64,000 nucleotides of DNA. Origin: Phycisphaerae bacterium (GTDB lineage: Bacteria; Planctomycetota; Phycisphaerae; UBA1845; Fen-1342). Below are positions 1-64,000 of this stretch, one piece after another. Location: positions 1 through 64,000 of the forward strand of contig JAGNKU010000018.1 of NCBI GenBank assembly GCA_017999985.1. Reading direction: 5' to 3'. A model generated the notes under the pieces. That model had not been told where the DNA came from, made no database searches, and saw only the letters and a list, made by a program, of their open reading frames with translations. The stretch's first letter is position 1. Each line of letters begins with the position of its first letter. A program made the position numbers and the translations under genes.

Positions 1-2479
1 CGTGGTAGAAGTCGGTCGAGCCGTTGGGGGTGAAGACCAGGCTCTGGTAGTCGAGGTCGTTGTCGCCGCTGAAGAGCTGGGTGAAGAAGTCCGGCACCTC
101 CGGCGTGGTGAAGCTGTAGCAGGTCGGATCGATCGTGAGATTGCCGGCCTCGTCGGCCGCTTCGACCTTGTAGTAGTAGGTGGTGTCGTCGGTCAGGCCG
201 CTCAGGCTGATCGTCGGCGACATGGCCAGGCCGCCCGTGGCGGTGTTGTTCAGCGCGCTGCAGCTCAGGCCGTAGCGGACGGTGCCACTGGCGAGCTCGT
301 CGCAGTCGAAGGTGATGACCGCGCTGCGCGGCTGGATGTCGGCAGCGTGGACGTTGGTAATGGTCGGCGGCGTGCAATCGACGAGGGCGGTCGCGGTGAC
401 CGTGACCTGCTGTCCCTGGCCGTTGTCGGCGTCGATGTAGGTCAATGTGAGCGTGTCGCCCGCACTGACCTGCAGCACCCCGGCGGCGTTCGTCGCACTC
501 AGCGCGATCGAACCCTCGAAGAGGGCCGAGTTCGCGTTGGTCTCGGTCAACACCACCAACTCGCCCGCCGGCTCCGAATTCGAGGCAACGGGGACCGTGA
601 TGGTCTCGACAACGTTGTCGTTCGTGTTCAGGCCGCAATCGCCGACGCGGATGCTCGCGCTGTCCTCACAAGCATACTTCGCGCTATCGAGCATCGCCGT
701 GCCGGCGTCCGAGCAGTTGCCCGGGAACGGCATGGCCGGGTCGCCCATGATGTTGTACATCTCGAAGTAGCGGCGGGTCGTGCTGCCGGAGCCCATCTGC
801 GCGAGGTAGCGCATCTTGGCGTCGTTGAGGACCGGGCCGGCTTCGGGCACCACGCTATCGTCTTCGTCATAAATCGAGTCGAAGAGGCGTTTCTCCAGGA
901 CGTCGTCCTCGGTCCAGTAGCTGTTGACCGAGGAGCCGATGGCAACCACGGCGCCCTTGTTCATGGCGCGGACCCAGGTCTCCATGAAGCACTCGTCGAT
1001 CGTGTAGGTACCCGTCACGCAGGCAAAGCTGAAGACATACGGATACATGCCCACGTTCGTCAGATTGTTCACGTCACTGGCGTAGAACACCGGGCCGTCC
1101 GCCCAGTAGGTCTCCGCGCCGTGGCCGCTGTAGATGCCAAAGAAGCGGCCATTGTTGAACGCGTTCCGCACCTGCTGCGTGGTCGCGTTGTAGGTGTGGC
1201 AGTACAGCTTGTCCGACACGATCTCGTTGGGGACCATGTAGTTCTGGATGACCCAGTTGTGCGTGCCTTCACTGACGGTGTAATTGTCGTTGGACGCCAT
1301 GAACACGGCGCGCTTGACGTAATCCGGGTCTGGTAGCGGCCCGTTTTCCCACAGCAGCGTCTTGTCGACGATCGCCTGGAGTTGGCTCGCGTTGCGGACC
1401 GGAAAACGCCCGATCGCGATGTCGGGGTACCAGTCGGTCGAGCCGTCCATGCAACCATACTGAATGTCCGTGGCCGGTGAGCCCTCGCCGCCGCCGGTCC
1501 AGTGCGGAATCGTGTCGGTGTCACCAACGAGCAGGACGTAATCAGGCGCGCTGGCCGTGCCCCACAGGCTGACGATGTAGTTCTTGATGACCGTATTGCT
1601 GGCCGAAGTCGAGACCCACGTCGAAACCGTGTAACCCTGGGCCGCCTTCGCCGCGGCAAACGTGTTAATCGCCGTCTGGTACGCACTCGCGACGACGATC
1701 AGGTAGTTGCCCGTACCGCGCGAAGTCACGCTCGGCAGCACTTCCGGGTTCAGGATGATGCTGCCCAGGCCCGGCAGCGGATTCAGCGCGTCATCCGGCA
1801 TGAAGCCACCGGCGAATTTCACATCGGCCACGATTTCGGGCCAGAACGTCAACGTCCCGGCCGCCGGATTGTGCGATATGGGCCGGATTTCCAGCAGGCA
1901 CAGGCGCTGGCCGCGAACAAGGCCCAGTTCCTCAATTACCACGCGCTCGGCGGCATACTCGACATTGGCTGCATAGGCCGCGGGGTCGAACACGAACTGG
2001 GCGTTCTCACGCGCGCCGGGGACCTTCTCGATCGGCGGCTGCACCGGCAGCACCCAGCCGGGCATCTGCGTCGTCCGGGTGTCTACGATGATGGCTGGAC
2101 CAGTGGTGTAGCTCACAGATACGCTTGCGCCCGCCGGCGCGACGAACAGGCGCCGAATGACCGGCAGCGCCGGCATGCCGATTTCACCGCTGATCGAGGC
2201 TTCCGGCCAAGTCAGCTCGACGAACTGGCCGGCCTTCTGCTCGTGCCGCTGCAGGGCAACGCCGCTCGTCGCGGCCACCACCGTGAGACCGGAAAGCCCG
2301 CTGCGATCCGCGACGGTAACGGTGACGGCTGGTGCGGTGGGCGTCGCCTCGCTGAGCGTCACGGCGCCGTGCGCATCCACCTGCAGCCAGGTGTCGGCGT
2401 GTGCGCCGCCGGTGGTCGCCAGGCACGCGACCGCCAGCACGACGGTTCCGATACAGTGGTACATCCGCGACTTCGGCAT
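1..2479 (-). CDS. Exported C25 (gingipain-family) cysteine peptidase, 3' end outside window
   Basis: The reading frame is open from ATG 2479 to base 1 (826 codons, no stop), so the C-terminus lies left of the window. AGGAG sits 7 nt before the ATG. Residues 1-28 are a signal peptide. A propeptide-like region follows (about 30-250), then a caspase-fold peptidase domain (about 258-560). The catalytic pair of family C25 is visible: His in SGHGAE at about 453 and Cys in SFACVTG at 487. The typical GDPAMPFPG element closes the domain. Beyond it come an Ig-like segment and a fibronectin-III-like segment (CTPPTITNVHAADIQ onward), as in surface-bound gingipain relatives. Such enzymes often carry a C-terminal sorting domain, which cannot be seen here. 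The substrate is unknown. Confidence 0.9.
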   Translation of the reverse strand, partial: MPKSRMYHCIGTVVLAVACLATTGGAHADTWLQVDAHGAVTLSEATPTAPAVTVTVADRSGLSGLTVVAATSGVALQRHEQKAGQFVELTWPEASISGEIGMPALPVIRRLFVAPAGASVSVSYTTGPAIIVDTRTTQMPGWVLPVQPPIEKVPGARENAQFVFDPAAYAANVEYAAERVVIEELGLVRGQRLCLLEIRPISHNPAAGTLTFWPEIVADVKFAGGFMPDDALNPLPGLGSIILNPEVLPSVTSRGTGNYLIVVASAYQTAINTFAAAKAAQGYTVSTWVSTSASNTVIKNYIVSLWGTASAPDYVLLVGDTDTIPHWTGGGEGSPATDIQYGCMDGSTDWYPDIAIGRFPVRNASQLQAIVDKTLLWENGPLPDPDYVKRAVFMASNDNYTVSEGTHNWVIQNYMVPNEIVSDKLYCHTYNATTQQVRNAFNNGRFFGIYSGHGAETYWADGPVFYASDVNNLTNVGMYPYVFSFACVTGTYTIDECFMETWVRAMNKGAVVAIGSSVNSYWTEDDVLEKRLFDSIYDEDDSVVPEAGPVLNDAKMRYLAQMGSGSTTRRYFEMYNIMGDPAMPFPGNCSDAGTAMLDSAKYACEDSASIRVGDCGLNTNDNVVETITVPVASNSEPAGELVVLTETNANSALFEGSIALSATNAAGVLQVSAGDTLTLTYIDADNGQGQQVTVTATALVDCTPPTITNVHAADIQPRSAVITFDCDELASGTVRYGLSCSALNNTATGGLAMSPTISLSGLTDDTTYYYKVEAADEAGNLTIDPTCYSFTTPEVPDFFTQLFSGDNDLDYQSLVFTPNGSTDFYH

Positions 2480-2851
2480 GGAGGTGCTCCTTCCATAGGA
2501 CCAGGACGAACCGGGACAGCTGCGAGCCCGACGGCTGTATACCTTCATCGGTCGCTCGGCAGCAAAACAACCATATATACTTGGATGTCTCTTATGGCCG
2601 GAAAAGACAGCCTTGCCCGGGAGTCCGCCCGTGGCGGGCATCCCGCAACTCGTCTGTCCGGACCAGCGCGCTTCACCCTCCGCGTACGTTCTGCGCCGTT
2701 GACAGCAGCCTGCATCATACCACGAACCGCCCCCCGGCAAGCAATGGTCAGCGCGGATTTGCCGCCGCCCGCGACGACGTCCGGCTTGCGTGCCTGGACG
2801 GTTCCGTGACAATGTCGCGCCGCTTGACGACGCCACCCAAGAGACGAGTGC
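2480..2851. other. Divergent intergenic region
   Basis: This spacer lies between the minus-strand C25 peptidase and the plus-strand phosphatase, so both promoters should be here. An AT-rich patch around 2571-2583 (TATATA) stands out from the GC-rich background. It could be the -10 region of the minus-strand gene, but no convincing -35 was found. I see no gene in it. Confidence 0.4.
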
Positions 2852-3628
2852 ATGAAGCCGCGTGAGCTGCAGAGCATCCTGGATTTCGCGATTGAAAGCG
2901 CGCAGTTGGCCGGGCGTCTGACGCTGCGTTACTTCAACGCGGACACGCCCGCGGAAATGAAGGCCGATAATACCCCGATTACGATCGCCGACCGGGAAGC
3001 CGAAGAGCTGCTCCGCCGGCGCATCGCCGACGCCTTCCCGACGCACGGCATCCTCGGCGAGGAGTTCGGGGAGTCGCGGGGGTGTTCGCCGGCCCGCTGG
3101 ATTCTGGATCCCATCGACGGGACGCAGTCGTTCATCAGCGGCGTGCCGCTCTACAGCGTGCTCGTCGGGTTGGAGTGGGAAGGTGAGATGGTCGTGGGCG
3201 TCATCCATCTACCGGCGCTGGGCGAAACGGTGCACGCCGCCCGCGGGCTGGGCTGCCGGTGGAACGGTCGGCCAGCGCGGGTCTCCGGCGTGACGGACCT
3301 CGCGCGGGCCCGTCTCGTCGTGACGTCGACCAAGTTGATGGCCGCACACGGACGCGCGGCAGCCTTCGAGCGTCTGCGGGCGGCGTGTTACACCGACCGC
3401 GGCTGGTCCGACGCGTATGGCTATGCCCTGCTGGCCACCGGCCGGGCCGAGGTCGTGCTCGACCCGGTGATGAGCATCTGGGACAACGCGGCGCTGCTGC
3501 CGGTCGTCACGGAAGCGGGCGGGACTTTCACGGACTGGACGGGGCAGACAACACATCGGGCACGCGAGGCGCTGGCCACCAACGGCCACCTGTACGACGC
3601 CGTGCTGCGCGAACTCCGCGGCGACTGA
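2852..3628 (+). CDS. hisN: Inositol-monophosphatase family phosphatase, histidinol-phosphatase (HisN) type
   Basis: This 258-residue protein has the full metal-dependent phosphatase signature: GEE at 69-71, DPIDGTQSF at 86-94 and WDNAAL at 210-215, which supply the acidic ligands for two or three Mg ions. The pattern DPIDGTQSFISG and the WSDAYGYALLATGRAE segment match the HisN subgroup, which dephosphorylates histidinol phosphate, better than inositol-phosphatase SuhB. That subgroup call is inference from motif wording. Length is normal for the family. The ATG at 2852 follows GAGACGAG, a weak ribosome binding site. No other histidine gene is nearby to support the pathway assignment. Confidence 0.8.
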   Translation: MKPRELQSILDFAIESAQLAGRLTLRYFNADTPAEMKADNTPITIADREAEELLRRRIADAFPTHGILGEEFGESRGCSPARWILDPIDGTQSFISGVPLYSVLVGLEWEGEMVVGVIHLPALGETVHAARGLGCRWNGRPARVSGVTDLARARLVVTSTKLMAAHGRAAAFERLRAACYTDRGWSDAYGYALLATGRAEVVLDPVMSIWDNAALLPVVTEAGGTFTDWTGQTTHRAREALATNGHLYDAVLRELRGD

Positions 3629-3713
3629 GCTGCGCATGCGCTTGCCGCGTGGCGCTGAATCTCCATAATGCACTATGCGATTGCTGCCGCGCGAGCCAGC
3701 GCTGAGGTCATCC

Positions 3714-5435
3714 ATGGCGAATTCGTCGCACGCTCCGTCCCAACCGGAATTCCCCCGCCAATATGTCGCTGCCGGCGCCGACTTCGGCACGTGGAGCACT
3801 GCCGAGCCGTACTTCCGTGAACTGGCCGAGCGGCAGATCGCCAGCGAAGTCGCGCTCGAGAAGTGGCTGCTCGACGTCAGCGAGCTCGAAGCCTGTTTCG
3901 AGGAGGAAGGCACGCGGCGCTACACGGCGATGACCTGCCAGACGGACGATGCCGAACGGCAGCAGCGTTACCTGGAGTTCATCGAGCACGTGCAGCCCCA
4001 GGCCGAGCCGTGGCGCGACAAGCTGCGCCGCCGGTTCGCGGTGGCAGCCGAGCACCTGTCGCTGCCGAAGCGGCGTTACGAAGTGCTGGAGCGCAGCGTA
4101 CGCAACGCGATTGAGCTGTATCGCGAGGAGAACATCCCGCTGCTCGTCGAGGACCAGAAGCTCAAAACCGAGTACCAGATGACGACGGCCGCGATGACCT
4201 GCATGTATGACGGTCGCGAGCAGACGCTGCAGCAGATGGCCCGCTATCTCGAGGAACCGGACCGCCAGGTGCGCACCACCACCTGGCAGCTTTCCGCCGA
4301 CCGCTTTCTGCAGGATGCGGGCCGCCTGGATGAGATCTACGCACAGATGGTCGGGCTGCGCGACCGGATCGCGCGCAACGCCGGCTGCCGCGATTTCCGC
4401 GAGTATGCGTTCCGCAGCATGGAGCGCTTCGACTATACGCCCGAGGATTGCCTGGCGTTTCACGCCGCGATCGAACGCGTCTGCGTGCCGGCGACGGGGC
4501 AGCTCGCCGCGGAGCGCCGCCGCAAGCTCGGCCTCACGACGCTGCGCCCCTGGGACATGTCCGTGGATCCGGACGGTTGTCCGCCGTTGCGGCCGTTTGA
4601 GAACGAGGACCAACTGACCGCCGGGTGCAGCCGGATCTTTCACCAGGTCGATCCCGAGCTCGGCAAGATCTTCGACACGCTGTGCGCACGGGAAGTGCTC
4701 GATCTGGCCAGCCGCAAGGGCAAGGCGCCGGGCGGCTACCAGGTGAGTTTCGCGGAGCGGCGGCTGCCGTTCATCTTCATGAACGCGGTCGGCACGGAGA
4801 CGGATGTGCGGACGCTGCTGCACGAGGGCGGGCACGCGTTCCACACCTGGGCTTGCCGCAACGAGCCACTCTTCGCCTATCGCAGCGCTCCGATCGAGTT
4901 TGCGGAGGTGGCGTCGATGGGCATGGAGTGCCTCGCGCTACCTTACACCGATGCCTTCTTCGGGGCCGAGACGCGCCGCGCCACGCGGCGCTTCTTCGAG
5001 AAGATCGTCGCCTTCTTCCCGTTCATGGCGATGATCGACGCGTTTCAGCACTACGTGTACACGCATGTCGACGCCGGCCTGGAGAGCTGGAAGGACCAGT
5101 GGCAGGCGCTGTGCCGGCGCTACGCGCCGGAAGTGGACATGTCCGGGCTCGAACCGCACGACCGGCACGGCTGGCAGAAGAAGCTGCACATCTACGAGGT
5201 GCCGTTCTACTACGTCGAGTACGGCATCGCTCAGCTCGGCGCGCTGCAGGTCTGGCACAACGCGCGGGCCGACCGCGCGCAGGCGATCGCACAATACCGG
5301 CACGGCCTCGCGCTCGGCGGTAGCCGCCCGCTGCCGGAGCTGTTCGCCGCCGCCGGTTGCCGCTTCGACTTTGCCGCCGGGACGCTCGAACCGCTCATCG
5401 CGGCGGTGATGCGCGAAATCGCGTCCGCAGCCTGA
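3714..5435 (+). CDS. M3-family oligoendopeptidase (PepF-like)
   Basis: This is a zinc metallopeptidase of the thimet/oligopeptidase F family. The zinc motif HEGGH is at residues 370-374 within LLHEGGHAFH, and the third ligand Glu is near 398 in EFAEVASMGME. About 573 residues is usual for the family. No signal peptide is seen, so it should cleave short peptides in the cytoplasm. The start is uncertain. I use ATG 3714 (MANSSHAPSQ) because the protein then begins like other members, but an in-frame ATG at 3675 adds 13 residues and neither has a clear Shine-Dalgarno. It lies 85 nt after the phosphatase gene on the same strand. Confidence 0.88.
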   Translation: MANSSHAPSQPEFPRQYVAAGADFGTWSTAEPYFRELAERQIASEVALEKWLLDVSELEACFEEEGTRRYTAMTCQTDDAERQQRYLEFIEHVQPQAEPWRDKLRRRFAVAAEHLSLPKRRYEVLERSVRNAIELYREENIPLLVEDQKLKTEYQMTTAAMTCMYDGREQTLQQMARYLEEPDRQVRTTTWQLSADRFLQDAGRLDEIYAQMVGLRDRIARNAGCRDFREYAFRSMERFDYTPEDCLAFHAAIERVCVPATGQLAAERRRKLGLTTLRPWDMSVDPDGCPPLRPFENEDQLTAGCSRIFHQVDPELGKIFDTLCAREVLDLASRKGKAPGGYQVSFAERRLPFIFMNAVGTETDVRTLLHEGGHAFHTWACRNEPLFAYRSAPIEFAEVASMGMECLALPYTDAFFGAETRRATRRFFEKIVAFFPFMAMIDAFQHYVYTHVDAGLESWKDQWQALCRRYAPEVDMSGLEPHDRHGWQKKLHIYEVPFYYVEYGIAQLGALQVWHNARADRAQAIAQYRHGLALGGSRPLPELFAAAGCRFDFAAGTLEPLIAAVMREIASAA

Positions 5436-5490
5436 AGGTCGGGGCGCAGTACCTTTCCGCCGCACCCGGGCCCCGCGATAATGCAGCGGC

Positions 5491-6993
5491 ATGCTCAAGC
5501 AGCATAACCAGGTTGTCATCACCCTGCTGGTGCTGGCCGACGCGCTGGCCGTCACGGCGGCGTGGCTCGCGAGCTATTGGCTGCGCTTCGCGCTGCTGAC
5601 CGTGGATCCGACCAAGGGCGTACCGGCGCTGGGCGACAAGTTCCTGCCGATGCTGCCGTTCGTCGTGCTCGGCCACCTGCTGATCTTCAATCGCCTGCAC
5701 CTGTACCGCCCGCGCCGCAGCGAAGGGCTCGGCCGCGAGCTGCGTGACATCTTCAAGGCGTTCTTCGTCGCGATCGTCGTGGTCGTGCTCATCGACTACG
5801 CCCTGCCCGAGAGCAACAAGATCTCACGCCGCTTCATCGCGACCTACGCCGTCGTCGGCTCCGTGTGCTTCGCGCTCTTCCGCCTCAGCGTGCGCGGACT
5901 GGCACGGCGACTGCGGCGGCGCGGTTACAACCGGCGTTGGGCGGCGATCGTCGGCAGCGGCCGGGCGGCGCAGCGGCTGCTGCAGGCGTTGCGCAAGAAC
6001 CCGTGGACGGGCATCGAGGTCGCGTACTTCGTGGATGACCGCGAGCAGACCGGCGCGCTGCTGAACGTCCCGGTGCGCGGCCCGCTCACCGAGCTGGCGG
6101 CGATTGTCGAACGCCATCCGGTGGATTCGATCTTCATTGCCCTACCGGGCAATCAAGCGCACCGCACGGATGAGGTGCTCGCCGCCCTGTCGCGCTCCAT
6201 GGCCGACGTGCAGCTCGTGCCCGACATGAACCCGGCGTACACGATGCGGCCGAACGTGTCGCAGCTCGACAACGTGCCGATCCTGTCGCTGCGCCAGACG
6301 CCGCTGTACGGCTCGAACGCGATCGTCAAGCGGGCCTTTGATCTCGTGGTCGGCAGCCTGTTCACGCTCGTCGCACTGCCGCTCATGGCCTTGATCGCGC
6401 TGCTCGTGAAGCTTGGCAGCCCCGGGCCGGTGCTCTATCGGCAGCGCCGGATGGGGCTCGACGGCCAGGAATTCATCATGCTCAAGTTCCGCACGATGCG
6501 CGCCGACGCCGAGGCCGGCGGACCGGTCTGGTCGCAGACCGCCGACGCCCGGCGCACACGGATCGGGGCGTTTCTCCGGCGGACGAGCCTGGACGAGTTG
6601 CCGAACCTGTTCAACGTGCTGGCGGGGCACATGTCGCTGGTCGGGCCGCGGCCGGAGCGGCCGGAGTTCATCGCCGAGTTCAAGCACGAGATCCCGAACT
6701 ACATGCTGCGGCACAAGATGAAGGCGGGCATGACCGGCTACGCGCAGATTCGCGGCTGGCGCGGCAACACGTCGCTCCACAAGCGCATCCAGCACGACCT
6801 GCACTACATCCGCAACTGGAGCCTGGGGCTCGATATCCGCATACTTCTGCAGACGCTCGGCAGCGTGTGGTTCAGCCACCACGAAGGGCCGGCACCGGCC
6901 GCCGCTGCAGGTGACGGCGAGAGTTCCGAGTCGCCCCCGTTCATTCCTACTCCCGGACCGCGCACGACCGTGCCACCCGATGCGAGTACGTAG
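5491..6993 (+). CDS. Undecaprenyl-phosphate sugar-1-phosphate transferase (WcaJ/EpsE type)
   Basis: This 500-residue polyprenyl glycosylphosphotransferase starts exopolysaccharide or O-unit synthesis by moving a sugar-1-phosphate onto undecaprenyl phosphate. The N-terminus has about four membrane segments (residues 5-125). A nucleotide-binding-like domain follows (about 145-270), then a further membrane helix near 283-305. The bacterial sugar transferase domain contains KFRTMR, RRTSLDELPNLFNVL, SLVGPRPERPEF and GMTGYAQIRGWRG. These are the diagnostic blocks of the family. The sugar, commonly glucose or galactose, cannot be told from sequence. No glycan gene cluster surrounds it. Confidence 0.92.
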   Translation: MLKQHNQVVITLLVLADALAVTAAWLASYWLRFALLTVDPTKGVPALGDKFLPMLPFVVLGHLLIFNRLHLYRPRRSEGLGRELRDIFKAFFVAIVVVVLIDYALPESNKISRRFIATYAVVGSVCFALFRLSVRGLARRLRRRGYNRRWAAIVGSGRAAQRLLQALRKNPWTGIEVAYFVDDREQTGALLNVPVRGPLTELAAIVERHPVDSIFIALPGNQAHRTDEVLAALSRSMADVQLVPDMNPAYTMRPNVSQLDNVPILSLRQTPLYGSNAIVKRAFDLVVGSLFTLVALPLMALIALLVKLGSPGPVLYRQRRMGLDGQEFIMLKFRTMRADAEAGGPVWSQTADARRTRIGAFLRRTSLDELPNLFNVLAGHMSLVGPRPERPEFIAEFKHEIPNYMLRHKMKAGMTGYAQIRGWRGNTSLHKRIQHDLHYIRNWSLGLDIRILLQTLGSVWFSHHEGPAPAAAAGDGESSESPPFIPTPGPRTTVPPDAST

Positions 6994-7374
6994 TCTCGCC
7001 ACGCATCCCCCGACGTGCACCGCACCGCGGTCGACCCCGCCCGCGCCCGTGTCAGAACCTCGTGCGCCGCGTCTATATGGGTCGTGGAATCCCCGGGACG
7101 GCGTACCGAGCGATCCAGCAGTTGACGCGGTACCAAACCTGAGGAATCCTTCAAGTATGGGCCGCTAGAAGTAGCGAGCATTTCCCAAGCGCAACCGGCT
7201 CCGCCCCGTGTGATGCGCCGTGGCGGGCTTGGCAGGTGACGCCCGACCAGGGCACGGTGGGCGGGATGAAATGAGAGAGTGATAAGGCGTCGCAGGCGCG
7301 CGCGGGGATCGCGCGGATCGACCGGGCGACACGCGCACTCAACACGCCTTTTTCATCCATGCGAGGGCCTGGCC
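6994..7374. other. Intergenic region before the subtilase gene
   Basis: No credible gene is visible. The upstream leader of the secreted subtilase lies here. An upstream in-frame TTG-type extension from 7279 is rejected because it adds an Arg-rich stretch before a good signal peptide. No repeat element was recognised. Confidence 0.4.
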
Positions 7375-10300
7375 ATGAAAAACCTGGCACTGGTCATCAC
7401 TGTGGGGCTGCCGCTCGCGCTTGTCCCGGCGACCGCCTCCCAAACAACTGCGGGCACAAGCCAAGCGGTCATCGAACCCGCGGTCCACCGCGAACTCGAA
7501 GAATCGCCCGACGGAACAGCGTACGTCCTGGTGCTCCTGAAACCGACGCCCTTCCTCCCCCGCGCGCAGCGGGCGCAGCAGCAAGCGCTCGTCGCCGCGG
7601 CGCAGGCTCGCGTCCTCGACCGGATGGCGCCCGGCGAACTCGACGTCGCGTACCGCTACCGCAACTTCGCCGCACTGGCCGGTCGCGTGAACAGCGCCGG
7701 GCTCGCCAAGCTGGCGACGCACAGCGAGGTCGTCGCCGTCGGGCCGGACGCGCAGGGCCATGCACAGCTCAGCCAGAGCGTCCCGTTCATCAACGCGGAC
7801 GACGTGCAGGCGCTGGGGTTCAAGGGCGGCGGCTACACAGTCGCGGTCCTGGACACTGGCATCGACACCGACCATGCGGACCTGTCCGACCACATCGCGT
7901 ACGGCGCGTATCACTTCCTGGGCCAGGGCTCCAACAAGGGCCCCGGCGCCGAGGACAACAACGGGCACGGCACGAACGTCGCCGGGATCATCACGTCGAA
8001 GGGCACGGTCGCGCCGATCGGCGTAGCGCCGAACGCGATGATTCTGCCCGTGAAGGTGCTCGACGCGAACGGCTCCGGCTGGGTCAGCGACTGGGCCGCC
8101 GGCGTGGACTACGTCGTCGATCCCAACGACCCCAACTTCCCCGAGGACTATCACACCTACGTAATCAACATGAGCCTGGGGACGGACACGCGCTACACGA
8201 GCTGTCCCTGCGACAACGCCAGCACGTACACGCAGCTTCTGCAGACGGCGATCCTGGCGGCGAAGAACAACTGCACGGTCACATTCGCCTCGAGCGGCAA
8301 CTATGGCAACTGCACGAAGATGTGCGCCCCCGCGTGCCTGTCGGCGGCCGTCGCCGTGGCCGCCGTGTATGACGGCAACTACGGCCGTGAGCCTGACAGT
8401 GGCTCGTACTACTTCTACCCCAACTATGTGTGCTACGACGACGCGACCGCCGCCGACCTGGTGTGCTGTTTCACGGACCGCAGCCACTGCAACGCGCTCG
8501 CGGCGCCCGGGCGGTTGATCACGTCGACCGGCATGGGTGGAGGGACGAGCACGTACACCGGCACATCGCAGGCCGCGCCGCATTGCAGCGGCGCCGCGAC
8601 GCTCGTCATCGGCGCCTACGGCTGGTACTGGGGCATCTCGCCGACCGTCGATACGATCGTCAACAAGCTGAAAGAGACGGCGGTCGCGACGACCGACGAG
8701 TGCATCACCGATCCCAACGACCCGAACAACCCGCCGAATCCGAAGCGGATCGATGCATGGGCCGCGGTGAGCTCCATTCGCGGCGATTGCACGTTCGACC
8801 CGGACGATATCTACCCCAAGGACCCTGGTGGCAACTTCGGGCATGGCAGCGATATCTTCCACGGGTACGCCACAACGAGCATGAGCTTCATGGTTGCGGG
8901 CGCCCCGGGCACGGGCCAGGGCTCGGCGGATGTCTTCGTGCGCACCGGCACCACCTGGACCGCCACGACGCGGCTGTCTGCGACAGACACGACGGCGTTG
9001 CGGTTTGGCCACGCCGTGGCACTCGCGGAAGACTGGGTCGCCGTCGGGGCGCCTTGGAGCATCTATCCGTTCCCCCATGCCGGCGCGGCGTACCTGTATC
9101 GCCGCCAGGGCGTCACCTGGGTGCCGGAGTTGCGGGTGATCCCGTCGGACGTGGCGCCCGGCGATTGCTTCGGGACGGCGGCCGATCTGACCGCGGAGCG
9201 GTTGTTGAGCGGCGCGCCGTACGACGACGATGTCGGCGCAAACTCCGGTTCCGCCTACGTCTATCGTCTCCAGGGCACGAGTTGGGTGCTGGAGACGAAG
9301 CTGCACGCCATTGGCGGCAGCGCGGGCAGTGAATTCGGCAACGCCGTCTCATTGGGCAGCGACCGGCTGGTCGTGGCCGCCCACAATCGCCCGGGCGGTG
9401 GCGCCGTGTACGTCTTCCGGCTCGAAGGCACGACCTGGCCGCAGGAAGCGGAACTCGTCGCGCCGGATGCCTTCTCCGGCGACAACTTCGGCGTGTCGGT
9501 TTCGCTCAGCGGCGATCTGCTCGCGGTCGGTGCCGACGGAGAGGACGACGCTGCCAGCAACGCCGGGGCGGTGTATGTGTGGCGGCGCGTCGGCACGAGC
9601 TGGTTGTTTGAGGCGAAGCTGACTGCGCCGGACGCCGCGGCGGACGATCACTTCGGGAGCACTGTCGCCATTGGCGCGGATCGCCTGGTGGTCGGCGCGC
9701 CGCGCAAAGACGACTCGGGCACCGATACGGGCGCCACGTACGTGTTCGCGCGCAACACGGATGGCGAGTGGCTGTTGTTCACGAAGCTCGCGGCACCGGC
9801 GGCGGAGACCGCGGACCAGTTCGGCGCGTCCGTCGCGCTGTCCAATGGGGTTGCCGTGTCCACAACTCCGGGGCGCGCTGCTGGTGCCGGCGACGCGTTC
9901 ATCTTCGGCGTCGGCGGCGACTGCAACCACACCGCGTCGTGCGACCTGTGCGACATCGCAGCCGGCCTGTCGGCCGATGTGAACAACAACGGCGTGCCCG
10001 ACGAATGCGAGTTCGATACGGACGGCGACGGATTCGTGGACGCAGATGACAACTGCCCGTGGGTCGGCAACCAGGATCAGGCCGACGCCGACAACGATCA
10101 GGTCGGCGACATGTGCGACAACTGTCCGGCGGCCGCCAATGGGGATCAGTCCGACGTGGACGGTGACGAAATCGGCGACGTGTGTGACAACTGCCGGTAC
10201 GCGGCGAATGCCGATCAGGCGGACAGCGACGCCGATAATGTAGGCGACGTGTGCGACAACTGTCCAGGAGTGTCGAACTCGGACCAGGCCGACACCGATG

Positions 10301-10815
10301 GCGACGCGTTCGGCGATGTCTGCGACAACTGCCCCACTCTGCCCAACGCGGATCAGGCTGACACCGATGGCGACGGGTTCGGTGACGTCTGCGACAACTG
10401 CCCTGACATCCCAAACGTGGACCAGTTGGATATGGACGGCGATGGGGTCGGCGATGTCTGCGACAACTGTCCCGCAGTCACCAACGCAGATCAGGCGGAC
10501 GGCGACAACGACGGGTTCGGCGACCTCTGTGACAACTGCCCGGCGGCATTCAACCAGGGGCAGCTCGACGCCGACGGCGATGGCAGCGGCGACGCCTGCG
10601 ACGTCATGCTCGGCGACCTGAACTGTGACGGCACCTACGGGCCCGGCTCGTTCCGGGACATCAACCCATTCGTGCTGTATCTCTCGAATTACAGTACGTG
10701 GCGGGCCACGTACCCCGAATGCAACGCGCAGAACGGCGACATCAACGGCGACGGCGTGTATCCGTCGTTCCAGGATATCAACCCGTTCGTGGCGTTGCTG
10801 TCCGGCGGCGGATAG
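7375..10815 (+). CDS. Giant secreted subtilisin-like (S8) protease with FG-GAP, TSP3 and dockerin-like repeats
   Basis: This is a 1146-residue exported serine protease. Residues 1-22 form a signal peptide and about 30-135 an inhibitor-like propeptide. The catalytic domain carries Asp160 (AVLDTGID), His198 (NNGHGTNVAG) and Ser398 (YTGTSQAAPH), a complete S8 triad. About 480-845 are beta-propeller-like FG-GAP repeats. About 880-1072 are eight or so DNCP...NxDQxDxDxDxxGDxCD thrombospondin type 3 calcium repeats. The tail (1080-1146) has two GDxNxDG...DINPFV units resembling dockerin EF-hands. ATG 7375 is chosen because it opens the signal peptide. The enzyme is probably displayed on or released from the cell surface with bound calcium. 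The substrate is unknown. A strong hairpin follows the stop. Confidence 0.93.
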   Translation: MKNLALVITVGLPLALVPATASQTTAGTSQAVIEPAVHRELEESPDGTAYVLVLLKPTPFLPRAQRAQQQALVAAAQARVLDRMAPGELDVAYRYRNFAALAGRVNSAGLAKLATHSEVVAVGPDAQGHAQLSQSVPFINADDVQALGFKGGGYTVAVLDTGIDTDHADLSDHIAYGAYHFLGQGSNKGPGAEDNNGHGTNVAGIITSKGTVAPIGVAPNAMILPVKVLDANGSGWVSDWAAGVDYVVDPNDPNFPEDYHTYVINMSLGTDTRYTSCPCDNASTYTQLLQTAILAAKNNCTVTFASSGNYGNCTKMCAPACLSAAVAVAAVYDGNYGREPDSGSYYFYPNYVCYDDATAADLVCCFTDRSHCNALAAPGRLITSTGMGGGTSTYTGTSQAAPHCSGAATLVIGAYGWYWGISPTVDTIVNKLKETAVATTDECITDPNDPNNPPNPKRIDAWAAVSSIRGDCTFDPDDIYPKDPGGNFGHGSDIFHGYATTSMSFMVAGAPGTGQGSADVFVRTGTTWTATTRLSATDTTALRFGHAVALAEDWVAVGAPWSIYPFPHAGAAYLYRRQGVTWVPELRVIPSDVAPGDCFGTAADLTAERLLSGAPYDDDVGANSGSAYVYRLQGTSWVLETKLHAIGGSAGSEFGNAVSLGSDRLVVAAHNRPGGGAVYVFRLEGTTWPQEAELVAPDAFSGDNFGVSVSLSGDLLAVGADGEDDAASNAGAVYVWRRVGTSWLFEAKLTAPDAAADDHFGSTVAIGADRLVVGAPRKDDSGTDTGATYVFARNTDGEWLLFTKLAAPAAETADQFGASVALSNGVAVSTTPGRAAGAGDAFIFGVGGDCNHTASCDLCDIAAGLSADVNNNGVPDECEFDTDGDGFVDADDNCPWVGNQDQADADNDQVGDMCDNCPAAANGDQSDVDGDEIGDVCDNCRYAANADQADSDADNVGDVCDNCPGVSNSDQADTDGDAFGDVCDNCPTLPNADQADTDGDGFGDVCDNCPDIPNVDQLDMDGDGVGDVCDNCPAVTNADQADGDNDGFGDLCDNCPAAFNQGQLDADGDGSGDACDVMLGDLNCDGTYGPGSFRDINPFVLYLSNYSTWRATYPECNAQNGDINGDGVYPSFQDINPFVALLSGGG
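10015..10600 (+). repeat. Tandem TSP3 coding repeats
   Basis: Eight or so imperfect units of about 66-69 bp, each encoding a Cys-Asp-Asn-Cys-Pro stretch with alternating Asp residues for calcium. The core GACAACTG recurs at regular spacing. Some neighbouring units, such as the two around 10290-10400, are almost identical, suggesting recent unit duplication. Confidence 0.85.
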
Positions 10816-10866
10816 TCCGCAGGCCAGTCCGCGGCTTGCCGTCTGGCAGCAAGCGACTTACGGCAC

Positions 10867-10897
10867 GCGGGGCGACTTCGTGAGAAAGTCGCCCCGC
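10867..10897 (+). terminator. Strong hairpin after the subtilase gene
   Basis: A perfect 12-bp stem (10867-10878 with 10886-10897) closes a 7-nt loop, about 50 nt after the subtilase stop. The following sequence TTGTGTC is only mildly T-rich. A terminator is likely, but the U-tract is poor. Confidence 0.65.
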
Positions 10898-11814
10898 TTG
10901 TGTCAATGCCTGGGTGGAACAGGTACGCGGGTGGCCGCCGGGGGCGGGGTTCTTCGCGGCATTATCCGCGGCAGATCAGGGCGTTGTTGGGTGACAGATT
11001 CGTGAATGAGTTGCCGCAGCTCGGTTTACAGCCTCAGTGAGAGCGACCCCAAAGAGGGTGACGCGGGCGTCCTGCGTGTCGCAGGAACGGGCAGGATGCC
11101 CCTACCGCCCCGCAAGATTCCCATACCACTCCGGATGGCCATGCCGCCGGGGAACGGCAAGCTGCCGGGACTGCTGGTGTTGCAGTGATTCTGAGGCGTT
11201 GCGGCCGCGCCGCGGTGGCCACACGTGGGCGAACGCCGGGCGGCGCGGAGGGCGGCACTGCTGAGCGTCATGCGCGCCTGGCGCGGGCTCGGCGGCCACC
11301 CGCAGCTTGATGGAAGGCTCCCGTCGTCCAGCGGAAAGACCACCGCCCTCGCCCCCAGCCGGAGGGTCCCCGGGGACCGCGGCGGCGCGGGGATGTCGCG
11401 CGACAGGTCGACAGGTGCCAACCGGTAATTGCCACTCGCGCGGCGCCGGGCTTTCATGGCGTATGTGTTCCGCTCTTGATGCGGACGCCCAGTCGTGGCA
11501 GAATGGCAAATCGCGAACCGGAGGAACTTGTGATCGCAGGGCAGTTCGACCGGCTCGCAGCGCGAGGCCAGCGGGCGTAAACCGCCCCACCGGAGGTCCT
11601 GCGGGACTCATTGACCCAGGGGATTGGCCCTGGGTGCCGGCAATTGCCACCATGCCTGCTGCGGTTGCACGACCGTACCGCAGTTTGTCTCCGATAGCCC
11701 CGCCGGCGCGCCGCCGGCCCGAGAGCGGGGTGGACCTGCTCCGGTCAGTGGAGAGGCCGGTAGTCACACCCACCGCGGGTGCGCCGGCGACCCGTTTTTT
11801 CTGGAGAACCCCGA
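10898..11814. other. Long non-coding spacer upstream of glutamate dehydrogenase
   Basis: About 0.9 kb without a supportable gene. The open frames here are low-complexity and lack ribosome binding sites. It contains one degenerate copy of the 55-bp palindromic element (11056-11110). The gdhA promoter and leader must lie in the right part. No known riboswitch class was recognised. Confidence 0.5.
11056..11110 (-). repeat. 55-bp palindromic element, degenerate copy 1
   Basis: The same length as the copies at 35661 and 50057, and matching the 35661 copy at about 44 of 55 positions when read on the plus strand. The outer arms have decayed (GGGTG...CGCCC), while the central GGAACGGGCA-GATGCCC block is kept. 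Confidence 0.6.
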
Positions 11815-13179
11815 ATGTCAGCTAGCACGGTCCAGTCCTTCATGCAGGAGGTGATCGCCCGGAATCCGGAGCAGAAGGAATTCCATCAGGCGGTTCACGA
11901 AGTCGTCGAGTCGGTCATGCCGGTCCTTGACCGACACCCTGAGTTTCGCAAGGCCAAGGTGCTCGAGCGGATCGTCGAGCCCGAACGCGTGATCATGTTC
12001 CGCGTGCCGTGGCAGGACGACCGCGGCGAGGTGCAGGTCAACCGCGGGATGCGCGTCGAGTTCAACAGCGCGATCGGCCCCTACAAGGGCGGACTGCGGT
12101 TCCACCCCTCGGTCAACCTGGGCATCATCAAGTTCCTCGGCTTCGAGCAGATCTTCAAGAACGCCCTCACCACCCTGCCCATGGGCGGCGGCAAGGGCGG
12201 CTCCGACTTCGATCCGAAGGGCAAGTCCGACAGCGAAGTCATGCGCTTCTGCCAGAGCTTCATGAGCGAGCTCTTCCGCCACATCGGCGAGTACATCGAC
12301 GTCCCCGCCGGCGACATCGGCGTCGGTGGCCGCGAGATCGGCTTCCTGTTCGGCCAGTACAAGAAGCTCACTCGCCGGTTCGAGGGCGTGCTGACCGGCA
12401 AGGGCCTGAACTGGGGCGGCAGCCTCATTCGTCCGGAAGCCACCGGCTACGGCCAAGTTTACTTCGCCGAAGAGATGCTCAAGACGCGCGGCAAGAACTT
12501 CAAGGGTCTCAAGTGCGTGATCAGCGGTTCGGGCAATGTCGCGCAGTATGCGACCCAGAAGGTCATTCAGCTCGGCGGCAAGCCAATTACCCTTTCCGAC
12601 TCGAACGGCTTCATCGTCGATGAAGAGGGCATCACCGAAGAGAAGCTCGCTTTCGTCATGAACCTCAAGAACGTCAAGCGCGGCCGCATCAAGGAGTATA
12701 AGGACAAGTACCCCAAGGCGCACTACGAAGAGATCGACGCCAAGAAGAACTACAACCCGCTCTGGCAGGTCAAGTGCGACGTCGCGTTGCCCTCGGCCAC
12801 CCAGAACGAGATCAACGAAGTCGACGCCAACAACCTGGTCAAGAACGGCTGTTTCTGCATTTCCGAAGGCGCCAACATGCCGACGACCCCGTCCGGCGTT
12901 AAGGTCTTCCTCGAGAGCAAGGTCCTGTACGGACCCGCCAAGGCCGCGAATGCGGGCGGCGTGGCGACGAGCGGTCTCGAGATGTCGCAGAACGGTCTGC
13001 GTCTGCAGTGGACGCGTGAAGAGGTCGATCAGCGCCTACACAACATCATGATCAGCATTCACGAGAATTGCCGGAAGACCGCCGAAGAGTACGGCACGCC
13101 GGGCAACTACGTAAACGGCGCCAACATCGCCGGCTTCTTGAAGGTCGCCACGTCGATGATGGATCAGGGTCTGGTGTAA
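11815..13179 (+). CDS. gdhA: NADP-type glutamate dehydrogenase
   Basis: This enzyme interconverts 2-oxoglutarate plus ammonium and glutamate in the cytoplasm. The 454-residue protein has the usual length of the hexameric bacterial enzyme. The substrate-binding loop LPMGGGKGG lies at 121-129 with the catalytic-region Lys127, and the general-acid Asp is in PAGDIGVGG near 167. A Rossmann fold follows (VISGSGNVAQYA near 240), then the closing NAGGVATSG segment. The start at 11815 is fixed by GGAG 8 nt upstream. The NADP preference is inferred from subfamily resemblance. It is transcribed alone and ends at a hairpin shared with the convergent RTX-like gene. Confidence 0.95.
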   Translation: MSASTVQSFMQEVIARNPEQKEFHQAVHEVVESVMPVLDRHPEFRKAKVLERIVEPERVIMFRVPWQDDRGEVQVNRGMRVEFNSAIGPYKGGLRFHPSVNLGIIKFLGFEQIFKNALTTLPMGGGKGGSDFDPKGKSDSEVMRFCQSFMSELFRHIGEYIDVPAGDIGVGGREIGFLFGQYKKLTRRFEGVLTGKGLNWGGSLIRPEATGYGQVYFAEEMLKTRGKNFKGLKCVISGSGNVAQYATQKVIQLGGKPITLSDSNGFIVDEEGITEEKLAFVMNLKNVKRGRIKEYKDKYPKAHYEEIDAKKNYNPLWQVKCDVALPSATQNEINEVDANNLVKNGCFCISEGANMPTTPSGVKVFLESKVLYGPAKAANAGGVATSGLEMSQNGLRLQWTREEVDQRLHNIMISIHENCRKTAEEYGTPGNYVNGANIAGFLKVATSMMDQGLV

Positions 13180-13265
13180 ACGCTCAGCACGCTACGGAGG
13201 AGCGTCCGCACGTCGCGCATGCGACCGGCGACTTCACCGAGTCGTTGCTCAGACAGCAACGAAAA

Positions 13266-13308
13266 CGCCCCACGCCCGTGGACATGAGCGTGGGGCGCTT
13301 CCTTTTCC
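13266..13308. terminator. Hairpin between convergent genes
   Basis: A perfect 10-bp stem (13266-13275 with 13288-13297) with a 12-nt loop, followed on the plus strand by CTTCCTTTTCC and preceded by AAAA. It sits between the ends of gdhA and the minus-strand RTX-like gene, so it could stop transcription from both sides. Confidence 0.75.
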
Positions 13309-13370
13309 GACCGCGTGCCGTACGTGGCACGGCTACGCGGTCGCGACAACCTTGCCCGACAGCGCGGCCT

Positions 13371-15803
13371 TTACGGATTGACGATCACCAGGATCAGCGC
13401 GGTCACGCCCGGGCCGGTCGTGATGGTGTCGACGCCCCCCAGACCATTCACGGTGAGCTGGTCGTTGGCCGGCTCCGGGTGCATGATCCGCGTGGTGGCG
13501 GAAAGCCCCGAAACGACCACCGTCCCGCCGCTGGCCGCAATGTTGATCGTGTCAGGCAACTGCGTGCCGTTGACTGTAATCGCATCCGGCTGCGTATCGC
13601 CGGTGCCGCCGCCGAGCGTGCCGGCGAGATCAATGCTCACGTCGGCGACGTCGGTAGGGCTCAAGTCGTTCACGGTGACGAGATCGGCGCCGCCCAGCGC
13701 TCTGACGTCAACCTGCTCCACGTCGTCCAGGTCCATGACAATGCTGCCCACGTTGCGGGTGAAACGCAGCCGCCCGCCGTTGGCGGAGAGATCCAGCGTT
13801 TCGGCGGCACCCGAGCCGTTGAAGGTCAGAGCGTCCGTGCCGGCCTGGCCCTCGACCGTGTCACTGCCATCGCCCGGGTCCCACTGGAAGACATCGTCGC
13901 CGGCCCCAAGCAAGGTCACGTCGTTACCCTGGTTGCCGTCGATGAAGTCGTTGTCGTCGCCGCCGATCAGGAGGTCAGCGCCATTGCTGCCCAGCAACGT
14001 GTCGTCGCCGCTGCCGCCATCCAGCGTGAACGGGATGGCCAGACCCGCCAGATTCCCTGTACAGGCCATCGTGTCCGCGCCACCCAGTCCATTGATCGTC
14101 AGCGACAGCGCGCCGCTGACGGCCACCGCCGCGGAATAGCCGGTCGCATCCACCCGCGCCTGCGTACCGTTCGCTGTGAGCGTGATCGTGTCCGGACCGG
14201 CCGAGCCATTCACGTTCACAACGTCGCCGCCGACGCCATTCACGACAACCTGGTCGCTCAGCTCGTAGCCTTGCACGCGCACATCGGCGGCCAGGTCAAC
14301 GACTACGAACCCTGCGTCCGCCGAGATGTTCAACACATCCGCCGCCGGCGTTCCGACGATGTTGACCGCATCCGCCTGTGCGTCGCCGACGTTGCCGAAC
14401 GTGGCAAGGTCGACATTCACCAGCGCGGCGTCGGTGCCGAACAGGTCGTTTGCGTTGATCATGTCGGCACCGCCCAGCGCGTTCACGTCCACCTGTTCTA
14501 CATCGTCCAGGTCCATGACGATGTTGCCCACATCGCGAGTCAGGCGCAAGCGCGACCCGTTGGCGGATAGAGTAATGGTCTCGTTGGCGCTCGAACCGTT
14601 GAAATGCAGCGCGTCCGTGCCGGCCTGGCCCTCGACCGTGTCACTGCCGTCGCCGGGGTCCCACTGGAAGATGTCATCGCCGGCCCCAAGCAGGGCCACG
14701 TCGTTACCCTGGTTGCCGTCGATGAAGTCATTGTCGTCGCCGCCGATCAGGAGGTCAGCACCATTGCTGCCCAGCAAGACGTCGTGGCCGCCGCCGCCGT
14801 CAACGGCGATCTGAATCAGGGCGGCCAGGTTCCCCGTGCAACTGAGCGTGTCATCTCCGCCGTTGGCTTTCAGGACGAGGCTCTCGCAGCCGCCGAGGTC
14901 GAGGAAGAACGGAGCGGGACTGAGGCGGTCGAAGCGGACGCGTGTGCCGTTGGCGGTTACAGTGCATTCCTCGGCGCCATCGTCGCCACGGACCTCGACG
15001 GTGTCGAACCCGCCGACGTCCTCAATGAAATCCGTGTCGTCGCCGGGTTCCCAGATGAAGTGGTCATCGCCGGCGCCCACAAACACGTCATCGTTCCCGG
15101 GTCCGCCGTAGTAGGTCTCCGGGCCACTGCCCCCCAGCAGCGTGTCATTGCCAGTCCCGCCGTAGATCGTGGTCGCCTCCGTGTCCGTGAAGGCGCCGTA
15201 CTGCTCATCGATCCAGACCGTGTCGTGGCCACTGCCTGCGTTGATCACGATGCAGGTGAACTGACCGCGGTCGAAGCTGAAGTCGACGGTGCCGTCGTTC
15301 TCGACATCGATTTGCAGGATCGTCGGCCAGCCGGGCAGCAGGCGGAGCGCCAACACCGAACTCGCGGCCGTGCCGATGACGTGCAGGCAGCCGTCCTGGA
15401 GGTACGCCTGGTGACTGGCGCAGTCGGGGCTGGCGGGCTGATTTTCACCGCTGAAGCAACGCTGGAAGGCGGCGGAATCCGCCAAGTCCAGGTCGGTGTC
15501 GAAGTCGTAATCGAATTCGCCTGCCTGGCAGGCGGGGCCGGCCGCGAGATCCGGGCCGGTCAGACACGCCGCCAGGTATGCGAAGTCAGCGGGGTCCACG
15601 TCGCCGTCGCGGTCGTAGTCGCCGGGGATGATCGCAGGGCAGCCGTCGGCGTCGACGGGCGCACCGGGGACCGTGTTCGGACAGAGGTCCACGTTGTCGC
15701 AGACGCCGTCACCGTCGGTGTCGCTGATGCAGGCCCCCAGCGCGGGTGTGCCCGTTGCCAGGCAGGCACCTACCAGGCAAACCAACCACTTGTGCGATTT
15801 CAT
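13371..15803 (-). CDS. Secreted RTX-like calcium-repeat protein with dockerin-like domain
   Basis: This is an 810-residue exported protein. ATG 15803 is preferred: GAGAGG lies 7 nt upstream and a signal peptide (MKSHKWLVCLVGACLATG...) follows directly. Residues 25-60 resemble a TSP3 calcium segment and 65-120 a dockerin/EF-hand pair (DYDRDGDVDPADFAYLAA). The rest is built of RTX/hemolysin-type units such as GGTGNDTLLGGSGPE and GADLLIGGDDNDF, plus beta-rich linker modules ending in DLDDVEQVDV. Two long modules are near copies of each other. The last residues (LILVIVNP) resemble no sorting signal I know. A structural or adhesive role is inferred; no enzyme domain is seen. Confidence 0.85.
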   Translation of the reverse strand: MKSHKWLVCLVGACLATGTPALGACISDTDGDGVCDNVDLCPNTVPGAPVDADGCPAIIPGDYDRDGDVDPADFAYLAACLTGPDLAAGPACQAGEFDYDFDTDLDLADSAAFQRCFSGENQPASPDCASHQAYLQDGCLHVIGTAASSVLALRLLPGWPTILQIDVENDGTVDFSFDRGQFTCIVINAGSGHDTVWIDEQYGAFTDTEATTIYGGTGNDTLLGGSGPETYYGGPGNDDVFVGAGDDHFIWEPGDDTDFIEDVGGFDTVEVRGDDGAEECTVTANGTRVRFDRLSPAPFFLDLGGCESLVLKANGGDDTLSCTGNLAALIQIAVDGGGGHDVLLGSNGADLLIGGDDNDFIDGNQGNDVALLGAGDDIFQWDPGDGSDTVEGQAGTDALHFNGSSANETITLSANGSRLRLTRDVGNIVMDLDDVEQVDVNALGGADMINANDLFGTDAALVNVDLATFGNVGDAQADAVNIVGTPAADVLNISADAGFVVVDLAADVRVQGYELSDQVVVNGVGGDVVNVNGSAGPDTITLTANGTQARVDATGYSAAVAVSGALSLTINGLGGADTMACTGNLAGLAIPFTLDGGSGDDTLLGSNGADLLIGGDDNDFIDGNQGNDVTLLGAGDDVFQWDPGDGSDTVEGQAGTDALTFNGSGAAETLDLSANGGRLRFTRNVGSIVMDLDDVEQVDVRALGGADLVTVNDLSPTDVADVSIDLAGTLGGGTGDTQPDAITVNGTQLPDTINIAASGGTVVVSGLSATTRIMHPEPANDQLTVNGLGGVDTITTGPGVTALILVIVNP
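13690..14010 (-). repeat. Internal duplication, copy nearer the 3' end
   Basis: About 320 bp encoding an RTX module, repeated 780 bp away at 14470-14790 with roughly 90 percent identity. The stretch beginning GCGTCCGTGCCGGCC at 13831 recurs at 14611 almost unchanged. Confidence 0.8.
14470..14790 (-). repeat. Internal duplication, copy nearer the 5' end
   Basis: Partner of the copy at 13690-14010. The period is 780 bp (260 codons), so the duplicated unit is a whole RTX-plus-linker module. Confidence 0.8.
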
Positions 15804-16163
15804 GCTTCGCCTCTCGCTCGTGCGGATGGGTGTCCGGGCTGGCGACGGCGCTGCTGCCGCTGGAAGTGCAAGGTCCCGGTCAGCGCGTTTCTGAAGAATG
15901 CGCGACAGGGCCTGGCCGCCCTCGGTCCGTTCGGCTGTCCTTCGGCCCTTCGACGCCGGGCGGCCGCGCTCCGCGGACCCGGCCGGCAACACCCTTATTA
16001 GGCGATGATAGGCGCCTGCAGCGGCGTTTCAAGAATCAGACCCGCGCCCCGCGCGCCCTCGGCTCGCGCTAATTAGCCACACCGCTCCGCCCTCGCGCTG
16101 GCCGTGGCTTGGTGGTCCAGTCAGATCACCGGACAGCCTCCACTCGAAAACCCAGCGCTGAAA
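15804..16163. other. Intergenic region upstream of the RTX-like gene
   Basis: It holds the minus-strand promoter and ribosome binding site of the RTX-like gene. I see no gene or repeat element in it. Confidence 0.4.
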
Positions 16164-16481
16164 TCACTTGCCGTCGACATCGCCGCAACTGCCGTCCCGC
16201 AGACGCAGTTGTTGGCCGTCGCCCTGGCCGCCAACACCGTTGCCGCCGTTGCCCCCGCCGGCGCCGCGGTTCTGATACCGATACTGGCTCCCGTCGCCAG
16301 TGCAGGAACCATCCATCAGCCGCAGGTGCAGCCGCGTCTGCAGTTGGTCACCGACGGCAACCGGGTCGACACCCTGTACCGTCAAGACCGCTTTGGCGTC
16401 CGACGGCACGTCGGTCAGATCACAGCCGGCCGCCACACAGAGCACAAGAGCCGGCACCAGCGCAGACAAAACACGTTTCAT
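16164..16481 (-). CDS. Small lipoprotein, divergent from the ECF sigma gene
   Basis: This 105-residue lipoprotein has the lipobox LCVAAGC, with the acylated Cys near 20, and AAGGAG 8 nt before ATG 16481. The body is short and contains two copies of an LRLxDGSC motif, one mid-protein and one near the end, separated by a Gly-rich segment (GAGGGNGGNGVGGQGDG). No family was recognised. It lies head-to-head with the sigma-factor gene, 172 bp apart, so it may share regulation with that operon; this is inference. Confidence 0.7.
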   Translation of the reverse strand: MKRVLSALVPALVLCVAAGCDLTDVPSDAKAVLTVQGVDPVAVGDQLQTRLHLRLMDGSCTGDGSQYRYQNRGAGGGNGGNGVGGQGDGQQLRLRDGSCGDVDGK

Positions 16482-16653
16482 CGCAGCTTCTCCTTCGCCG
16501 GGGGCCATCGAATTCGTATCGCGCCCGACCCAGCTGTTAATGGCTCGCCTGCACGTTGCGTCCTGGGACGATCCGTGCGACCATCGATTCAACGCCGCCG
16601 CGGTGGATGCCCTGCGGTCAGATTCCGAAAGCCAGACGGTTTGCCGAGCCCCC

Positions 16654-17226
16654 ATGGCGCCTGACACGACCCAACCCGGATCTGAAGGGCTGACGGACTA
16701 CGAGCTTATGGCCCGGGCTGGACAGGGCAACCGTGACGCGCTCGGTACGCTCGTTCAGCGACACCAAGCAAAAGTGGTCGGGCTCGCGTTTCGCTTTCTG
16801 GGACGCTGGGATGCTGCCGAGGACGTCGCCCAGGATGTTTTCGTGCGGGTCTGGCGGGCTGCGGCCACCTTTCGCCCGGAAGCCCAGTTCACAACCTGGC
16901 TCTATCGCCTCGCCACCAACCTGTGCTGGGACCGGCGGCGCCAGGCAGCCCGCGACCTACGGCTGCGCGCCGCGGCGCCTACGCCGGGAAGCGCTGACCC
17001 GCCTTTGGCGACGCTGGCGAGCCGGGACCGAATCAGGCGTGTTCAGGAGGCAGTGGCCGAGCTGCCGGATCGCCAGCGTCTGGCGGTCATCCTGCACCGC
17101 TACCAGGGGCTATCGCACAAGGAAATTGCCGACGCGACGGGCTGGAGCGAAAGCGCCGTCGAGTCGTGCCTGGTCCGGGCTTACGAGAACCTGAGGAAGT
17201 CCTTATCAGATATGAGGTTAGAGTGA
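16654..17226 (+). CDS. ECF-type RNA polymerase sigma factor
   Basis: This 190-residue group 4 sigma factor has a region 2 at about 38-105 (AEDVAQDVFVRVW, FTTWLYRLATNL) and a region 4 at about 133-185 (LPDRQRLAVILHRYQGLSHKEIADATGWSES split by a short turn, with a helix-turn-helix). Regions 1 and 3 are missing, as expected for ECF factors. ATG 16654 gives the standard N-terminus, and an upstream extension would run through the divergent promoter region. The next gene is its likely anti-sigma factor, 93 bp downstream. Target promoters are unknown, and I could not pick out an autoregulated -35/-10 pair. Confidence 0.93.
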   Translation: MAPDTTQPGSEGLTDYELMARAGQGNRDALGTLVQRHQAKVVGLAFRFLGRWDAAEDVAQDVFVRVWRAAATFRPEAQFTTWLYRLATNLCWDRRRQAARDLRLRAAAPTPGSADPPLATLASRDRIRRVQEAVAELPDRQRLAVILHRYQGLSHKEIADATGWSESAVESCLVRAYENLRKSLSDMRLE

Positions 17227-17319
17227 TTACGGTCATCGGTGCCACCGGACGCGCGACAGGCGGTTTCTCGCCGCAGGTGTGCCCGGCGGGAATCGTTCAA
17301 AACGTGTGGAGAACCGGTT

Positions 17320-17805
17320 ATGGAACACGTGCGGCAGACTGAACTGATCCAGTTGGCGGCCGATGAGCTCGCCGACCCGCGCCGCGCGGAAGTGGAACGC
17401 CACCTGGCGGAGTGTTCCACGTGCCAGAGACGATACGAGCGGCAGGCGGATCTCTGGCGCACCCTCGGTCAATGGACTCCTGAATTCACGGCGCGCGAGC
17501 TGCTGCCCGGCCTCGAGCGCAAGTTGGCTGCGGCGTCGGTAGCGCTGCATCCGTTCTGGTCCAATGTCGCGCGCGTCTCTCGCGTTGCGGCTGCGATCAT
17601 GATCGGCGTCGGCGCGGGCTATGGTGCTGCCCACCGTTGGCAGCCCACGCGACCAGGCCCACAACCAGTTGCCGGTGCCGAGGTCGAAGAAGCCGCCATG
17701 GACGCGCTCGGGGTGCAGTACATCGGAAATATCTCGCCGGCCGGGCTCTACGCCGTCCTCCAGGACGTGCCGGCCGACGCCGAAGCCGGGGAGGGGCAGT
17801 TATGA
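17320..17805 (+). CDS. Zinc-finger anti-sigma factor, single-pass membrane protein
   Basis: This 161-residue protein starts at ATG 17320, with GGAG 8 nt upstream. The N-terminal domain carries the H-x3-C-x2-C zinc-binding anti-sigma motif (His28, Cys32, Cys35 in RHLAECSTC). A single transmembrane helix follows at about 86-104. The periplasmic tail ends with a short conserved-looking segment (MDALGVQYIGNISPAGLYAVL). It should hold the ECF sigma factor at the membrane and release it on an envelope signal. Its stop overlaps the start of the LTxxQ protein gene as ATGA, so the two are translationally coupled. Confidence 0.88.
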   Translation: MEHVRQTELIQLAADELADPRRAEVERHLAECSTCQRRYERQADLWRTLGQWTPEFTARELLPGLERKLAAASVALHPFWSNVARVSRVAAAIMIGVGAGYGAAHRWQPTRPGPQPVAGAEVEEAAMDALGVQYIGNISPAGLYAVLQDVPADAEAGEGQL

Positions 17806-18431
17806 ATCTGCGACGCTACGGTGGCTTGTCGATGATCGCGGTGGCGTGTGCCGCGGGCAGCTATCTCGCGACGTACGCCCTGCAGCAACAGGGGCATCCC
17901 GCCTGGACCGGTGGGCCTGCAACCGCCGCCGCGCAGAGTGTAACAAACTGGCTGGGGTTGACTGCGCAGCAGGCCGACGGTGTGCGCGAAATCGAAGCCA
18001 GTTTTGCCGCCGACCGCGCACCGCTCGAAGCAAAGCTGGCCGCGGAGCGCGAGCGCCTCGCGACCATGCTTGAGGACCCGGCCACCGGCAGCGAGGCGAT
18101 CCTGCAGCAGGTCGAGAACGTGATCGCGGCGCACGATGCGCTGGAGCGGAGGGTAGCCACCCATCTGGTGGCGATGCGGCCGCATCTGACTGCCGCGCAA
18201 CAGAGACGCCTGTTTGACCGCTTCGCCAGCGGTGTGCGCGAAGGCGCCGGTTGGCGCTGGCGCAACGGCCAACTGGAAAATGTCGAAGGTGAACGACGAG
18301 GCGGTGGTCCGCCGCCGGGTCGCGGACCTGGACGCGGGCGTGGGCCGGGCGGTGGATTTGACGTACCCGGCCGCCACAGCGAGCCCGCCACGACGGCACC
18401 TGCGTCTCGATCGGAAGGAGTACGGCCATGA
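17802..18431 (+). CDS. LTxxQ (Spy/CpxP/CnrX-like) periplasmic sensor protein
   Basis: This 209-residue protein has an N-terminal membrane anchor (about 8-27) and an all-helical periplasmic domain. It carries two LTxxQ-type motifs, LTAQQ at 53-57 and LTAAQQ at 129-134, the hallmark of Spy, CpxP and the metal sensors ZraP and CnrX. His121 and Met125 (THLVAM) have the same i, i+4 spacing as two metal ligands of CnrX. Whether they bind metal is inference. The C-terminal 50 residues are Gly/Pro/Arg-rich. It sits directly after sigma and anti-sigma genes, the same gene set as the cnr nickel/cobalt signalling loci, and overlaps both neighbours by ATGA. Confidence 0.75.
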   Translation: MNLRRYGGLSMIAVACAAGSYLATYALQQQGHPAWTGGPATAAAQSVTNWLGLTAQQADGVREIEASFAADRAPLEAKLAAERERLATMLEDPATGSEAILQQVENVIAAHDALERRVATHLVAMRPHLTAAQQRRLFDRFASGVREGAGWRWRNGQLENVEGERRGGGPPPGRGPGRGRGPGGGFDVPGRHSEPATTAPASRSEGVRP

Positions 18432-18844
18432 AACGGCTAGCAGTACTCGCATTTGTCCTATTGGTGGGCGTAAGCCTGGCACAGGCCCAAGGCGGGAGCG
18501 CCTGGGGCCGGGATCGTCGCGGTGGACGAGGACCCGCGGCAGTTCAAGCCCTGCATGGCAAAAACCAGATGCGTAGCACTCCGGACAGCGTGCAGCGCCC
18601 AATGCGTCAGCGGCTAGGCGATCCCTACAACTGCCAAGCAACGGATAGCCAACCAGTGCGGCAGCGGCTCCGCGACCCTGCAAGTTGCGCGCGCCTCAGC
18701 CCTGCCGGCCGCGGCAATCAGGCCGGAATGGGCTGGGGCGGCATGCGCGGCGGTGGCGGTCGTGTCAGTTGGAACACACTGTGCTGCCCATATTGTGGCT
18801 ACCGCGGTGGTCAGGGTGGCTGGCGCCACGGCTGGGGTCGCTGA
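18428..18844 (+). CDS. Small secreted Gly/Arg-rich protein with CCPYCGY motif
   Basis: This 138-residue protein has a clean signal peptide (1-20, ending AQA) and its start overlaps the preceding gene as ATGA. The middle holds two similar units, MRQRLGDPYNCQ and VRQRLRDPASCA, about 20 residues apart, each with one Cys. The C-terminus has LCCPYCGYRGG, a possible metal-binding Cys cluster, in a Gly/Trp/His-rich setting. No known family was recognised. Its place in the sigma operon suggests a periplasmic partner of the LTxxQ protein. Confidence 0.7.
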   Translation: MKRLAVLAFVLLVGVSLAQAQGGSAWGRDRRGGRGPAAVQALHGKNQMRSTPDSVQRPMRQRLGDPYNCQATDSQPVRQRLRDPASCARLSPAGRGNQAGMGWGGMRGGGGRVSWNTLCCPYCGYRGGQGGWRHGWGR

Positions 18845-18845
18845 C

Positions 18846-18866
18846 GCAGGTCGCAGGTCGCAGGTC
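18846..18866 (+). repeat. Three tandem GCAGGTC units
   Basis: A short perfect tandem repeat (3 x 7 bp) just after the stop of the secreted-protein gene. Probably a slippage product. Confidence 0.7.
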
Positions 18867-18905
18867 GCCGCAGCCGTCTGAGGGCCTCTTATCCGGGAGC
18901 TGCCC

Positions 18906-19466
18906 ATGACTGAACGCCCCCCGGCCACGAAACAGCCGCGTCACCCCGCACGCATGCAGATGGTCAACTTTGTGATCGATGTGGTGACGCTACTCGTCGT
19001 ATTGGCGATGGCCGCAACGGGTCTGCTCCTCAAGTTCGTCTTGCCGCCGGGCAACCGAGGCGGTCAGGGTGTGCAGCTCTGGGGCTTCACCCGGCACGAA
19101 TGGGGCGACGTTCACTTCTGGCTCTCCGTAGCCATGGGAGTGCTGTTCATCGTGCACGTTGCCCTGCACTGGACCTGGGTCTGCGCGATCGTGGCGCGAT
19201 GGTTTCCAGTGGCAGGCGCGTCACCTGGACAGGCGTCAGCGAGGCGGCGTTCAGCCTACGGTGCCGGCTTCCTGGTTGCCGTGACCGCGCTGCTCTTCGG
19301 GTTCGCGTGGGTCGCCGGGGCGAGCGCGACCCGACCAACCAAACAATCCGAGCAGGGTGGTCGTGGGTATCGCGGTGGCCGAAATGCCAGCGCCGTGCGC
19401 GACGTCGGCGGCACGAGTCCGGCAGTCCGTGAGCGAGGTCACCGCGGGGTGGCCGTTGAACCGTGA
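18906..19466 (+). CDS. DUF4405-type membrane protein (cytochrome b561-like fold)
   Basis: This 186-residue protein has three clear membrane helices, at about 22-46, 65-95 and 115-135. The segment GFTRHEWGDVHFWLSVAMG followed by FIVHVALHW is typical of the DUF4405 family. Its paired His residues lie in membrane helices, suggesting heme b binding; that is family-level inference. The C-terminal 45 residues are hydrophilic and Arg/Gly-rich. GAGCTGCCC precedes the ATG. It is the fifth plus-strand gene of the cluster that starts with the ECF sigma factor, 61 nt after the previous stop. Confidence 0.75.
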   Translation: MTERPPATKQPRHPARMQMVNFVIDVVTLLVVLAMAATGLLLKFVLPPGNRGGQGVQLWGFTRHEWGDVHFWLSVAMGVLFIVHVALHWTWVCAIVARWFPVAGASPGQASARRRSAYGAGFLVAVTALLFGFAWVAGASATRPTKQSEQGGRGYRGGRNASAVRDVGGTSPAVRERGHRGVAVEP

Positions 19467-19884
19467 GCACAAGGTCGTGCAGGCAGGAAGCTACTGCTGA
19501 ACGATGAGCTGCGCTGGCAGCGCCAGGCGCAGGTGCGATTCTGGCCTTCGCACAGCCCGAGCGCATTCCGAGGGAATGCGCTGCAGTGATAGTTTGCGCC
19601 GAACGCAGGAACACATTCCACGACACGTCTGCGGAACAAAGGCGCCGCCAGCCTGATCGTCGCCGGTCACGTCACCATTGGGCTGAGGTGCCGCGTGTGT
19701 GCTGAGGGGAGATTCCGGAAATACCACACGAGAATTCGGGTACGGCCCGCAGGTAGTGCCCATCCCAAGCGTTCAACGTCGGGATGTGGAGAGTGGTCTC
19801 CCATCGCACGCGATTCTGACAAGGTGTGCCTGCCGACGCAGTGGAGCATCCGTGCAGCGCTCACCTCATGGAAGGAGACGTGGC
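19467..19884. other. Spacer between DUF4405 and DUF2202 genes
   Basis: I see no gene and no repeat. The length suggests the downstream ferritin-like gene has its own promoter rather than being read only from the sigma operon. Confidence 0.4.
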
Positions 19885-20736
19885 ATGAGACACACGAGTT
19901 GGATGGTGGTGGTGGTCGCATTGCTGGCGAGCGGCGCGGCCTCGACAATGGGCGGGGTGCGGATCGAAGGCGCGATCACCGCGATTGACGTCGAGTCGCA
20001 GCAATTGGTGGTCGCCAACACGACCGTGCAGGTCACGGAACAGACCGTGATCAAGCAGAACGGCCAGACGATCCCGTTTGAGAATCTGGCGGTCGGCATG
20101 ACGGTGGCCGCATGCGGAACGATGCAGGATGGTGTGCTGGTCGCCAACCGGATCACGGTCAAGCAGTGCCAGGCGGCGGGCGGCGGCACAGCCCGCATGT
20201 CAATCAATGGGACGAGCCAGCAGCCCCGCGTGCGACCGCTAAGCCCCGCGGAACAAGATGGCCTGCTCTTCATGCGCGAGGAAGAGAAACTCGCGCGCGA
20301 CGTCTACTTGACGCTGGCGGCGCAGTGGCAAAGCGCGATCTTCGCGAACATCGCGGCGAGCGAGCAAACGCACATGAACTCGATTCTGACGTTGCTGATG
20401 CGCTACAACGTACCCGACCCCGTGGCCGGGATGGGCGTGGGCGAGTTTGCGACCGAGCACTTCCAGACGCTTTATACCGACTTGGTCGCCCTGGGCAGCC
20501 AGTCCCTGATCAACGCGTTGACCGTGGGCGCGACGATCGAGGAAATCGACATCGTTGACCTCTTCGATCGACTCGAAGACGTGACGCACCAGGACATCCA
20601 GCGGGTCTATCAGAACCTCGAGCGTGGCTCGGAGAACCACCTGCGGGCCTTCGTCGGCCAGCTGGCGAGCCGCGGCGTGACCTACGAACCTCAGTATCTC
20701 GATCCGGAGTTCTATCAGCAGATCATCGGCGGATAG
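19885..20736 (+). CDS. Exported DUF5666-DUF2202 protein, ferritin-like
   Basis: This 283-residue protein starts at ATG 19885 with GGAG 8 nt upstream and has a signal peptide (1-24). About 27-95 form a small beta domain like DUF5666 (IEGAITAIDVESQQLVV ... LVANRITVK). About 120-275 form a four-helix DUF2202 domain of the ferritin superfamily. It carries Glu and His in the expected repeating pattern: FMREEEKLARDVY, ASEQTHM, IEEIDIVDL and ERGSENHLRAF. Diiron or other metal binding is likely but unproven. A periplasmic ferritin-like protein beside an LTxxQ metal-sensor operon fits a metal or redox stress role. Confidence 0.82.
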   Translation: MRHTSWMVVVVALLASGAASTMGGVRIEGAITAIDVESQQLVVANTTVQVTEQTVIKQNGQTIPFENLAVGMTVAACGTMQDGVLVANRITVKQCQAAGGGTARMSINGTSQQPRVRPLSPAEQDGLLFMREEEKLARDVYLTLAAQWQSAIFANIAASEQTHMNSILTLLMRYNVPDPVAGMGVGEFATEHFQTLYTDLVALGSQSLINALTVGATIEEIDIVDLFDRLEDVTHQDIQRVYQNLERGSENHLRAFVGQLASRGVTYEPQYLDPEFYQQIIGG

Positions 20737-20759
20737 GAGCCGGAATCGAGCCGGCAGCG

Positions 20760-20803
20760 CGGACCGCCTTGTCCACCGCCGTTGCTGTGGACGAAGCGGT
20801 CCG
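20760..20803 (+). terminator. Long hairpin after the DUF2202 gene
   Basis: A 17-bp stem with one mismatch and one wobble pair (20760-20776 with 20787-20803) and a 10-nt loop, 23 nt after the stop. Downstream TAGCATTTGTC is moderately T-rich. Confidence 0.7.
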
Positions 20804-21020
20804 TAGCATTTGTCTGCCATCGCACGTCACCGAACCTGGGGAAGCCCCGCGCCGGGCAGATCGACTCTGCGTCAGCCGGCGGTCTGGTGCAGTGTGACGC
20901 CCGGTGGGAAGAGCATGCAGCGTTCTGAGCCGCATGTTGGACGCACATCGGCATTTCGCAGGCCAAGAACCTTCGCGCGCGGGTCTGGTGCGGGTATCAT
21001 TAGGTGGATGCGGAGCATTT

Positions 21021-21093
21021 GCGGGTGTAGCTCAATTGGTAGAGCATCAGCCTTCCAAGCTGAATGTTGCCGGTTCGAACCCGGTCGCCCGCT
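21021..21093 (+). tRNA. tRNA-Gly (anticodon UCC)
   Basis: A 73-nt cloverleaf with acceptor stem GCGGGTG/CGCCCGC, D-arm GCTC/GAGC, anticodon stem TCAGC/GCTGA with loop CTTCCAA (anticodon TCC), T-arm GCCGG/CCGGT (terminal pair a wobble) with loop TTCGAAC, and discriminator T. CCA is not encoded. TATCAT at 20995-21000 lies 21 nt upstream and may be the -10 box. Its 3' half recurs, decayed, at 23322-23366. Confidence 0.97.
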
Positions 21094-21096
21094 TTC
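21052..21096 (+). repeat. Direct repeat at tRNA-Gly 3' end (candidate att site)
   Basis: 45 bp from the anticodon loop to just past the tRNA end, matched at 23322-23366 with four mismatches. tRNA 3' halves are common integration sites. Confidence 0.65.
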
Positions 21097-21219
21097 CGCC
21101 AGAAGATGCCAGCTGTGCGCAATTCGTTCCAGCAGTTGCAGTTAACGCCTCGCCGGCCAGACTGCGATCTTCCGTCAAATTGCCGGCAGATACCGGGAGC
21201 GTGCTGTTTCGGCCAGAAG

Positions 21220-21243
21220 TTGGTACAAGCATTGGTACAAGCG
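21220..21243 (+). repeat. Tandem 12-bp repeat
   Basis: TTGGTACAAGCA followed at once by TTGGTACAAGCG, inside the integrase remnant. On the minus strand it encodes the doubled LVPMLVPT. Confidence 0.8.
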
Positions 21244-21480
21244 AATTCTGGACGCAAACATCTTCTGCACCCGCTGCGAGCCGCTGTTGGGCGTTCGGCC
21301 GGTCGCCATCCAGCGGCAATGACGGCAGCACACCGAGCGCCCCTACCGCGTCGAGGAGCTGACCGCCTGGACGGCCCACCGCCACGCAACTGGGCTGGAT
21401 GAGCTTGCGTCTGTCAGTTCGACCCGATACTACTTCAGCCCAAGCGCCAGCCTGCCGTGAACGCCGACAGGGATTGTCGT

Positions 21481-22173
21481 ATGTCCACCGGGCCCCAGCA
21501 GAACGAGAGGACCGCCCCACCCTCGCAACCGCCGTCATCAGGCCGTGGTCGTCGCCTCCTCGTTGTCGCGGCGGCAGGTCTCGCTTCGGCCGCCATCGTC
21601 ATGTTGCCGAGAAGCAACTCGACCTTCGCGGCCGCGTATGCGGCGATCCTCGCCGTCGTTGCCGCGGCCATCATAGACCGCTTGTTCTTCCGTCCGAGGC
21701 GGTTTCTGCTCCTGCGGCTCGCACTTGCCTGTCTGATCGGTGGCGGTATCGGCTCCCGTCTGCAACTGACCGATGCGATTGCTTTTCGCAGGGCTTTTGG
21801 CTGCGAGCCACCAGCCGCAGTTCGTTCTGTCGTGGTCCACGGGCATTACCTTGGAAGCCTCGCCGCTGGACCGCCTTCCGATATCTGGGTGCTGATCCAA
21901 TTCAACGCGGACGACAACACCTTTCAGCGCCTGGTCTCGCACCGGTCCTTCCAGCGGGACGATTTCCACGAAAAGTGGTGGCAGGACGAGCGGGCCACCG
22001 TTTGGCGTCAACTATTCGGTGGTTTCGCTGGACATGGTGGTGCCGAGTGGCAGAACGTCGAGCTACCCAAGAACGTCCAAATCTTGTGGTGGCGCGGCGA
22101 CCCGATAGAGGGAACGACCGTCCTGTGGGACCAGGACACAGGACGGGCCTACGTCCTTTACGGCTACGGGTAG
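21481..22173 (+). CDS. Hypothetical membrane protein
   Basis: This 230-residue protein of unknown family has a polar Pro-rich N-terminus (1-24). Two or three membrane helices follow (about 27-42, 48-65 and 75-95), and then a soluble C-terminal domain rich in Trp, Arg and Asp. ATG 21481 is preferred over GTG 21457 because AGGGA lies about 8 nt before it. It lies inside the suspected tRNA-Gly island remnant. GC content looks slightly lower than in neighbouring housekeeping genes, though I have not measured it. Confidence 0.55.
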   Translation: MSTGPQQNERTAPPSQPPSSGRGRRLLVVAAAGLASAAIVMLPRSNSTFAAAYAAILAVVAAAIIDRLFFRPRRFLLLRLALACLIGGGIGSRLQLTDAIAFRRAFGCEPPAAVRSVVVHGHYLGSLAAGPPSDIWVLIQFNADDNTFQRLVSHRSFQRDDFHEKWWQDERATVWRQLFGGFAGHGGAEWQNVELPKNVQILWWRGDPIEGTTVLWDQDTGRAYVLYGYG

Positions 22174-22261
22174 CTCGATATGTCTGTGCGGGACCGGGCG
22201 TGCTGGCGCTGGAAGCTGGGACGTGCTCATTGCCGCGGGGATCCAGGTTGAGAGGCGCAGG

Positions 22262-23218
22262 ATGATCACCCTTCTCGGCGTTTCGGGCGACATCTGGTCG
22301 TTGGTCATTCAACTCGCTGCCATGGCGGTTTCGTTTTTCATCGGATTGCGCAGCCATGATCGCCCACTGCTCCGTGTCACCGTGCCGATCGGTATCGCCG
22401 CGAATCTCCTGGGACAGGTCGTCTTTGCGGGCGGAGGTCCAGGCGCCTGCGCGGGGATGGTCCTCATCCCGATCTACTGCTTGGTCGCCGCCTACATCGG
22501 GCGAGGCGGCTGGTGGCTGTTTGTGGGGCGTATGAGGCGTCCACTGGTCTGCGACTGCGGGGCAACAACAAATGATCATTCGTCGAGCGTTTGCCGTGAG
22601 TGCGGGACGCCCATCAATTGTCATCGTTGCGGCTACAACCTGCGAGAAAACGAGAGCGGTCGTTGCCCTGAATGCGGTGACGCCTTCGCGCCGGCAACAG
22701 GAGTAGACGCGGCGGCGGTCCGCGCAACCCGGGTAGCCGGGTCAGGCTGGAAACCGGTCATCCGGGCAGCAGTCGTTGTTCTGATCCTGACAACCATCGT
22801 CGTCGTATACCTTCGCTCCGACTACCATCGACACAATCGGTTTCTTGCGCGTCTTCGCACTTCGCTGTCGTCGTTGCCCCTGCCAGCGCAAACGACAAAG
22901 CTCGCATCCGTCAGCCGAGTGGGACTCTTGGCCGGCAACGGCAATCACTGCGATTACGCCGTCGCGGAGATGCACTCGACCAGGCTCGGACGCGATGAGA
23001 TCCTGCGTCACTACAACCAGCAGAGCGTCCCCAACCCTGAGGGGCCCAGTCGTTTCGGCGTGGAAGTGGCCTTCTTCGACGGCAACAGCCCCCCCACGTT
23101 CGGCTTATATGACCCGCTGTTCTCGTGTGCGGAAGCGAGCCCTGGGGAATTGCGGTACGTCGTCGGCGTCATTCTGATCGGCTATCACGACGCAGGTTTC
23201 GACCCACGCTGCCACTGA
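22262..23218 (+). CDS. Membrane protein with double zinc ribbon
   Basis: This 318-residue protein starts at ATG 22262, with GAGAGG 6 nt upstream; GTG 22223 is the alternative. The N-terminal half has three membrane helices (about 8-27, 38-55 and 62-80). Two consecutive zinc ribbons follow: CDCG...VCRECG, then CHRCGYNLRE...RCPECG. A fourth helix comes next (about 165-185), then an exported C-terminal domain of about 130 residues with no recognised fold. The second ribbon has the same wording as those at 28997-29467 and 42146-42676. Function unknown. It lies inside the tRNA-Gly island remnant. Confidence 0.65.
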   Translation: MITLLGVSGDIWSLVIQLAAMAVSFFIGLRSHDRPLLRVTVPIGIAANLLGQVVFAGGGPGACAGMVLIPIYCLVAAYIGRGGWWLFVGRMRRPLVCDCGATTNDHSSSVCRECGTPINCHRCGYNLRENESGRCPECGDAFAPATGVDAAAVRATRVAGSGWKPVIRAAVVVLILTTIVVVYLRSDYHRHNRFLARLRTSLSSLPLPAQTTKLASVSRVGLLAGNGNHCDYAVAEMHSTRLGRDEILRHYNQQSVPNPEGPSRFGVEVAFFDGNSPPTFGLYDPLFSCAEASPGELRYVVGVILIGYHDAGFDPRCH

Positions 23219-23290
23219 GAAACTGGCCGCGCCTGACAGAGCATGAGTGACGGCTGGACAACGGGCGCGTCCGCAGTGAGTGTCTTTCCG

Positions 23291-23363
23291 GCGGGAAGTT
23301 CGGGCGATTGGGTGGGCCGTCTTTCGAAGCTGGATGTTGCCGGTTCGAGCCCGGTCGCCCGCT
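23291..23363 (+). pseudogene. Decayed tRNA-Gly-like sequence (att copy)
   Basis: Exactly 73 nt, like the tRNA at 21021. The 3' 42 nt match that tRNA with four differences, and the first five bases (GCGGG) also match. The D-arm and half of the anticodon stem cannot pair, and acceptor pairs 6-7 are lost, so it cannot be a working tRNA. It is best read as the far attachment site of the island remnant, or a tRNA duplicate gone to ruin. Confidence 0.6.
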
Positions 23364-23432
23364 TTCTTGAACACCGTGCCACACCGTGGCCGGCTTTCGA
23401 TTCCCGAGCGCGGTGGCTGGGCTGCGCGCATC

Positions 23433-24032
23433 TCAAGCGCTGAGCCGCTGCGCAATCATCGCGACATGCCGGCCCTGAAAACGCGCCTGTGCCAGTTCTT
23501 TGGCGCTGGGCTGGCGGGAACCGTCCGCACCGGCGATCGTCGCCGCGCCCCAGGGCGAGCCCCCCTTGACCTCACTGATGTCGCCGAGCTCGGGGCAGGC
23601 GTACGGCAAGCCGACGTAGATCATGCCGTGGTGCATGAGCGTGTTGACGAAGCTCATGACGGTGCTCTCGTTGCCGGCGCCGGTGCCGGTGCTGGTAAAG
23701 ACGCTGCCGATCTTGCCAACGAGCCCCCCCTGCGCCCACAGCCCGCCGGTCTGGTCCAGGAAGTTCCGCATCTGCGCGGCCATGTTCCCGAAACGCGTCG
23801 GCGTGCCGAAGATGATGGCGTCGTAGTCGCCCAGCTCCGCCGGCAACGCCACCGGCGCGGGCTGGTCGAGTTTCACGCCGTGCTTCCGGGCGACATCCGC
23901 GGGCAGCGTTTCAGGCACACGCTTGACCGTGACCACGGCGCCCGCGACCGAGCGCGCACCCTCCGCAATGGCGTTGGCCAGCGACTCGACGTGCCCGTAC
24001 ATGGAGTAGTAAAGAACGAGGATCTTGGGCAT
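23433..24032 (-). CDS. wrbA: NAD(P)H:quinone oxidoreductase, WrbA flavodoxin family
   Basis: This 199-residue FMN-binding flavodoxin-like enzyme reduces quinones by two electrons, avoiding semiquinone radicals. The FMN phosphate loop [13 protein letters not shown] is at about 9-21. The WrbA signatures [19 protein letters not shown] and [10 protein letters not shown] are both present, and the length is standard. AAAGGA precedes ATG 24032. It is transcribed alone, divergent from the MBOAT gene. Cytoplasmic; a role in oxidative stress is usual for the family. Confidence 0.95.
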
Positions 24033-24277
24033 GGCGGCTTCCTTTCGGTGCGTTCCTGGGCGTTCACGTTGACAGGGTGGCGTTTACCTGCCTCTATGAT
24101 AGCGCGGCCCATTGTGTCCGGTCGAGCCGTGCCGGCGCTGCCCCGGAGGACAGTGCGGTGACTTCCCCTCGGCGGGGCGAGGCAACATCCAGCGATCAGG
24201 CCCGCTCCGCTCGTATTGTCCGGCGGATGGGGTAGCATGATGCTCACTCGCGACCTGCGGCGACCGGGCCTGCGCGG

Positions 24278-25570
24278 TTGAACGGTTCCACACGAGCACC
24301 GACTGTGATTGAGCTGCTGAGCCTGTCACGTCTGACGGCGTTACCCGCCCTGCTCTTTCTGGTTTGCCTGCCAGTCTACCTGTGGCTACCCGCCCGGCAC
24401 GGGTCGCGCGTCTTTCTGGCTGCGAGCGTCGCGGCGATCTACGTCGTGGCCGGGCCAATCCTGGGCACCGGACTGCTACTGATCAACCTCGCCGGGTGGG
24501 TGGTGGTCGAAGCGGTCGCCCGACTGCCGCGCGGTCGCAGCGTCGGCTTCGTCGTCGCGCTCGGCTTGCTGCAACTTGGCTACTGGGTGTGCTTCCGGCT
24601 GCCGGTGCCCGTGCCGTACAACACTGCCGGCGCCGGAGCCGTCGGCACGCCCGTGTACTATGTGCTGTTCAGCGGCATCGGGCTGACGTTCTTCCGGCTG
24701 ATCACGTACTGCTGGGCCCGCGTGCGCGAGGGCGCGACGCCGCTCGCATTCCTCGAGTACGCAACGTTCATGCTCTACTTCCCGCAGTTCCGCCATGGAC
24801 CGATCGAGCGGGCACACAGCTTTCATGCGCAGCTCTCCGCCGCACGTGCCAACTGGAACTTGGAGCGCCTCCGGCGCGGACTGCTGCGCATCTTGATCGG
24901 CGTTGTCGTGCTGATCCTGGCGCGGATCGTCCTGGCCATCTGGTCACACTACCTGCCCCCGGAATTCGATCGCCAGCAGGCTGACCTGTTAGCGCACCCG
25001 GAGCGCCTGACCGTCGTCCAGCTACTCCTGCTGATCCACGTCCCGGCAATCCTGCTATACCTGTTCGAGTCCAGTTGCGCCCACATCCAGTTGGGTGTAT
25101 CACTCACGTTCGGCGTAGTGGGCTCGGAGAACTTCCGGCGGCCGTTCCTGGCGCGCGACCCGTACGAGTTCTGGCATCGCTGGAACATCACGCTGTTTCA
25201 GTGGCTGCGCGATTACGTGTATGCGCCGCTCCGGGCGCTACGCTGCCCGCGCCCGCTCGGCGTCCTGCTGGTCTTCATCTACTGCGGACTGCTGCATGGC
25301 CTACAGTGGAGCTGCCTGTGCTGGGGCGTGTGGACCGGCGGCACACTGGTGATCTACGCCGGCGTGCGCCGGCTGCTGGACCGCCGCTCAAGGCGCGACA
25401 CGCGCCCTCCGCGCCGCCCACTCGCCGGACACCTGCTGACGATGCTTGGCCGGCTGGCCACCATGCACTGGTTCTGCCTCGGCGTGACGATCATGATCGA
25501 CCCCACGTTCATGGGCTACCGCGTGCTGCGGCAATACGTGCTCACGCTACTGAGCCTGTTCGGGCTTTGA
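24278..25570 (+). CDS. MBOAT-family membrane O-acyltransferase
   Basis: This polytopic protein of about 430 residues has roughly nine to eleven helices. It carries the MBOAT signature EFWHRWNITLFQWLRDYVY near 290 and the catalytic His at about 340 in CGLLHGLQW. Relatives such as DltB and AlgI move acyl groups onto cell-surface polymers. The acceptor here is unknown, and no alginate or D-alanine genes are nearby. The start is uncertain: TTG 24278 gives the longest product and GTG 24305 is an alternative, neither with a good ribosome binding site. The last 24 nt overlap the 3' end of the convergent C1-like peptidase gene. Confidence 0.82.
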   Translation: MNGSTRAPTVIELLSLSRLTALPALLFLVCLPVYLWLPARHGSRVFLAASVAAIYVVAGPILGTGLLLINLAGWVVVEAVARLPRGRSVGFVVALGLLQLGYWVCFRLPVPVPYNTAGAGAVGTPVYYVLFSGIGLTFFRLITYCWARVREGATPLAFLEYATFMLYFPQFRHGPIERAHSFHAQLSAARANWNLERLRRGLLRILIGVVVLILARIVLAIWSHYLPPEFDRQQADLLAHPERLTVVQLLLLIHVPAILLYLFESSCAHIQLGVSLTFGVVGSENFRRPFLARDPYEFWHRWNITLFQWLRDYVYAPLRALRCPRPLGVLLVFIYCGLLHGLQWSCLCWGVWTGGTLVIYAGVRRLLDRRSRRDTRPPRRPLAGHLLTMLGRLATMHWFCLGVTIMIDPTFMGYRVLRQYVLTLLSLFGL

Positions 25571-26869
25571 GACCGCGCGCGGCGTGAAGTCCGGCAGCAC
25601 CGCTCGCACCGCATCGACGTGCACCATGTACGTCAGCATCTTCAGCCGCACGTAGTCGTCGCGGTAGAACATGTAGCCCTTGAACGGCCCCCACTGCGCC
25701 GCGGCCATCGAGTCCTTGATCAGGAACCAGTCGTAATCGCCGACGCGCGTCGTGCCGACCAGGTGCACGTCGTGATCGTCATCGGTCGTCTTGTTGTCGA
25801 TGCGCAGCTCGCGGGCCGCCTGGTCGAGGTACGCGCGCGGGATGTCGCAACTCGGGATGATCGCCAGCCCGTCCTGGCCGCTGAGGCCCGGCTCGCTGAT
25901 GTCGCCGTTGAGCTTCACCGTGCCGCCCTGCCGCACGGCCTGCTGAATGACGCCGTAGAACTCGTCGAGCGGCACGTTGTAGTAGTCCGCACTGTGCCAC
26001 CAGTTCGCCGACACCTTGTATTCGCCATACGTGTGAAATGGCGTCGCCATCGTCGACATGAGGCAGACGTAGTCGTCGAACTTCAGCCGCAGAACATCCG
26101 TCAGGAACTGCAGCGGCGTCAGTTCGGCGCCTTCATAGGTGAAGCGCTCCGGCGGTCGGCCCATGTGCTTGTCCAGGATCAGCCGCACGGTGTTGACAAC
26201 CAGCTCTTCGTCCCAGAGGTCGTGTTCCCGCACGTAGTCCAGGTAGCCCTTCAGGTCGGCGAGGAGTGGCCCATCCGAGAAACGCCCGTCCGCGGCCAGC
26301 GTGCCGCGGTAGGCTTCCGCCGGCACGATGCCGTAGCGTGGCCAGATGAGCAGGACGACGTTGCCTTCGGACCCGCAGTTGAAGAAGGAGTCGCCGCGCT
26401 GCTGCACGAAGCGGCGGGCCTTCTCGATGTACTCGTAATAGACCGTGTACATCTCGGAGAGCTTGATCTGGCGGCCGCTCAGACGCGCGACTTCCGACTC
26501 GAAGTAGGACGAAGCGCTGAAGGCCCAGCAGTTGCCGGTGTTGAACTGCTGCACGGGCGGAAAGTGAAACGCCGGCTTGAAGTCGGCGGGCGCAGCGGGT
26601 TTCTGCACGTCGGCGAAGACGGCGCGCAGCTCGGTCTCTTCGGCGTCGGTCTTGGTCGCCGCCTCGGACTGCGCAGTGCGGATGCGTGCCGTTTCCGCGT
26701 CGCGGGCCTCGGCAACCTGCCGGTCCCGCGCGTCAATCTCGGCCTCGACGGGGTCGCGGTGCTTGGGTACGTACTCGACGCCCTGACGGGACGGGGGCTG
26801 AAGCCCCGCCGCCAGGATCACGAACGACGACGCAAATAGAACGAGCCCGACACCGTGCGAACGTTTCAT
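25547..26869 (-). CDS. Exported C1-like (aminopeptidase C / bleomycin hydrolase type) cysteine peptidase
   Basis: This 440-residue protein has a signal peptide (1-23), a Glu/Arg-rich coiled-coil stretch (about 35-85) and a papain-fold domain. The nucleophile region QFNTGNCWAFSASSYFE is clear, and the His region is DHDVHLVG. Where papain-like enzymes have Asn in an NSWG motif, this one reads IKDSMA, so the usual Asn is Asp and the following WG is gone. Activity is therefore less certain. ATG 26869 is chosen because it opens the signal peptide. The gene ends inside the last codons of the MBOAT gene on the other strand. Confidence 0.75.
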   Translation of the reverse strand: MKRSHGVGLVLFASSFVILAAGLQPPSRQGVEYVPKHRDPVEAEIDARDRQVAEARDAETARIRTAQSEAATKTDAEETELRAVFADVQKPAAPADFKPAFHFPPVQQFNTGNCWAFSASSYFESEVARLSGRQIKLSEMYTVYYEYIEKARRFVQQRGDSFFNCGSEGNVVLLIWPRYGIVPAEAYRGTLAADGRFSDGPLLADLKGYLDYVREHDLWDEELVVNTVRLILDKHMGRPPERFTYEGAELTPLQFLTDVLRLKFDDYVCLMSTMATPFHTYGEYKVSANWWHSADYYNVPLDEFYGVIQQAVRQGGTVKLNGDISEPGLSGQDGLAIIPSCDIPRAYLDQAARELRIDNKTTDDDHDVHLVGTTRVGDYDWFLIKDSMAAAQWGPFKGYMFYRDDYVRLKMLTYMVHVDAVRAVLPDFTPRAVSKPEQAQ

Positions 26870-27176
26870 GGCCTGCCCTTTCGAAAAGCTGGTGGGCGTG
26901 CATCGTACGGGCGGCGACAAGCGCATCGCAACGGCGGGGCGGGAGCGCATTTCCAACGTTGGTCAAGCGACGAAGAATAGGGGCGGCGCTGGAGTTCGCC
27001 CTGAACTGGCCCCGGGCCTGATGACTCCTGCCCGGTAGTGTAGTGCCTCATTGAAACCGCACCGTATCCGAGCCGCGACATTCGCGTCGCGCAGTGGCTC
27101 CGCGCGGCCTGAAGGCCGCGGCTCAGCGCGCGATGCGATGCCGCATTTGCGCGGCGCTCACGTGGTAGGAGTCGCG
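26870..27176. other. Divergent intergenic region with a short palindrome
   Basis: Holds the leader regions of the C1-like peptidase (minus) and crcB (plus). At 27103-27120 an 8-bp perfect inverted repeat, CGCGGCCT-GA-AGGCCGCG, is present. No gene is seen. Confidence 0.5.
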
Positions 27177-27458
27177 ATGTACAAGCTGGTGCTCATTTTT
27201 GTCGGATCCGGCCTGGGCGGCGTGCTGCGGTACGCGCTAGGCGGCTGGGGGCAGCGGCCGGCCGACGGGCGCTTTCCACTGGGAACGCTGATCGTCAACG
27301 TCAGCGGCTGCCTGCTGATCAGGTTTCTCACGGCGGCGTTCGCAGGCCGCGTGCTGATTCGCGAGGAGTACCGCGTCGCGCTGCTGATCGGCGTCCTCGG
27401 CGGGTACACGACATTCTCGACGTTCGGCCTGGAGACCTTACTAAGTAATACTACTTAG
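27177..27458 (+). pseudogene. crcB: CrcB/Fluc fluoride channel, C-terminally truncated
   Basis: AGGAG lies 5 nt before ATG 27177. The 93-residue product begins like a normal CrcB (FVGSGLGGVLRYALGGW, FPLGTLIVNVSGC) and keeps the hallmark GGYTTFSTFGLET. It then stops after LLSNTT, where full-length channels of about 125 residues continue into the fourth helix. The stop codon lies in the right arm of an AT-rich perfect palindrome (27438-27461) that does not fit the local base composition. No continuation of the fourth helix was found downstream. It is probably a broken gene, though a short functional form cannot be excluded. Confidence 0.7.
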
Positions 27459-27461
27459 TAA
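27438..27461. repeat. AT-rich perfect palindrome at the crcB break
   Basis: Arms TTACTAAGTA and TACTTAGTAA (10 bp each) around ATAC. In this GC-rich region it is conspicuous. It could be an operator for a dimeric repressor, for example of the BlaI/MecI type whose sites are AT-rich dyads, or a scar of an inserted element. Nothing in the window decides. Confidence 0.85.
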
Positions 27462-27671
27462 TCGGCGCCACGAAAAAGGGGTGTCGCGGCAAAAAAAGCG
27501 GTCGGCCGACCCCCGGACCACGCCCTCCAACCCCGCCGAGCCGCCCCCCTCCAGCCCGAAGCGCCCCTCAGCAAGGTGCGACGGATATTGGGTTCGTCAG
27601 GGCTGGATTCCACTTTGTGTCTTGGCGGCTTGGTGGTTCTCTTCCGCCCCCTTCGCCGTAGACTGGTGCCC

Positions 27672-28406
27672 ATGGAACATCTGGAAGGCCGACAATCCGT
27701 CCTGGCCGCGCTGCAGGCCTTCCAACGCCGCTTCCAGGTCATCCTCATCCGCCACGATGCGCACCGCGAGAAGCTCGCCGACCTGATCGACCTCGCCACC
27801 CAGCGCGGCGTGCCGATCCGGTATGCCGACAACGCCGAGCTGGACGGACTCGCACACGGCGCCACTCATGGCGGCGTGCTGGCGCTCTGCACGGGCAAGC
27901 CGCGACTGACGCCGGTCGAGCTGCTGGCGCTGGTGGACAATCTGCGAACGCCGCCGCTGCTGCTGCTGCTGGAGGGCGTGGACGATGCGCGGAATCTGGG
28001 CTTCACGCTGCGCACCGCCGATGCGCTCGGCGTGCACGCGGTCCTGATCAAGAAGCACCTGTGGGACTTCGATCCGGTAGAGGTGGCGCGGCCGGCGTCG
28101 GGGGCGTACGAGCGGCTGCCACTGGCGCAGATCGAGGACGTGGACGTGTTGCAGCAGTTGCAGCGGCGCGGCGTGCGACTATTGGGCTGCATCGCGGGCG
28201 CGAGGCACAGCCTGTACGAAGTCGATCTGACCGGGCCGGTTCTGCTGGCGATTGGCGGCGAGAAGCGCGGCTTGAGCGGCGCGGTGCGATCACTGTGTGA
28301 CAGCTTCGTGACGATCCCGACGCGTGGCGAGCCGTCGTCGCTGTCGCTCTCGCACGCCGGCGCGATTGTGATGGCGGAAGCCGCCCGGCAGCGGCGTGGT
28401 GGCTGA
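27672..28406 (+). CDS. SpoU/TrmH-family RNA 2'-O-ribose methyltransferase
   Basis: This 244-residue SAM-dependent knot-fold methyltransferase has an N-terminal substrate-binding domain (about 1-95) similar to those of RlmB and related enzymes. The catalytic domain has motif 1 DARNLGFTLRTADALG, motif 2 IGGEKRGLS and motif 3 TRGEPSSLSLSHAGAIVMAE. Motif 3 normally reads SLNVS; here it is SLSLS. ATG 27672 gives the standard start (MEHLEGRQSVLAAL). Whether the target is rRNA or tRNA is not determined. It may share a transcript with nothing else. Confidence 0.88.
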   Translation: MEHLEGRQSVLAALQAFQRRFQVILIRHDAHREKLADLIDLATQRGVPIRYADNAELDGLAHGATHGGVLALCTGKPRLTPVELLALVDNLRTPPLLLLLEGVDDARNLGFTLRTADALGVHAVLIKKHLWDFDPVEVARPASGAYERLPLAQIEDVDVLQQLQRRGVRLLGCIAGARHSLYEVDLTGPVLLAIGGEKRGLSGAVRSLCDSFVTIPTRGEPSSLSLSHAGAIVMAEAARQRRGG

Positions 28407-28996
28407 CAAAACCGCGGTTCTGGCGCTATCCGTTCAAGGATGCCAAGCGCGTTTCTTTTCGCGCGGCCTACTTGGCACACTTCGTTATTGGGACGTTGAA
28501 GCTGTCAGCCGCAGGAACGACGTCACAAGGTCCGCAGGTAACAAGGTAACAATTTGAGCGGCAGCGGCGCGCGATGCGGGCACGTGGGACATGCAATCCT
28601 CCCTTGACAGGATAGCTGCGGAGGGCGCGGAGGGCGAAGAGAGAGATCGGATTGCTGGATTCTGCTGCCGTGTGCGTGGGAATGTGGGAGTGTGGGAACG
28701 GCAGGGCGACGGAGCATCGTCCGAACCGCGAACGGCAGTGAGCGAACCAGCCGCGCACCGCCAGAACGTCAACCAGAAATGGGTATGATGTCCGGATTAC
28801 CTGTCCCCGGATTGCCGTCAGGGCATAGGCCAATGCCGCTCAATTGTCGTACCACCACCGGCCTTCGCTGTAGTACCAGCACGGATACTCGTCCGCCCCC
28901 CTACCGACCGTGAGCGCGAAGCCATCGCAGTTTGCCGTGTAGCTCCAGATTCAGCACGCCGTTGGCACGCCGGATGCCGGCTCGCATAATGCGCGC
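28407..28996. other. Repeat-rich intergenic spacer
   Basis: 590 bp with no supportable gene. It holds three low-complexity tracts: an AACAAGGT-type repeat (about 28525-28552), a purine-rich GGAGGGCG run (about 28614-28650), and a GTGGGAATG-type tract (28676-28701) that recurs before secA. The accumulation of such tracts suggests a tolerant, non-functional spacer. Confidence 0.6.
28676..28701 (+). repeat. GTGGGAATG-type 26-bp tract, copy 1
   Basis: Matches 44327-44352 at about 22 of 26 positions. It is made of degenerate GTGGGAA units followed by CGG. Confidence 0.6.
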
Positions 28997-29467
28997 ATGA
29001 GTGCTCGTGAACCCGTCGTGGACGAAGCGGGGCGCGCCACGTTGCTGACGCAATTTCTGGCTGGCCACGACACGCCCTGTCCCGTCTGCCGCTACAACCT
29101 GCGCGACCTGACCGGCGACCGCTGTCCGGAATGCGGCGCGCCGCTGCAATTGTCGGTCGGGTCGATGCAGGCGCGCTTCGGCGTCTTCCTGCTCGCCAAG
29201 ACCCCGTTGCTCATGACCCTGGCCCTGGCGCTGGCGATCTACGGCATCTGCCTGGGAGAAGGGCTTCCGCCGACGCACCTCTGGAGCGTATGGGCCACCA
29301 TGTTTCTGGGGCCGCTGGAGGGGCTGGCGGCCGTGTGGCTCTACCGCAAGCGCGTGGGGTTCATGCGCCGGCGGCCGGCGGGTCAGTGGTGGCTGGTGGC
29401 CGGCATCTGGATTCTGCACGGTGTGTACTGGGTCGTCGGCATGCTGCACTTGCTGGACGCAGTGTGA
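28997..29467 (+). CDS. Zinc-ribbon membrane protein
   Basis: This 156-residue protein has an N-terminal zinc ribbon at about 28-47 (CPVCRYNLRD...RCPECG). Three membrane helices follow (about 68-85, 95-115 and 128-148). The same ribbon wording occurs in two other membrane proteins of this window, at 22262-23218 and 42146-42676, there placed C-terminally or centrally. No function is known; the ribbon probably faces the cytoplasm. It stands alone between a repeat-rich spacer and the tRNA-Tyr gene. Confidence 0.7.
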   Translation: MSAREPVVDEAGRATLLTQFLAGHDTPCPVCRYNLRDLTGDRCPECGAPLQLSVGSMQARFGVFLLAKTPLLMTLALALAIYGICLGEGLPPTHLWSVWATMFLGPLEGLAAVWLYRKRVGFMRRRPAGQWWLVAGIWILHGVYWVVGMLHLLDAV

Positions 29468-29588
29468 GCCGCGTGGTCTCTCGCCAGCCTGCTGTGAGCG
29501 TACACGTTTGATCAGGGCGGGGTGGACACAGTGGAGGCCTGAGGTACCACCGCAGGCCGGTGGGCCAGCGACATCTGGCAGGCTGAAT

Positions 29589-29671
29589 TGGGCGCGGGTG
29601 GATTCGAACCACCGTAGGCGTAAGCCAACGGGTTTACAGCCCGTCTCCTTTGGCCACTCGGACACACGCCC
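29589..29671 (-). tRNA. tRNA-Tyr (anticodon GUA)
   Basis: An 83-nt class II tRNA on the minus strand: acceptor GGGCGTG/CGCGCCC, anticodon stem ACGGG/CCCGT with loop CTGTAAA, and a long variable arm (TGGCTTACGCC) as expected for Tyr. The T-loop is TTCGAAT, the discriminator is A and CCA is not encoded. Confidence 0.97.
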
Positions 29672-29815
29672 ACAAAGCTCCGCCGCGGCGGGGCCCCGGT
29701 ACGTCCGTCAGCCAGGAAAGATACCGCCTGGGTCGCCTCGAGGCAAGCCCAAGGGCCGGCGCCCGCTGTGCGTCACCCCGTGCCCAACGCAGTCACAGGC
29801 CCGCGCGCGTCCGCG

Positions 29816-30739
29816 TTACTCCGACCCCCGCTTGGCCCGTGCCTGCGCGTCAAACCGCTCCAGCACCGCCCGGATCTGTGGGTTCCGCGAGAACCGCAAC
29901 GCAAACCGCGCATTCTGAGCCACCACCGGTGACGGGCTCCCGACCGACTCGATCAGTCGCCGCTCCACCGCCGCGTCCGCCGACGTGCCCAGCCAGATGC
30001 ACGCCGCCCGGACGATGTTGTAATCCACCGTGGGAATCGCGAGCAGCGTCCCGCCCGGCTGACCCGTCGCGCAGAGGATCGTGCGCGGCTCCGGCTGATA
30101 TTCCCACGTATCCGCGTAACGCCGCTCGAGGACGCGCCAGAGGCGCGCGGTCTGTGGCTCCAGTCGGCGGGCCGCCCCTCCTGCGGCGCCGCGCGTCCGC
30201 CACCATTCGCACAGCGCCTGCCGATCCGCTTCGACGTCGATCTGTGCCGCCCGCGCATGGTCGAAATCCGCCGGGTAGAGCGCGTGCCACGCGGACACTT
30301 CCGCCGGATCGGTAATGACAATCGTGCCCAGCCCCTGCCCTTGCACCTTCAGGTCGAAGTGCAGCAGCCCGAGCGAGGTCTCCAGGCAACTGGCCGACAG
30401 GTGCGGCGGCGCGGTGGCGGGATCGGCCAGCAAGCGCACGAGCGAGGTGTGCAACAACGCGCGCAGGTCATCGGGGGCGGCCGGTCGCGTCAGGGCCGGT
30501 TGCCGCACAAGGTAGGCGATGCTCGCCGGCCCGTACGAAACCAGGCGGTTGAACTGCTCCGTCCACACGGCGTTCGGATCGAGCGTGAGGATGGCTTGCG
30601 CTGCGCCGGCGATTTCGCGCTCGCGGGACGAGAGCGCCGACCCGGGCGCGAGGCAACCCGCGATGAACAGCAGCACGCCAGCACACGCGACGAGGCCGCG
30701 CGTGGTCGCGCCGTCACCGTGTTGGCTCGCCAGTGGCAT
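29816..30739 (-). CDS. Lipoprotein with helical repeats, unknown function
   Basis: This 307-residue protein has the lipobox LLFIAGC (Cys near 29) and GGAG 6 nt before ATG 30739. The body looks helical and the last third resembles HEAT-type repeats (AAVERRLIESVGSPSPVVAQ). No enzyme motif was found. It is divergent from ndk, 81 bp away. Confidence 0.65.
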   Translation of the reverse strand: MPLASQHGDGATTRGLVACAGVLLFIAGCLAPGSALSSREREIAGAAQAILTLDPNAVWTEQFNRLVSYGPASIAYLVRQPALTRPAAPDDLRALLHTSLVRLLADPATAPPHLSASCLETSLGLLHFDLKVQGQGLGTIVITDPAEVSAWHALYPADFDHARAAQIDVEADRQALCEWWRTRGAAGGAARRLEPQTARLWRVLERRYADTWEYQPEPRTILCATGQPGGTLLAIPTVDYNIVRAACIWLGTSADAAVERRLIESVGSPSPVVAQNARFALRFSRNPQIRAVLERFDAQARAKRGSE

Positions 30740-30820
30740 GCCGTTCTCCGCCGGGTTGGTGCGCCGCGCCGGGGGACGCTACAATTCCGAGCCGTTGAGG
30801 ATACCTGCTCGGGAGCACGC

Positions 30821-31279
30821 ATGGAACGGACGCTGATCATCTTCAAGCCGGACGCGGTCCACCGCCAGCTCGTGGGCCGCATTCTGACGCGGTTCGAGGA
30901 CAAGGGGCTGCGGATCGCGGCTCTGAAGCTGCAGCACTCGCCGCGGGCCCAGGTCGAGCAGCATTACGAGGTGCACCGCCGCCGCCCGTTTTATGGTTCG
31001 CTGGTCGAGTTCATGACGAGCGGCCCCGTGATCGTGGCGGTGCTCGAAGGCCCGAACGCGATCAGTGTCGTCCGCAACCTGCTGGGCGCAACCAACGGCC
31101 AGCAGGCCGCCGCGGGCACGATTCGCGGCGATTTCGGGCTCGATCAGCAGTACAATCTGGTCCATGCGAGCGATGGGCCGGAGACGGCGCAGAAGGAGAT
31201 CGAACTGTTTTTCAAGCCGGCTGAGATCGTCAGCTACGAGCGCGTGACCGACCGCTGGATCGTCCGCGCCGGCCCGTAG
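30821..31279 (+). CDS. ndk: Nucleoside diphosphate kinase
   Basis: This 152-residue enzyme passes the gamma phosphate of ATP to other nucleoside diphosphates. The phosphorylated His is His115 in NLVHASDG, where most family members read HGSD or HASD. The N-terminal ERTLIIFKPDAV and the RPFYGSLVEFMTSGPV block are typical. GGGAG lies 5 nt before the ATG. It heads a run of plus-strand genes (cupin, superoxide dismutase, GT39, acpS) that may be loosely co-transcribed. Confidence 0.96.
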   Translation: MERTLIIFKPDAVHRQLVGRILTRFEDKGLRIAALKLQHSPRAQVEQHYEVHRRRPFYGSLVEFMTSGPVIVAVLEGPNAISVVRNLLGATNGQQAAAGTIRGDFGLDQQYNLVHASDGPETAQKEIELFFKPAEIVSYERVTDRWIVRAGP

Positions 31280-31318
31280 CCACCGGCGCCAACCGTCGAC
31301 AAACCCATGAGGCTGCCC

Positions 31319-31672
31319 ATGAAGGTCAAAGCCATCGCGCAGCACGAGCAGAACGCCGTGACGCTGCCCGGCGCGGAGAAGGTCAAGATGCGCATGCTGA
31401 TCGGGCCGGCGGACGGCGCCGGGGTGTTCCACATGCGGCATTTCGAGGTCGCGCCCGGGGGCCACACGCCGCACCATGCGCACGATTACGAGCACGAGGT
31501 GCTGATCCTGCACGGCCAGGGGGTCGTGAAGAGTGACCAGGGCGACCGCCGTTGCCTGCCGGGTGACGTGGTCTGGATCCCGGCGAACGAGAAGCACCAG
31601 TTCCAGAACGTCGGGGACGCGACGTTCGAGTTCATCTGCCTGATTCCGGCGCCGCGCGACTGCACGCAGTAG
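31319..31672 (+). CDS. Small single-domain cupin protein
   Basis: This 117-residue beta-barrel protein has cupin motif 1 GGHTPHHAHDYEHEVLILHG, with the metal-ligand His/Glu set, and motif 2 PGDVVWIPANEKHQF. It starts at ATG 31319 after ATGAGG. The ligand and reaction are unknown; such proteins often bind Mn, Fe or Ni. It lies 39 nt after ndk and 53 nt before the superoxide dismutase gene. Confidence 0.88.
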   Translation: MKVKAIAQHEQNAVTLPGAEKVKMRMLIGPADGAGVFHMRHFEVAPGGHTPHHAHDYEHEVLILHGQGVVKSDQGDRRCLPGDVVWIPANEKHQFQNVGDATFEFICLIPAPRDCTQ

Positions 31673-31725
31673 CGCAGGCCCAGGAGAGTGCGATAACAGG
31701 CCGAAGGTCAAGCGAGGTTGCAGCC

Positions 31726-32460
31726 ATGTCCGAAATGTCTCGACGCGAAGTACTCGGCACCGCCGCGGTGGTCGGCGGTTGGATGGTGTTCGGCGCGGGG
31801 CGCGCCCTGGGTCAGACCCAGCCGGCCGGCGAGGGCGGCGCGACCGGGCCGTATCAACTGGCGCCGCTGCCGTACGACTACGCGGACCTGGAGCCGTTCA
31901 TCGACGCGCAGACGATGAAGCTCCACCATGACATCCACCACGCTGGCTACGTCAAAGGCGCGAACGCCGCGATCGCGGAGCTGGAGCAGATCCGCCGGAC
32001 GGGCGGCGAGGCCATCAAGCACGTGCGGGCGGCGACGAGCAACCTGGCGTTCAACCTGTCGGGGCACCTGCTGCACGCGCTGTTCTGGCCGAGCATGAAG
32101 AAGGACGGCGGCGGCGATCCGCCGGCGGACAGCCAGATCGCGAAGCTGATCACGCGTGACTTCGGGTCGCTGGATGCGTTCCGGGGGCACTTCTCGGCGG
32201 CGGCGGCCCAGGTCCATGGCAGCGGCTGGGCGGTGCTGGCGTACGAGCCGACCGTGCAGCGGCTGCTGATCCTGCAGGCGGAGAAGCACCAGAACGAGGG
32301 GGCGTGGGGGGCGGTGCCGCTGTTGCCGCTCGACGTGTGGGAGCACGCGTACTACCTCAAGTACCAGAACAAGCGCACCGAGTTCATCAAGGCGTTCATG
32401 GAAGTGATCAACTGGGCCACGGTCGAGGCCCGGTTGCAGGCGGCGCTGAAGGCCCACTGA
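31726..32460 (+). CDS. Tat-exported Fe/Mn superoxide dismutase
   Basis: This 244-residue protein starts with MSEMSRREVLGTAAVVGG, a twin-arginine (S-R-R-x-x-L/V) signal, so the folded, metal-loaded enzyme should be exported. The four metal ligands are present: His67 (KLHHD), His117 (LLHALFW), Asp203 and His207 (LDVWEHAYYLKY). The enzyme converts superoxide to peroxide and oxygen. The motif set does not separate Fe from Mn use safely. GAGG lies 8 nt before the ATG. An exported dismutase suggests protection of the periplasm or surface. Confidence 0.93.
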   Translation: MSEMSRREVLGTAAVVGGWMVFGAGRALGQTQPAGEGGATGPYQLAPLPYDYADLEPFIDAQTMKLHHDIHHAGYVKGANAAIAELEQIRRTGGEAIKHVRAATSNLAFNLSGHLLHALFWPSMKKDGGGDPPADSQIAKLITRDFGSLDAFRGHFSAAAAQVHGSGWAVLAYEPTVQRLLILQAEKHQNEGAWGAVPLLPLDVWEHAYYLKYQNKRTEFIKAFMEVINWATVEARLQAALKAH

Positions 32461-32584
32461 TCCGCCGGCCCCAGGGCCGCGTCCAAGCCGGGGCGCCATG
32501 CTGAAGCAGTAAGCGCGGGCCTGCCCGACCTGGCGGCCTGCGCGCTCTTAACTCCCGCTGCCTCCGGCGTTACTCTTAGCCCGC

Positions 32585-34300
32585 ATGCCATCGAAGAAGA
32601 ACGCTGCTGACGTCCACGTCGCGCTGCAGCCCGCGCGCCCCCCGGGCACTTCGCTTGGGCTGCTGATCGTCGTGATGGTTGTCATCATCGCGCCGCTGAT
32701 CGCGCTCTCCCAGGTCATCGCCTACTGGCGCGTCGACGTCGTCGACGACCAGATGTTCGGGTATTACGGCTGGCGGATCGCCCACGGCGCAACCGTCTAC
32801 CAAGACGTGTGGGACAACAAGCCCCCCGCCATCTACTGGGTGAACGCACTCGGGTTCCTCGTCGGGCTGGACAGCTACTATGGCGTCATCGCGTTGTGCG
32901 TCGCCGCGCTGGTGATCGCCCACACGGCGTTCTTCGTCGTGTGCGCCACGAACTTCCACCGCGGCGCGGCGGCGCTGGCCACGATTTTCCTGAGCTTCTT
33001 CCTCACCCACGCCTACTACACCGGCGGCACCAATCGCACGGAGACGTTTCTGGTCGCGTGCGAACTGAGCGCGGTCGCGTTCTACATGCGTGGCTGGGCG
33101 CGCGACCGCTGGTGGACGTGGTACGTGGCCGGGCTGCTGTGCGGGCTTGCGTTTTTGTTCAAGCAGGTGGGTCTGGCCGCGTGGGGCTGCATGGGGCTCC
33201 ACCTGATCGTGCTGATGGCGCTGCGGCAATTGCCCGTGGCCGTCGGCCTCAAGCGCGGCGTGCTGCTCGTGGCGGGCGCCGGCACGACGGTCGGCGTGGC
33301 CGCGGCCGTGCTCGCCGCCCAGGGCGTGCTGTCCGAAGCGTGTTTCGCCACGTTCGGGTTCAACCGGCTGTATTTCGCCTCCGGCGACAGCCGATTCCCG
33401 TACAACATCGTGACGTGGTCTTTACTGAGTGAGCACACCAAGCCGATCCTGCTGTTGCCGCTGCTGATGGGACTGGCGGCGGTGATCCACGCATTCCTGT
33501 GGTGGCTGCGGCCGCAGCATCGCCCGCCGGAGATCGAGGCTCCGCTGCGGGCAATCGGGCCGGCGTGTCCGCTGCCGATGTTCCTGTTCACGACGTGGTT
33601 CTTCGTGGCGTTTTACGGGGCGCTGGTCAGTCCAGCCGGCTTCCGGCATTACCTCGTGCCGACCATCCCGCCGCTGCTGCTGATGAACGCGTATCTGATC
33701 AACGTGCTGCGGGCCGAGTCGCACCTGCTGCACCGTTTCCAGCAGCGCGCGTGGGTACTGGTGGCGTTCGTCATCATGGGCTATTTCGCGCAGGACGCGG
33801 TCAAGCTCCAGTTTGAAGAAGTGTCGAAAGTCTGGGTGCCGCGGATCGATCCCTGGCTCACCGGCGAGGGTCGCTACGAGGCCGCGCACTGGGAAGTGGT
33901 CGGTGACGCCGTGAAGCGCTTCACCAGACCCGGCGACGAGATTTACTGCTGGGGCTACATGCCGGGCGTATACCTGGAGGCCCGGCGGATCAGCGCGTGC
34001 CGCTTTACAACCACGGAGAAGGTTGGCCAGGTCGGCGCGCTCTTTATACTCCATGAGATCGAAGCGACGCTGCGCGCGCACCCGCCGGCTGTTCTGACCA
34101 TCAAGGCCGAGGAATACGAGTGGCTGCACGGCCGACTGGTGGACAAGACGCCTTCGGATTCCAAACTGGGCCCGTGGATCGACGAGGAATACTACCTCGT
34201 CGAAGAAATACCCAAGTTCGAAACGGTCTACGTGTTTCAGCGGAAAGACCTCGCCGACCCGGCGACGACACAGCCGTTGCCGAGTCAGCGCGGTTCATGA
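32585..34300 (+). CDS. GT39/ArnT-like membrane glycosyltransferase
   Basis: This 571-residue protein has about ten to twelve membrane helices in the N-terminal 400 residues and a soluble C-terminal part. The first periplasmic loop carries DVVDDQMFGYYGWRIAHG (Asp54-Asp55), the acidic pair used by PMT/ArnT enzymes with polyprenyl-phosphate sugar donors. The acceptor, protein or lipid, is unknown. There is no good ribosome binding site at ATG 32585. Its stop overlaps an in-frame ATG of the acpS frame as ATGA, but the likelier acpS start is 45 nt further on. Confidence 0.8.
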   Translation: MPSKKNAADVHVALQPARPPGTSLGLLIVVMVVIIAPLIALSQVIAYWRVDVVDDQMFGYYGWRIAHGATVYQDVWDNKPPAIYWVNALGFLVGLDSYYGVIALCVAALVIAHTAFFVVCATNFHRGAAALATIFLSFFLTHAYYTGGTNRTETFLVACELSAVAFYMRGWARDRWWTWYVAGLLCGLAFLFKQVGLAAWGCMGLHLIVLMALRQLPVAVGLKRGVLLVAGAGTTVGVAAAVLAAQGVLSEACFATFGFNRLYFASGDSRFPYNIVTWSLLSEHTKPILLLPLLMGLAAVIHAFLWWLRPQHRPPEIEAPLRAIGPACPLPMFLFTTWFFVAFYGALVSPAGFRHYLVPTIPPLLLMNAYLINVLRAESHLLHRFQQRAWVLVAFVIMGYFAQDAVKLQFEEVSKVWVPRIDPWLTGEGRYEAAHWEVVGDAVKRFTRPGDEIYCWGYMPGVYLEARRISACRFTTTEKVGQVGALFILHEIEATLRAHPPAVLTIKAEEYEWLHGRLVDKTPSDSKLGPWIDEEYYLVEEIPKFETVYVFQRKDLADPATTQPLPSQRGS

Positions 34301-34344
34301 CAGGATCTCCGGTGGGCCGCTCGCACCGGCCCACGGGACTCAAC

Positions 34345-34734
34345 ATGCCGATCGTCGCTCACGGCGTTGATCTCGTGCACTGCCCGCGCATCGCGCGTAT
34401 CTGGCAGGAACATGGCGAGCGCTTCCTGAAGCGCGTCTACACGCCGTCGGAGCGCGCGTACTGCCTGGACTGCAGGAACCCGGCCATCCGTCTCAGCGGC
34501 CGCTTCGCGGTGAAGGAAGCCGTGATGAAACTGCTGGGCACGGGCTGGCGCGGCGGGGTCGACTGGACCGACATCGAGACGCTGCCCGACCCGCTGGGCA
34601 AACCGCTGGTCACGCTGTCCGGCCCCACCGCGGAGCTGGCACGCACGCTGGGAATCACGCAGGTGCTGATCTCGATTTCGCATAGCGGCGAGTACGCGTG
34701 CGCATCGGCGATTGGCCTGAGTGGCCTTCAGTAG
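34345..34734 (+). CDS. acpS: Holo-[acyl-carrier-protein] synthase
   Basis: This 129-residue enzyme attaches 4'-phosphopantetheine from CoA to acyl carrier protein. The Mg-binding Asp is in AHGVDLVHCPRI (Asp9), and the second acidic ligand is in FAVKEAVMK. SISHSGEYACA matches the family's third block. ATG 34345 places the conserved N-terminus where AcpS proteins normally begin. The upstream ATG 34297, overlapping the glycosyltransferase stop, would add 16 residues. It converges with dapF, only 5 nt away. Confidence 0.9.
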   Translation: MPIVAHGVDLVHCPRIARIWQEHGERFLKRVYTPSERAYCLDCRNPAIRLSGRFAVKEAVMKLLGTGWRGGVDWTDIETLPDPLGKPLVTLSGPTAELARTLGITQVLISISHSGEYACASAIGLSGLQ

Positions 34735-34739
34735 CCAAG

Positions 34740-35588
34740 CTACTCCGGCCATTCGCCCGTGAACACTTCGGTCGCCGGACCGGTCATGAAGACGTGATCG
34801 GTCGCCGCGTCCCATTCGATTTGCAGCTCGCCGCCGGGCAACTCGACTGTGACCGCGCGCTCCGTCAGCGCGTTCAATACGCCGGCCACACACACGGCCG
34901 ACGCGCCGGTGCCGCACGCCTGGGTAGCGCCGGAGCCGCGTTCCCAGGTGATCATGCGCAGGCGCTGCGGGCTCAGCACCTCGGCGAAGTGTACGTTGGT
35001 CCGCTGCGGGAACAGCGCGTGGCATTCAACCTGCGGCCCCCAATCGCTCAGCGGCACGCGCGCGACATCCGGCACGAGCAACACCGCGTGGGGATTGCCG
35101 GTTGACACCGCCGTCAGCGAAAGCGTCTGCCCCGCCAGTGGCAACGGATAGCCAACCACGCGCGGTCCAGCCAGTGCGATCGGAATTTGGCGCGGTTCGA
35201 GGATCGGTGGGCCCATGTCCACGCGCACCTCGGCCACGCGCCCGACCGCATCCAGCCGCAACTCCAGCGTGAGCACGCCGCGGTCGGTCTGCACACGCAG
35301 CGGATTGTGCCGCGCCAGTCCGTGGTCATACGCGAGCTTCGCCACGCAGCGAATGCCGTTGCCGCACATCTCGCCGCGCGTGCCGTCCACGTTGTACATG
35401 ATCATACGCACGTGCGCATCGGGCACGTCCGGCGGCGCCACGATGATCAGACCGTCGCTGCCGATGCCGCGATGGCGGTCGCTGACCGCGCGGGCCAGCG
35501 CGCCCGGATCAGCGACGCGCTGGTCAAACAGACTCACGTAGACGTAGTCGTTGCCCAGCCCGTGCAGCTTGGTGAATTTCAGGGGCAT
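34740..35588 (-). CDS. dapF: Diaminopimelate epimerase
   Basis: This 282-residue enzyme turns LL- into meso-diaminopimelate for peptidoglycan and lysine. Both catalytic Cys are seen: Cys75 in MCGNGIRC, and the second in QACGTGAS near 225. Length is standard. The N-terminal KFTKLHGLGNDYVYV block fits. GGAAG lies upstream of ATG 35588. Its presence implies DAP-type peptidoglycan, which is now accepted for many planctomycetes. Confidence 0.96.
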   Translation of the reverse strand: MPLKFTKLHGLGNDYVYVSLFDQRVADPGALARAVSDRHRGIGSDGLIIVAPPDVPDAHVRMIMYNVDGTRGEMCGNGIRCVAKLAYDHGLARHNPLRVQTDRGVLTLELRLDAVGRVAEVRVDMGPPILEPRQIPIALAGPRVVGYPLPLAGQTLSLTAVSTGNPHAVLLVPDVARVPLSDWGPQVECHALFPQRTNVHFAEVLSPQRLRMITWERGSGATQACGTGASAVCVAGVLNALTERAVTVELPGGELQIEWDAATDHVFMTGPATEVFTGEWPE

Positions 35589-35660
35589 ATGACTTCCGGA
35601 TCGGCGGCCCGGCGGAACGCGCAGCTGGTGTGCTGCCTCGTTGAAAGCAACTCATCAGAG

Positions 35661-35715
35661 GGGTGGTACGGGCGTCCCGCCCGTCGTTGGAACGGGCAAG
35701 ATGCCCGTACCACCC
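35661..35715 (-). repeat. 55-bp palindromic element, copy 2
   Basis: Perfect 13-bp end arms GGGTGGTACGGGC / GCCCGTACCACCC enclose an inner imperfect inverted repeat. It is nearly identical to the reverse complement of the copy at 50057. It lies between dapF and the FecR-like gene. Confidence 0.9.
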
Positions 35716-35742
35716 ATGTTGGCGTAATTCTGAGATGCCGCA

Positions 35743-36765
35743 CTAGCGACGCCCGTGCTGCGCGAGCCAGTTCTCGAGTGCCGACCGGCGGAACGTGTAC
35801 GTCCCCGGCCGGGCGGCCCCCTTCTGCGCCAGCGGCGAGTTGGCCTCGATGATGAGCGGAATCAGGTCATCGCCGCGCCCCGTGCCGAAGTACCCCTCCG
35901 GCCGGGCGCGCTGCTCCCGCGCGAGCGGCGTTCTCGGCAGGCTGCGCTGGGCCAGTTCCGCGAATTGCGCCTGGGCCGCCGTACTCGACAGATTGATCAG
36001 GGTCGACTGGCCGCCGCCCGGGTCGACAACGCCAAGACCGCTCGAGGACAGCGTGTTGAACGCGACGGCGTAATCGCTCTGGCCCAGCATGTCCGCGATC
36101 GGCACGTTGCGCTGCATCTGGGCCTGCGCGGCCCAGCGGAGCATCGTCTGCATGACGAGTTCGCGCGGCAGCACCTGGCGGCGCTCGCCCGTGACCTTGC
36201 TGAAGGCGTCCACGAGCCCCTGGTCGAGCAGGAAGATCTCGAAGCGGTCGGTGCCGCGCTCATAGAACAGGCCGAAATCCCACGTGCCGCGCTTCGACAG
36301 CGTCGCTACTGGGCTGTCGACCGTGAAGTCGCTCTTCAGGCCGCCCTCGGCGACGCCGGCGCGCATCCGCCCATAGCCCACGCCGATCCGCACGCGCTTC
36401 GTGTCCGCCGTCTGGTAGGCCTCGCTGATGATGGCCCGCGTCACCGGCTCGATGACCAGGGCCGTGTAGGTGTCGTCGCTGCCGACCTGGAACTTGATCG
36501 AGGAGCGTACGCCCGTGATGATCACGGTCTCCGGGGGGTACTCCTCATCGACCTGGCACGGCTGGAAGTCCTCTGAATCGAGCGGGGCGTGCTTCACATC
36601 GCCCTGCACTTCGAGCACGCGGGCCATGATCGGCGTCGGCCCGGCCGGCTGGGTCGCCGGTTCCGTGGTCGCCGGCGGCGCCTGCGCCAGCGCGCCCACC
36701 GCCCCGACAGCCAGAACCAGCGCCCACGCGGCAGCCCTGACGCCACAGGTATCAATTCGAGACAT
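35743..36765 (-). CDS. Exported FecR-like domain protein
   Basis: This 340-residue protein has a signal peptide (1-28) and then a Thr/Pro/Ala linker (PATTEPATQPAGPT). A FecR-like beta domain follows (about 45-170: MARVLEVQGDVKH, PPETVIITGVRSSIKFQVG, ...FTVDSPVATLSKRGT). The C-terminal half is mostly helical with no known domain. GGAGG lies 7 nt before ATG 36765. FecR domains often regulate ECF sigma factors, but without a transmembrane anti-sigma module or a sigma gene beside it this one is more likely a surface or periplasmic scaffold. Confidence 0.72.
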   Translation of the reverse strand: MSRIDTCGVRAAAWALVLAVGAVGALAQAPPATTEPATQPAGPTPIMARVLEVQGDVKHAPLDSEDFQPCQVDEEYPPETVIITGVRSSIKFQVGSDDTYTALVIEPVTRAIISEAYQTADTKRVRIGVGYGRMRAGVAEGGLKSDFTVDSPVATLSKRGTWDFGLFYERGTDRFEIFLLDQGLVDAFSKVTGERRQVLPRELVMQTMLRWAAQAQMQRNVPIADMLGQSDYAVAFNTLSSSGLGVVDPGGGQSTLINLSSTAAQAQFAELAQRSLPRTPLAREQRARPEGYFGTGRGDDLIPLIIEANSPLAQKGAARPGTYTFRRSALENWLAQHGRR

Positions 36766-36846
36766 GAGCGTGCCTCCAAGCCGCGTGGCCAGCTTGTGAC
36801 CACCCGAACCGCGGCTAACACAGTATTCCCCACTCCACGCCGCCGG

Positions 36847-37755
36847 TCAACCGGCGAGCCAACCGCGCAGCGGGTCGGCGTAGGTGCCCGTCCCGAGCAA
36901 TGCCGGCCAGAGGCAGGGGGCGAAAATGATGTAGGCGATGTGCGCGCCCGTGACGACGTCGTACGCCACGGAGCCCCGCGGGCGCCGCCAGAGCTGCAGC
37001 ACGCCGCGCCAGCCCGGGACCGGTCCGCGCGGCGGCGGCGGCCGACCCGCATCGACGGCCTGCAGCGTGTGGTACGTGTACTCCATCCGCCGCCAGACGG
37101 TGAAGAAGCACGAGATCGCCATCTGCCACAGCACGGCCGGCACGTGACCGACGATGCAACCGATGAGCACGGCGGCGAAGCGCTCGCCGCGCAGCCAGTA
37201 GCCCACCGAGCAATCGTCGATGACGTTCTCGGCCCGCGCTTTGACATAGCTGATCAGGAAGGCGTTGCACAGGGCCACGACGGCGAGCACCTGGTACGTG
37301 ATGTTCATGGGCGCGTGCAGCGCGAAATGCAGGAAGCAGCCGATGTAGATCGCCATGTCGCTGAAGCGATCGACTGACGAGTCCAGTACCGCGCCGGCGC
37401 GCGAGCCGAGTCCGCCGACGCGCGCGACCGCCCCGTCCAACATGTCGCAGGCCCCCGCCAGGATCAGGAACACCGCCGCGAGCGCGGGCCACCAGCTCGT
37501 CGGACCGGATGCTGAGGCAAAGTAGGGCACCGTGTGGGACGCCCCGCGCGCCAGGCAATAGCCCGCGGCACAGGTCACGAGGAAGCCGGCGATGGTGATT
37601 CGGTTCGGCGTCGCCCCCGCCGCGAGCAGGTGCCGGGCGAGCTTGTCGCGCGCCCGGACGAATGCCATGCCGATCGACTTGCTGGCGCCGACCGGGTCGC
37701 CCGTGGCCCGCAGGGCGGCGAAGTCCTTGCCAGGGTCGCTGGTGGATTCCGTCAT
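36847..37755 (-). CDS. CDP-alcohol phosphatidyltransferase
   Basis: This 302-residue membrane enzyme makes phospholipids from CDP-diacylglycerol and an alcohol. The signature D-G-x2-A-R-x8-G-x3-D-x3-D is complete, at Asp107, Gly108, Ala111, Arg112, Gly121, Asp125 and Asp129. About six helices are predicted. The N-terminal NRITIAGFL block is also typical. The alcohol (glycerol phosphate, inositol, serine or other) cannot be told. Start ATG 37755 follows GAGG by 5 nt. It is co-directional with the large membrane protein upstream, 60 nt away. Confidence 0.9.
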   Translation of the reverse strand: MTESTSDPGKDFAALRATGDPVGASKSIGMAFVRARDKLARHLLAAGATPNRITIAGFLVTCAAGYCLARGASHTVPYFASASGPTSWWPALAAVFLILAGACDMLDGAVARVGGLGSRAGAVLDSSVDRFSDMAIYIGCFLHFALHAPMNITYQVLAVVALCNAFLISYVKARAENVIDDCSVGYWLRGERFAAVLIGCIVGHVPAVLWQMAISCFFTVWRRMEYTYHTLQAVDAGRPPPPRGPVPGWRGVLQLWRRPRGSVAYDVVTGAHIAYIIFAPCLWPALLGTGTYADPLRGWLAG

Positions 37756-37815
37756 GCCGGCCTCAGCGCCACTCTCAGCACCCTCCCCCTGCCACTCTTC
37801 CAGCGGGAGGGCACA

Positions 37816-39672
37816 CTAGCTCTGCGGCGGCGCGTCGGCGCTGTCCGCCGGCGGCGGCTCAGTCGGCGCCGTCGGCACCTGGGGCGCGGGTCCGCTCTCG
37901 CCGGTCGGGACCGGCGCCGGCTCCTCCGGCTCCTCGTAGTAGATTTCGTCCCAGTCGGTCGCGTCCACGTCACGCCGCAACAGGAAGTACACCTGCGTGC
38001 TGCCGCAGAAGAAGAAGTTGAGGACGAACGCGCCCAGCAGACCGACGAATAGGAACACCCACAGCGCGATCAGCCAGGCGCCGAGCCACTCCGTGCCGTC
38101 CAGCGGGCCGTTGAAGAACGAACCCCATAGCGGCATCGTGTTCCGGCCGGGTACGAACGACAGGTCCGACCACGCCGGCATGCTCCACATGGCGTCCAGC
38201 TTGCCCGTGCCGCTCAGCTCCGCGCTGCTGATCAAATTCATCCCCACGCCGGTGAGCTTGTGGGCCAGCTTCAGCGTGACCATGGCCACGGCCCGCACGA
38301 GCACAAACGACGCCGCACCGTACAGCAGCAGCACGAACCAGTAGAAGCCCACGTGCCAGATGCGGCTGCCGACGTAGCTGCACGCGCGGGAGAGCGCGTC
38401 GAAGCCGTCGGAGCCCTCCACGGCAATCGTCGGCCACATCAGGTGGAAGGCCACGATCGTCACGAGCACGATGAGCGCCGCGCCGAACCCGCCCATCAGC
38501 GCCAGCGGATAGAACACGCCGGTCACGAGCTCGCCGACATAGCCGATCGCCCCGAACAGTCCGCCCAGGAACATGAAGATGCCGATCAGCACTACGACGC
38601 CGACCGGGAGCAGCGGCCCGAGCACGAAGCCGCTGTAGCGCTCGCGCACGAACCGCAGCGCCTCGCCCGCGGAGATGCTCTCGTCCCGTGCCGACTGCAC
38701 CGCCGCGCTGCGACACACTGCGCCGCCGAACAGGCTGAAGACCAGCAGGTTCCACAGCGCCAAAAAGACGCCCAGGCAAGGCTTCTGATTGAACAGCCAG
38801 CAAACGCCGCGCGCGGCGGACTCCAGGCTCCCGCACAGCGACGGCTGGGCATCGTAGGCGCCGCCGCCGAGACCCCAGCGGCCGCTGAACGCGCCGCGGA
38901 CGGCCATCGTCAGGCAGTGGTTCTCGTGGCGCAGCAGCGTGATGAACGGCCCGCGCGGCGCCAGGTCCTCGGCCTCGCGCAAGGCCGCCAGCCGCGCCGT
39001 GGCCTTGACCAGCTCGGCCTGCAACTTGCCCTTGTCCTGGGTGTCGGTCGCGGCGATGGCCTCGATCGCCTTGGCCCCCGACGTGGCCGGTACGCCGCGC
39101 CCCTTCTCCGCCAGCATCCGCTGCACCGTATCCGCCGCAGTCACGAGCGCCGCGCGGCGTTCCTTCCGCTCGTCGGCGCTGAGGCTGGTGTCCTTGGCGA
39201 TGGTCTCGAAGCCAGCCGCGAGCCGTGCGTCAACGTCCTGCCGCAGCGATTTCAGCTCGTTGCGGAATTCCTTGTCAACGAGCACGTCCCGCAGCTTGCG
39301 GTCGGCCAGCGTCTGGCGCGCCTCCTCCGGGGTCTTCGCCTTGCCGGAGTGCAGCAGGGCCGCGATGGCCGACACCTCGTGCGCGCCGCGTGCCGCGCTG
39401 CGCCAGACATCAAACTCACTGCGCGGCAACTGCGTGTAGATCTGCAGCTCGTTCTCCACCACCCCCTCACCACCCTGGACGAGCACGCCGCTGCTGGCGC
39501 CGATCCACAGGCGATCCAGGATGCGCCCACCGAGATACGCCAGCACGATCCCCGCCAGGGCCAGCAGCAGGCGGTTGACGCCCAGTGCCATCCGTGCCGT
39601 GCGGAACAAACGCGTAAACGGAAATGCCTGCGACCACGCCACGCTGCGAAGCTCGGACGCGTTGTCCGTCAT
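37816..39672 (-). CDS. Large multi-pass membrane protein, unknown
   Basis: This 618-residue protein starts at ATG 39672, with GGAGG 5 nt upstream. One helix lies near 34-52. A mostly helical soluble stretch follows (about 70-220), then six or so helices through residue 590. A Pro/Glu/Ala-rich tail (EEPEEPAPVPTGESG) ends the protein. No family was recognised. It precedes the CDP-alcohol phosphatidyltransferase and may share its transcript. Confidence 0.6.
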   Translation of the reverse strand: MTDNASELRSVAWSQAFPFTRLFRTARMALGVNRLLLALAGIVLAYLGGRILDRLWIGASSGVLVQGGEGVVENELQIYTQLPRSEFDVWRSAARGAHEVSAIAALLHSGKAKTPEEARQTLADRKLRDVLVDKEFRNELKSLRQDVDARLAAGFETIAKDTSLSADERKERRAALVTAADTVQRMLAEKGRGVPATSGAKAIEAIAATDTQDKGKLQAELVKATARLAALREAEDLAPRGPFITLLRHENHCLTMAVRGAFSGRWGLGGGAYDAQPSLCGSLESAARGVCWLFNQKPCLGVFLALWNLLVFSLFGGAVCRSAAVQSARDESISAGEALRFVRERYSGFVLGPLLPVGVVVLIGIFMFLGGLFGAIGYVGELVTGVFYPLALMGGFGAALIVLVTIVAFHLMWPTIAVEGSDGFDALSRACSYVGSRIWHVGFYWFVLLLYGAASFVLVRAVAMVTLKLAHKLTGVGMNLISSAELSGTGKLDAMWSMPAWSDLSFVPGRNTMPLWGSFFNGPLDGTEWLGAWLIALWVFLFVGLLGAFVLNFFFCGSTQVYFLLRRDVDATDWDEIYYEEPEEPAPVPTGESGPAPQVPTAPTEPPPADSADAPPQS

Positions 39673-39825
39673 GTCCGCCTCCATTACGCGACTGTCAGCC
39701 CGCTCTGACCCGGTCAGTCGCGGCTCGGGAAGCCGGCCGATCCGCTCGACCGGCGTGCAAGTTGACCGCCATTATAGGACGCCATCGCCCGCGAACAACA
39801 ACCATGTGCGCCGGTTGTGGGCACG

Positions 39826-41391
39826 TCATGCGACGCGCCCGGCGTCGCGCCACGCCCACCAGCGCCACGCCAGCGCCAACACGACGCCGGCACTCGCGAT
39901 CCATACCGTCTCCGTACTCACAGGTTGCACCGCCGCACAGACCAAAGCGTATGCAACCCCCATGGGGATCAGCCCGCCGACATACGCATTCACCGGCCAG
40001 CGGGCGTCTGCGGACGCGCCCCGGGGGGTCGCCCGAACCGCGAAGGCCAGCCCCGCGACCGCCAGCAACACGGCCGGCGCCGGCTCCATTCCCCAGCCCC
40101 GCAGCAACTGCTGAACCGGCACGAGTGCGGCCACCAGCGCGAGTGCCGCCGCCAGCGCCGCGGTCGCTGACGATTGGATCTGGGCATCGCGGACCAGCAT
40201 CGACCAATGCAGCAGCATCAGCAGCACCGTCACGCCACACAACCAGCCCCCAGGCCCGTCAGTGGCGGGTGTCAAGTACCAGAGCGCTGCGAACACAACC
40301 TCACCCCCCACTGCGGCGTAGCCGAGGCGGCGTGCCGCCGGGACCAGCCGACCGGTCGTGGTCCACGGCTGCCCCGCGTTGAGCTGCTGCTCCCAGAATC
40401 GCGCGAGCCAGAGCAGGTACACGCCGGCGAGCGCCCAGCCCAGCAGCGTGTTCGCCGGCGCCGCCGGCAACCAAGCCTGCACGACGGTCAACACGATCCC
40501 CCCCACCAGCACCAGGCCGAATTCTCCCACCGCGTTCGAGCGCCACCGATGCCCGATCGTCAGCGCCGCGTACGCCGCCAGGGCCAGACCGATCGGGGTC
40601 ACCACCGCGTCCGGCACGAGCAGCGCCAGCGCGCCCACCCCCGCACACGCCGCCAGAACCACACTGTACAGGCGTCGGCGGGCCGGCGGCGGATTCGTGA
40701 GCTGCTCCGGGTTCGCCTGCCAGAGCCGCACGCGCCTCTGCCAATCGCGCAACAAGGCCGCCACGACAACGAGCAGGCACGCCGCCCCGCCGAGCAAAAC
40801 AGCCAGCACCAGCGCCCGGCGGTGCCCGATCGTGATCTCCGGCGGCGTCGCCAGCCAGAACAGCAGCAACAGCACGCCCATGATCGCGTAGCGGCTCAGC
40901 GCGCCACGTTGCCGCGCATACAGGCCGCCGGCCACGATCAACAGCAGCGCCAACAGCAAGATCAGTCCCGGCGGCAATGTCCCCTCGGTAGCCGACTCGA
41001 GGATCATCACCGCCGCGGCGAGCAGCCCCGCGACCGTCGCCGCGTGAACCGCCAGGCTGCGGCGGATGGCGCGGCGACACACGGCGTCCGCCTCGGGGTT
41101 CTGGCCACTCTCGCGTTCCACCCAGACTGCGACCACGAACCACACGACGGAGAGACTGACCATGCTCGCCGCCAGGAGGAAGATGGCCTGCGCCGTTCGC
41201 CCGAACTCGACGAAATTGAGCAGCAGCAGGCCGCAGATCGCCGCGACGAACAGCCCTTCGCTGACCCCCGGTGCGAGCCGCCGCCGGCCGATGATGGCCA
41301 CGGCCAACCCGACGACGGTCACGAGCCAGGCGCCGAGCGCGCCGACGCCGGTGCCGCTTGCGCCTACCTGGGCCAGCCACGCCGCTGCCAC
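39826..41391 (-). CDS. Large hydrophobic membrane protein, unknown
   Basis: About 521 residues with some fourteen predicted helices and almost no soluble domain. The frame stays open upstream through the antisense of the J-domain gene, which is an artefact. I place the start at GTG 41391, where GGAG lies 7 nt upstream and the first helix follows shortly after. No conserved motif of a transporter or enzyme was seen. It is divergent from the J-domain gene. Confidence 0.55.
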   Translation of the reverse strand: MAAAWLAQVGASGTGVGALGAWLVTVVGLAVAIIGRRRLAPGVSEGLFVAAICGLLLLNFVEFGRTAQAIFLLAASMVSLSVVWFVVAVWVERESGQNPEADAVCRRAIRRSLAVHAATVAGLLAAAVMILESATEGTLPPGLILLLALLLIVAGGLYARQRGALSRYAIMGVLLLLFWLATPPEITIGHRRALVLAVLLGGAACLLVVVAALLRDWQRRVRLWQANPEQLTNPPPARRRLYSVVLAACAGVGALALLVPDAVVTPIGLALAAYAALTIGHRWRSNAVGEFGLVLVGGIVLTVVQAWLPAAPANTLLGWALAGVYLLWLARFWEQQLNAGQPWTTTGRLVPAARRLGYAAVGGEVVFAALWYLTPATDGPGGWLCGVTVLLMLLHWSMLVRDAQIQSSATAALAAALALVAALVPVQQLLRGWGMEPAPAVLLAVAGLAFAVRATPRGASADARWPVNAYVGGLIPMGVAYALVCAAVQPVSTETVWIASAGVVLALAWRWWAWRDAGRVA

Positions 41392-41511
41392 GCGTGCACT
41401 CCACTCGCCGCCTGCCGGACTCCTGCCCAATTCGTTGCGGGCATGATATAACCATTTCGCCGGTCGTGAATGCTCCCCGCCGGCGAATTGTCGCCCAGCC
41501 CAGGTGGCCGG

Positions 41512-42066
41512 ATGGCACAGCCGCAGGACAACGAGGCGTTTCGGCGTTTTCTCCGCCACGTGTGGCGCGACCACGTGACGCCACTGCTGCGCGACCAGCG
41601 GGCGGAGCAGCGGAAGAAGGCGGCGCGGGTCGGGGGCAAGTTCGCGGCGGCGACGGGGCTGTTCGTGGACGGGCTGCTGGGGCTCAAGGGCAAGCCGTTC
41701 GGGCGGTTCATGACGGTGATGGGGTCGAGCCTGGGGGCGCTGCTGCCGGACGTGTGGGACTGGGAGTGGCTGCGCGAGTCGGCGGCGCCGGCGGAGCGCG
41801 AGGTGGTGCAGGAGCAGGTGTGCCGGGCGGCGGCGGAGTTGCCGGAGGCGGACGCGCTGGCGCTGTTCGACTTGGACGCGAGCGCGACGCGCGAGGAGCT
41901 CAAGCATGTCTGGCGGGATGTCTTGCAGCGGTGGCATCCGGACAAGGCGCCGGACGAGCAGTCGCGCGCGGAGCATCACGTGCGGTTTCTGGCATACAAG
42001 ACGGCGTACGAGCGGCTGTGCCGGGCGTACGATGAAGGGCGGCTGCCGAGGGAGCCGAAGCCTTAA
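41512..42066 (+). CDS. J-domain protein
   Basis: This 184-residue protein has its J-domain at the C-terminus (about 115-175), with the HPD tripeptide in QRWHPDKAPDE that stimulates an Hsp70 ATPase. The N-terminal half is basic and helical, without the Gly/Phe or zinc-finger parts of DnaJ, so it is a type III J-protein. A weakly hydrophobic stretch (FAAATGLFVDGLLGL) may associate with membrane. ATG 41512 follows AGGTGG. No dnaK lies nearby. Confidence 0.82.
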   Translation: MAQPQDNEAFRRFLRHVWRDHVTPLLRDQRAEQRKKAARVGGKFAAATGLFVDGLLGLKGKPFGRFMTVMGSSLGALLPDVWDWEWLRESAAPAEREVVQEQVCRAAAELPEADALALFDLDASATREELKHVWRDVLQRWHPDKAPDEQSRAEHHVRFLAYKTAYERLCRAYDEGRLPREPKP

Positions 42067-42145
42067 GCCATGAGCCAGACCGTCAGGTGGGCTCGCGTGT
42101 ACGCGCGTCGCAACAAGCAACCACAATGCGAGCGCCGCGTACAAG

Positions 42146-42676
42146 ATGGGAGTGATGAACCATTCCAGAACGCGACGAGTCTGCAAGTGGGTGGGCACGA
42201 TCTTGTGCGTGCTCATCGGGGCGGCGTTCGCGCATTACTGCATCTCGCCCTACTACTGGCAGGCGGAACTGCCGTTCCACGTGCGTCTCCGCTTCCATCA
42301 GGCAGCCATCAACATTTCCCACTGTCCACTGCCACCGCAGGTTCCCGGCCAAGTCGACGATTCACGTGTGCTGATACAGCCACCGATGAAGCTTGGGTCG
42401 TGCTCTGTGGAAGAGGCGCGGGCGCTCATTGCTTCGCTCCAGCACGAGCGCCTGATCTGGTGGCCACGCGCCCATGTGGATTGGCCCTCTTGGAGCTTTG
42501 AGATTCCCCTGTGGGTGACGTTCGTGGCCTGCGCCGCACCAACAGGGCTGATGTGGTGGCGCGACCGGCTACGGCGGCGGCCCGGTTTCTGTGAGCGGTG
42601 CGGCTACGACCTGACCGGCAACGTCAGCGGGCGGTGCCCGGAGTGCGGCGGGTTGATTGCGGCCGGCACAGGATGA
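42146..42676 (+). CDS. Zinc-ribbon membrane protein
   Basis: This 176-residue protein has one helix at about 14-32, a periplasmic segment (about 35-110), a second helix (about 118-136) and a C-terminal zinc ribbon (CERCGYDLTG...RCPECG, about 148-168). It is the same ribbon type as at 22262-23218 and 28997-29467, so the cytoplasmic ribbon is fused to different membrane parts. Function unknown. The start may be ATG 42146 or 42155. Confidence 0.65.
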   Translation: MGVMNHSRTRRVCKWVGTILCVLIGAAFAHYCISPYYWQAELPFHVRLRFHQAAINISHCPLPPQVPGQVDDSRVLIQPPMKLGSCSVEEARALIASLQHERLIWWPRAHVDWPSWSFEIPLWVTFVACAAPTGLMWWRDRLRRRPGFCERCGYDLTGNVSGRCPECGGLIAAGTG

Positions 42677-42928
42677 CGGTGACGGCACACGACGGCCTGG
42701 CTGCGCCAGACCGTGCCACACGCCAGAACACGCGCGGTCGCAGCAACCGTGAAGTCCCGCGCTGGCCGGAACCCTCCGATGCCCTCGCCCCGGTGGCAGC
42801 GGCACTGACGGTCACTCCCCATCGAACCTGCGAAGCCGACCCTACCCGGTCGGCCGGCGGCGGGGATATGATCCCCGGGCGGCGCACGCCGGGCGGCGGT
42901 TGCGCCTGAACCCAGCGAGGTGCCTCCG

Positions 42929-43513
42929 ATGGCCAAGAAAATCCTGCTGCTCGCCGGCGACTTCGTCGAGACGCTCGAAGTCATGGTCCCCTACCAAGTG
43001 CTGCGATTGCTGGGCTGCGACGTGCACGCGGTCTGCCCGGGCAAGACGGCCGGGCAGACGGTCGCGACCGCGGTGCACGACTTCGAGGGCCAGCAGACCT
43101 ACTCCGAGAAGCGCGGGCACAACTTCGCGTTGACCTACGATTTCGAAAAGGTCGACCCGGCGACGTACGACGGGCTGTATGTCCCCGGCGGACGCGCGCC
43201 CGAGTATCTGCGGCTCAACCCGCGTGTGCTGGCGATCATCCGGCACTTCTGCGACACGGACAAGCCGATCGGAGTGATCTGCCACGGCGTGCAACTGCTG
43301 ACCGCGGCGGGCGTCTGCCGCGGCCGGCGGATGACGTGTTACCCGGCGTGCCAACCCGAGCTGGAGCTCGCCGGCGGAACTTACGTCGAACCGGACGCGG
43401 GGCTATCGATTGCCGTGGTCGACGGCAAGCTGGTGAGCGGGCCGGCCTGGCCGGCGCACCCGGCGGCGCTGCACGAATTCGCCCGGTTGCTGGGGCTGAA
43501 CGTGAGCGGATGA
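42929..43513 (+). CDS. DJ-1/PfpI family protein
   Basis: This 194-residue protein has the class I glutamine-amidotransferase-like fold. The nucleophile-elbow Cys118 lies in [10 protein letters not shown] and the acidic partner in the N-terminal third ([12 protein letters not shown]). The sequence [11 protein letters not shown] fits the family. Members include proteases, glyoxalases and chaperones, so the reaction is open. ATG 42929 has GAGG 8 nt upstream. Confidence 0.88.
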
Positions 43514-43604
43514 GCTGTGGGCCGGAGCAGGCCGCGCTCCCAGCCCGGGCATGGACGCCCGGCGGATGGCAGCGCCAGCGGGGGCGACCTGGGGCAGGCG
43601 TGAT

Positions 43605-43633
43605 TCGCCAGTGGTGTCCCGATCCGCTATACT
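43605..43633 (+). promoter_or_regulatory. Candidate sigma-70-type promoter upstream of efp
   Basis: TATACT at 43628-43633 matches the -10 consensus at five of six bases. With a 17-bp spacer the -35 hexamer is TCGCCA (four of six). It lies about 120 nt before the efp start, leaving a GC-rich leader that can form stems. Confidence 0.4.
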
Positions 43634-43751
43634 GATGAGCTTTCGGACGGCAGGTCCGGGTTTGCGCCGTCGCTGACCCCCGGGACCGCGGCCGGGACTG
43701 GGCCGCAGGCCGGCGGCAGCGACCAGGCGACGGCATCTGGAGCATGAGTCG

Positions 43752-44315
43752 ATGATCAAGGCGAGCGAACTGAAGAAGGGCCGTGTGATCCAGCATGAGG
43801 GCGCGCTGTACACGGTGAGCGACATTCAGCGGGTCTCCAAGGGCAATTGGCGCAGCTACCTGCAGGTAAAGCTGAAGTCGCTGAAAGACGGGCGTGTGAC
43901 CGATGCGCGCATGTCCGTGGACGACCGCGTCGAGACGCCGTTCGTCGATACCAAGCCGTACCAGTACCTCTATCGCGACGGAAACGACTTCATCCTGATG
44001 GATGAGCAGACGTTCGACCAGTTCCCGGCGTCGGCCGAAGTCATGGGCGACGCGGACAAGTACCTGCGCGGCAACGAGAAGGTCACGGTCTCGTTCATCG
44101 ATGGGAAGATCGTGGCCGTCGAACTGCCCAACGTCGTCGAGTTGAAGGTCGTGGACACGCCGCCCGTCGTCCGGGGCGCGACCGCGACGAACCAGACGAA
44201 GGATGCGACGATGGAGACGGGGTTGCGCGTGCGCGTGCCGCCGTTCATCGAACTGGGCGAGGAACTACGTATTGACACGCGGACCGGCGAATACCTGGAG
44301 CGGGCCAAGGGATAA
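43752..44315 (+). CDS. efp: Translation elongation factor P
   Basis: This 187-residue, three-domain factor relieves ribosome stalling at polyproline. The N-terminal KOW-like domain begins MIKASELKKGRVI, and domains II and III (VTVSFIDGKIVAVELP, LRVRVPPFIELGEELRID) match EF-P. At the loop tip that carries the modified Lys34 in E. coli, this protein reads VSKGNWRSYLQ. A gap-free alignment puts Asn32 at that position, so the lysylation site is absent. GGAG lies 9 nt before ATG 43752. It precedes secA by 97 nt. Confidence 0.93.
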   Translation: MIKASELKKGRVIQHEGALYTVSDIQRVSKGNWRSYLQVKLKSLKDGRVTDARMSVDDRVETPFVDTKPYQYLYRDGNDFILMDEQTFDQFPASAEVMGDADKYLRGNEKVTVSFIDGKIVAVELPNVVELKVVDTPPVVRGATATNQTKDATMETGLRVRVPPFIELGEELRIDTRTGEYLERAKG

Positions 44316-44326
44316 CCCGTGAGCAC

Positions 44327-44352
44327 GTGGGAACATGGGAATGTGGGAACGG
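44327..44352 (+). repeat. GTGGGAATG-type 26-bp tract, copy 2
   Basis: Located between efp and secA. It corresponds to the tract at 28676-28701 with a few changes. Confidence 0.6.
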
Positions 44353-44412
44353 TGTCGTGCCGCGCCGGTCCTGCTTGATCGTGCCGGCGCATCCCCGCGG
44401 CGAGGTTAAGCC

Positions 44413-47400
44413 GTGAATTGGCTGCTGAACGTCGGCGATACGGATATCCTGCGTGAGGCGACCAGCGCGGCCGCCGTGTTCTGGTATCGTGCACGCCGCG
44501 GGGGGCTGCGACTGGTCATCGAAGCTGCGCTGACGGTGCTGGTGGCGCTCCTGGTCACGCTGCTCGTGCTGGGACCGGAGGGCACGGGCGTGGCCTGGCT
44601 GCGGCGCGAGCTGGTCGCCGTCGCGGTCTCGATGATGGTGGTGGCCTGGGGCGGGTACACCGGCTGGCTGGCGTTCCAGTTCCTGCCGTCGCGCAATGAC
44701 CGCGTCGTCCTGGGCCTGCGCGACTTTGTGCGCGGGTCGGTCAGCCCCCTCGAAGAACAGATCCAGGCGCTGACGCCGGAGCAACTGCAAGGCAAGACGG
44801 CGGAGTTCAAGCGGCGGCTCGCGGAGGGTGCGACGCCGGACGAGATTCGCGCGGAGGCGTATGCCTGCGTGCGCGAGGCGTCGCGGCGGGCGCGGAACCA
44901 CCGGCAATTCGAGTGCCAGCTCATCGGCGGGAAGGTACTGGAGGACTGCAACGTCGCCGAGATGCGGACGGGCGAAGGCAAGACGATCGTCTGCTACATG
45001 GCGAACTACATGAAGGTGCTCCAGGGGTTGAAGGTCCACATGGTGACCGTCAACGACTACCTGGTGAAGCGCGATGCTGATTTCTGCCGGCCGATCTTCG
45101 AGCTGCTGGGGGCGACGGTCGGGCACATCAGCTCGGACATGGAGACGTGGGGGCCGGCGGCCGAGGAGCGCCGGCAGGGCTACGCCTGCGACATCACCTA
45201 CGGGACAAACAGCGAGTTCGGGTTCGACTACCTGCGCGACAACATGAAGCACCATCCGCGCGACCAGATGCAGGGCCGCCAGGACTTCGTGGTCGTGGAC
45301 GAGGTGGACTCGATCCTGATCGACGAGGCGCGCACGCCGCTGATCATTTCCGGCCCGGCGCACGACGACGTGAGTAACTACCGGGTGGCGGACAACGTGG
45401 CCCGGGCGCTGATCACGAAGCAGGAGGCGGCGAACCGCGAGACGCGCGGCCGGCTGGGGGAGATCGAGGCCGACCCGCTGCGGTTCGGGCTGGACCCCAA
45501 CAACGCGAAGTACAAGGAGGGGCTGAAGAAATTCCGCGTGGACCCGTACTGGCTGTCATCTGACGAAGCCGAGGCCATCGGCCACAAGCAGTACTTCGTC
45601 GTTGAAGAGGACCGCAAGTCGGTGCACATGACGGAGCACGGGGCGAAGGCGGCCCAGGCCGAGCTGTCGATCGGCACATTCTACGACAGCAAGAACATGA
45701 ACTGGCCGCACTACATCGACAACGCCCTGCGCGCCCACAAGGTCTACCAGCGCGACAAGGAATACGTGGTCAACCAGGACCAGATCATCATCGTGGACGA
45801 GTTCACCGGCCGCCTGATGCACGGGCGGCAGTGGTCGGACGGCCTGCACCAGGCGGTCGAGGCGAAGGAGCGCGTCACCGTCAAGCAGGAGTCCCAGACG
45901 CTCGCCACGATCACCCTGCAGAACCTGTTCAAGCTCTACGCGCAGCTCGCCGGCATGACCGGCACGGCGATGACCGAAGCCGACGAGTTCATGAAGATCT
46001 ACAAGCTCGAGGTCATCGCGATCCCGACGAACCGGCCGGTGCGGCGCATCGACTACAACGACAAGATCTACAAGACGGTTGCCAACAAGTTCGACGCGAT
46101 CGTGGAGGAGATCCGGGCGTATTCGCAGGACGGCCTGCCGAGCGACCCGCAGTCGCTGCTGGACATGTTCAAGCATGCGCGGCGGACCTTGGCGGAGCTG
46201 CAAGGACAGAGGCACGGCGGCACGGCAGCACGGCGGCACGAAGGGGGCACGGCGAACACTGCGCTGGCGGCGGGCGATGAGTCCAGCGAGATCGCGCGAC
46301 AGATCGGGGTCATCGACGAGACGCTGGCGGCGTTTGGCAACGGCGAACACGAAGGCGCGAACGAGGCGCTGGCCGAAGGCTACCGCAAGCTGATGGGCGC
46401 ACAAATCGCCGGTCGGCCGGTGCTGGTCGGCACCGTGAGCGTCGAGAACTCGGAGAAGCTCAGCGCGGCGCTGTCGCACCGCTACGGCATCGAGCACGAG
46501 GTGCTGAACGCAAAGAACCACGCCCGCGAAGCGGAGATCGTCGCCAAGGCCGGCCAGCAGCACGAGATGCAGCGCGGCAAGAAGAAAATGCTCGTCGGCA
46601 ACGTCACGATCGCGACAAACATGGCCGGCCGCGGGACGGACATCGTGCTGGGGCCGGGCGTGGCGGCGCTGGGCGGGCTGCACGTCGTGGGCACCGAGCG
46701 GCACGAGAGCCGCCGGATCGACAACCAGCTCCGCGGGCGGTGCGGGCGCCAGGGTGACCCGGGCAGCTCGCGGTTTTTCCTGTCGTTCGAGGACGACCTG
46801 CTGCGGCTGTTCATGGGCGAGTGGGTGCTGCGGATGCTGACCATGCTCGGGTTCGAAGAGGGCATGGCGATCGAGGACAAGCGCGTCAACAAGGGCATCG
46901 AGAAAGCGCAGAAGAAGGTCGAGGAGCGGAACTTCCACATCCGCAAGAACCTGCTCGAATACGACGAGGTGATGGACTACCAGCGGAAGACCTTCTACGG
47001 CATGCGGCAGCGCGTCGTGGAAGGCCGGGGGCTGTCCGAGCTGATCTGGGAGATGATCGACGAGTCGGTCGCGGATGCGATCGAGCGCTACTACGACCCG
47101 AAGTTCCCGGCGCTGTGTGTGGCGGAATGGGCCGCACAGAACCTGGGCGTGGCGTTGGAGGCCGACAAGCTCGACACGGCGCAGCTCGACACGCTGCAGG
47201 CGCAGGTGCGCGACCTGGCGGGCTACGAGTCGCGGCAGAACCTCCAGCGGACCTTCGGCGAGTACATCGACCCCGACGTGGACCCCGAGGAGTGGGACGT
47301 CCGCGGGTTGGCGGCGTGGGCGGCACACTACGGGCTGAGCCTGACACAGAACCAGATCCGCAAGGCGAACCCGGACGAGCTGCTCGAGCAGCTCAGTGAG

Positions 47401-48465
47401 GCGGCGATACGCAAGATCAAGGAGGCGGACCTTTCGCCGCTCCAGCAATACGTCGATCCGCTGTTCGGCAAGGCGCGGCTGGTGCGCTGGGCGCGCGAGA
47501 AGTTCGAGGTGGACATTCCGCTCGATGAGCTGGCGACGGCGAACCGCGACGACGCCGAGCGGACGATCACCGAGAAGATGCGGGCCGCGTACCGGCAGCG
47601 CGAGATCGAATACCCCGTGATGGCGGTGATCGATTTCGCGTTGCAGCGCGGCGGATCGAATGTGAACGAGGTCTACAACCGCATCGCGGCGTGGACGCAG
47701 CGCAAGTACGGCCTCGGCTGGACCTACGAGCACTTCGCGGGCAAGACGCCGGAGCAGATTTTCCACGAGTTGAAGGCGGTCAACGCGGACTACCTCAACA
47801 ACGGGAAGCTCGACGCCGAGATCGACGCGGCCGTGGCCCAGCACGAGGGCGACGCGCTGCTGCAATGGGCCCGTCAGCGCTTCGGCACAGTGCTCGACAG
47901 CCAGCCGCTGGACATCAACGGCGACGTGCGCGGCCAGTTGCAGCGCTGCGGCTACGAGATGCTGCGGTTCGAATTGACGCAGCTCGAACGCTACGTGCTG
48001 CTGACCACGTTCGACACGGTCTGGAAAGACCACATGTACTCGATGGACCTGCTGCGGCACTCCATCGGGCTGCGCGGCTACGCCGAGCAGGACCCGAAGA
48101 TCGCGTACAAGCGCGAAGGCACGCGCATGTTCAACGAGATGCTGGCGAACAACCGCGAGCGCGTCACGGACCTGATCTTCAAGGTCCGCATCGGCGGCGC
48201 GGCGGCCACCGGCTTCGGCGATGCGGAGGCCAAGCCGGCGGCAGTGGCGCCGGCGTCCGCGGGCGGGATGACGGCGGCGAAGGCAGACGCGACCGGTGCG
48301 GGCTTCGCGGCCGCCGCGGAAGACCAGGCCGCCGCGATGCGCCAGCAAGGCGAAGGCGGCAAGCCGCAGACGATCCGGCGGGAGCAGCCAAAGGTCGGCC
48401 GCAACGAACCGTGCCCATGCGGGTCAGGGAAGAAATACAAGCAATGCCACGGGCGGGGGCAGTAA
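44413..48465 (+). CDS. secA: Protein translocase ATPase SecA, very large with N-terminal membrane anchor
   Basis: SecA drives export through SecYEG by ATP hydrolysis. This one has 1350 residues against about 900 in E. coli. The usual SecA N-terminus (SRNDR) begins only at residue 93. The first 90 residues contain two strongly hydrophobic segments (about 34-53 and 67-88), probably membrane helices. Walker A is [10 protein letters not shown] and Walker [18 protein letters not shown]. About 95 extra residues separate [10 protein letters not shown] (near 560) from [14 protein letters not shown] (near 668). About 200 more are inserted between the ERYYDP region (near 890) and [18 protein letters not shown] (near 1190). 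The C-terminal zinc motif [13 protein letters not shown] is intact. GTG 44413 is the start, with GAGG 7 nt upstream. Confidence 0.95.
46211..46242 (+). repeat. 8-bp tandem repeats inside the secA insertion
   Basis: Four imperfect GGCACGGC units followed by a G-run, encoding [13 protein letters not shown]. An 8-bp unit is out of step with codons, so this looks like slippage or an inserted spacer-type repeat that happened to keep the frame. Confidence 0.75.
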
Positions 48466-48526
48466 CGCAGCAGCAAGTCGAATCCGCCTCCGCAAATGTG
48501 GGATCACGTGAAGGGGTAGGTGACAC

Positions 48527-49996
48527 ATGGCTGTGGTGCTGGCGGGTGCGCTTCTGCTTTGGAACGCTCAGATTGCACCGACGCCAACGGAGTGGACGAC
48601 GACTGTGCCGCCCGCGCTGGAGGAATATCTGCGGGCGCGCTCCGCGGAGGCCCTGCGCACCGGGAGCATCGAATGGTCGGTGGAGCAGGCGGACACCGCG
48701 GCAATTCCGGGGTGGCTGCGCTTCCACAGCGGACAGATCGCAGGGGACGATTTCACGATGGTCGACTGGGGCGACGAGGAAGGCGTCGTCATGCGGGGCA
48801 CCGAAGGGAAGCCCGTTGAGCAATGCGACTACACGGGGCCGATACGGTTCCTGGACCAGAACAGCCAGACGTGATTCCACGTGGATCGGGCTCCCAGCGC
48901 GAACGTCTTTCCGCTGGCGCACAAGCTGGCCGATCAGTTTCACGTCGCCGACGTGCGTCAGACCGGGATGACTCCGACGCCGTCAACGCGTAGCCCGTAC
49001 GAGTTGCTGCGCATGGGGGTCGGCGCAGAAGTGCGCTATGCCGAGGCAGTGGAGGCCGGTCTGCACGTGGTAACACTCGACGTGCACGGCTCCTGGCTGC
49101 GGTGGTGGATCGACCCGAAGCACGGCTGGAATGCCGTCCGCAGCGAATTGATCCGTGACGGGGTGGTGGAGGCATGGAGCGTCTCGCAGCTCAAGCAGTT
49201 CGGCGAAGCATGGTTTCCGGAGTCGATTGTGTACTACGCGAAGGGCCATTTCGACGGGCAGCAGCCCTTCCGGGTGATCAACGTTTCGTCGGCCACATTC
49301 AACTCACCGGACGATGCGCAGGCGCTCTCACCGGCGGACATCGGAATCGAGGTTGGGACGCAGTTGATCTTCGAGGATCCCGCCGTGTCGCCGCGCGTGC
49401 AGTACTGGGACGGCACGCAGGCCGTCACGCGGAAGGAGTTCTTCGCGCGGCTCGATCGCGGCGAACTTCAGCGCGGCCCGACGGTGCAGGCGGAGTTGGA
49501 GCGGCTGCGTGAGAGGGCCGAGCGCGAAGGATACCCAACCCCACCCGCGACGAGCCGCCCCAGCACCGCGTCCGCGAGTCAGCCCGTGCAGGTGACCTGG
49601 GAAAGTGCCTGGACCGCGTATACGCGCCGCTTCATCGCGCGCTTCCGACTGAACGAGGACCAGGCACAGAAGGCGTGGCAGATCCTGGCGGACTGCCAGT
49701 CGCAGGCCCGCGCGTACCTGGACCGACACAAGGACGCGTTCGCCGCCCTGGAGCAGCGGACGGCGGCGTTGCGTGAGCTGAAGCCGGCCGAGCACGAGAA
49801 GGCGTTCGAGCCGCTGGCGGTCGAGCGCCGCAAGCTGATGGCGCCAGTCGACGAGATCTTCGAAAAGCGCCTCAAACCCCGACTCGACCCGCTTCCGACC
49901 AGGGCCCAGCGCCGCGCGGCCCACGCAGAGGACTCAGGATCAGAAGGCGAGGCGGTACCCGCGCCGACGACCCAGCCGGGGCGTGCGACGCCGTAG
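48527..49996 (+). pseudogene. Exported protein gene interrupted by an in-frame TGA
   Basis: Two open stretches, 48527-48874 and 48881-49996, lie in the same frame and are separated only by TGA at 48872-48874. Joined, they give about 489 residues. The product would have an N-terminal hydrophobic segment (MAVVLAGALLLWNA), a region ending IRFLDQNSQT, then the stop, then FHVDRAPSANVFPL and a long C-terminal part with a helical, Glu/Arg-rich end (about 360-470). The second stretch has no ribosome binding site near its first GTG, so it is unlikely to be an independent gene. One change, TGA to TGG, would repair it. No family was recognised. It may be a recent nonsense mutation, a sequencing error or a readthrough site. 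Confidence 0.55.
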
Positions 49997-50056
49997 GCGC
50001 GGCGTCATCCGGGGTGATCGCCTAGCCTTGGAATAGCGCCTTGGAATCAGTGGAAT

Positions 50057-50111
50057 GGGTGGTACGGGCATCTTGCCCGTTCCGGGAACGGGCGGGACAC
50101 CCGTACCACCC
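50057..50111 (+). repeat. 55-bp palindromic element, copy 3
   Basis: Perfect 12-bp end arms (GGGTGGTACGGG / CCCGTACCACCC) and an inner 9-bp inverted repeat GCCCGTTCC / GGAACGGGC, separated by mismatched CATCTT/GGGACA. It lies between convergent genes and could serve as a two-way terminator. An 18-bp partial tandem of its right end follows (50103-50138). Confidence 0.9.
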
Positions 50112-50161
50112 CTGTGATGAGTACCACCCCCGTGATCGGTCGCTGTCGATGAGGCCGCACG

Positions 50162-50368
50162 TTAGCTGGCCTCTTCCTCGGCCGCCTCGGCCGCCTCTTC
50201 CGCCTCCTTGGCGAGCTGCCGGGCCTTCTCCTCGCGGGCCTGGGCGAGCACCTGCTGATATTTCTCGAGCATCTGCTCGCTGGTGTGCTTGGCCTCGCTG
50301 ACCGCATGCCAGACCACCAGCGCCCCACCGAACGCTGTCGCGGCCAGAATGCAGAACCAGATGGGCAT
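50162..50368 (-). CDS. Small membrane-anchored coiled-coil protein
   Basis: This 68-residue protein has one N-terminal helix (MPIWFCILAATAFGGALVVW) and a charged Ala/Glu/Lys-rich tail predicted to form a coiled coil (EKYQQVLAQAREEKARQLAK). GGAG lies 9 nt before ATG 50368. No family was recognised. It resembles small b-subunit-like anchors only in outline. Confidence 0.6.
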   Translation of the reverse strand: MPIWFCILAATAFGGALVVWHAVSEAKHTSEQMLEKYQQVLAQAREEKARQLAKEAEEAAEAAEEEAS

Positions 50369-50652
50369 GCGTGCGTGCTCCGCCGGGATGGAAACCCGGT
50401 GCCGGGGGCCGCGGGGCGGCGGCGGGTTCGACCACACGCCGCCGGTCGCCGTGAGCGCCATAAGGCCCTATCGGCAGGGCCGCCGGCCGGGCTCAAATCC
50501 CCCGGGTCGCCGTTGCAGGTTGGGGAGGGCCAGACTACGATGCCGGCACGAATCGGGGGGGGTGAGAGTGGCGGTTGGCGAGCGCGCCCGCGGCGCGACG
50601 CCGGCAGGTGGACTGTCTGCTGGCAGGGGCCGCGGGTGGCAGTGTGAGTTAT

Positions 50653-51210
50653 ATGGAGCCAACGAAGAAAGATCCGTGGCGGGCCGTGTCCGATGCGGCC
50701 GACCTGCAACGGCTGATCCGCGCGGTGCCGGACTTCCCGAAGCCGGGCGTGCTGTTTCGCGACATCACTCCCCTGCTGGCGGACCCGTCCGGGCTGGCGA
50801 TGGCGGTGGAGCTGATGGCCCAGCCGTTCCGCGGCAAGCACATCGACTTGGTGGTCGGGGCCGAGTCGCGCGGGTTCATCTTCGGGACCGCGGTCGCCAA
50901 GGTGCTGTCGGTGGGCTTCGTCCCGGTGCGCAAGCCGGGCAAGCTGCCAGCGGCGACGCGACGGCGGGAGTACGACCTTGAATACGGCAGGGACGCGCTG
51001 GAGATGCACACGGACGCACTCCGGCCGAACCAGAAGGTGCTGGTGGTGGACGACCTGCTCGCGAGCGGCGGGACGCTCGGGGCTTGCTGTGCCTTGGTGC
51101 GCGACGCGGGCGCGAAGATCGAGGCCGTGGCGGTATTGATCGAGCTGGCGGAGCTGGGCGGCCGGGCGCGCCTGGGAGACGTGCCGGTGTTCAGCGTGAT
51201 TTCCTACTGA
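50653..51210 (+). CDS. apt: Adenine phosphoribosyltransferase
   Basis: This 185-residue enzyme salvages adenine to AMP using PRPP. The PRPP-binding motif VLVVDDLLASGGT is at about 129-141. The N-terminal block IRAVPDFPKPGVLFRDITPL and the ESRGFIFG loop are typical of Apt. ATG 50653 gives a normal length; the ribosome binding site is weak (GTGAG). It is transcribed alone ahead of the lipoprotein run. Confidence 0.95.
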   Translation: MEPTKKDPWRAVSDAADLQRLIRAVPDFPKPGVLFRDITPLLADPSGLAMAVELMAQPFRGKHIDLVVGAESRGFIFGTAVAKVLSVGFVPVRKPGKLPAATRRREYDLEYGRDALEMHTDALRPNQKVLVVDDLLASGGTLGACCALVRDAGAKIEAVAVLIELAELGGRARLGDVPVFSVISY

Positions 51211-51491
51211 TGTGGCCATGGTGCGGCGACGGGCGTGAGGCGACGGTCAACGCGGCAGCTACCGATAACTCGGGCGGGCGGCGACGCCGCGGGTTCCGAG
51301 ACACTCTGGGATTTTGCCGGGCAGTCAGAATACAAGTGGTGCCGAACCGGAGGCGCGCCGTGGAAACGGGCTTGCCGCGTGCCCGGTTTCGCGGTAAATC
51401 GCGGGATGCGGGCGGGCAATCCCGGCCGGCGCTTTCGGGCTGGCAGGCGACGCAGTTGGCGCGCGGTGAAAGGCGCGCCAGGAGGCTCTCG

Positions 51492-52037
51492 ATGAGGCTG
51501 GCACAGATGCGGGTTTGGCCGTGGTTGTTGGGCGGGCTCCTGCTAACATCCGCCGGCGGCTGCGCGCTGGTGGCAGACCTGTTCGCCGAGGGGCTGGCCG
51601 CCGATTTAGGCCTCGACCCCGCAACGGTCAAGCCACAGCAGGGCACGATCCTGGTCGCGTTCGTGAACAACACGCGCTACACGGCCACCTTCTATGCGTA
51701 CAAGACGAGCGACGCCACCGATCTGACGAGCGGGGCGAAGAACTTTTCCGCCGAGGTGACCGCAGGCGAGGTCCAGAATGAAGTGCTAGACTGCCCGATC
51801 GGCCTGGTTTCGCCGGGCACCCTGGGGACGGATTTCTCGATTGACGCCACCGCCGCCACATTGAGCGACGTCGCGGACGGGGAGGCCGCGGTCGCCACCG
51901 TCGCGTACGAGGGGACGCCGCTTGTGTCCGGGTCGACGTTTGCGTGCGGTGACGTGATCGAGATCAGGCTATCGCAGGTGACCGTGGGCGACGAGCAGGA
52001 GTTCCTGCTTTCGGTGCGGGTGATTCCGGGCAATTGA
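51492..52037 (+). CDS. Lipoprotein, first of a paralogous pair
   Basis: This 181-residue lipoprotein has the lipobox LTSAGGC (acylated Cys near 24) and GGAGG 6 nt before ATG 51492. The exported domain begins TILVAFVNNTRYTATFYAY and ends SGSTFACGDVIEIRLSQ, a beta-rich pattern. The next gene's product has the same outline: NNT motif, CPI segment, then a second Cys in CG[DE]. They are probably diverged duplicates. Function unknown. It opens a run of five exported proteins. Confidence 0.72.
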   Translation: MRLAQMRVWPWLLGGLLLTSAGGCALVADLFAEGLAADLGLDPATVKPQQGTILVAFVNNTRYTATFYAYKTSDATDLTSGAKNFSAEVTAGEVQNEVLDCPIGLVSPGTLGTDFSIDATAATLSDVADGEAAVATVAYEGTPLVSGSTFACGDVIEIRLSQVTVGDEQEFLLSVRVIPGN

Positions 52038-52060
52038 CCGCCCGCGGAAGGAGCGCGCGC

Positions 52061-52618
52061 ATGGTGGTGCGAAGTGGACGAGTGGTGACCGGCGTCGGGC
52101 TGGCAGTCGGCGTGCTGTTGTGCGGCTGCGGGGTGCTGACGGGCAATATCAGCAACCTCTTCAACCCGAACCTGCTGTCGTCCCTGGGGCTGTCCGGTGA
52201 CGTGGCGTCCCTGCCCGACGATGCGCCCGGCCTGCTGATGGCCGTGCAGAACAACACCGACCGCTGGGCGCGCATGCTGGTCTCCTACCGCGATGGCGAC
52301 GGCGACGCGAAGAGCTACACCACGCTGGTCGCGCCAAACGACAAGAGCGCACAGATGCTGATCTGTCCGATCGAGGAAGCTACGCTCGGCGATGTGTCCA
52401 ACCTCTCTACGGTCGGGGCGCGCGTGTTCCTGGTCGACGACGTGACGGACCCCGCCATTCTGGACGTGGCCCCCTATATCGAGGTGGACGCGTTCGGCGT
52501 ACTGTTGACCGAGGGCGTGAACTACGACTGTGGCGAAGGCGTGACCTTCACCTTGCAGACGTCCTCGGAATCGGCTTCGGGATACCGGATTTTTGCCTAT
52601 ATCGAGCGCTTGGAGTAG
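52061..52618 (+). CDS. Lipoprotein, second of a paralogous pair
   Basis: This 185-residue lipoprotein has the lipobox GVLLCGC and AAGGAG upstream of ATG 52061. LLMAVQNNTDRWARMLVSY parallels the NNT segment of the previous gene, LICPIEEATLGDVS parallels its CPIGLVSPGTLG, and NYDCGEGVTFTLQ its CGDVIEIRL. It lies 23 nt after the first gene, so the two are co-transcribed. No ligand or enzyme motif was seen. Confidence 0.72.
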   Translation: MVVRSGRVVTGVGLAVGVLLCGCGVLTGNISNLFNPNLLSSLGLSGDVASLPDDAPGLLMAVQNNTDRWARMLVSYRDGDGDAKSYTTLVAPNDKSAQMLICPIEEATLGDVSNLSTVGARVFLVDDVTDPAILDVAPYIEVDAFGVLLTEGVNYDCGEGVTFTLQTSSESASGYRIFAYIERLE

Positions 52619-52669
52619 TCGGCCGAGCACGACCGGCCGGTTGGCGAGAGCAATGCGTTGGAGTGCGCG

Positions 52670-55582
52670 ATGAAGTACGCAAAACGAAGCGCAAGCGCGG
52701 TGCTGGCGGCGCTGCTGGCAGCGGGACTGCTGGGCGGGTGTCCCAACACGACGTCGAACCTCGAGTACATCGCGGGCGGCACGGGCGATACGACGGTGCT
52801 GAGCGACACCCCGTCCGTCGCGGTCCTGACGCCGGTGAGCGATCTGTCGATCGCCGGCGGGACGCAGGTCGAGGTGAACTGGCAGGCCTTCGCGCGGACG
52901 CGGACCTCGGTGATCGACGTGATCATCGACGAGGACGAAGATCCGAACAACGCGAACGAGACGGTCGCCTACGCGAACCTGGCGCTGACCACCACCAGCG
53001 CGCTGGTCGATACGACGACGCTGCAGCAAGGCACGTATAACATCGGCGTGGTGCTGCTCGAGGTCGGCGAGATCGTTGCCTACGCCTACGCGCCCGGGCA
53101 GGTCACGATCGACGAGCGCCCCGTCCTGTACTTCACGGTGCTGGCGGACCAGGAGGGCCTCAGCGCGCGCGGCAGCCTCGCGTTTGACCGGACCGAAGCC
53201 ATCAACCCGCGCTTCACCGTCTCCTGGAACCTTTCCGACCCCGACTCGACCGACACGGTCGACATCTACCTCGATCCTGACGACCAGCCCAACGGCAACG
53301 AGGTGCTCCTGTACCATAGCACGTCGCAGACCGGCGACGCCTTCTCCTTCGACCTGCCGACCATGCAGTTCGAGCCCGGCGTGTACCGCTTCCTGGCGAT
53401 CGTGTCGGACGGCGCCAACTCGTTCCCCTTCTACGCACCCGGCACGATCCGGCTGCGGGCACGGCTCGCCGGATTCTACGATCTGCGCGACATGGCCTCG
53501 GGCAACGCCGGCGTGGAAGGGGTGATCTTCGAGGGCTTCAACCCGCGCGACAACGCCGGCAGCTTCGTCAAGTCCATTGGCGACATCGACGGCGACGGCT
53601 TCGACGACTTCATCATCGTCGCACAGTTCGGCAAGCCGCGCTACCAGTACAACTTGCAACGCACCGGGGCCGGCGAGGCCTACCTGGTCTACGGCCGCGC
53701 CAAACGCTTCAGCGGCACGGTCAGCCTCAACTCCACCGGCACGCTCTTCCGCGGCGAAATCTACACCGGCGTGCCCGAGGTGCCTGACCCGATCCGCCCC
53801 AGCCGCGGCATCACCAGCTTCGCGCTGCTGTCCGACTGGGACTCGGACGGCGTCCGCGAGATGGCGTTCGGCATCCCGTTCACCGACTCGGCCGGCATCG
53901 GCGCGTTCACATTCGGTCCTGGACTGGACGACATCGCCCCGCTCGACGCCAACGGTTACTTCCGCACGGGGGCCGTGGTCATCGCGGCGGGCTCCTCGCT
54001 CCGCCCCGACCTCGGCTTCCCCGGCCGGAACGTATTCAACCTGGCGGAATTCGGCACGCTGGCGCACATACCCCTGTCGTGCGGACCGTGCTTCGCGGAG
54101 GGGGCCTGCCCCTGCGTCGAGGGCTTTGTGGGCCCGAAGGCCCCGCCGGCCCCCGGCGGCTGCCCGGGCACCTACTTCCACCAGCACCTCGCCGGCGTCG
54201 CCGGTACGCCGAACACCGGCTCTGTGCGGCTGGGATGCCGCTTCTCGAGCGCGGGCTTCGGCGACCAATTCGGTGAAACGATCTCGGCGTGGGACTTCGA
54301 CTCCATCATCATGTCGGCCCCGAACCGCGATCCCGAAGTGAGCGCCTTCGCCGCCCCCAGCGTGCCCGGCGGCGGCGTGATTTCCGTCTATTTCAACGAC
54401 GTAAAGGACGGCTTCTATCCCTGGTGCAACGACCAGGCCCCGCCGGCCAACACGGCGTTCAACTACCCCGGTTCGGTGCAGAGCGCGGGCGACCGCCTGA
54501 TCCCGCACGGCGGCCCCTATCACTACATCATGGATGACATCTTCCTCAGCCCCGGCTACACGGTCGACCCGGGCGACTCCGACCCCTGCGAACGCGTCAT
54601 CGACGTGCACATCGCCACGCCCGACCGCTCGCTCCGCTTCTGGTCGACGGCGGTCGGCGCCCGGCTCAGCAACGCCGTCGGGCTGGGCGATGTCAGCGGC
54701 GATGGGCTGCTCGACCTGGCGATCGGCGCCCCGCAGGCCAACGACGGGGCCGGCGCCTGCTACCTGATCTTCGGCCGCATTCGCGAGCTGGTGTGGAGCG
54801 GCGAGCTGCAGCTCGAAGAGCTGGGCCTCCCCATGAACAGCTCCTCGCAGGCCACACAGCGCCTCTTCGACGGCGTGCAAATCCTCGGCAGCGCGGGTGA
54901 GCGCCTCGGCCAGTCGCAGGACAACGCGCGCGACTTCAACGGCGACGGCTTCTCCGACCTGGTGATCGGCTCCCCGCTGCTCAACAACGGCACCGGCGGC
55001 GCCATGGTCTTCTTCGGCTCCCGCGAGGTGATCAACCTCACGCAGGACGAGATCCGGTACACCGACGTCCCCGCGCGGGGCCTGGGCGTGATCTTCGTCG
55101 GCGAGGAGGCGGGCGACCTCGCGGGCGCCCGCGTGTGTGGGGTCGACGACGTGGACCGCGATGGCAATGCCGACATCCTCATCGCCGCTCCCAACCGCTC
55201 GGTGCGACTCGACGCCGATTACGACGGGTACCATGAGGTCGACCGCCAGGGGTGCGGCGTCGTGTACTTGATCTACGGGTCGCCGGACCTCACGTCCCAA
55301 CAGAGCGTGCAGGATGATGGCACGCTGACCGACCCCGGCGTGCTCCTGCTGCGTGACGTGGGCCAGGAGAATCTGCCCGGCGCCGTGTTTATCGGCCGCA
55401 ACAGCGGCGACTACCTGGGCGCCGGACTGGGCGAGGGTGGCGACCGCGCGATCGGCATCGGCCCCGCCGGCGACGTCGACGGGGACGGCCGGGGCGACCT
55501 GGTGTTCGGCTCGGTGCGGGCCTCCCCGCGCGACCGCGCCCGGGCCGGCGAGGTATATCTGCTGTACGGGACCGGAGACTGA
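52670..55582 (+). CDS. Large FG-GAP (integrin-alpha-like) lipoprotein
   Basis: This 970-residue protein has the lipobox AAGLLGGC (Cys near 24) and GGAG 6 nt before ATG 52670. The N-terminal part (about 45-270) has two Ig-like segments. From about 300 to the end, six or so FG-GAP units form a predicted beta-propeller. Each has a calcium loop of the type DIDGDGFDDFIIVA, DVSGDGLLDLAIGAP, DFNGDGFSDLVIGSP or DVDGDGRGDLVFGS. A Cys/Pro-rich insertion (about 465-500) interrupts the propeller. It probably binds other surface molecules. It belongs to the exported-protein run. Confidence 0.88.
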   Translation: MKYAKRSASAVLAALLAAGLLGGCPNTTSNLEYIAGGTGDTTVLSDTPSVAVLTPVSDLSIAGGTQVEVNWQAFARTRTSVIDVIIDEDEDPNNANETVAYANLALTTTSALVDTTTLQQGTYNIGVVLLEVGEIVAYAYAPGQVTIDERPVLYFTVLADQEGLSARGSLAFDRTEAINPRFTVSWNLSDPDSTDTVDIYLDPDDQPNGNEVLLYHSTSQTGDAFSFDLPTMQFEPGVYRFLAIVSDGANSFPFYAPGTIRLRARLAGFYDLRDMASGNAGVEGVIFEGFNPRDNAGSFVKSIGDIDGDGFDDFIIVAQFGKPRYQYNLQRTGAGEAYLVYGRAKRFSGTVSLNSTGTLFRGEIYTGVPEVPDPIRPSRGITSFALLSDWDSDGVREMAFGIPFTDSAGIGAFTFGPGLDDIAPLDANGYFRTGAVVIAAGSSLRPDLGFPGRNVFNLAEFGTLAHIPLSCGPCFAEGACPCVEGFVGPKAPPAPGGCPGTYFHQHLAGVAGTPNTGSVRLGCRFSSAGFGDQFGETISAWDFDSIIMSAPNRDPEVSAFAAPSVPGGGVISVYFNDVKDGFYPWCNDQAPPANTAFNYPGSVQSAGDRLIPHGGPYHYIMDDIFLSPGYTVDPGDSDPCERVIDVHIATPDRSLRFWSTAVGARLSNAVGLGDVSGDGLLDLAIGAPQANDGAGACYLIFGRIRELVWSGELQLEELGLPMNSSSQATQRLFDGVQILGSAGERLGQSQDNARDFNGDGFSDLVIGSPLLNNGTGGAMVFFGSREVINLTQDEIRYTDVPARGLGVIFVGEEAGDLAGARVCGVDDVDRDGNADILIAAPNRSVRLDADYDGYHEVDRQGCGVVYLIYGSPDLTSQQSVQDDGTLTDPGVLLLRDVGQENLPGAVFIGRNSGDYLGAGLGEGGDRAIGIGPAGDVDGDGRGDLVFGSVRASPRDRARAGEVYLLYGTGD

Positions 55583-55614
55583 CGCCGATGATCTCTGGAG
55601 AAAGGACCGCACCC

Positions 55615-56454
55615 ATGCGGCTACGGCATCTGATGCTCGCGGGTCTGGCGCTGCTGCTGGCCAGCGCCTGTTCGGAGAGCTACGACAAAAACGCGTTCCT
55701 GGCCTTCACCGAGGAATACGGGATCGCCGGCACGCAGGACGACACTTCCGGGGGCGGCACGGGGACGGCGGGCTCTGAGGCCAGCGGGCGGTTTCGCCGC
55801 GACACGGTCATCACGCTCCGCAATAACCACACCAGCGCCGACCTGAACGTCTCGCTCATGGCCTGGGTGAATGTCAGCAGCATCCGCTCGGCCCAACAGC
55901 AGGACGCGCTACTCCAGAACGGATATGTGCAGTTGACCCAGGAGCTGCGGCTCGGGACCGCACACACGCTGCCGGTGGGCACCTTCGTCTACTACGGCAG
56001 CGGGACCGGCGGTTCCACGCACATCGTGCTCCGCAGCGCGACCGGCGGCGGCGAGAATGACGCCCTGACCCCGACCACGTTCGCGCTCACGCTCAACTCG
56101 CCGGATGCCGTGCTGGCGTACGCGCAGCCCCCGGTCTCGTGCGAGAGCGTGGCGTTCTATTTCTCGCGGAACGGCGAGCCGCTCACGGCGGTCCCGGTGG
56201 GCGATCCCGACGCGCCGTACGCCGGCGCGACGCGCACCGGCGGCTTCAAGACGCTGGCGCAGGTCGACGTTTACGAGTGCAGCCCTTTCCGCCCCGGGCT
56301 GTTTTTCAACAGTGGCGGCGCGCGGCAGGACAATCAGTTTTATGAGGGTGACAACATCACCTTCGATTTCAACGAGCAGGCGGATGCAGATGGGAACTTC
56401 GCCATCGTGACGATCGGTGCCACGACGACGACGACAACGGACGCCACCCCGTAG
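55615..56454 (+). CDS. Lipoprotein of unknown function
   Basis: This 279-residue protein has the lipobox LLASAC (Cys near 19), with AAAGGA before ATG 55615. A Gly/Thr linker follows, and then a beta-rich domain beginning VITLRNNHTSADLNVSLMAW. That opening echoes the NNT segments of the two smaller lipoproteins upstream, so all three may share a fold. The tail is a Thr run (TTTTTTDATP). It lies 32 nt after the FG-GAP gene. Confidence 0.7.
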   Translation: MRLRHLMLAGLALLLASACSESYDKNAFLAFTEEYGIAGTQDDTSGGGTGTAGSEASGRFRRDTVITLRNNHTSADLNVSLMAWVNVSSIRSAQQQDALLQNGYVQLTQELRLGTAHTLPVGTFVYYGSGTGGSTHIVLRSATGGGENDALTPTTFALTLNSPDAVLAYAQPPVSCESVAFYFSRNGEPLTAVPVGDPDAPYAGATRTGGFKTLAQVDVYECSPFRPGLFFNSGGARQDNQFYEGDNITFDFNEQADADGNFAIVTIGATTTTTTDATP

Positions 56455-56527
56455 GCTGGGCGCGCCGGCCGCTTGCCGCGCGGTGCTAGAATTACGCTGG
56501 GCGAAGATGTATCGCTGAGGTATGCCC

Positions 56528-58015
56528 ATGAGAAAGTACACGCTGGTGGGACTGATGTTGGCGGCCGTCACGCTGAGCGTTCCGGCCTCCGGGCAGACGG
56601 GTGAGTTTCCACCCTACATATTCGACATCGAGTTCGAGATCGCGCATTACATCGGTGGTCGCGACTATCTCAACTACCAGGCCAGCAGCATCTTCGGGCT
56701 GTATGGGCTCTACTCCGGTCTCTGGGCGGATCCCGTGCCCTTCGATCCGTTTACGGAGGTGGCCCAGGAACTGGACGTCGTCCTGGTGAGCCTGGTCCTG
56801 GTCGACCAGGACCTTGCAGACGCGGAGAACCAGTCGGACATGGAGTTCTTCCGCTACGTGCGGGGCTGGGGCTCCTACGGCCCGCCCGACGCACCGCCGC
56901 TTTACGGCGCGACGGATGGCTATGTTTCGAGTGGGGTGTCGCCCCCCTTGGCGCCGCCCCCCGAGAACGCCGTGCGGATGGAATTCATCCTCCAGGTGCC
57001 CGAATACAACGGCGCCAACCAGAGCCGACTGCGCGGATTGATTGACTACGACGTGTTCTGGGAGGTCGAGGTGCGCGTCTCCAACTCGGAATCCCCGGAG
57101 GCGGGCCAGTGGGACGGCGCGAGCTTCCCGCTCTTCGCGGTGGAGAACGCCAGCCTGGTGCCGCCGAACCCGCCCGCGTTCGCGGACGCCGGCCAGGACC
57201 AGCTCGTCGCGGCCGGGACGACCGTGACGCTGGATGCGAGCCGCTCGTTCGACAGTACGAATCTGGGCTTCGATCAGGATGACGCGAACGTCTTCGAGAA
57301 AGACACGCTCGTCTACACCTGGGAGTGGATTTCTGGCCCGGAGCGCGTCGACCCGGTGCCGGCCGCCAGCAACGAGGCCAGCCAGGCCGAAGTGACCCTC
57401 GAGGAACCCGGCGAGTACGTGTACCGGGTCGCGGTGGAAGACGGGGTCAACCCCGTGCCGTCGCTGGACTCGGTGACCATCACGGTGGTCGCGGAACTCC
57501 GCGAGAACCGGGGCCCCAGCGCGATCATCTCGGATGACGAGGGTAACGTGGTGACGCTGAAAACGGTCAGCGCGAAGGTCGGCGACCGCATCTACCTCAG
57601 CGCGGCGTTGTCCTCGGATCCGGACAACGACGAACTCACATACCTGTGGCGTCAAACCAACGAAGTCGGCGGGGCGCTGATGACCGACGAGGTCTTGAAC
57701 GACTTCCAGCCCTTGCTGGGCATCAATAGCATCGCCGTCTCCTGGGTGGCGCAGACGGAAGGCACGTACTATTTCGCACTGCTGGTCACCGACAAGCCGC
57801 CACTGGGGCTCAGCCCGCTCAGCGCCACCGCGTCCGTGACGATCGACGTGGGGCCCGCCAGCGCGGGCGCGCAGGCGGCCCGGCAGAGCGATCTGAACGA
57901 CTCCGCGGCGGATGACACGGGCAATGTGGTCGCTCCGGTTGGCTGCGGCGGCGGCTCGCTGCTGCCCCTCGCGGTCGTGCCCCTCGCCCTGTACGGCATG
58001 CGCAGACGGTTCTAG
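56528..58015 (+). CDS. Exported Ig/PKD-like protein with GlyGly-CTERM-type tail
   Basis: This 495-residue protein starts at ATG 56528, with GAGG 7 nt upstream; ATG 56522 is too close. A signal peptide (1-23) is followed by an unknown N-terminal domain and two PKD/Ig-like domains (PPAFADAGQDQLVAAGTTVT near 214, and GPSAIISDDEGN near 335). The C-terminus is CGGGS, a hydrophobic helix and MRRRF. This three-part layout is that of GlyGly-CTERM/MYXO-CTERM sorting signals cut by an intramembrane protease (rhombosortase). It ends the exported-protein run and is followed by a strong hairpin. Confidence 0.78.
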   Translation: MRKYTLVGLMLAAVTLSVPASGQTGEFPPYIFDIEFEIAHYIGGRDYLNYQASSIFGLYGLYSGLWADPVPFDPFTEVAQELDVVLVSLVLVDQDLADAENQSDMEFFRYVRGWGSYGPPDAPPLYGATDGYVSSGVSPPLAPPPENAVRMEFILQVPEYNGANQSRLRGLIDYDVFWEVEVRVSNSESPEAGQWDGASFPLFAVENASLVPPNPPAFADAGQDQLVAAGTTVTLDASRSFDSTNLGFDQDDANVFEKDTLVYTWEWISGPERVDPVPAASNEASQAEVTLEEPGEYVYRVAVEDGVNPVPSLDSVTITVVAELRENRGPSAIISDDEGNVVTLKTVSAKVGDRIYLSAALSSDPDNDELTYLWRQTNEVGGALMTDEVLNDFQPLLGINSIAVSWVAQTEGTYYFALLVTDKPPLGLSPLSATASVTIDVGPASAGAQAARQSDLNDSAADDTGNVVAPVGCGGGSLLPLAVVPLALYGMRRRF

Positions 58016-58045
58016 GCGGCCAAGCCGAAAGTTAAGCGGCATTCG

Positions 58046-58077
58046 CGGGCCGTCGGCACAGTCACGCCGACGGCCCG
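58046..58077. terminator. Hairpin between convergent genes
   Basis: A perfect 12-bp stem (58046-58057 with 58066-58077) with an 8-nt loop, followed by TTGCTTTG on the plus strand. It lies 30 nt after the exported-protein stop and overlaps the last codons of the convergent acyltransferase gene. Confidence 0.8.
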
Positions 58078-59069
58078 TTGCTTTGCGTGGGGCTCGCCGC
58101 CGGGCACGGGGTCCATTCCGACTTGGGCCGGTGCTTCCAGCGACGGTGGACCCAGAGGTACTGCTCGGGCCAACGACAGATGGCCGCTTCCAGCGCGTAG
58201 GAGAAGGTCTGCGTGATCCAGTGCAGCGGGTCGGCCTGCGTGTCCCATTCCTCCGGCTGGATGATGCGCTCGACGCCGATGCGGTAATGGAACCCGCGCC
58301 GCACGCGAACAGCGTAGCCGACGACGATCGGCACGCGCTTGGCCATGGCCAGCAGCCCGATCGACTTGTAGGTGGACGCCTGGCGGCCAAAGAACTCGAC
58401 GAACAGCCCCTTGCGACCGGCGTCCTGGTCCGCGATGAAGCACAGGGCGTGGCCGCGGTCGATGATGTCGCCGGCGATGGCGGTGACGCCCTTTTTGTAC
58501 AGCAGGCTGAGCCCCCCCGCCGCGCGTGAGTCCATCAGGTAGCGGTTCAACAGCGGATTATCGAGCGGCCGCATGACCGCGGTGAGCGGCAGGCCCAGCC
58601 GGCAGATCGTGTAGCCGAGCAGCTCGAAGTTGCCGAAGTGGCCGGTGATGAGGATGCAGCCGCGGTCGGCGAGCAGCTCACGCAGGGCCGGTCCGAGGTG
58701 GTCGAGTTCGACGTGGCGGGCCCAGGACCACTCGCTAAGCACGCGCGGCGTCATCGCCAGCTCGACGAGGTAAAGCTGGGCGAAATGCTCGAACGAGCGG
58801 CGGGCAATGCGCCGCAGTTGGCGCTCGTCGTAGTGCGCGCCGAGCGCGGGGCGCAGGTTGTCGATGGCCCGCGCGCGGTGCCGGGCCATGGCTCCCCACC
58901 AGATGCGCCCCATCAGCCGGGCGGTGCCCAGGTTCATCTCGATCGGGAAGCAGCGGATGATGAGGATCCAGAAACGCACGGCGACGTAGATCGCCACGCG
59001 CCCGAGGGCCACGATCAGCGTGGGCGCCTCGGTGACCTCCAGCAGCGGTCGCGTGAGCGTCGCGAGCAT
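58062..59069 (-). CDS. LpxL/HtrB-type lysophospholipid acyltransferase
   Basis: This 335-residue membrane-associated enzyme has the acyltransferase H-x4-E motif in TGHFGNFE (His144, Glu149) and the family's closing RRWKHRP. Relatives add secondary acyl chains to lipid A, which points to an LPS-bearing outer membrane. The actual lipid acceptor is not proven. Its ATG overlaps the stop of the upstream glycosyltransferase by one base (TGATG), so the two are translationally coupled. Confidence 0.88.
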   Translation of the reverse strand: MLATLTRPLLEVTEAPTLIVALGRVAIYVAVRFWILIIRCFPIEMNLGTARLMGRIWWGAMARHRARAIDNLRPALGAHYDERQLRRIARRSFEHFAQLYLVELAMTPRVLSEWSWARHVELDHLGPALRELLADRGCILITGHFGNFELLGYTICRLGLPLTAVMRPLDNPLLNRYLMDSRAAGGLSLLYKKGVTAIAGDIIDRGHALCFIADQDAGRKGLFVEFFGRQASTYKSIGLLAMAKRVPIVVGYAVRVRRGFHYRIGVERIIQPEEWDTQADPLHWITQTFSYALEAAICRWPEQYLWVHRRWKHRPKSEWTPCPAASPTQSNGPSA

Positions 59070-61018
59070 CAGCCGGGCCCCATGGGGACCGTGGTGGGCG
59101 CGGATGACGGGCGCGAGGCGGGCGGCGCCACGGCCTGCGCGGCCGCCAACCGGGCCCGCAGTTTCTCGGGCACGCGCAATTCAGGTTCCGGAAACGGCGG
59201 CGGCCGGTTGCCGAAAAGCACGAACTGCCGATCGAGCGTGCCGCAGCGGGCCTGGAGCCACACGTGCACGGACGGCATGGCGCGGCCCTCCGCTGCCAGC
59301 TCGCCAGGCGCCTTGAGCAGCAGCAGCGCGAAGTCCGGCACCGTGGCGACAAGCAGCGCGGGCACCTCGCCGTCGAGCAGGCGAATGACCTCTTCGCCGG
59401 TGCGGCGGATTTCATAGTCCAGGTCGCGGCGGCCCTTCTGCTCGCGCAGGAGTGCGAGCTGATCGATGACCCGCGGGAAGCGGAGGTCGCTGTACCAGAT
59501 GATACGTGCGTCATGGCTGCCCACCTGCCGCAGGCGCGGGATCAGCGCGGGATCGAGCTGTGTGCGCAACTGCGCCGCGAAATCCAGGAAGGGCCGCTGC
59601 GCCACGAACACCGGCAGCACGGCGGACCAGATCCACGCCCAGGTGAGCCACATCGTGCCGACCAACGCGCCGAAGGACGCGTGTTCGCGCCGACGCACAT
59701 AGAGCCAGGCCGCGACGGCGGCGCCCAAGCTGAAAATGACCACCGCCACGATGTACGGCTGCCACACTTCGGCCCAGGTGAAGCCCTCGAACTGCCCTTG
59801 CCGCTTGTGCCAGGCGCGGAGCGCGAAGACGCCGCTGGCCAGCGCCAGCGGCAGCAATATCCACACACCCATCGCCACGTTGCGGTCGCGCACGGGCGTC
59901 GCCGGGCGGGACGGGTTGAAGAAGTCGGCCAGCTCGACGCCGAGCAGCATCAACAGCGGGGGCAGCGCCGGCAGGAAATAGCGGTACTCCTTGCCGGCGG
60001 AAACCGTGAAGAACACGAACAGGCCGGCGAACCACAGCCCGAGAAACAACGCGGCATTCCGGTCGAGACCGGGCTGCCGGCGGAAGACGCGAGCTACGGC
60101 CTGGGGCAGTGAAAGCGAAAATGGCAGGCAATACACCAGGGGCGGCACCAGATATACGAAGTGGAAGTACCACGCCCGCTGCCCTTCGACGTTGGGCAGG
60201 TCCCCGGTGAAGCGATCCAGGAACTCGACTTTCCACTTCGCCAGCGCGGTGGGTTCGAGAATCACGACGGCGATGGCCCACGGCAGCCACGGCAGCAGGA
60301 AGAGCAGCAGACCCCACAGGTGGACGCGGTCCACAAGCACGCGCCAGCGGCGCCGGACGAGCACATACAAGAACACCGGCACGCCGACAATCGCCAGCGG
60401 CATCGGCAGCTTGTAGAGCATGCCCAGGCCGGCGGCGAAGTACCCGAGGAACCAGAGCAGGATGCGCCGGCGGCCCGGCGGCTCCTGCTCCGCGGCCACC
60501 CAGAGCGTCGCCAGCGAGAGCGTGGTCAGGGCGGCCAGACCGAGGTCACTGGCGCCGCGATGCGACCAATAAAGTATGAGTATGCTCGCGGCTGACGCGA
60601 AGCCCGCGAAGACTGCGGCGCGCTCTCCGGCCACCCGCCGCGTGAACCAGAACACGGTGACGACGATCAGCAGCGCTGCGCAACCATTGGGGATGCGCGT
60701 GGAGACTTCGTCCACCGCGGCCTGCCCGCGCAGCCAGGTTGTCAGCATGACCGCCCAGTACGGCCCGGGCGACTTCTGCATGCGCGTTTCGCCGGAGAAA
60801 CGAGGGATGATCAGGCTGCGTGGCGCCGGGCCGGTGTACATCTCGCGGGCGGTCTGCGCGACCCAGCCGTCGGTCGGCTCAAACCGGACCGCCGCACCAA
60901 GATCGTAGAACGCCAACAGCGTGGTCCAGCCCAAGAGCGCCAGGAACCAGGCCACGGTGCTCGGCCGCCACGGCAACACCGCCCCGAGCGGCGACGACTC
61001 GCCGGGGCCGGTGCTCAC
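59069..61018 (-). CDS. GT39/ArnT-like membrane glycosyltransferase
   Basis: This 649-residue protein has about eleven helices. The first loop carries FEPTDGWVAQTAREM (Glu47, Asp50), the acidic site of PMT/ArnT enzymes, and later GETRMQKSPGPYW matches ArnT-like proteins. A soluble C-terminal domain follows (about 500-640). The coupling with an LpxL-type gene suggests that it modifies lipid A or another envelope lipid, which is inference. It starts at GTG 61018, overlapping the YlbF-family stop as GTGA. Confidence 0.85.
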   Translation of the reverse strand: MSTGPGESSPLGAVLPWRPSTVAWFLALLGWTTLLAFYDLGAAVRFEPTDGWVAQTAREMYTGPAPRSLIIPRFSGETRMQKSPGPYWAVMLTTWLRGQAAVDEVSTRIPNGCAALLIVVTVFWFTRRVAGERAAVFAGFASAASILILYWSHRGASDLGLAALTTLSLATLWVAAEQEPPGRRRILLWFLGYFAAGLGMLYKLPMPLAIVGVPVFLYVLVRRRWRVLVDRVHLWGLLLFLLPWLPWAIAVVILEPTALAKWKVEFLDRFTGDLPNVEGQRAWYFHFVYLVPPLVYCLPFSLSLPQAVARVFRRQPGLDRNAALFLGLWFAGLFVFFTVSAGKEYRYFLPALPPLLMLLGVELADFFNPSRPATPVRDRNVAMGVWILLPLALASGVFALRAWHKRQGQFEGFTWAEVWQPYIVAVVIFSLGAAVAAWLYVRRREHASFGALVGTMWLTWAWIWSAVLPVFVAQRPFLDFAAQLRTQLDPALIPRLRQVGSHDARIIWYSDLRFPRVIDQLALLREQKGRRDLDYEIRRTGEEVIRLLDGEVPALLVATVPDFALLLLKAPGELAAEGRAMPSVHVWLQARCGTLDRQFVLFGNRPPPFPEPELRVPEKLRARLAAAQAVAPPASRPSSAPTTVPMGPG

Positions 61019-61377
61019 GCGGGCTTCTCCGGCGTCGCCAGGGCGGCGAGCGGCCCGTCGATCGCGCCGTTGACCTGCGCCATCAGCGCGACGTAGTCGG
61101 CCTGAGTGCGCATCAGGGTCTTCAGCGAGTCCTGCCCGGCCATCTGGGTCTCAAAGCTCTTGAGCTTCTGCTTATCAGCGACCTCGACGGGGCGGCCGGT
61201 CGCTTCCAGCTCCTGGATGTGCGCGATCTGACTCTGATAGTCCTGGAGGAGCTTCTGCGCGGCGGCGTCAGCACGCACGGCCCGCTGGGCCGCGTGATGG
61301 GCTTTGACGGTCGGATGGGCAGCCAGCGCCTCACCCAAGGCGCGAGCCTTCGCGAGAAGGTCCTGAATATCCGGCAT
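61015..61377 (-). CDS. YlbF/YmcA-family protein
   Basis: This 120-residue, all-helical protein has the family layout (DIQDLLAKARALGEALAAHP, then FETQMAGQDSLKTLMRTQADY). In Bacillus, relatives form a complex that adjusts RNase Y and competence. The role outside Firmicutes is unknown. It overlaps the downstream glycosyltransferase start by 4 nt. Confidence 0.8.
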   Translation of the reverse strand: MPDIQDLLAKARALGEALAAHPTVKAHHAAQRAVRADAAAQKLLQDYQSQIAHIQELEATGRPVEVADKQKLKSFETQMAGQDSLKTLMRTQADYVALMAQVNGAIDGPLAALATPEKPA

Positions 61378-61462
61378 GTGGCACCTGCTTTCGATTGCTT
61401 GTCACTGGCGTGCGGAATTGTAACGCCGCTCCGGAACGTGTACACGCGCCGGGCGCGGCGGC

Positions 61463-61741
61463 TCAGCGTATGCCCCACAGCAGGAGCAGAGCCCCGGCCA
61501 GCAGGACGCACAGCACGAGCCAGATGTGTCGCCGCCGCGGCTCGCCGGCGGACTGCACGATCCAGTCGCCGCAGTATGGGCAGCGGTCGACGAAATCCGG
61601 CACGGGGCGACGACAATGCGGACACGGGACCGTGGCGGTCTCGTCGTCGTCGCGGCTCAGGTCTCGCGCCTGGGGGCCTTCGGGATCCAGCTCGTCCCAG
61701 TCGTGGTCGCTGTCGTCGGGTGGTTCAACGCGGGTAGTCAT
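61463..61741 (-). CDS. Small zinc-ribbon membrane protein
   Basis: This 92-residue protein has an acidic N-terminus (DDSDHDWDELDPEG), then a zinc ribbon CPHCRRPVPDFVDRCPYCG at about 41-59, and one C-terminal helix (HIWLVLCVLLAGALLLLWG). It differs from the longer CGYDL ribbons in this window but has the same cytoplasmic-ribbon-plus-helix plan. It starts one nt after the isochorismatase-like stop, so it is coupled to that gene. Confidence 0.7.
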   Translation of the reverse strand: MTTRVEPPDDSDHDWDELDPEGPQARDLSRDDDETATVPCPHCRRPVPDFVDRCPYCGDWIVQSAGEPRRRHIWLVLCVLLAGALLLLWGIR

Positions 61742-61742
61742 T

Positions 61743-62303
61743 TCAACGCACGATCGGCAGGATACGCTTGAAGAGGTCGGTGCCCGACTCGTACACGAGC
61801 TGGAAGATCGCCGCCTCGACCGTGGTGACCGTTGCGCCGGCGGCGCGCTGCAGTTGGAGCGCCGTATCGCGGTCGAACGGCCGGCGCGAACCGACGGCAT
61901 CCGCGAGCACGACCGGCCGCATCTGCATCGCGAGCAGGTCGAGGACGGTCTGCTGCACGCACACGTGCGCCTCGATACCGACGATCAGCACCTGCGGCCG
62001 CAGCACCGCCGACACACGCCGGCGGCAGGCGTCATCGGCGCAGAAGCTGAACGTCATCTTCTCGAGGCGTGTCGCGCCCTCGGCCGCCGCCAGCAGCGCG
62101 GGGGCAGTGTGGCCGAGGCCCTTTGGATACTGCTCGGAGATGGTAATCGGCAAGCCGAGGACGACGGCAGCGCGGATCATGCACTCCGCCCGCGCCAGCA
62201 CGGCCTCATGTTCGGCGATCTGTGGCAGCAGCCGTTCCTGGAAATCCACCACGAGCAACTGGGCGTGCTCGCAATCCAACCGGTCCACGCGGAAGTTCTG
62301 CAT
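61743..62303 (-). CDS. Isochorismatase-family cysteine hydrolase
   Basis: This 186-residue protein has the triad pattern of the family: Asp in VVDFQERLLP, Lys in LEKMTFSFC, and the nucleophile Cys in VGIEAHVCVQQTVLDLL. A cis-peptide context precedes it. It resembles YcaC-type hydrolases of unknown substrate more than true isochorismatases. ATG 62303 follows GGAGAGACAGGGA. It heads the five-gene minus-strand run and is divergent from scpB. Confidence 0.87.
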   Translation of the reverse strand: MQNFRVDRLDCEHAQLLVVDFQERLLPQIAEHEAVLARAECMIRAAVVLGLPITISEQYPKGLGHTAPALLAAAEGATRLEKMTFSFCADDACRRRVSAVLRPQVLIVGIEAHVCVQQTVLDLLAMQMRPVVLADAVGSRRPFDRDTALQLQRAAGATVTTVEAAIFQLVYESGTDLFKRILPIVR

Positions 62304-62505
62304 CGGTCCCTGTCTCTCCAGCGGACGAGGCGCGGCGGCGACGGCCGCTCCACCGGCCGCCGGACCGCGCTGCGCCGCAGGGTACCACAATCCGCGGTGT
62401 GTCGCGCCTCCCCGGGCACAATCCTCTGGACGCGGAGTCCGAGCAGGGGTAGTATATGTGTGGTTTCGAAGCGAGGTCTTGGTCACGGATGGCGAGGTAG
62501 CCGCG

Positions 62506-63201
62506 ATGGACCGCGAAGAATGCGCCATGCTCGACGGCGATGTCTTGGCGACCGCCTGTGGTTCCGACGTCGCGCTGATGGAGCCAGCCCTGAGCAGCGC
62601 GGTGTGTGAATCCCCCGCACCCACCGACATCACCCCCGCACAAATTATCGAAGCGCTCCTTTTTTCTGCTGACACGCCCTTGAGCGCCGCCCGCCTCGCG
62701 GAACTCGCCGGCATCGGCACGTCGCGCGACGTGCAGCGGTACGTCGCCGACCTGAACGAGAAGTACGCCCGCGCGGGTCTTTCGTTCCGCATCGAGGAGA
62801 TCGCGCGCGGCTACCAGATGCTCACCCTGCCTGAGTACCGCCCCTGGCTGGCGAAGCTCAATCGGCAGCAGGCGCAGACGCGGCTCAGCGCGGCCGCGCT
62901 CGAGACGCTCTCCATCATCGCGTACAAGCAGCCGGTGATTCGCGCAGATATAGAGGCGATTCGCGGGGTCGGGTCCGGCGAGGTGGTCAACCGCCTCCGC
63001 GAGATGGGCCTGATCCGCATCGTCGGACGCGCGGAGATCGTTGGTCGCCCGATCCTTTATGGGACCACCCGCAAGTTCCTCGACGTGTTCGGCCTTGCCG
63101 ACCTGGATGACCTGCCGCCGATGGAGACGCTCACATTGCGTCGCCCGCCGGTCAGCCCGGCCACATCCGAGGAAACCCCGGTGGCGGCAGCAGGCGCATA
63201 G
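62506..63201 (+). CDS. scpB: Segregation and condensation protein B
   Basis: This 231-residue protein belongs to the SMC-ScpA-ScpB condensin that compacts and separates chromosomes. It has two winged-helix domains. The family core is clear in IIEALLFSADTPLS, ALETLSIIAYKQPVIRADIE and IRGVGSGEVVNRLREMGLI. The N-terminal 40 residues are an extra, less conserved extension. ATG 62506 has GAGG 8 nt upstream. ScpA and SMC are not in the window. Confidence 0.93.
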   Translation: MDREECAMLDGDVLATACGSDVALMEPALSSAVCESPAPTDITPAQIIEALLFSADTPLSAARLAELAGIGTSRDVQRYVADLNEKYARAGLSFRIEEIARGYQMLTLPEYRPWLAKLNRQQAQTRLSAAALETLSIIAYKQPVIRADIEAIRGVGSGEVVNRLREMGLIRIVGRAEIVGRPILYGTTRKFLDVFGLADLDDLPPMETLTLRRPPVSPATSEETPVAAAGA

Positions 63202-63272
63202 CGTTACCGCTATGCGCAGCGCTGCGGTTCTCCAGATCACGCGATTTCGATTCTGAACCGATGTAAAGGGGG

Positions 63273-64000
63273 ATGCTGGCTTGGCGTGGAATCGTGCGCG
63301 CGCTCGTCCCCCGCACTCTTGCTGCGCGCGGGGCGCTGCTCATCGCGATTGTCATCGCCGCGGTGGCGTTGCCGGCGTACGTCGCGCTCGGCTGGCGAAT
63401 CCGGCAGGTCCGGGCGGAGACAACCCGGGACGTTGCCGCGCAGCTCGCCATCGCCCGCGATAGTGCCTCCGTCGGGGCCGGGGCGCTCACGACCGCACCG
63501 AGCGCACTTGGAGGCATCGACGAACCGGGCGTGGGCGATCTGGTTCTGGCCGTGGTGCTGGCGGCCGCCGGATTGCTGGCGGCGTTTACGTGGCTGCATT
63601 ACGGCGTGGTCCGACCGATCCGAAACCTCAATCGGCGTCTGGTACTGTATCGCGACTCGCTCGGCGCCGTGGACGCGGACGGCGTGCCCCTGCGGGAAAT
63701 CGAGGCCCTGGCGGCGTCGCTCGCGGACCTGCATAACGAATTGGCCCTGACGCAGAGCGAAGCGGACGACTTGCGGCAGTCGATCGACTCGCGCGTCGCG
63801 GCGCTGACGCACCACGCGACGCAGGCGCAGCGGATGGCGGAGCGCGCCGCCGACACGGACGCCCTCACGCAGCTCGACAATCGGCGCGTGCTGGAGCGCG
63901 AGTTGCCGACGGCGTTCGAAACCGCCCGGCGCACGTGCGCGGAGCTGTCCGTAGTGCTCTTCGATCTGAACGGTTTCAAGCAGCTCAATGACACGCAGGG
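63273..64000 (+). CDS. Membrane GGDEF protein (diguanylate cyclase), 3' end outside window
   Basis: The frame is open to the right edge (242 codons). ATG 63273 is directly preceded by AAAGGGGG. Two helices (about 13-38 and 86-106) flank a short periplasmic loop. A HAMP-like linker and coiled coil follow (about 107-190). The GGDEF domain then begins with DTDALTQLDNRRVLEREL and VVLFDLNGFKQLND, including the Mg-binding Asp. The GGDEF signature itself lies beyond the edge, so cyclase activity cannot be judged. Confidence 0.85.
   Translation, partial: MLAWRGIVRALVPRTLAARGALLIAIVIAAVALPAYVALGWRIRQVRAETTRDVAAQLAIARDSASVGAGALTTAPSALGGIDEPGVGDLVLAVVLAAAGLLAAFTWLHYGVVRPIRNLNRRLVLYRDSLGAVDADGVPLREIEALAASLADLHNELALTQSEADDLRQSIDSRVAALTHHATQAQRMAERAADTDALTQLDNRRVLERELPTAFETARRTCAELSVVLFDLNGFKQLNDTQ

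Follow-up and report, generated by a model that had tools for sequence, protein, structure and literature searches.

The locus analysed here probably encodes a CnrX-like sigma factor system that senses metal (or redox) stress in the cell envelope, and in which sequestration or oxidation effectors take the place of an efflux pump. It lies in a stretch of 64,000 nt, referred to as the window, from a Phycisphaerae bacterium (GCA_017999985.1, contig JAGNKU010000018.1, positions 1 to 64,000; genome of 5.23 Mb). Sensor-sigma systems of this kind are already known. The combination of a zinc-class anti-sigma factor and a CnrX-like sensor with this promoter, feedback design, and effector set appears to be new; no description of the system was found in the open-access literature, and many subscription papers lie outside that scope.

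Table 1. Genes and predicted promoters of the locus (window positions)
Feature	Position	Strand	Evidence or sequence
Small lipoprotein, divergent from sigma	16164..16481	-	lipobox-like AAGC; RLRDGSC-type motif
Predicted ECF promoter, lipoprotein	16588..16617	-	CCGCAGG-N16-CGTTGAA
ECF sigma factor	16654..17226	+	Sigma70_r2 5e-20, r4_2 5e-16
Predicted ECF promoter, anti-sigma, 19 nt before ATG	17271..17300	+	CCGCAGG-N16-CGTTCAA
Membrane zinc anti-sigma, one predicted TM helix	17320..17805	+	zf-HC2 2e-5; HLAECSTC = HxxxCxxC
Membrane-anchored CnrX/NccX-like sensor, Gly/Arg-rich tail	17802..18431	+	Metal_resist PF13801 2.5e-11
Small secreted Cys protein	18428..18844	+	RQRLRDPxSC-like repeats and CCPYCG; no family match
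DUF4405 membrane protein	18906..19466	+	DUF4405 1.7e-15; weak cytochrome b561 match
Predicted ECF promoter, DUF5666-DUF2202, about 108 nt upstream	19747..19776	+	CCGCAGG-N16-CGTTCAA
Exported DUF5666-DUF2202 (ferritin-like) protein	19885..20736	+	DUF5666 7.8e-11; DUF2202 5.3e-54

The genes of the locus are listed in Table 1. All those named in the original prediction were recovered in place and with the families it had assigned, except for the LTxxQ label given to the sensor. This protein scores above the cut-off of PF13801 (44.2 against 29.2 bits) and below that of PF07813 LTXXQ (18.8 against 24.3 bits), and is therefore better called a Metal_resist protein. The ATGA overlaps are real (17802-17805 and 18428-18431), and the anti-sigma operon probably ends with the DUF4405 gene. 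DUF2202 (PF09968, 182.8 against 22 bits) and DUF4405 (PF14358, 57.7 against 26.7 bits) were also well above their cut-offs, while the cytochrome b561 match of the DUF4405 protein remained below its own. Family searches gave no match for the lipoprotein or the Cys protein. The 5.23 Mb genome encodes no PF13801 protein besides the sensor and no second DUF2202 protein; it has two further DUF4405 matches. In the surroundings of the locus, a long adjoining protein (13371-15803, minus strand) carries RTX calcium-binding repeats, tRNA-Gly(TCC) lies just 3' of the DUF2202 gene (21021-21093), and the window also contains a fluoride riboswitch (crcB motif, 26976-27037, plus strand; 38.4 bits, gathering score 34) and tRNA-Tyr (29588-29672).

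The identification of the sensor as CnrX-type, part of the original claim, was borne out by sequence and by structure. The sensor alignment profile matched NccX with an E-value of 1.7e-6 and CnrX with 7.9e-6. The predicted structure was closest to CnrX (Z 10.5, rmsd 2.5, 109 residues aligned), whose chains alone reached a Z of 9 or more; ZraP, Spy, and CpxP followed with Z of 7-8. The mean pLDDT of this model is 66, rising to about 90 or more in the core helices (around 55-128), and Foldseek alone gave E-values of 7.5e-3 or weaker. Of the five CnrX metal ligands, which we take to be His42, His46, Glu63, His119, and Met123, three are kept: sensor Glu65, His121, and Met125 align with the last three, and Ala and Thr replace His42 and His46, respectively. 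A role in the CnrX metal site has been described for Met123 (PMC7689651), and in most relatives a hydrophobic residue stands at its position. The metal site varies among the 56 sensor domains compared, with an acidic residue and His/Tyr common and Met rare. A Cys near the second LTxxQ region, common in relatives, is absent from the window sensor. The anti-sigma factor belongs to the zinc class (class I), with zf-HC2 and HxxxCxxC in its N-terminal domain; this motif was observed in 43 of 46 anti-sigma rows.

The sigma, anti-sigma, and sensor genes form a block that recurs in many relatives, so that the arrangement is not due to chance; the conservation of the neighbourhood, on which the original prediction had been made to depend, thus stood. 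A search with the window sensor alone found the sensor in 20 of 101 relatives. With an alignment of 17 sensors as the query, the count was 43 among 397 genomes of the class, and the gene almost always forms part of the block. With a tighter sensor alignment, eight named planctomycete loci were obtained, from MAGs and mostly from Phycisphaerae. The order sigma, anti-sigma, sensor was kept in nearly all fetched loci, and the sensor domain is duplicated in one group of them. Lipoprotein homologues divergent from sigma were present in five further loci (L025, L026, L027, L031, and L035). Apart from this arrangement, the sensor gene of one relative (L138:4336-5316) runs on into a C-terminal region without a Pfam match, and an R-x-R-L-R-D-G/P-x-C type motif recurs in the small secreted proteins and lipoproteins of the regulon (16164-16481, 18428-18844, L114:4250-4498, L027, L031, and L035).

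A two-block motif was first seen by inspection of the sigma-upstream regions. In the scoring of these regions, 14 loci were perfect and 5 were one off, and among 800 shuffled sequences a score of 12 of 13 occurred once and 13 never. Read in reverse from the sigma-upstream copy, the motif is CCGCAGG-N16/17-CGTTNAA, with an A-rich flank upstream of CCGCAGG, as in an UP element. With this spacing, the whole genome holds three copies, all in this locus and all in sense orientation to their target genes. Spacings of N15-18 add one match (C20:41883, N15), which sits inside a large ORF and was taken as chance. The shared ECF promoter originally predicted upstream of 16654, 16481, and 19885 was found before the latter two; the copy upstream of 16654 faces the lipoprotein gene and not sigma, and the third site, before the anti-sigma operon, had not been foreseen. 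The opposite reading, with TTNAACG-N16-CCTGCGG as a promoter in the sense direction of sigma, was rejected on two grounds. It would turn the anti-sigma and DUF2202 copies away from the genes they precede, and loci such as L023, which have a same-strand pump gene ahead of sigma and no divergent target, lack the sigma-upstream copy.

Among the fetched loci, the 165 kb surrounding the block hold 45 sites with at most one mismatch, and the 509 kb outside it hold 4. These four precede DUF2202 in this window, DUF4405 in L116 and L118, and, in L114, a small Cys protein gene with a ferritin-like gene behind it. In relatives the motif is located before anti-sigma, DUF2202, DUF4405, DUF5666, and Cys/His-rich secreted genes, and the targets are either Cys/His-rich (L036, L116, and L120) or ferritin-like. 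An anti-sigma site with at most one mismatch is present in 18 of 41 loci, usually 16-20 nt from the ATG, and five dinucleotide shuffles gave 0 sites against 41 real ones. Every sigma factor with this site belongs to a single clade of 29 rows (support 96/92), and more distant sigma groups lack it; the class-wide background of the motif, estimated by eye, is low, at about 0.4 per genome. Because the motif was defined on part of the loci in which it was later counted, the independent support comes from the whole-genome count and from the anti-sigma, DUF2202, and DUF4405 sites. No sense-oriented site was found before sigma in this window or in any member of the 29-row clade, so that feedback would run through the anti-sigma and the sensor; a distant locus (L040) has one such site.

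DUF2202 and DUF4405 are linked to the block in relatives, as the original prediction had anticipated. A clear DUF2202 match was found in 18 genomes of the class, 17 with E < 1e-39 and one (G320) with a match cut by the contig end. In 12 of these 18 the gene lies within 5 kb of the block, usually divergent from sigma (G000, G012, G017, G050, G088, G292, G312, G316, G320, G338, G386, and G404); G386 is counted here with a contig that stops inside the anti-sigma gene, so its sensor would be outside the available sequence. In G014 and G330 the gene is at a contig end and linkage cannot be judged, and in four further genomes of the class (G071, G083, G194, and G367) no block was found nearby. Despite this, two promoter sites with one mismatch each precede DUF2202 in G367. 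No link between DUF2202 and the block was seen beyond the class. DUF4405 lies directly 3' of the sensor in L025 and adjoins a ferritin-like gene in L114 and L116. Other ferritin-like proteins may replace DUF2202 where it is absent (L114, L116, and L026), the match in L114 being weak and below cut-off. No paper mentioning DUF2202 was found in the open-access full-text literature, and nothing pointing to a function emerged from open-access papers on DUF2202, on MJ0754, or on DUF4405 together with sigma factors.

The genes, homologies, conservation, motif, and motif placement, as read from the sequences, are consistent with a self-contained envelope-stress regulon with CnrYXH-like logic. The membrane zinc anti-sigma would hold the sigma factor, and the membrane-anchored sensor would perceive a signal on the outer side of the inner membrane. 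Most likely this is a transition metal or a redox stress linked to metal, a metal signal being a reasoned guess. If the system works like CnrYXH (PMC7689651), the sensor would then loosen the anti-sigma and sigma would be let go. We infer this step, the reading of the CCGCAGG-N16/17-CGTTNAA promoters by the freed sigma factor, the signal, and the effector chemistry. Three targets are predicted: the lipoprotein gene; the operon that runs from anti-sigma through the sensor and Cys protein to DUF4405, and whose induction would close a negative feedback loop; and the gene for the exported, ferritin-like DUF2202 protein. Outside the cytoplasm, the effectors may bind metal or oxidise it, and DUF4405 could serve as a haem-based electron carrier. 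Metal or redox handling in that compartment is suggested by the ferritin-like domain, the DUF4405 protein with its sub-cut-off cytochrome b561 match, and the small Cys or Cys/His-rich secreted proteins.

Comparison with the CnrYXH system of Cupriavidus metallidurans and with NccX systems revealed both likeness and difference. The window shares with them adjacent genes for an ECF sigma factor, a membrane anti-sigma, and an anchored helical-hairpin sensor of the same family, and release of sigma by the sensor is likewise predicted. The parallel drawn originally with cnr extends to the sensor and not to the anti-sigma, which is of the zinc class, whereas CnrY is a class II anti-sigma (PMC7406223). 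The gene order (sigma, anti-sigma, sensor), the position of sigma outside the autoregulated operon, and the effectors (ferritin-like, DUF4405, and small secreted proteins in place of the CnrCBA pump; PMC7689651) differ as well. The effector set had been set apart from the efflux pumps of cnr loci, and in this genome no efflux pump was found among the predicted targets, the three sites preceding the lipoprotein, anti-sigma, and DUF2202 genes. However, multidrug-type RND or MacAB-like pump genes adjoin the block in some relatives (L023, L031, L033, L036, L037, L039, L125, L126, and L128), so this difference is not absolute. For the RND pumps, multidrug models score better and the CusA/CzcA model is below cut-off. 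MJ0754 of Methanocaldococcus jannaschii (PDB 3q4o), a DUF2202 protein for which no regulatory link was found in this analysis, matched the DUF2202 domain of the window along 168 aligned residues (E 2.6e-50); the window protein differs from it in being exported and in its fusion to DUF5666.

The multidrug type of these pumps, the partial retention of the metal ligands, and the alignment of Spy, CpxP, and ZraP with the sensor model would also fit a chaperone-like sensor that responds to misfolded envelope proteins or to antimicrobials and serves a general envelope-stress sigma factor, with metal as incidental. Those three proteins have a related helical-hairpin fold and are periplasmic partners of other stress pathways, whereas the window sensor has a predicted membrane anchor and its gene accompanies that of the anti-sigma. 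We consider such a sensor unlikely, as CnrX/NccX are clearly nearest in sequence and structure and the targets are Cys/His-rich and ferritin-like proteins, not folding factors. Somewhat less probable again is a response to redox stress (peroxide, oxygen, or nitric oxide), in which the zinc anti-sigma itself would act as a thiol switch and oxidants would be removed by the ferritin-like proteins and the haem proteins. The prevalence of HxxxCxxC and the predicted ferritin-like and cytochrome b-like effectors agree with it, but this reading leaves no clear role for a conserved CnrX-like sensor that is transcribed together with the anti-sigma, and many zinc anti-sigmas are not redox sensitive.

The motif itself could be the site of another regulator common to these genes, given that its tie to sigma is a sequence-based prediction and that the -35-like block is GC-rich and lacks the AAC contained in many ECF -35 elements. 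This is the most doubtful of the alternatives: the two blocks are 16-17 nt apart at a short, constant distance from the anti-sigma ATG, and the A-rich flank and the restriction to one sigma clade fit a sigma-dependent promoter. A CnrX-like system that senses metal or redox stress remains our preferred reading. More tentatively, and with rather less than even confidence, the locus may represent a distinct, class-wide Phycisphaerae ECF circuit, in which sigma, instead of driving itself, controls its anti-sigma and its sensor, and in which the effectors (ferritin-like DUF2202 or a substitute, haem-type DUF4405, and Cys/His-rich small proteins) make up an exported pathway for metal oxidation and sequestration and replace an efflux pump.

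These results provide a defined, checkable promoter and a small regulon for a sensor-sigma system outside Proteobacteria. The arrangement suggests an uncommon feedback design, with the inhibitor and the sensor under the control of sigma and sigma itself not. Furthermore, DUF2202 and DUF4405, two families of unknown function, are tied to one signal and would together serve a metal or redox response of the envelope, a shared role that can be tested.
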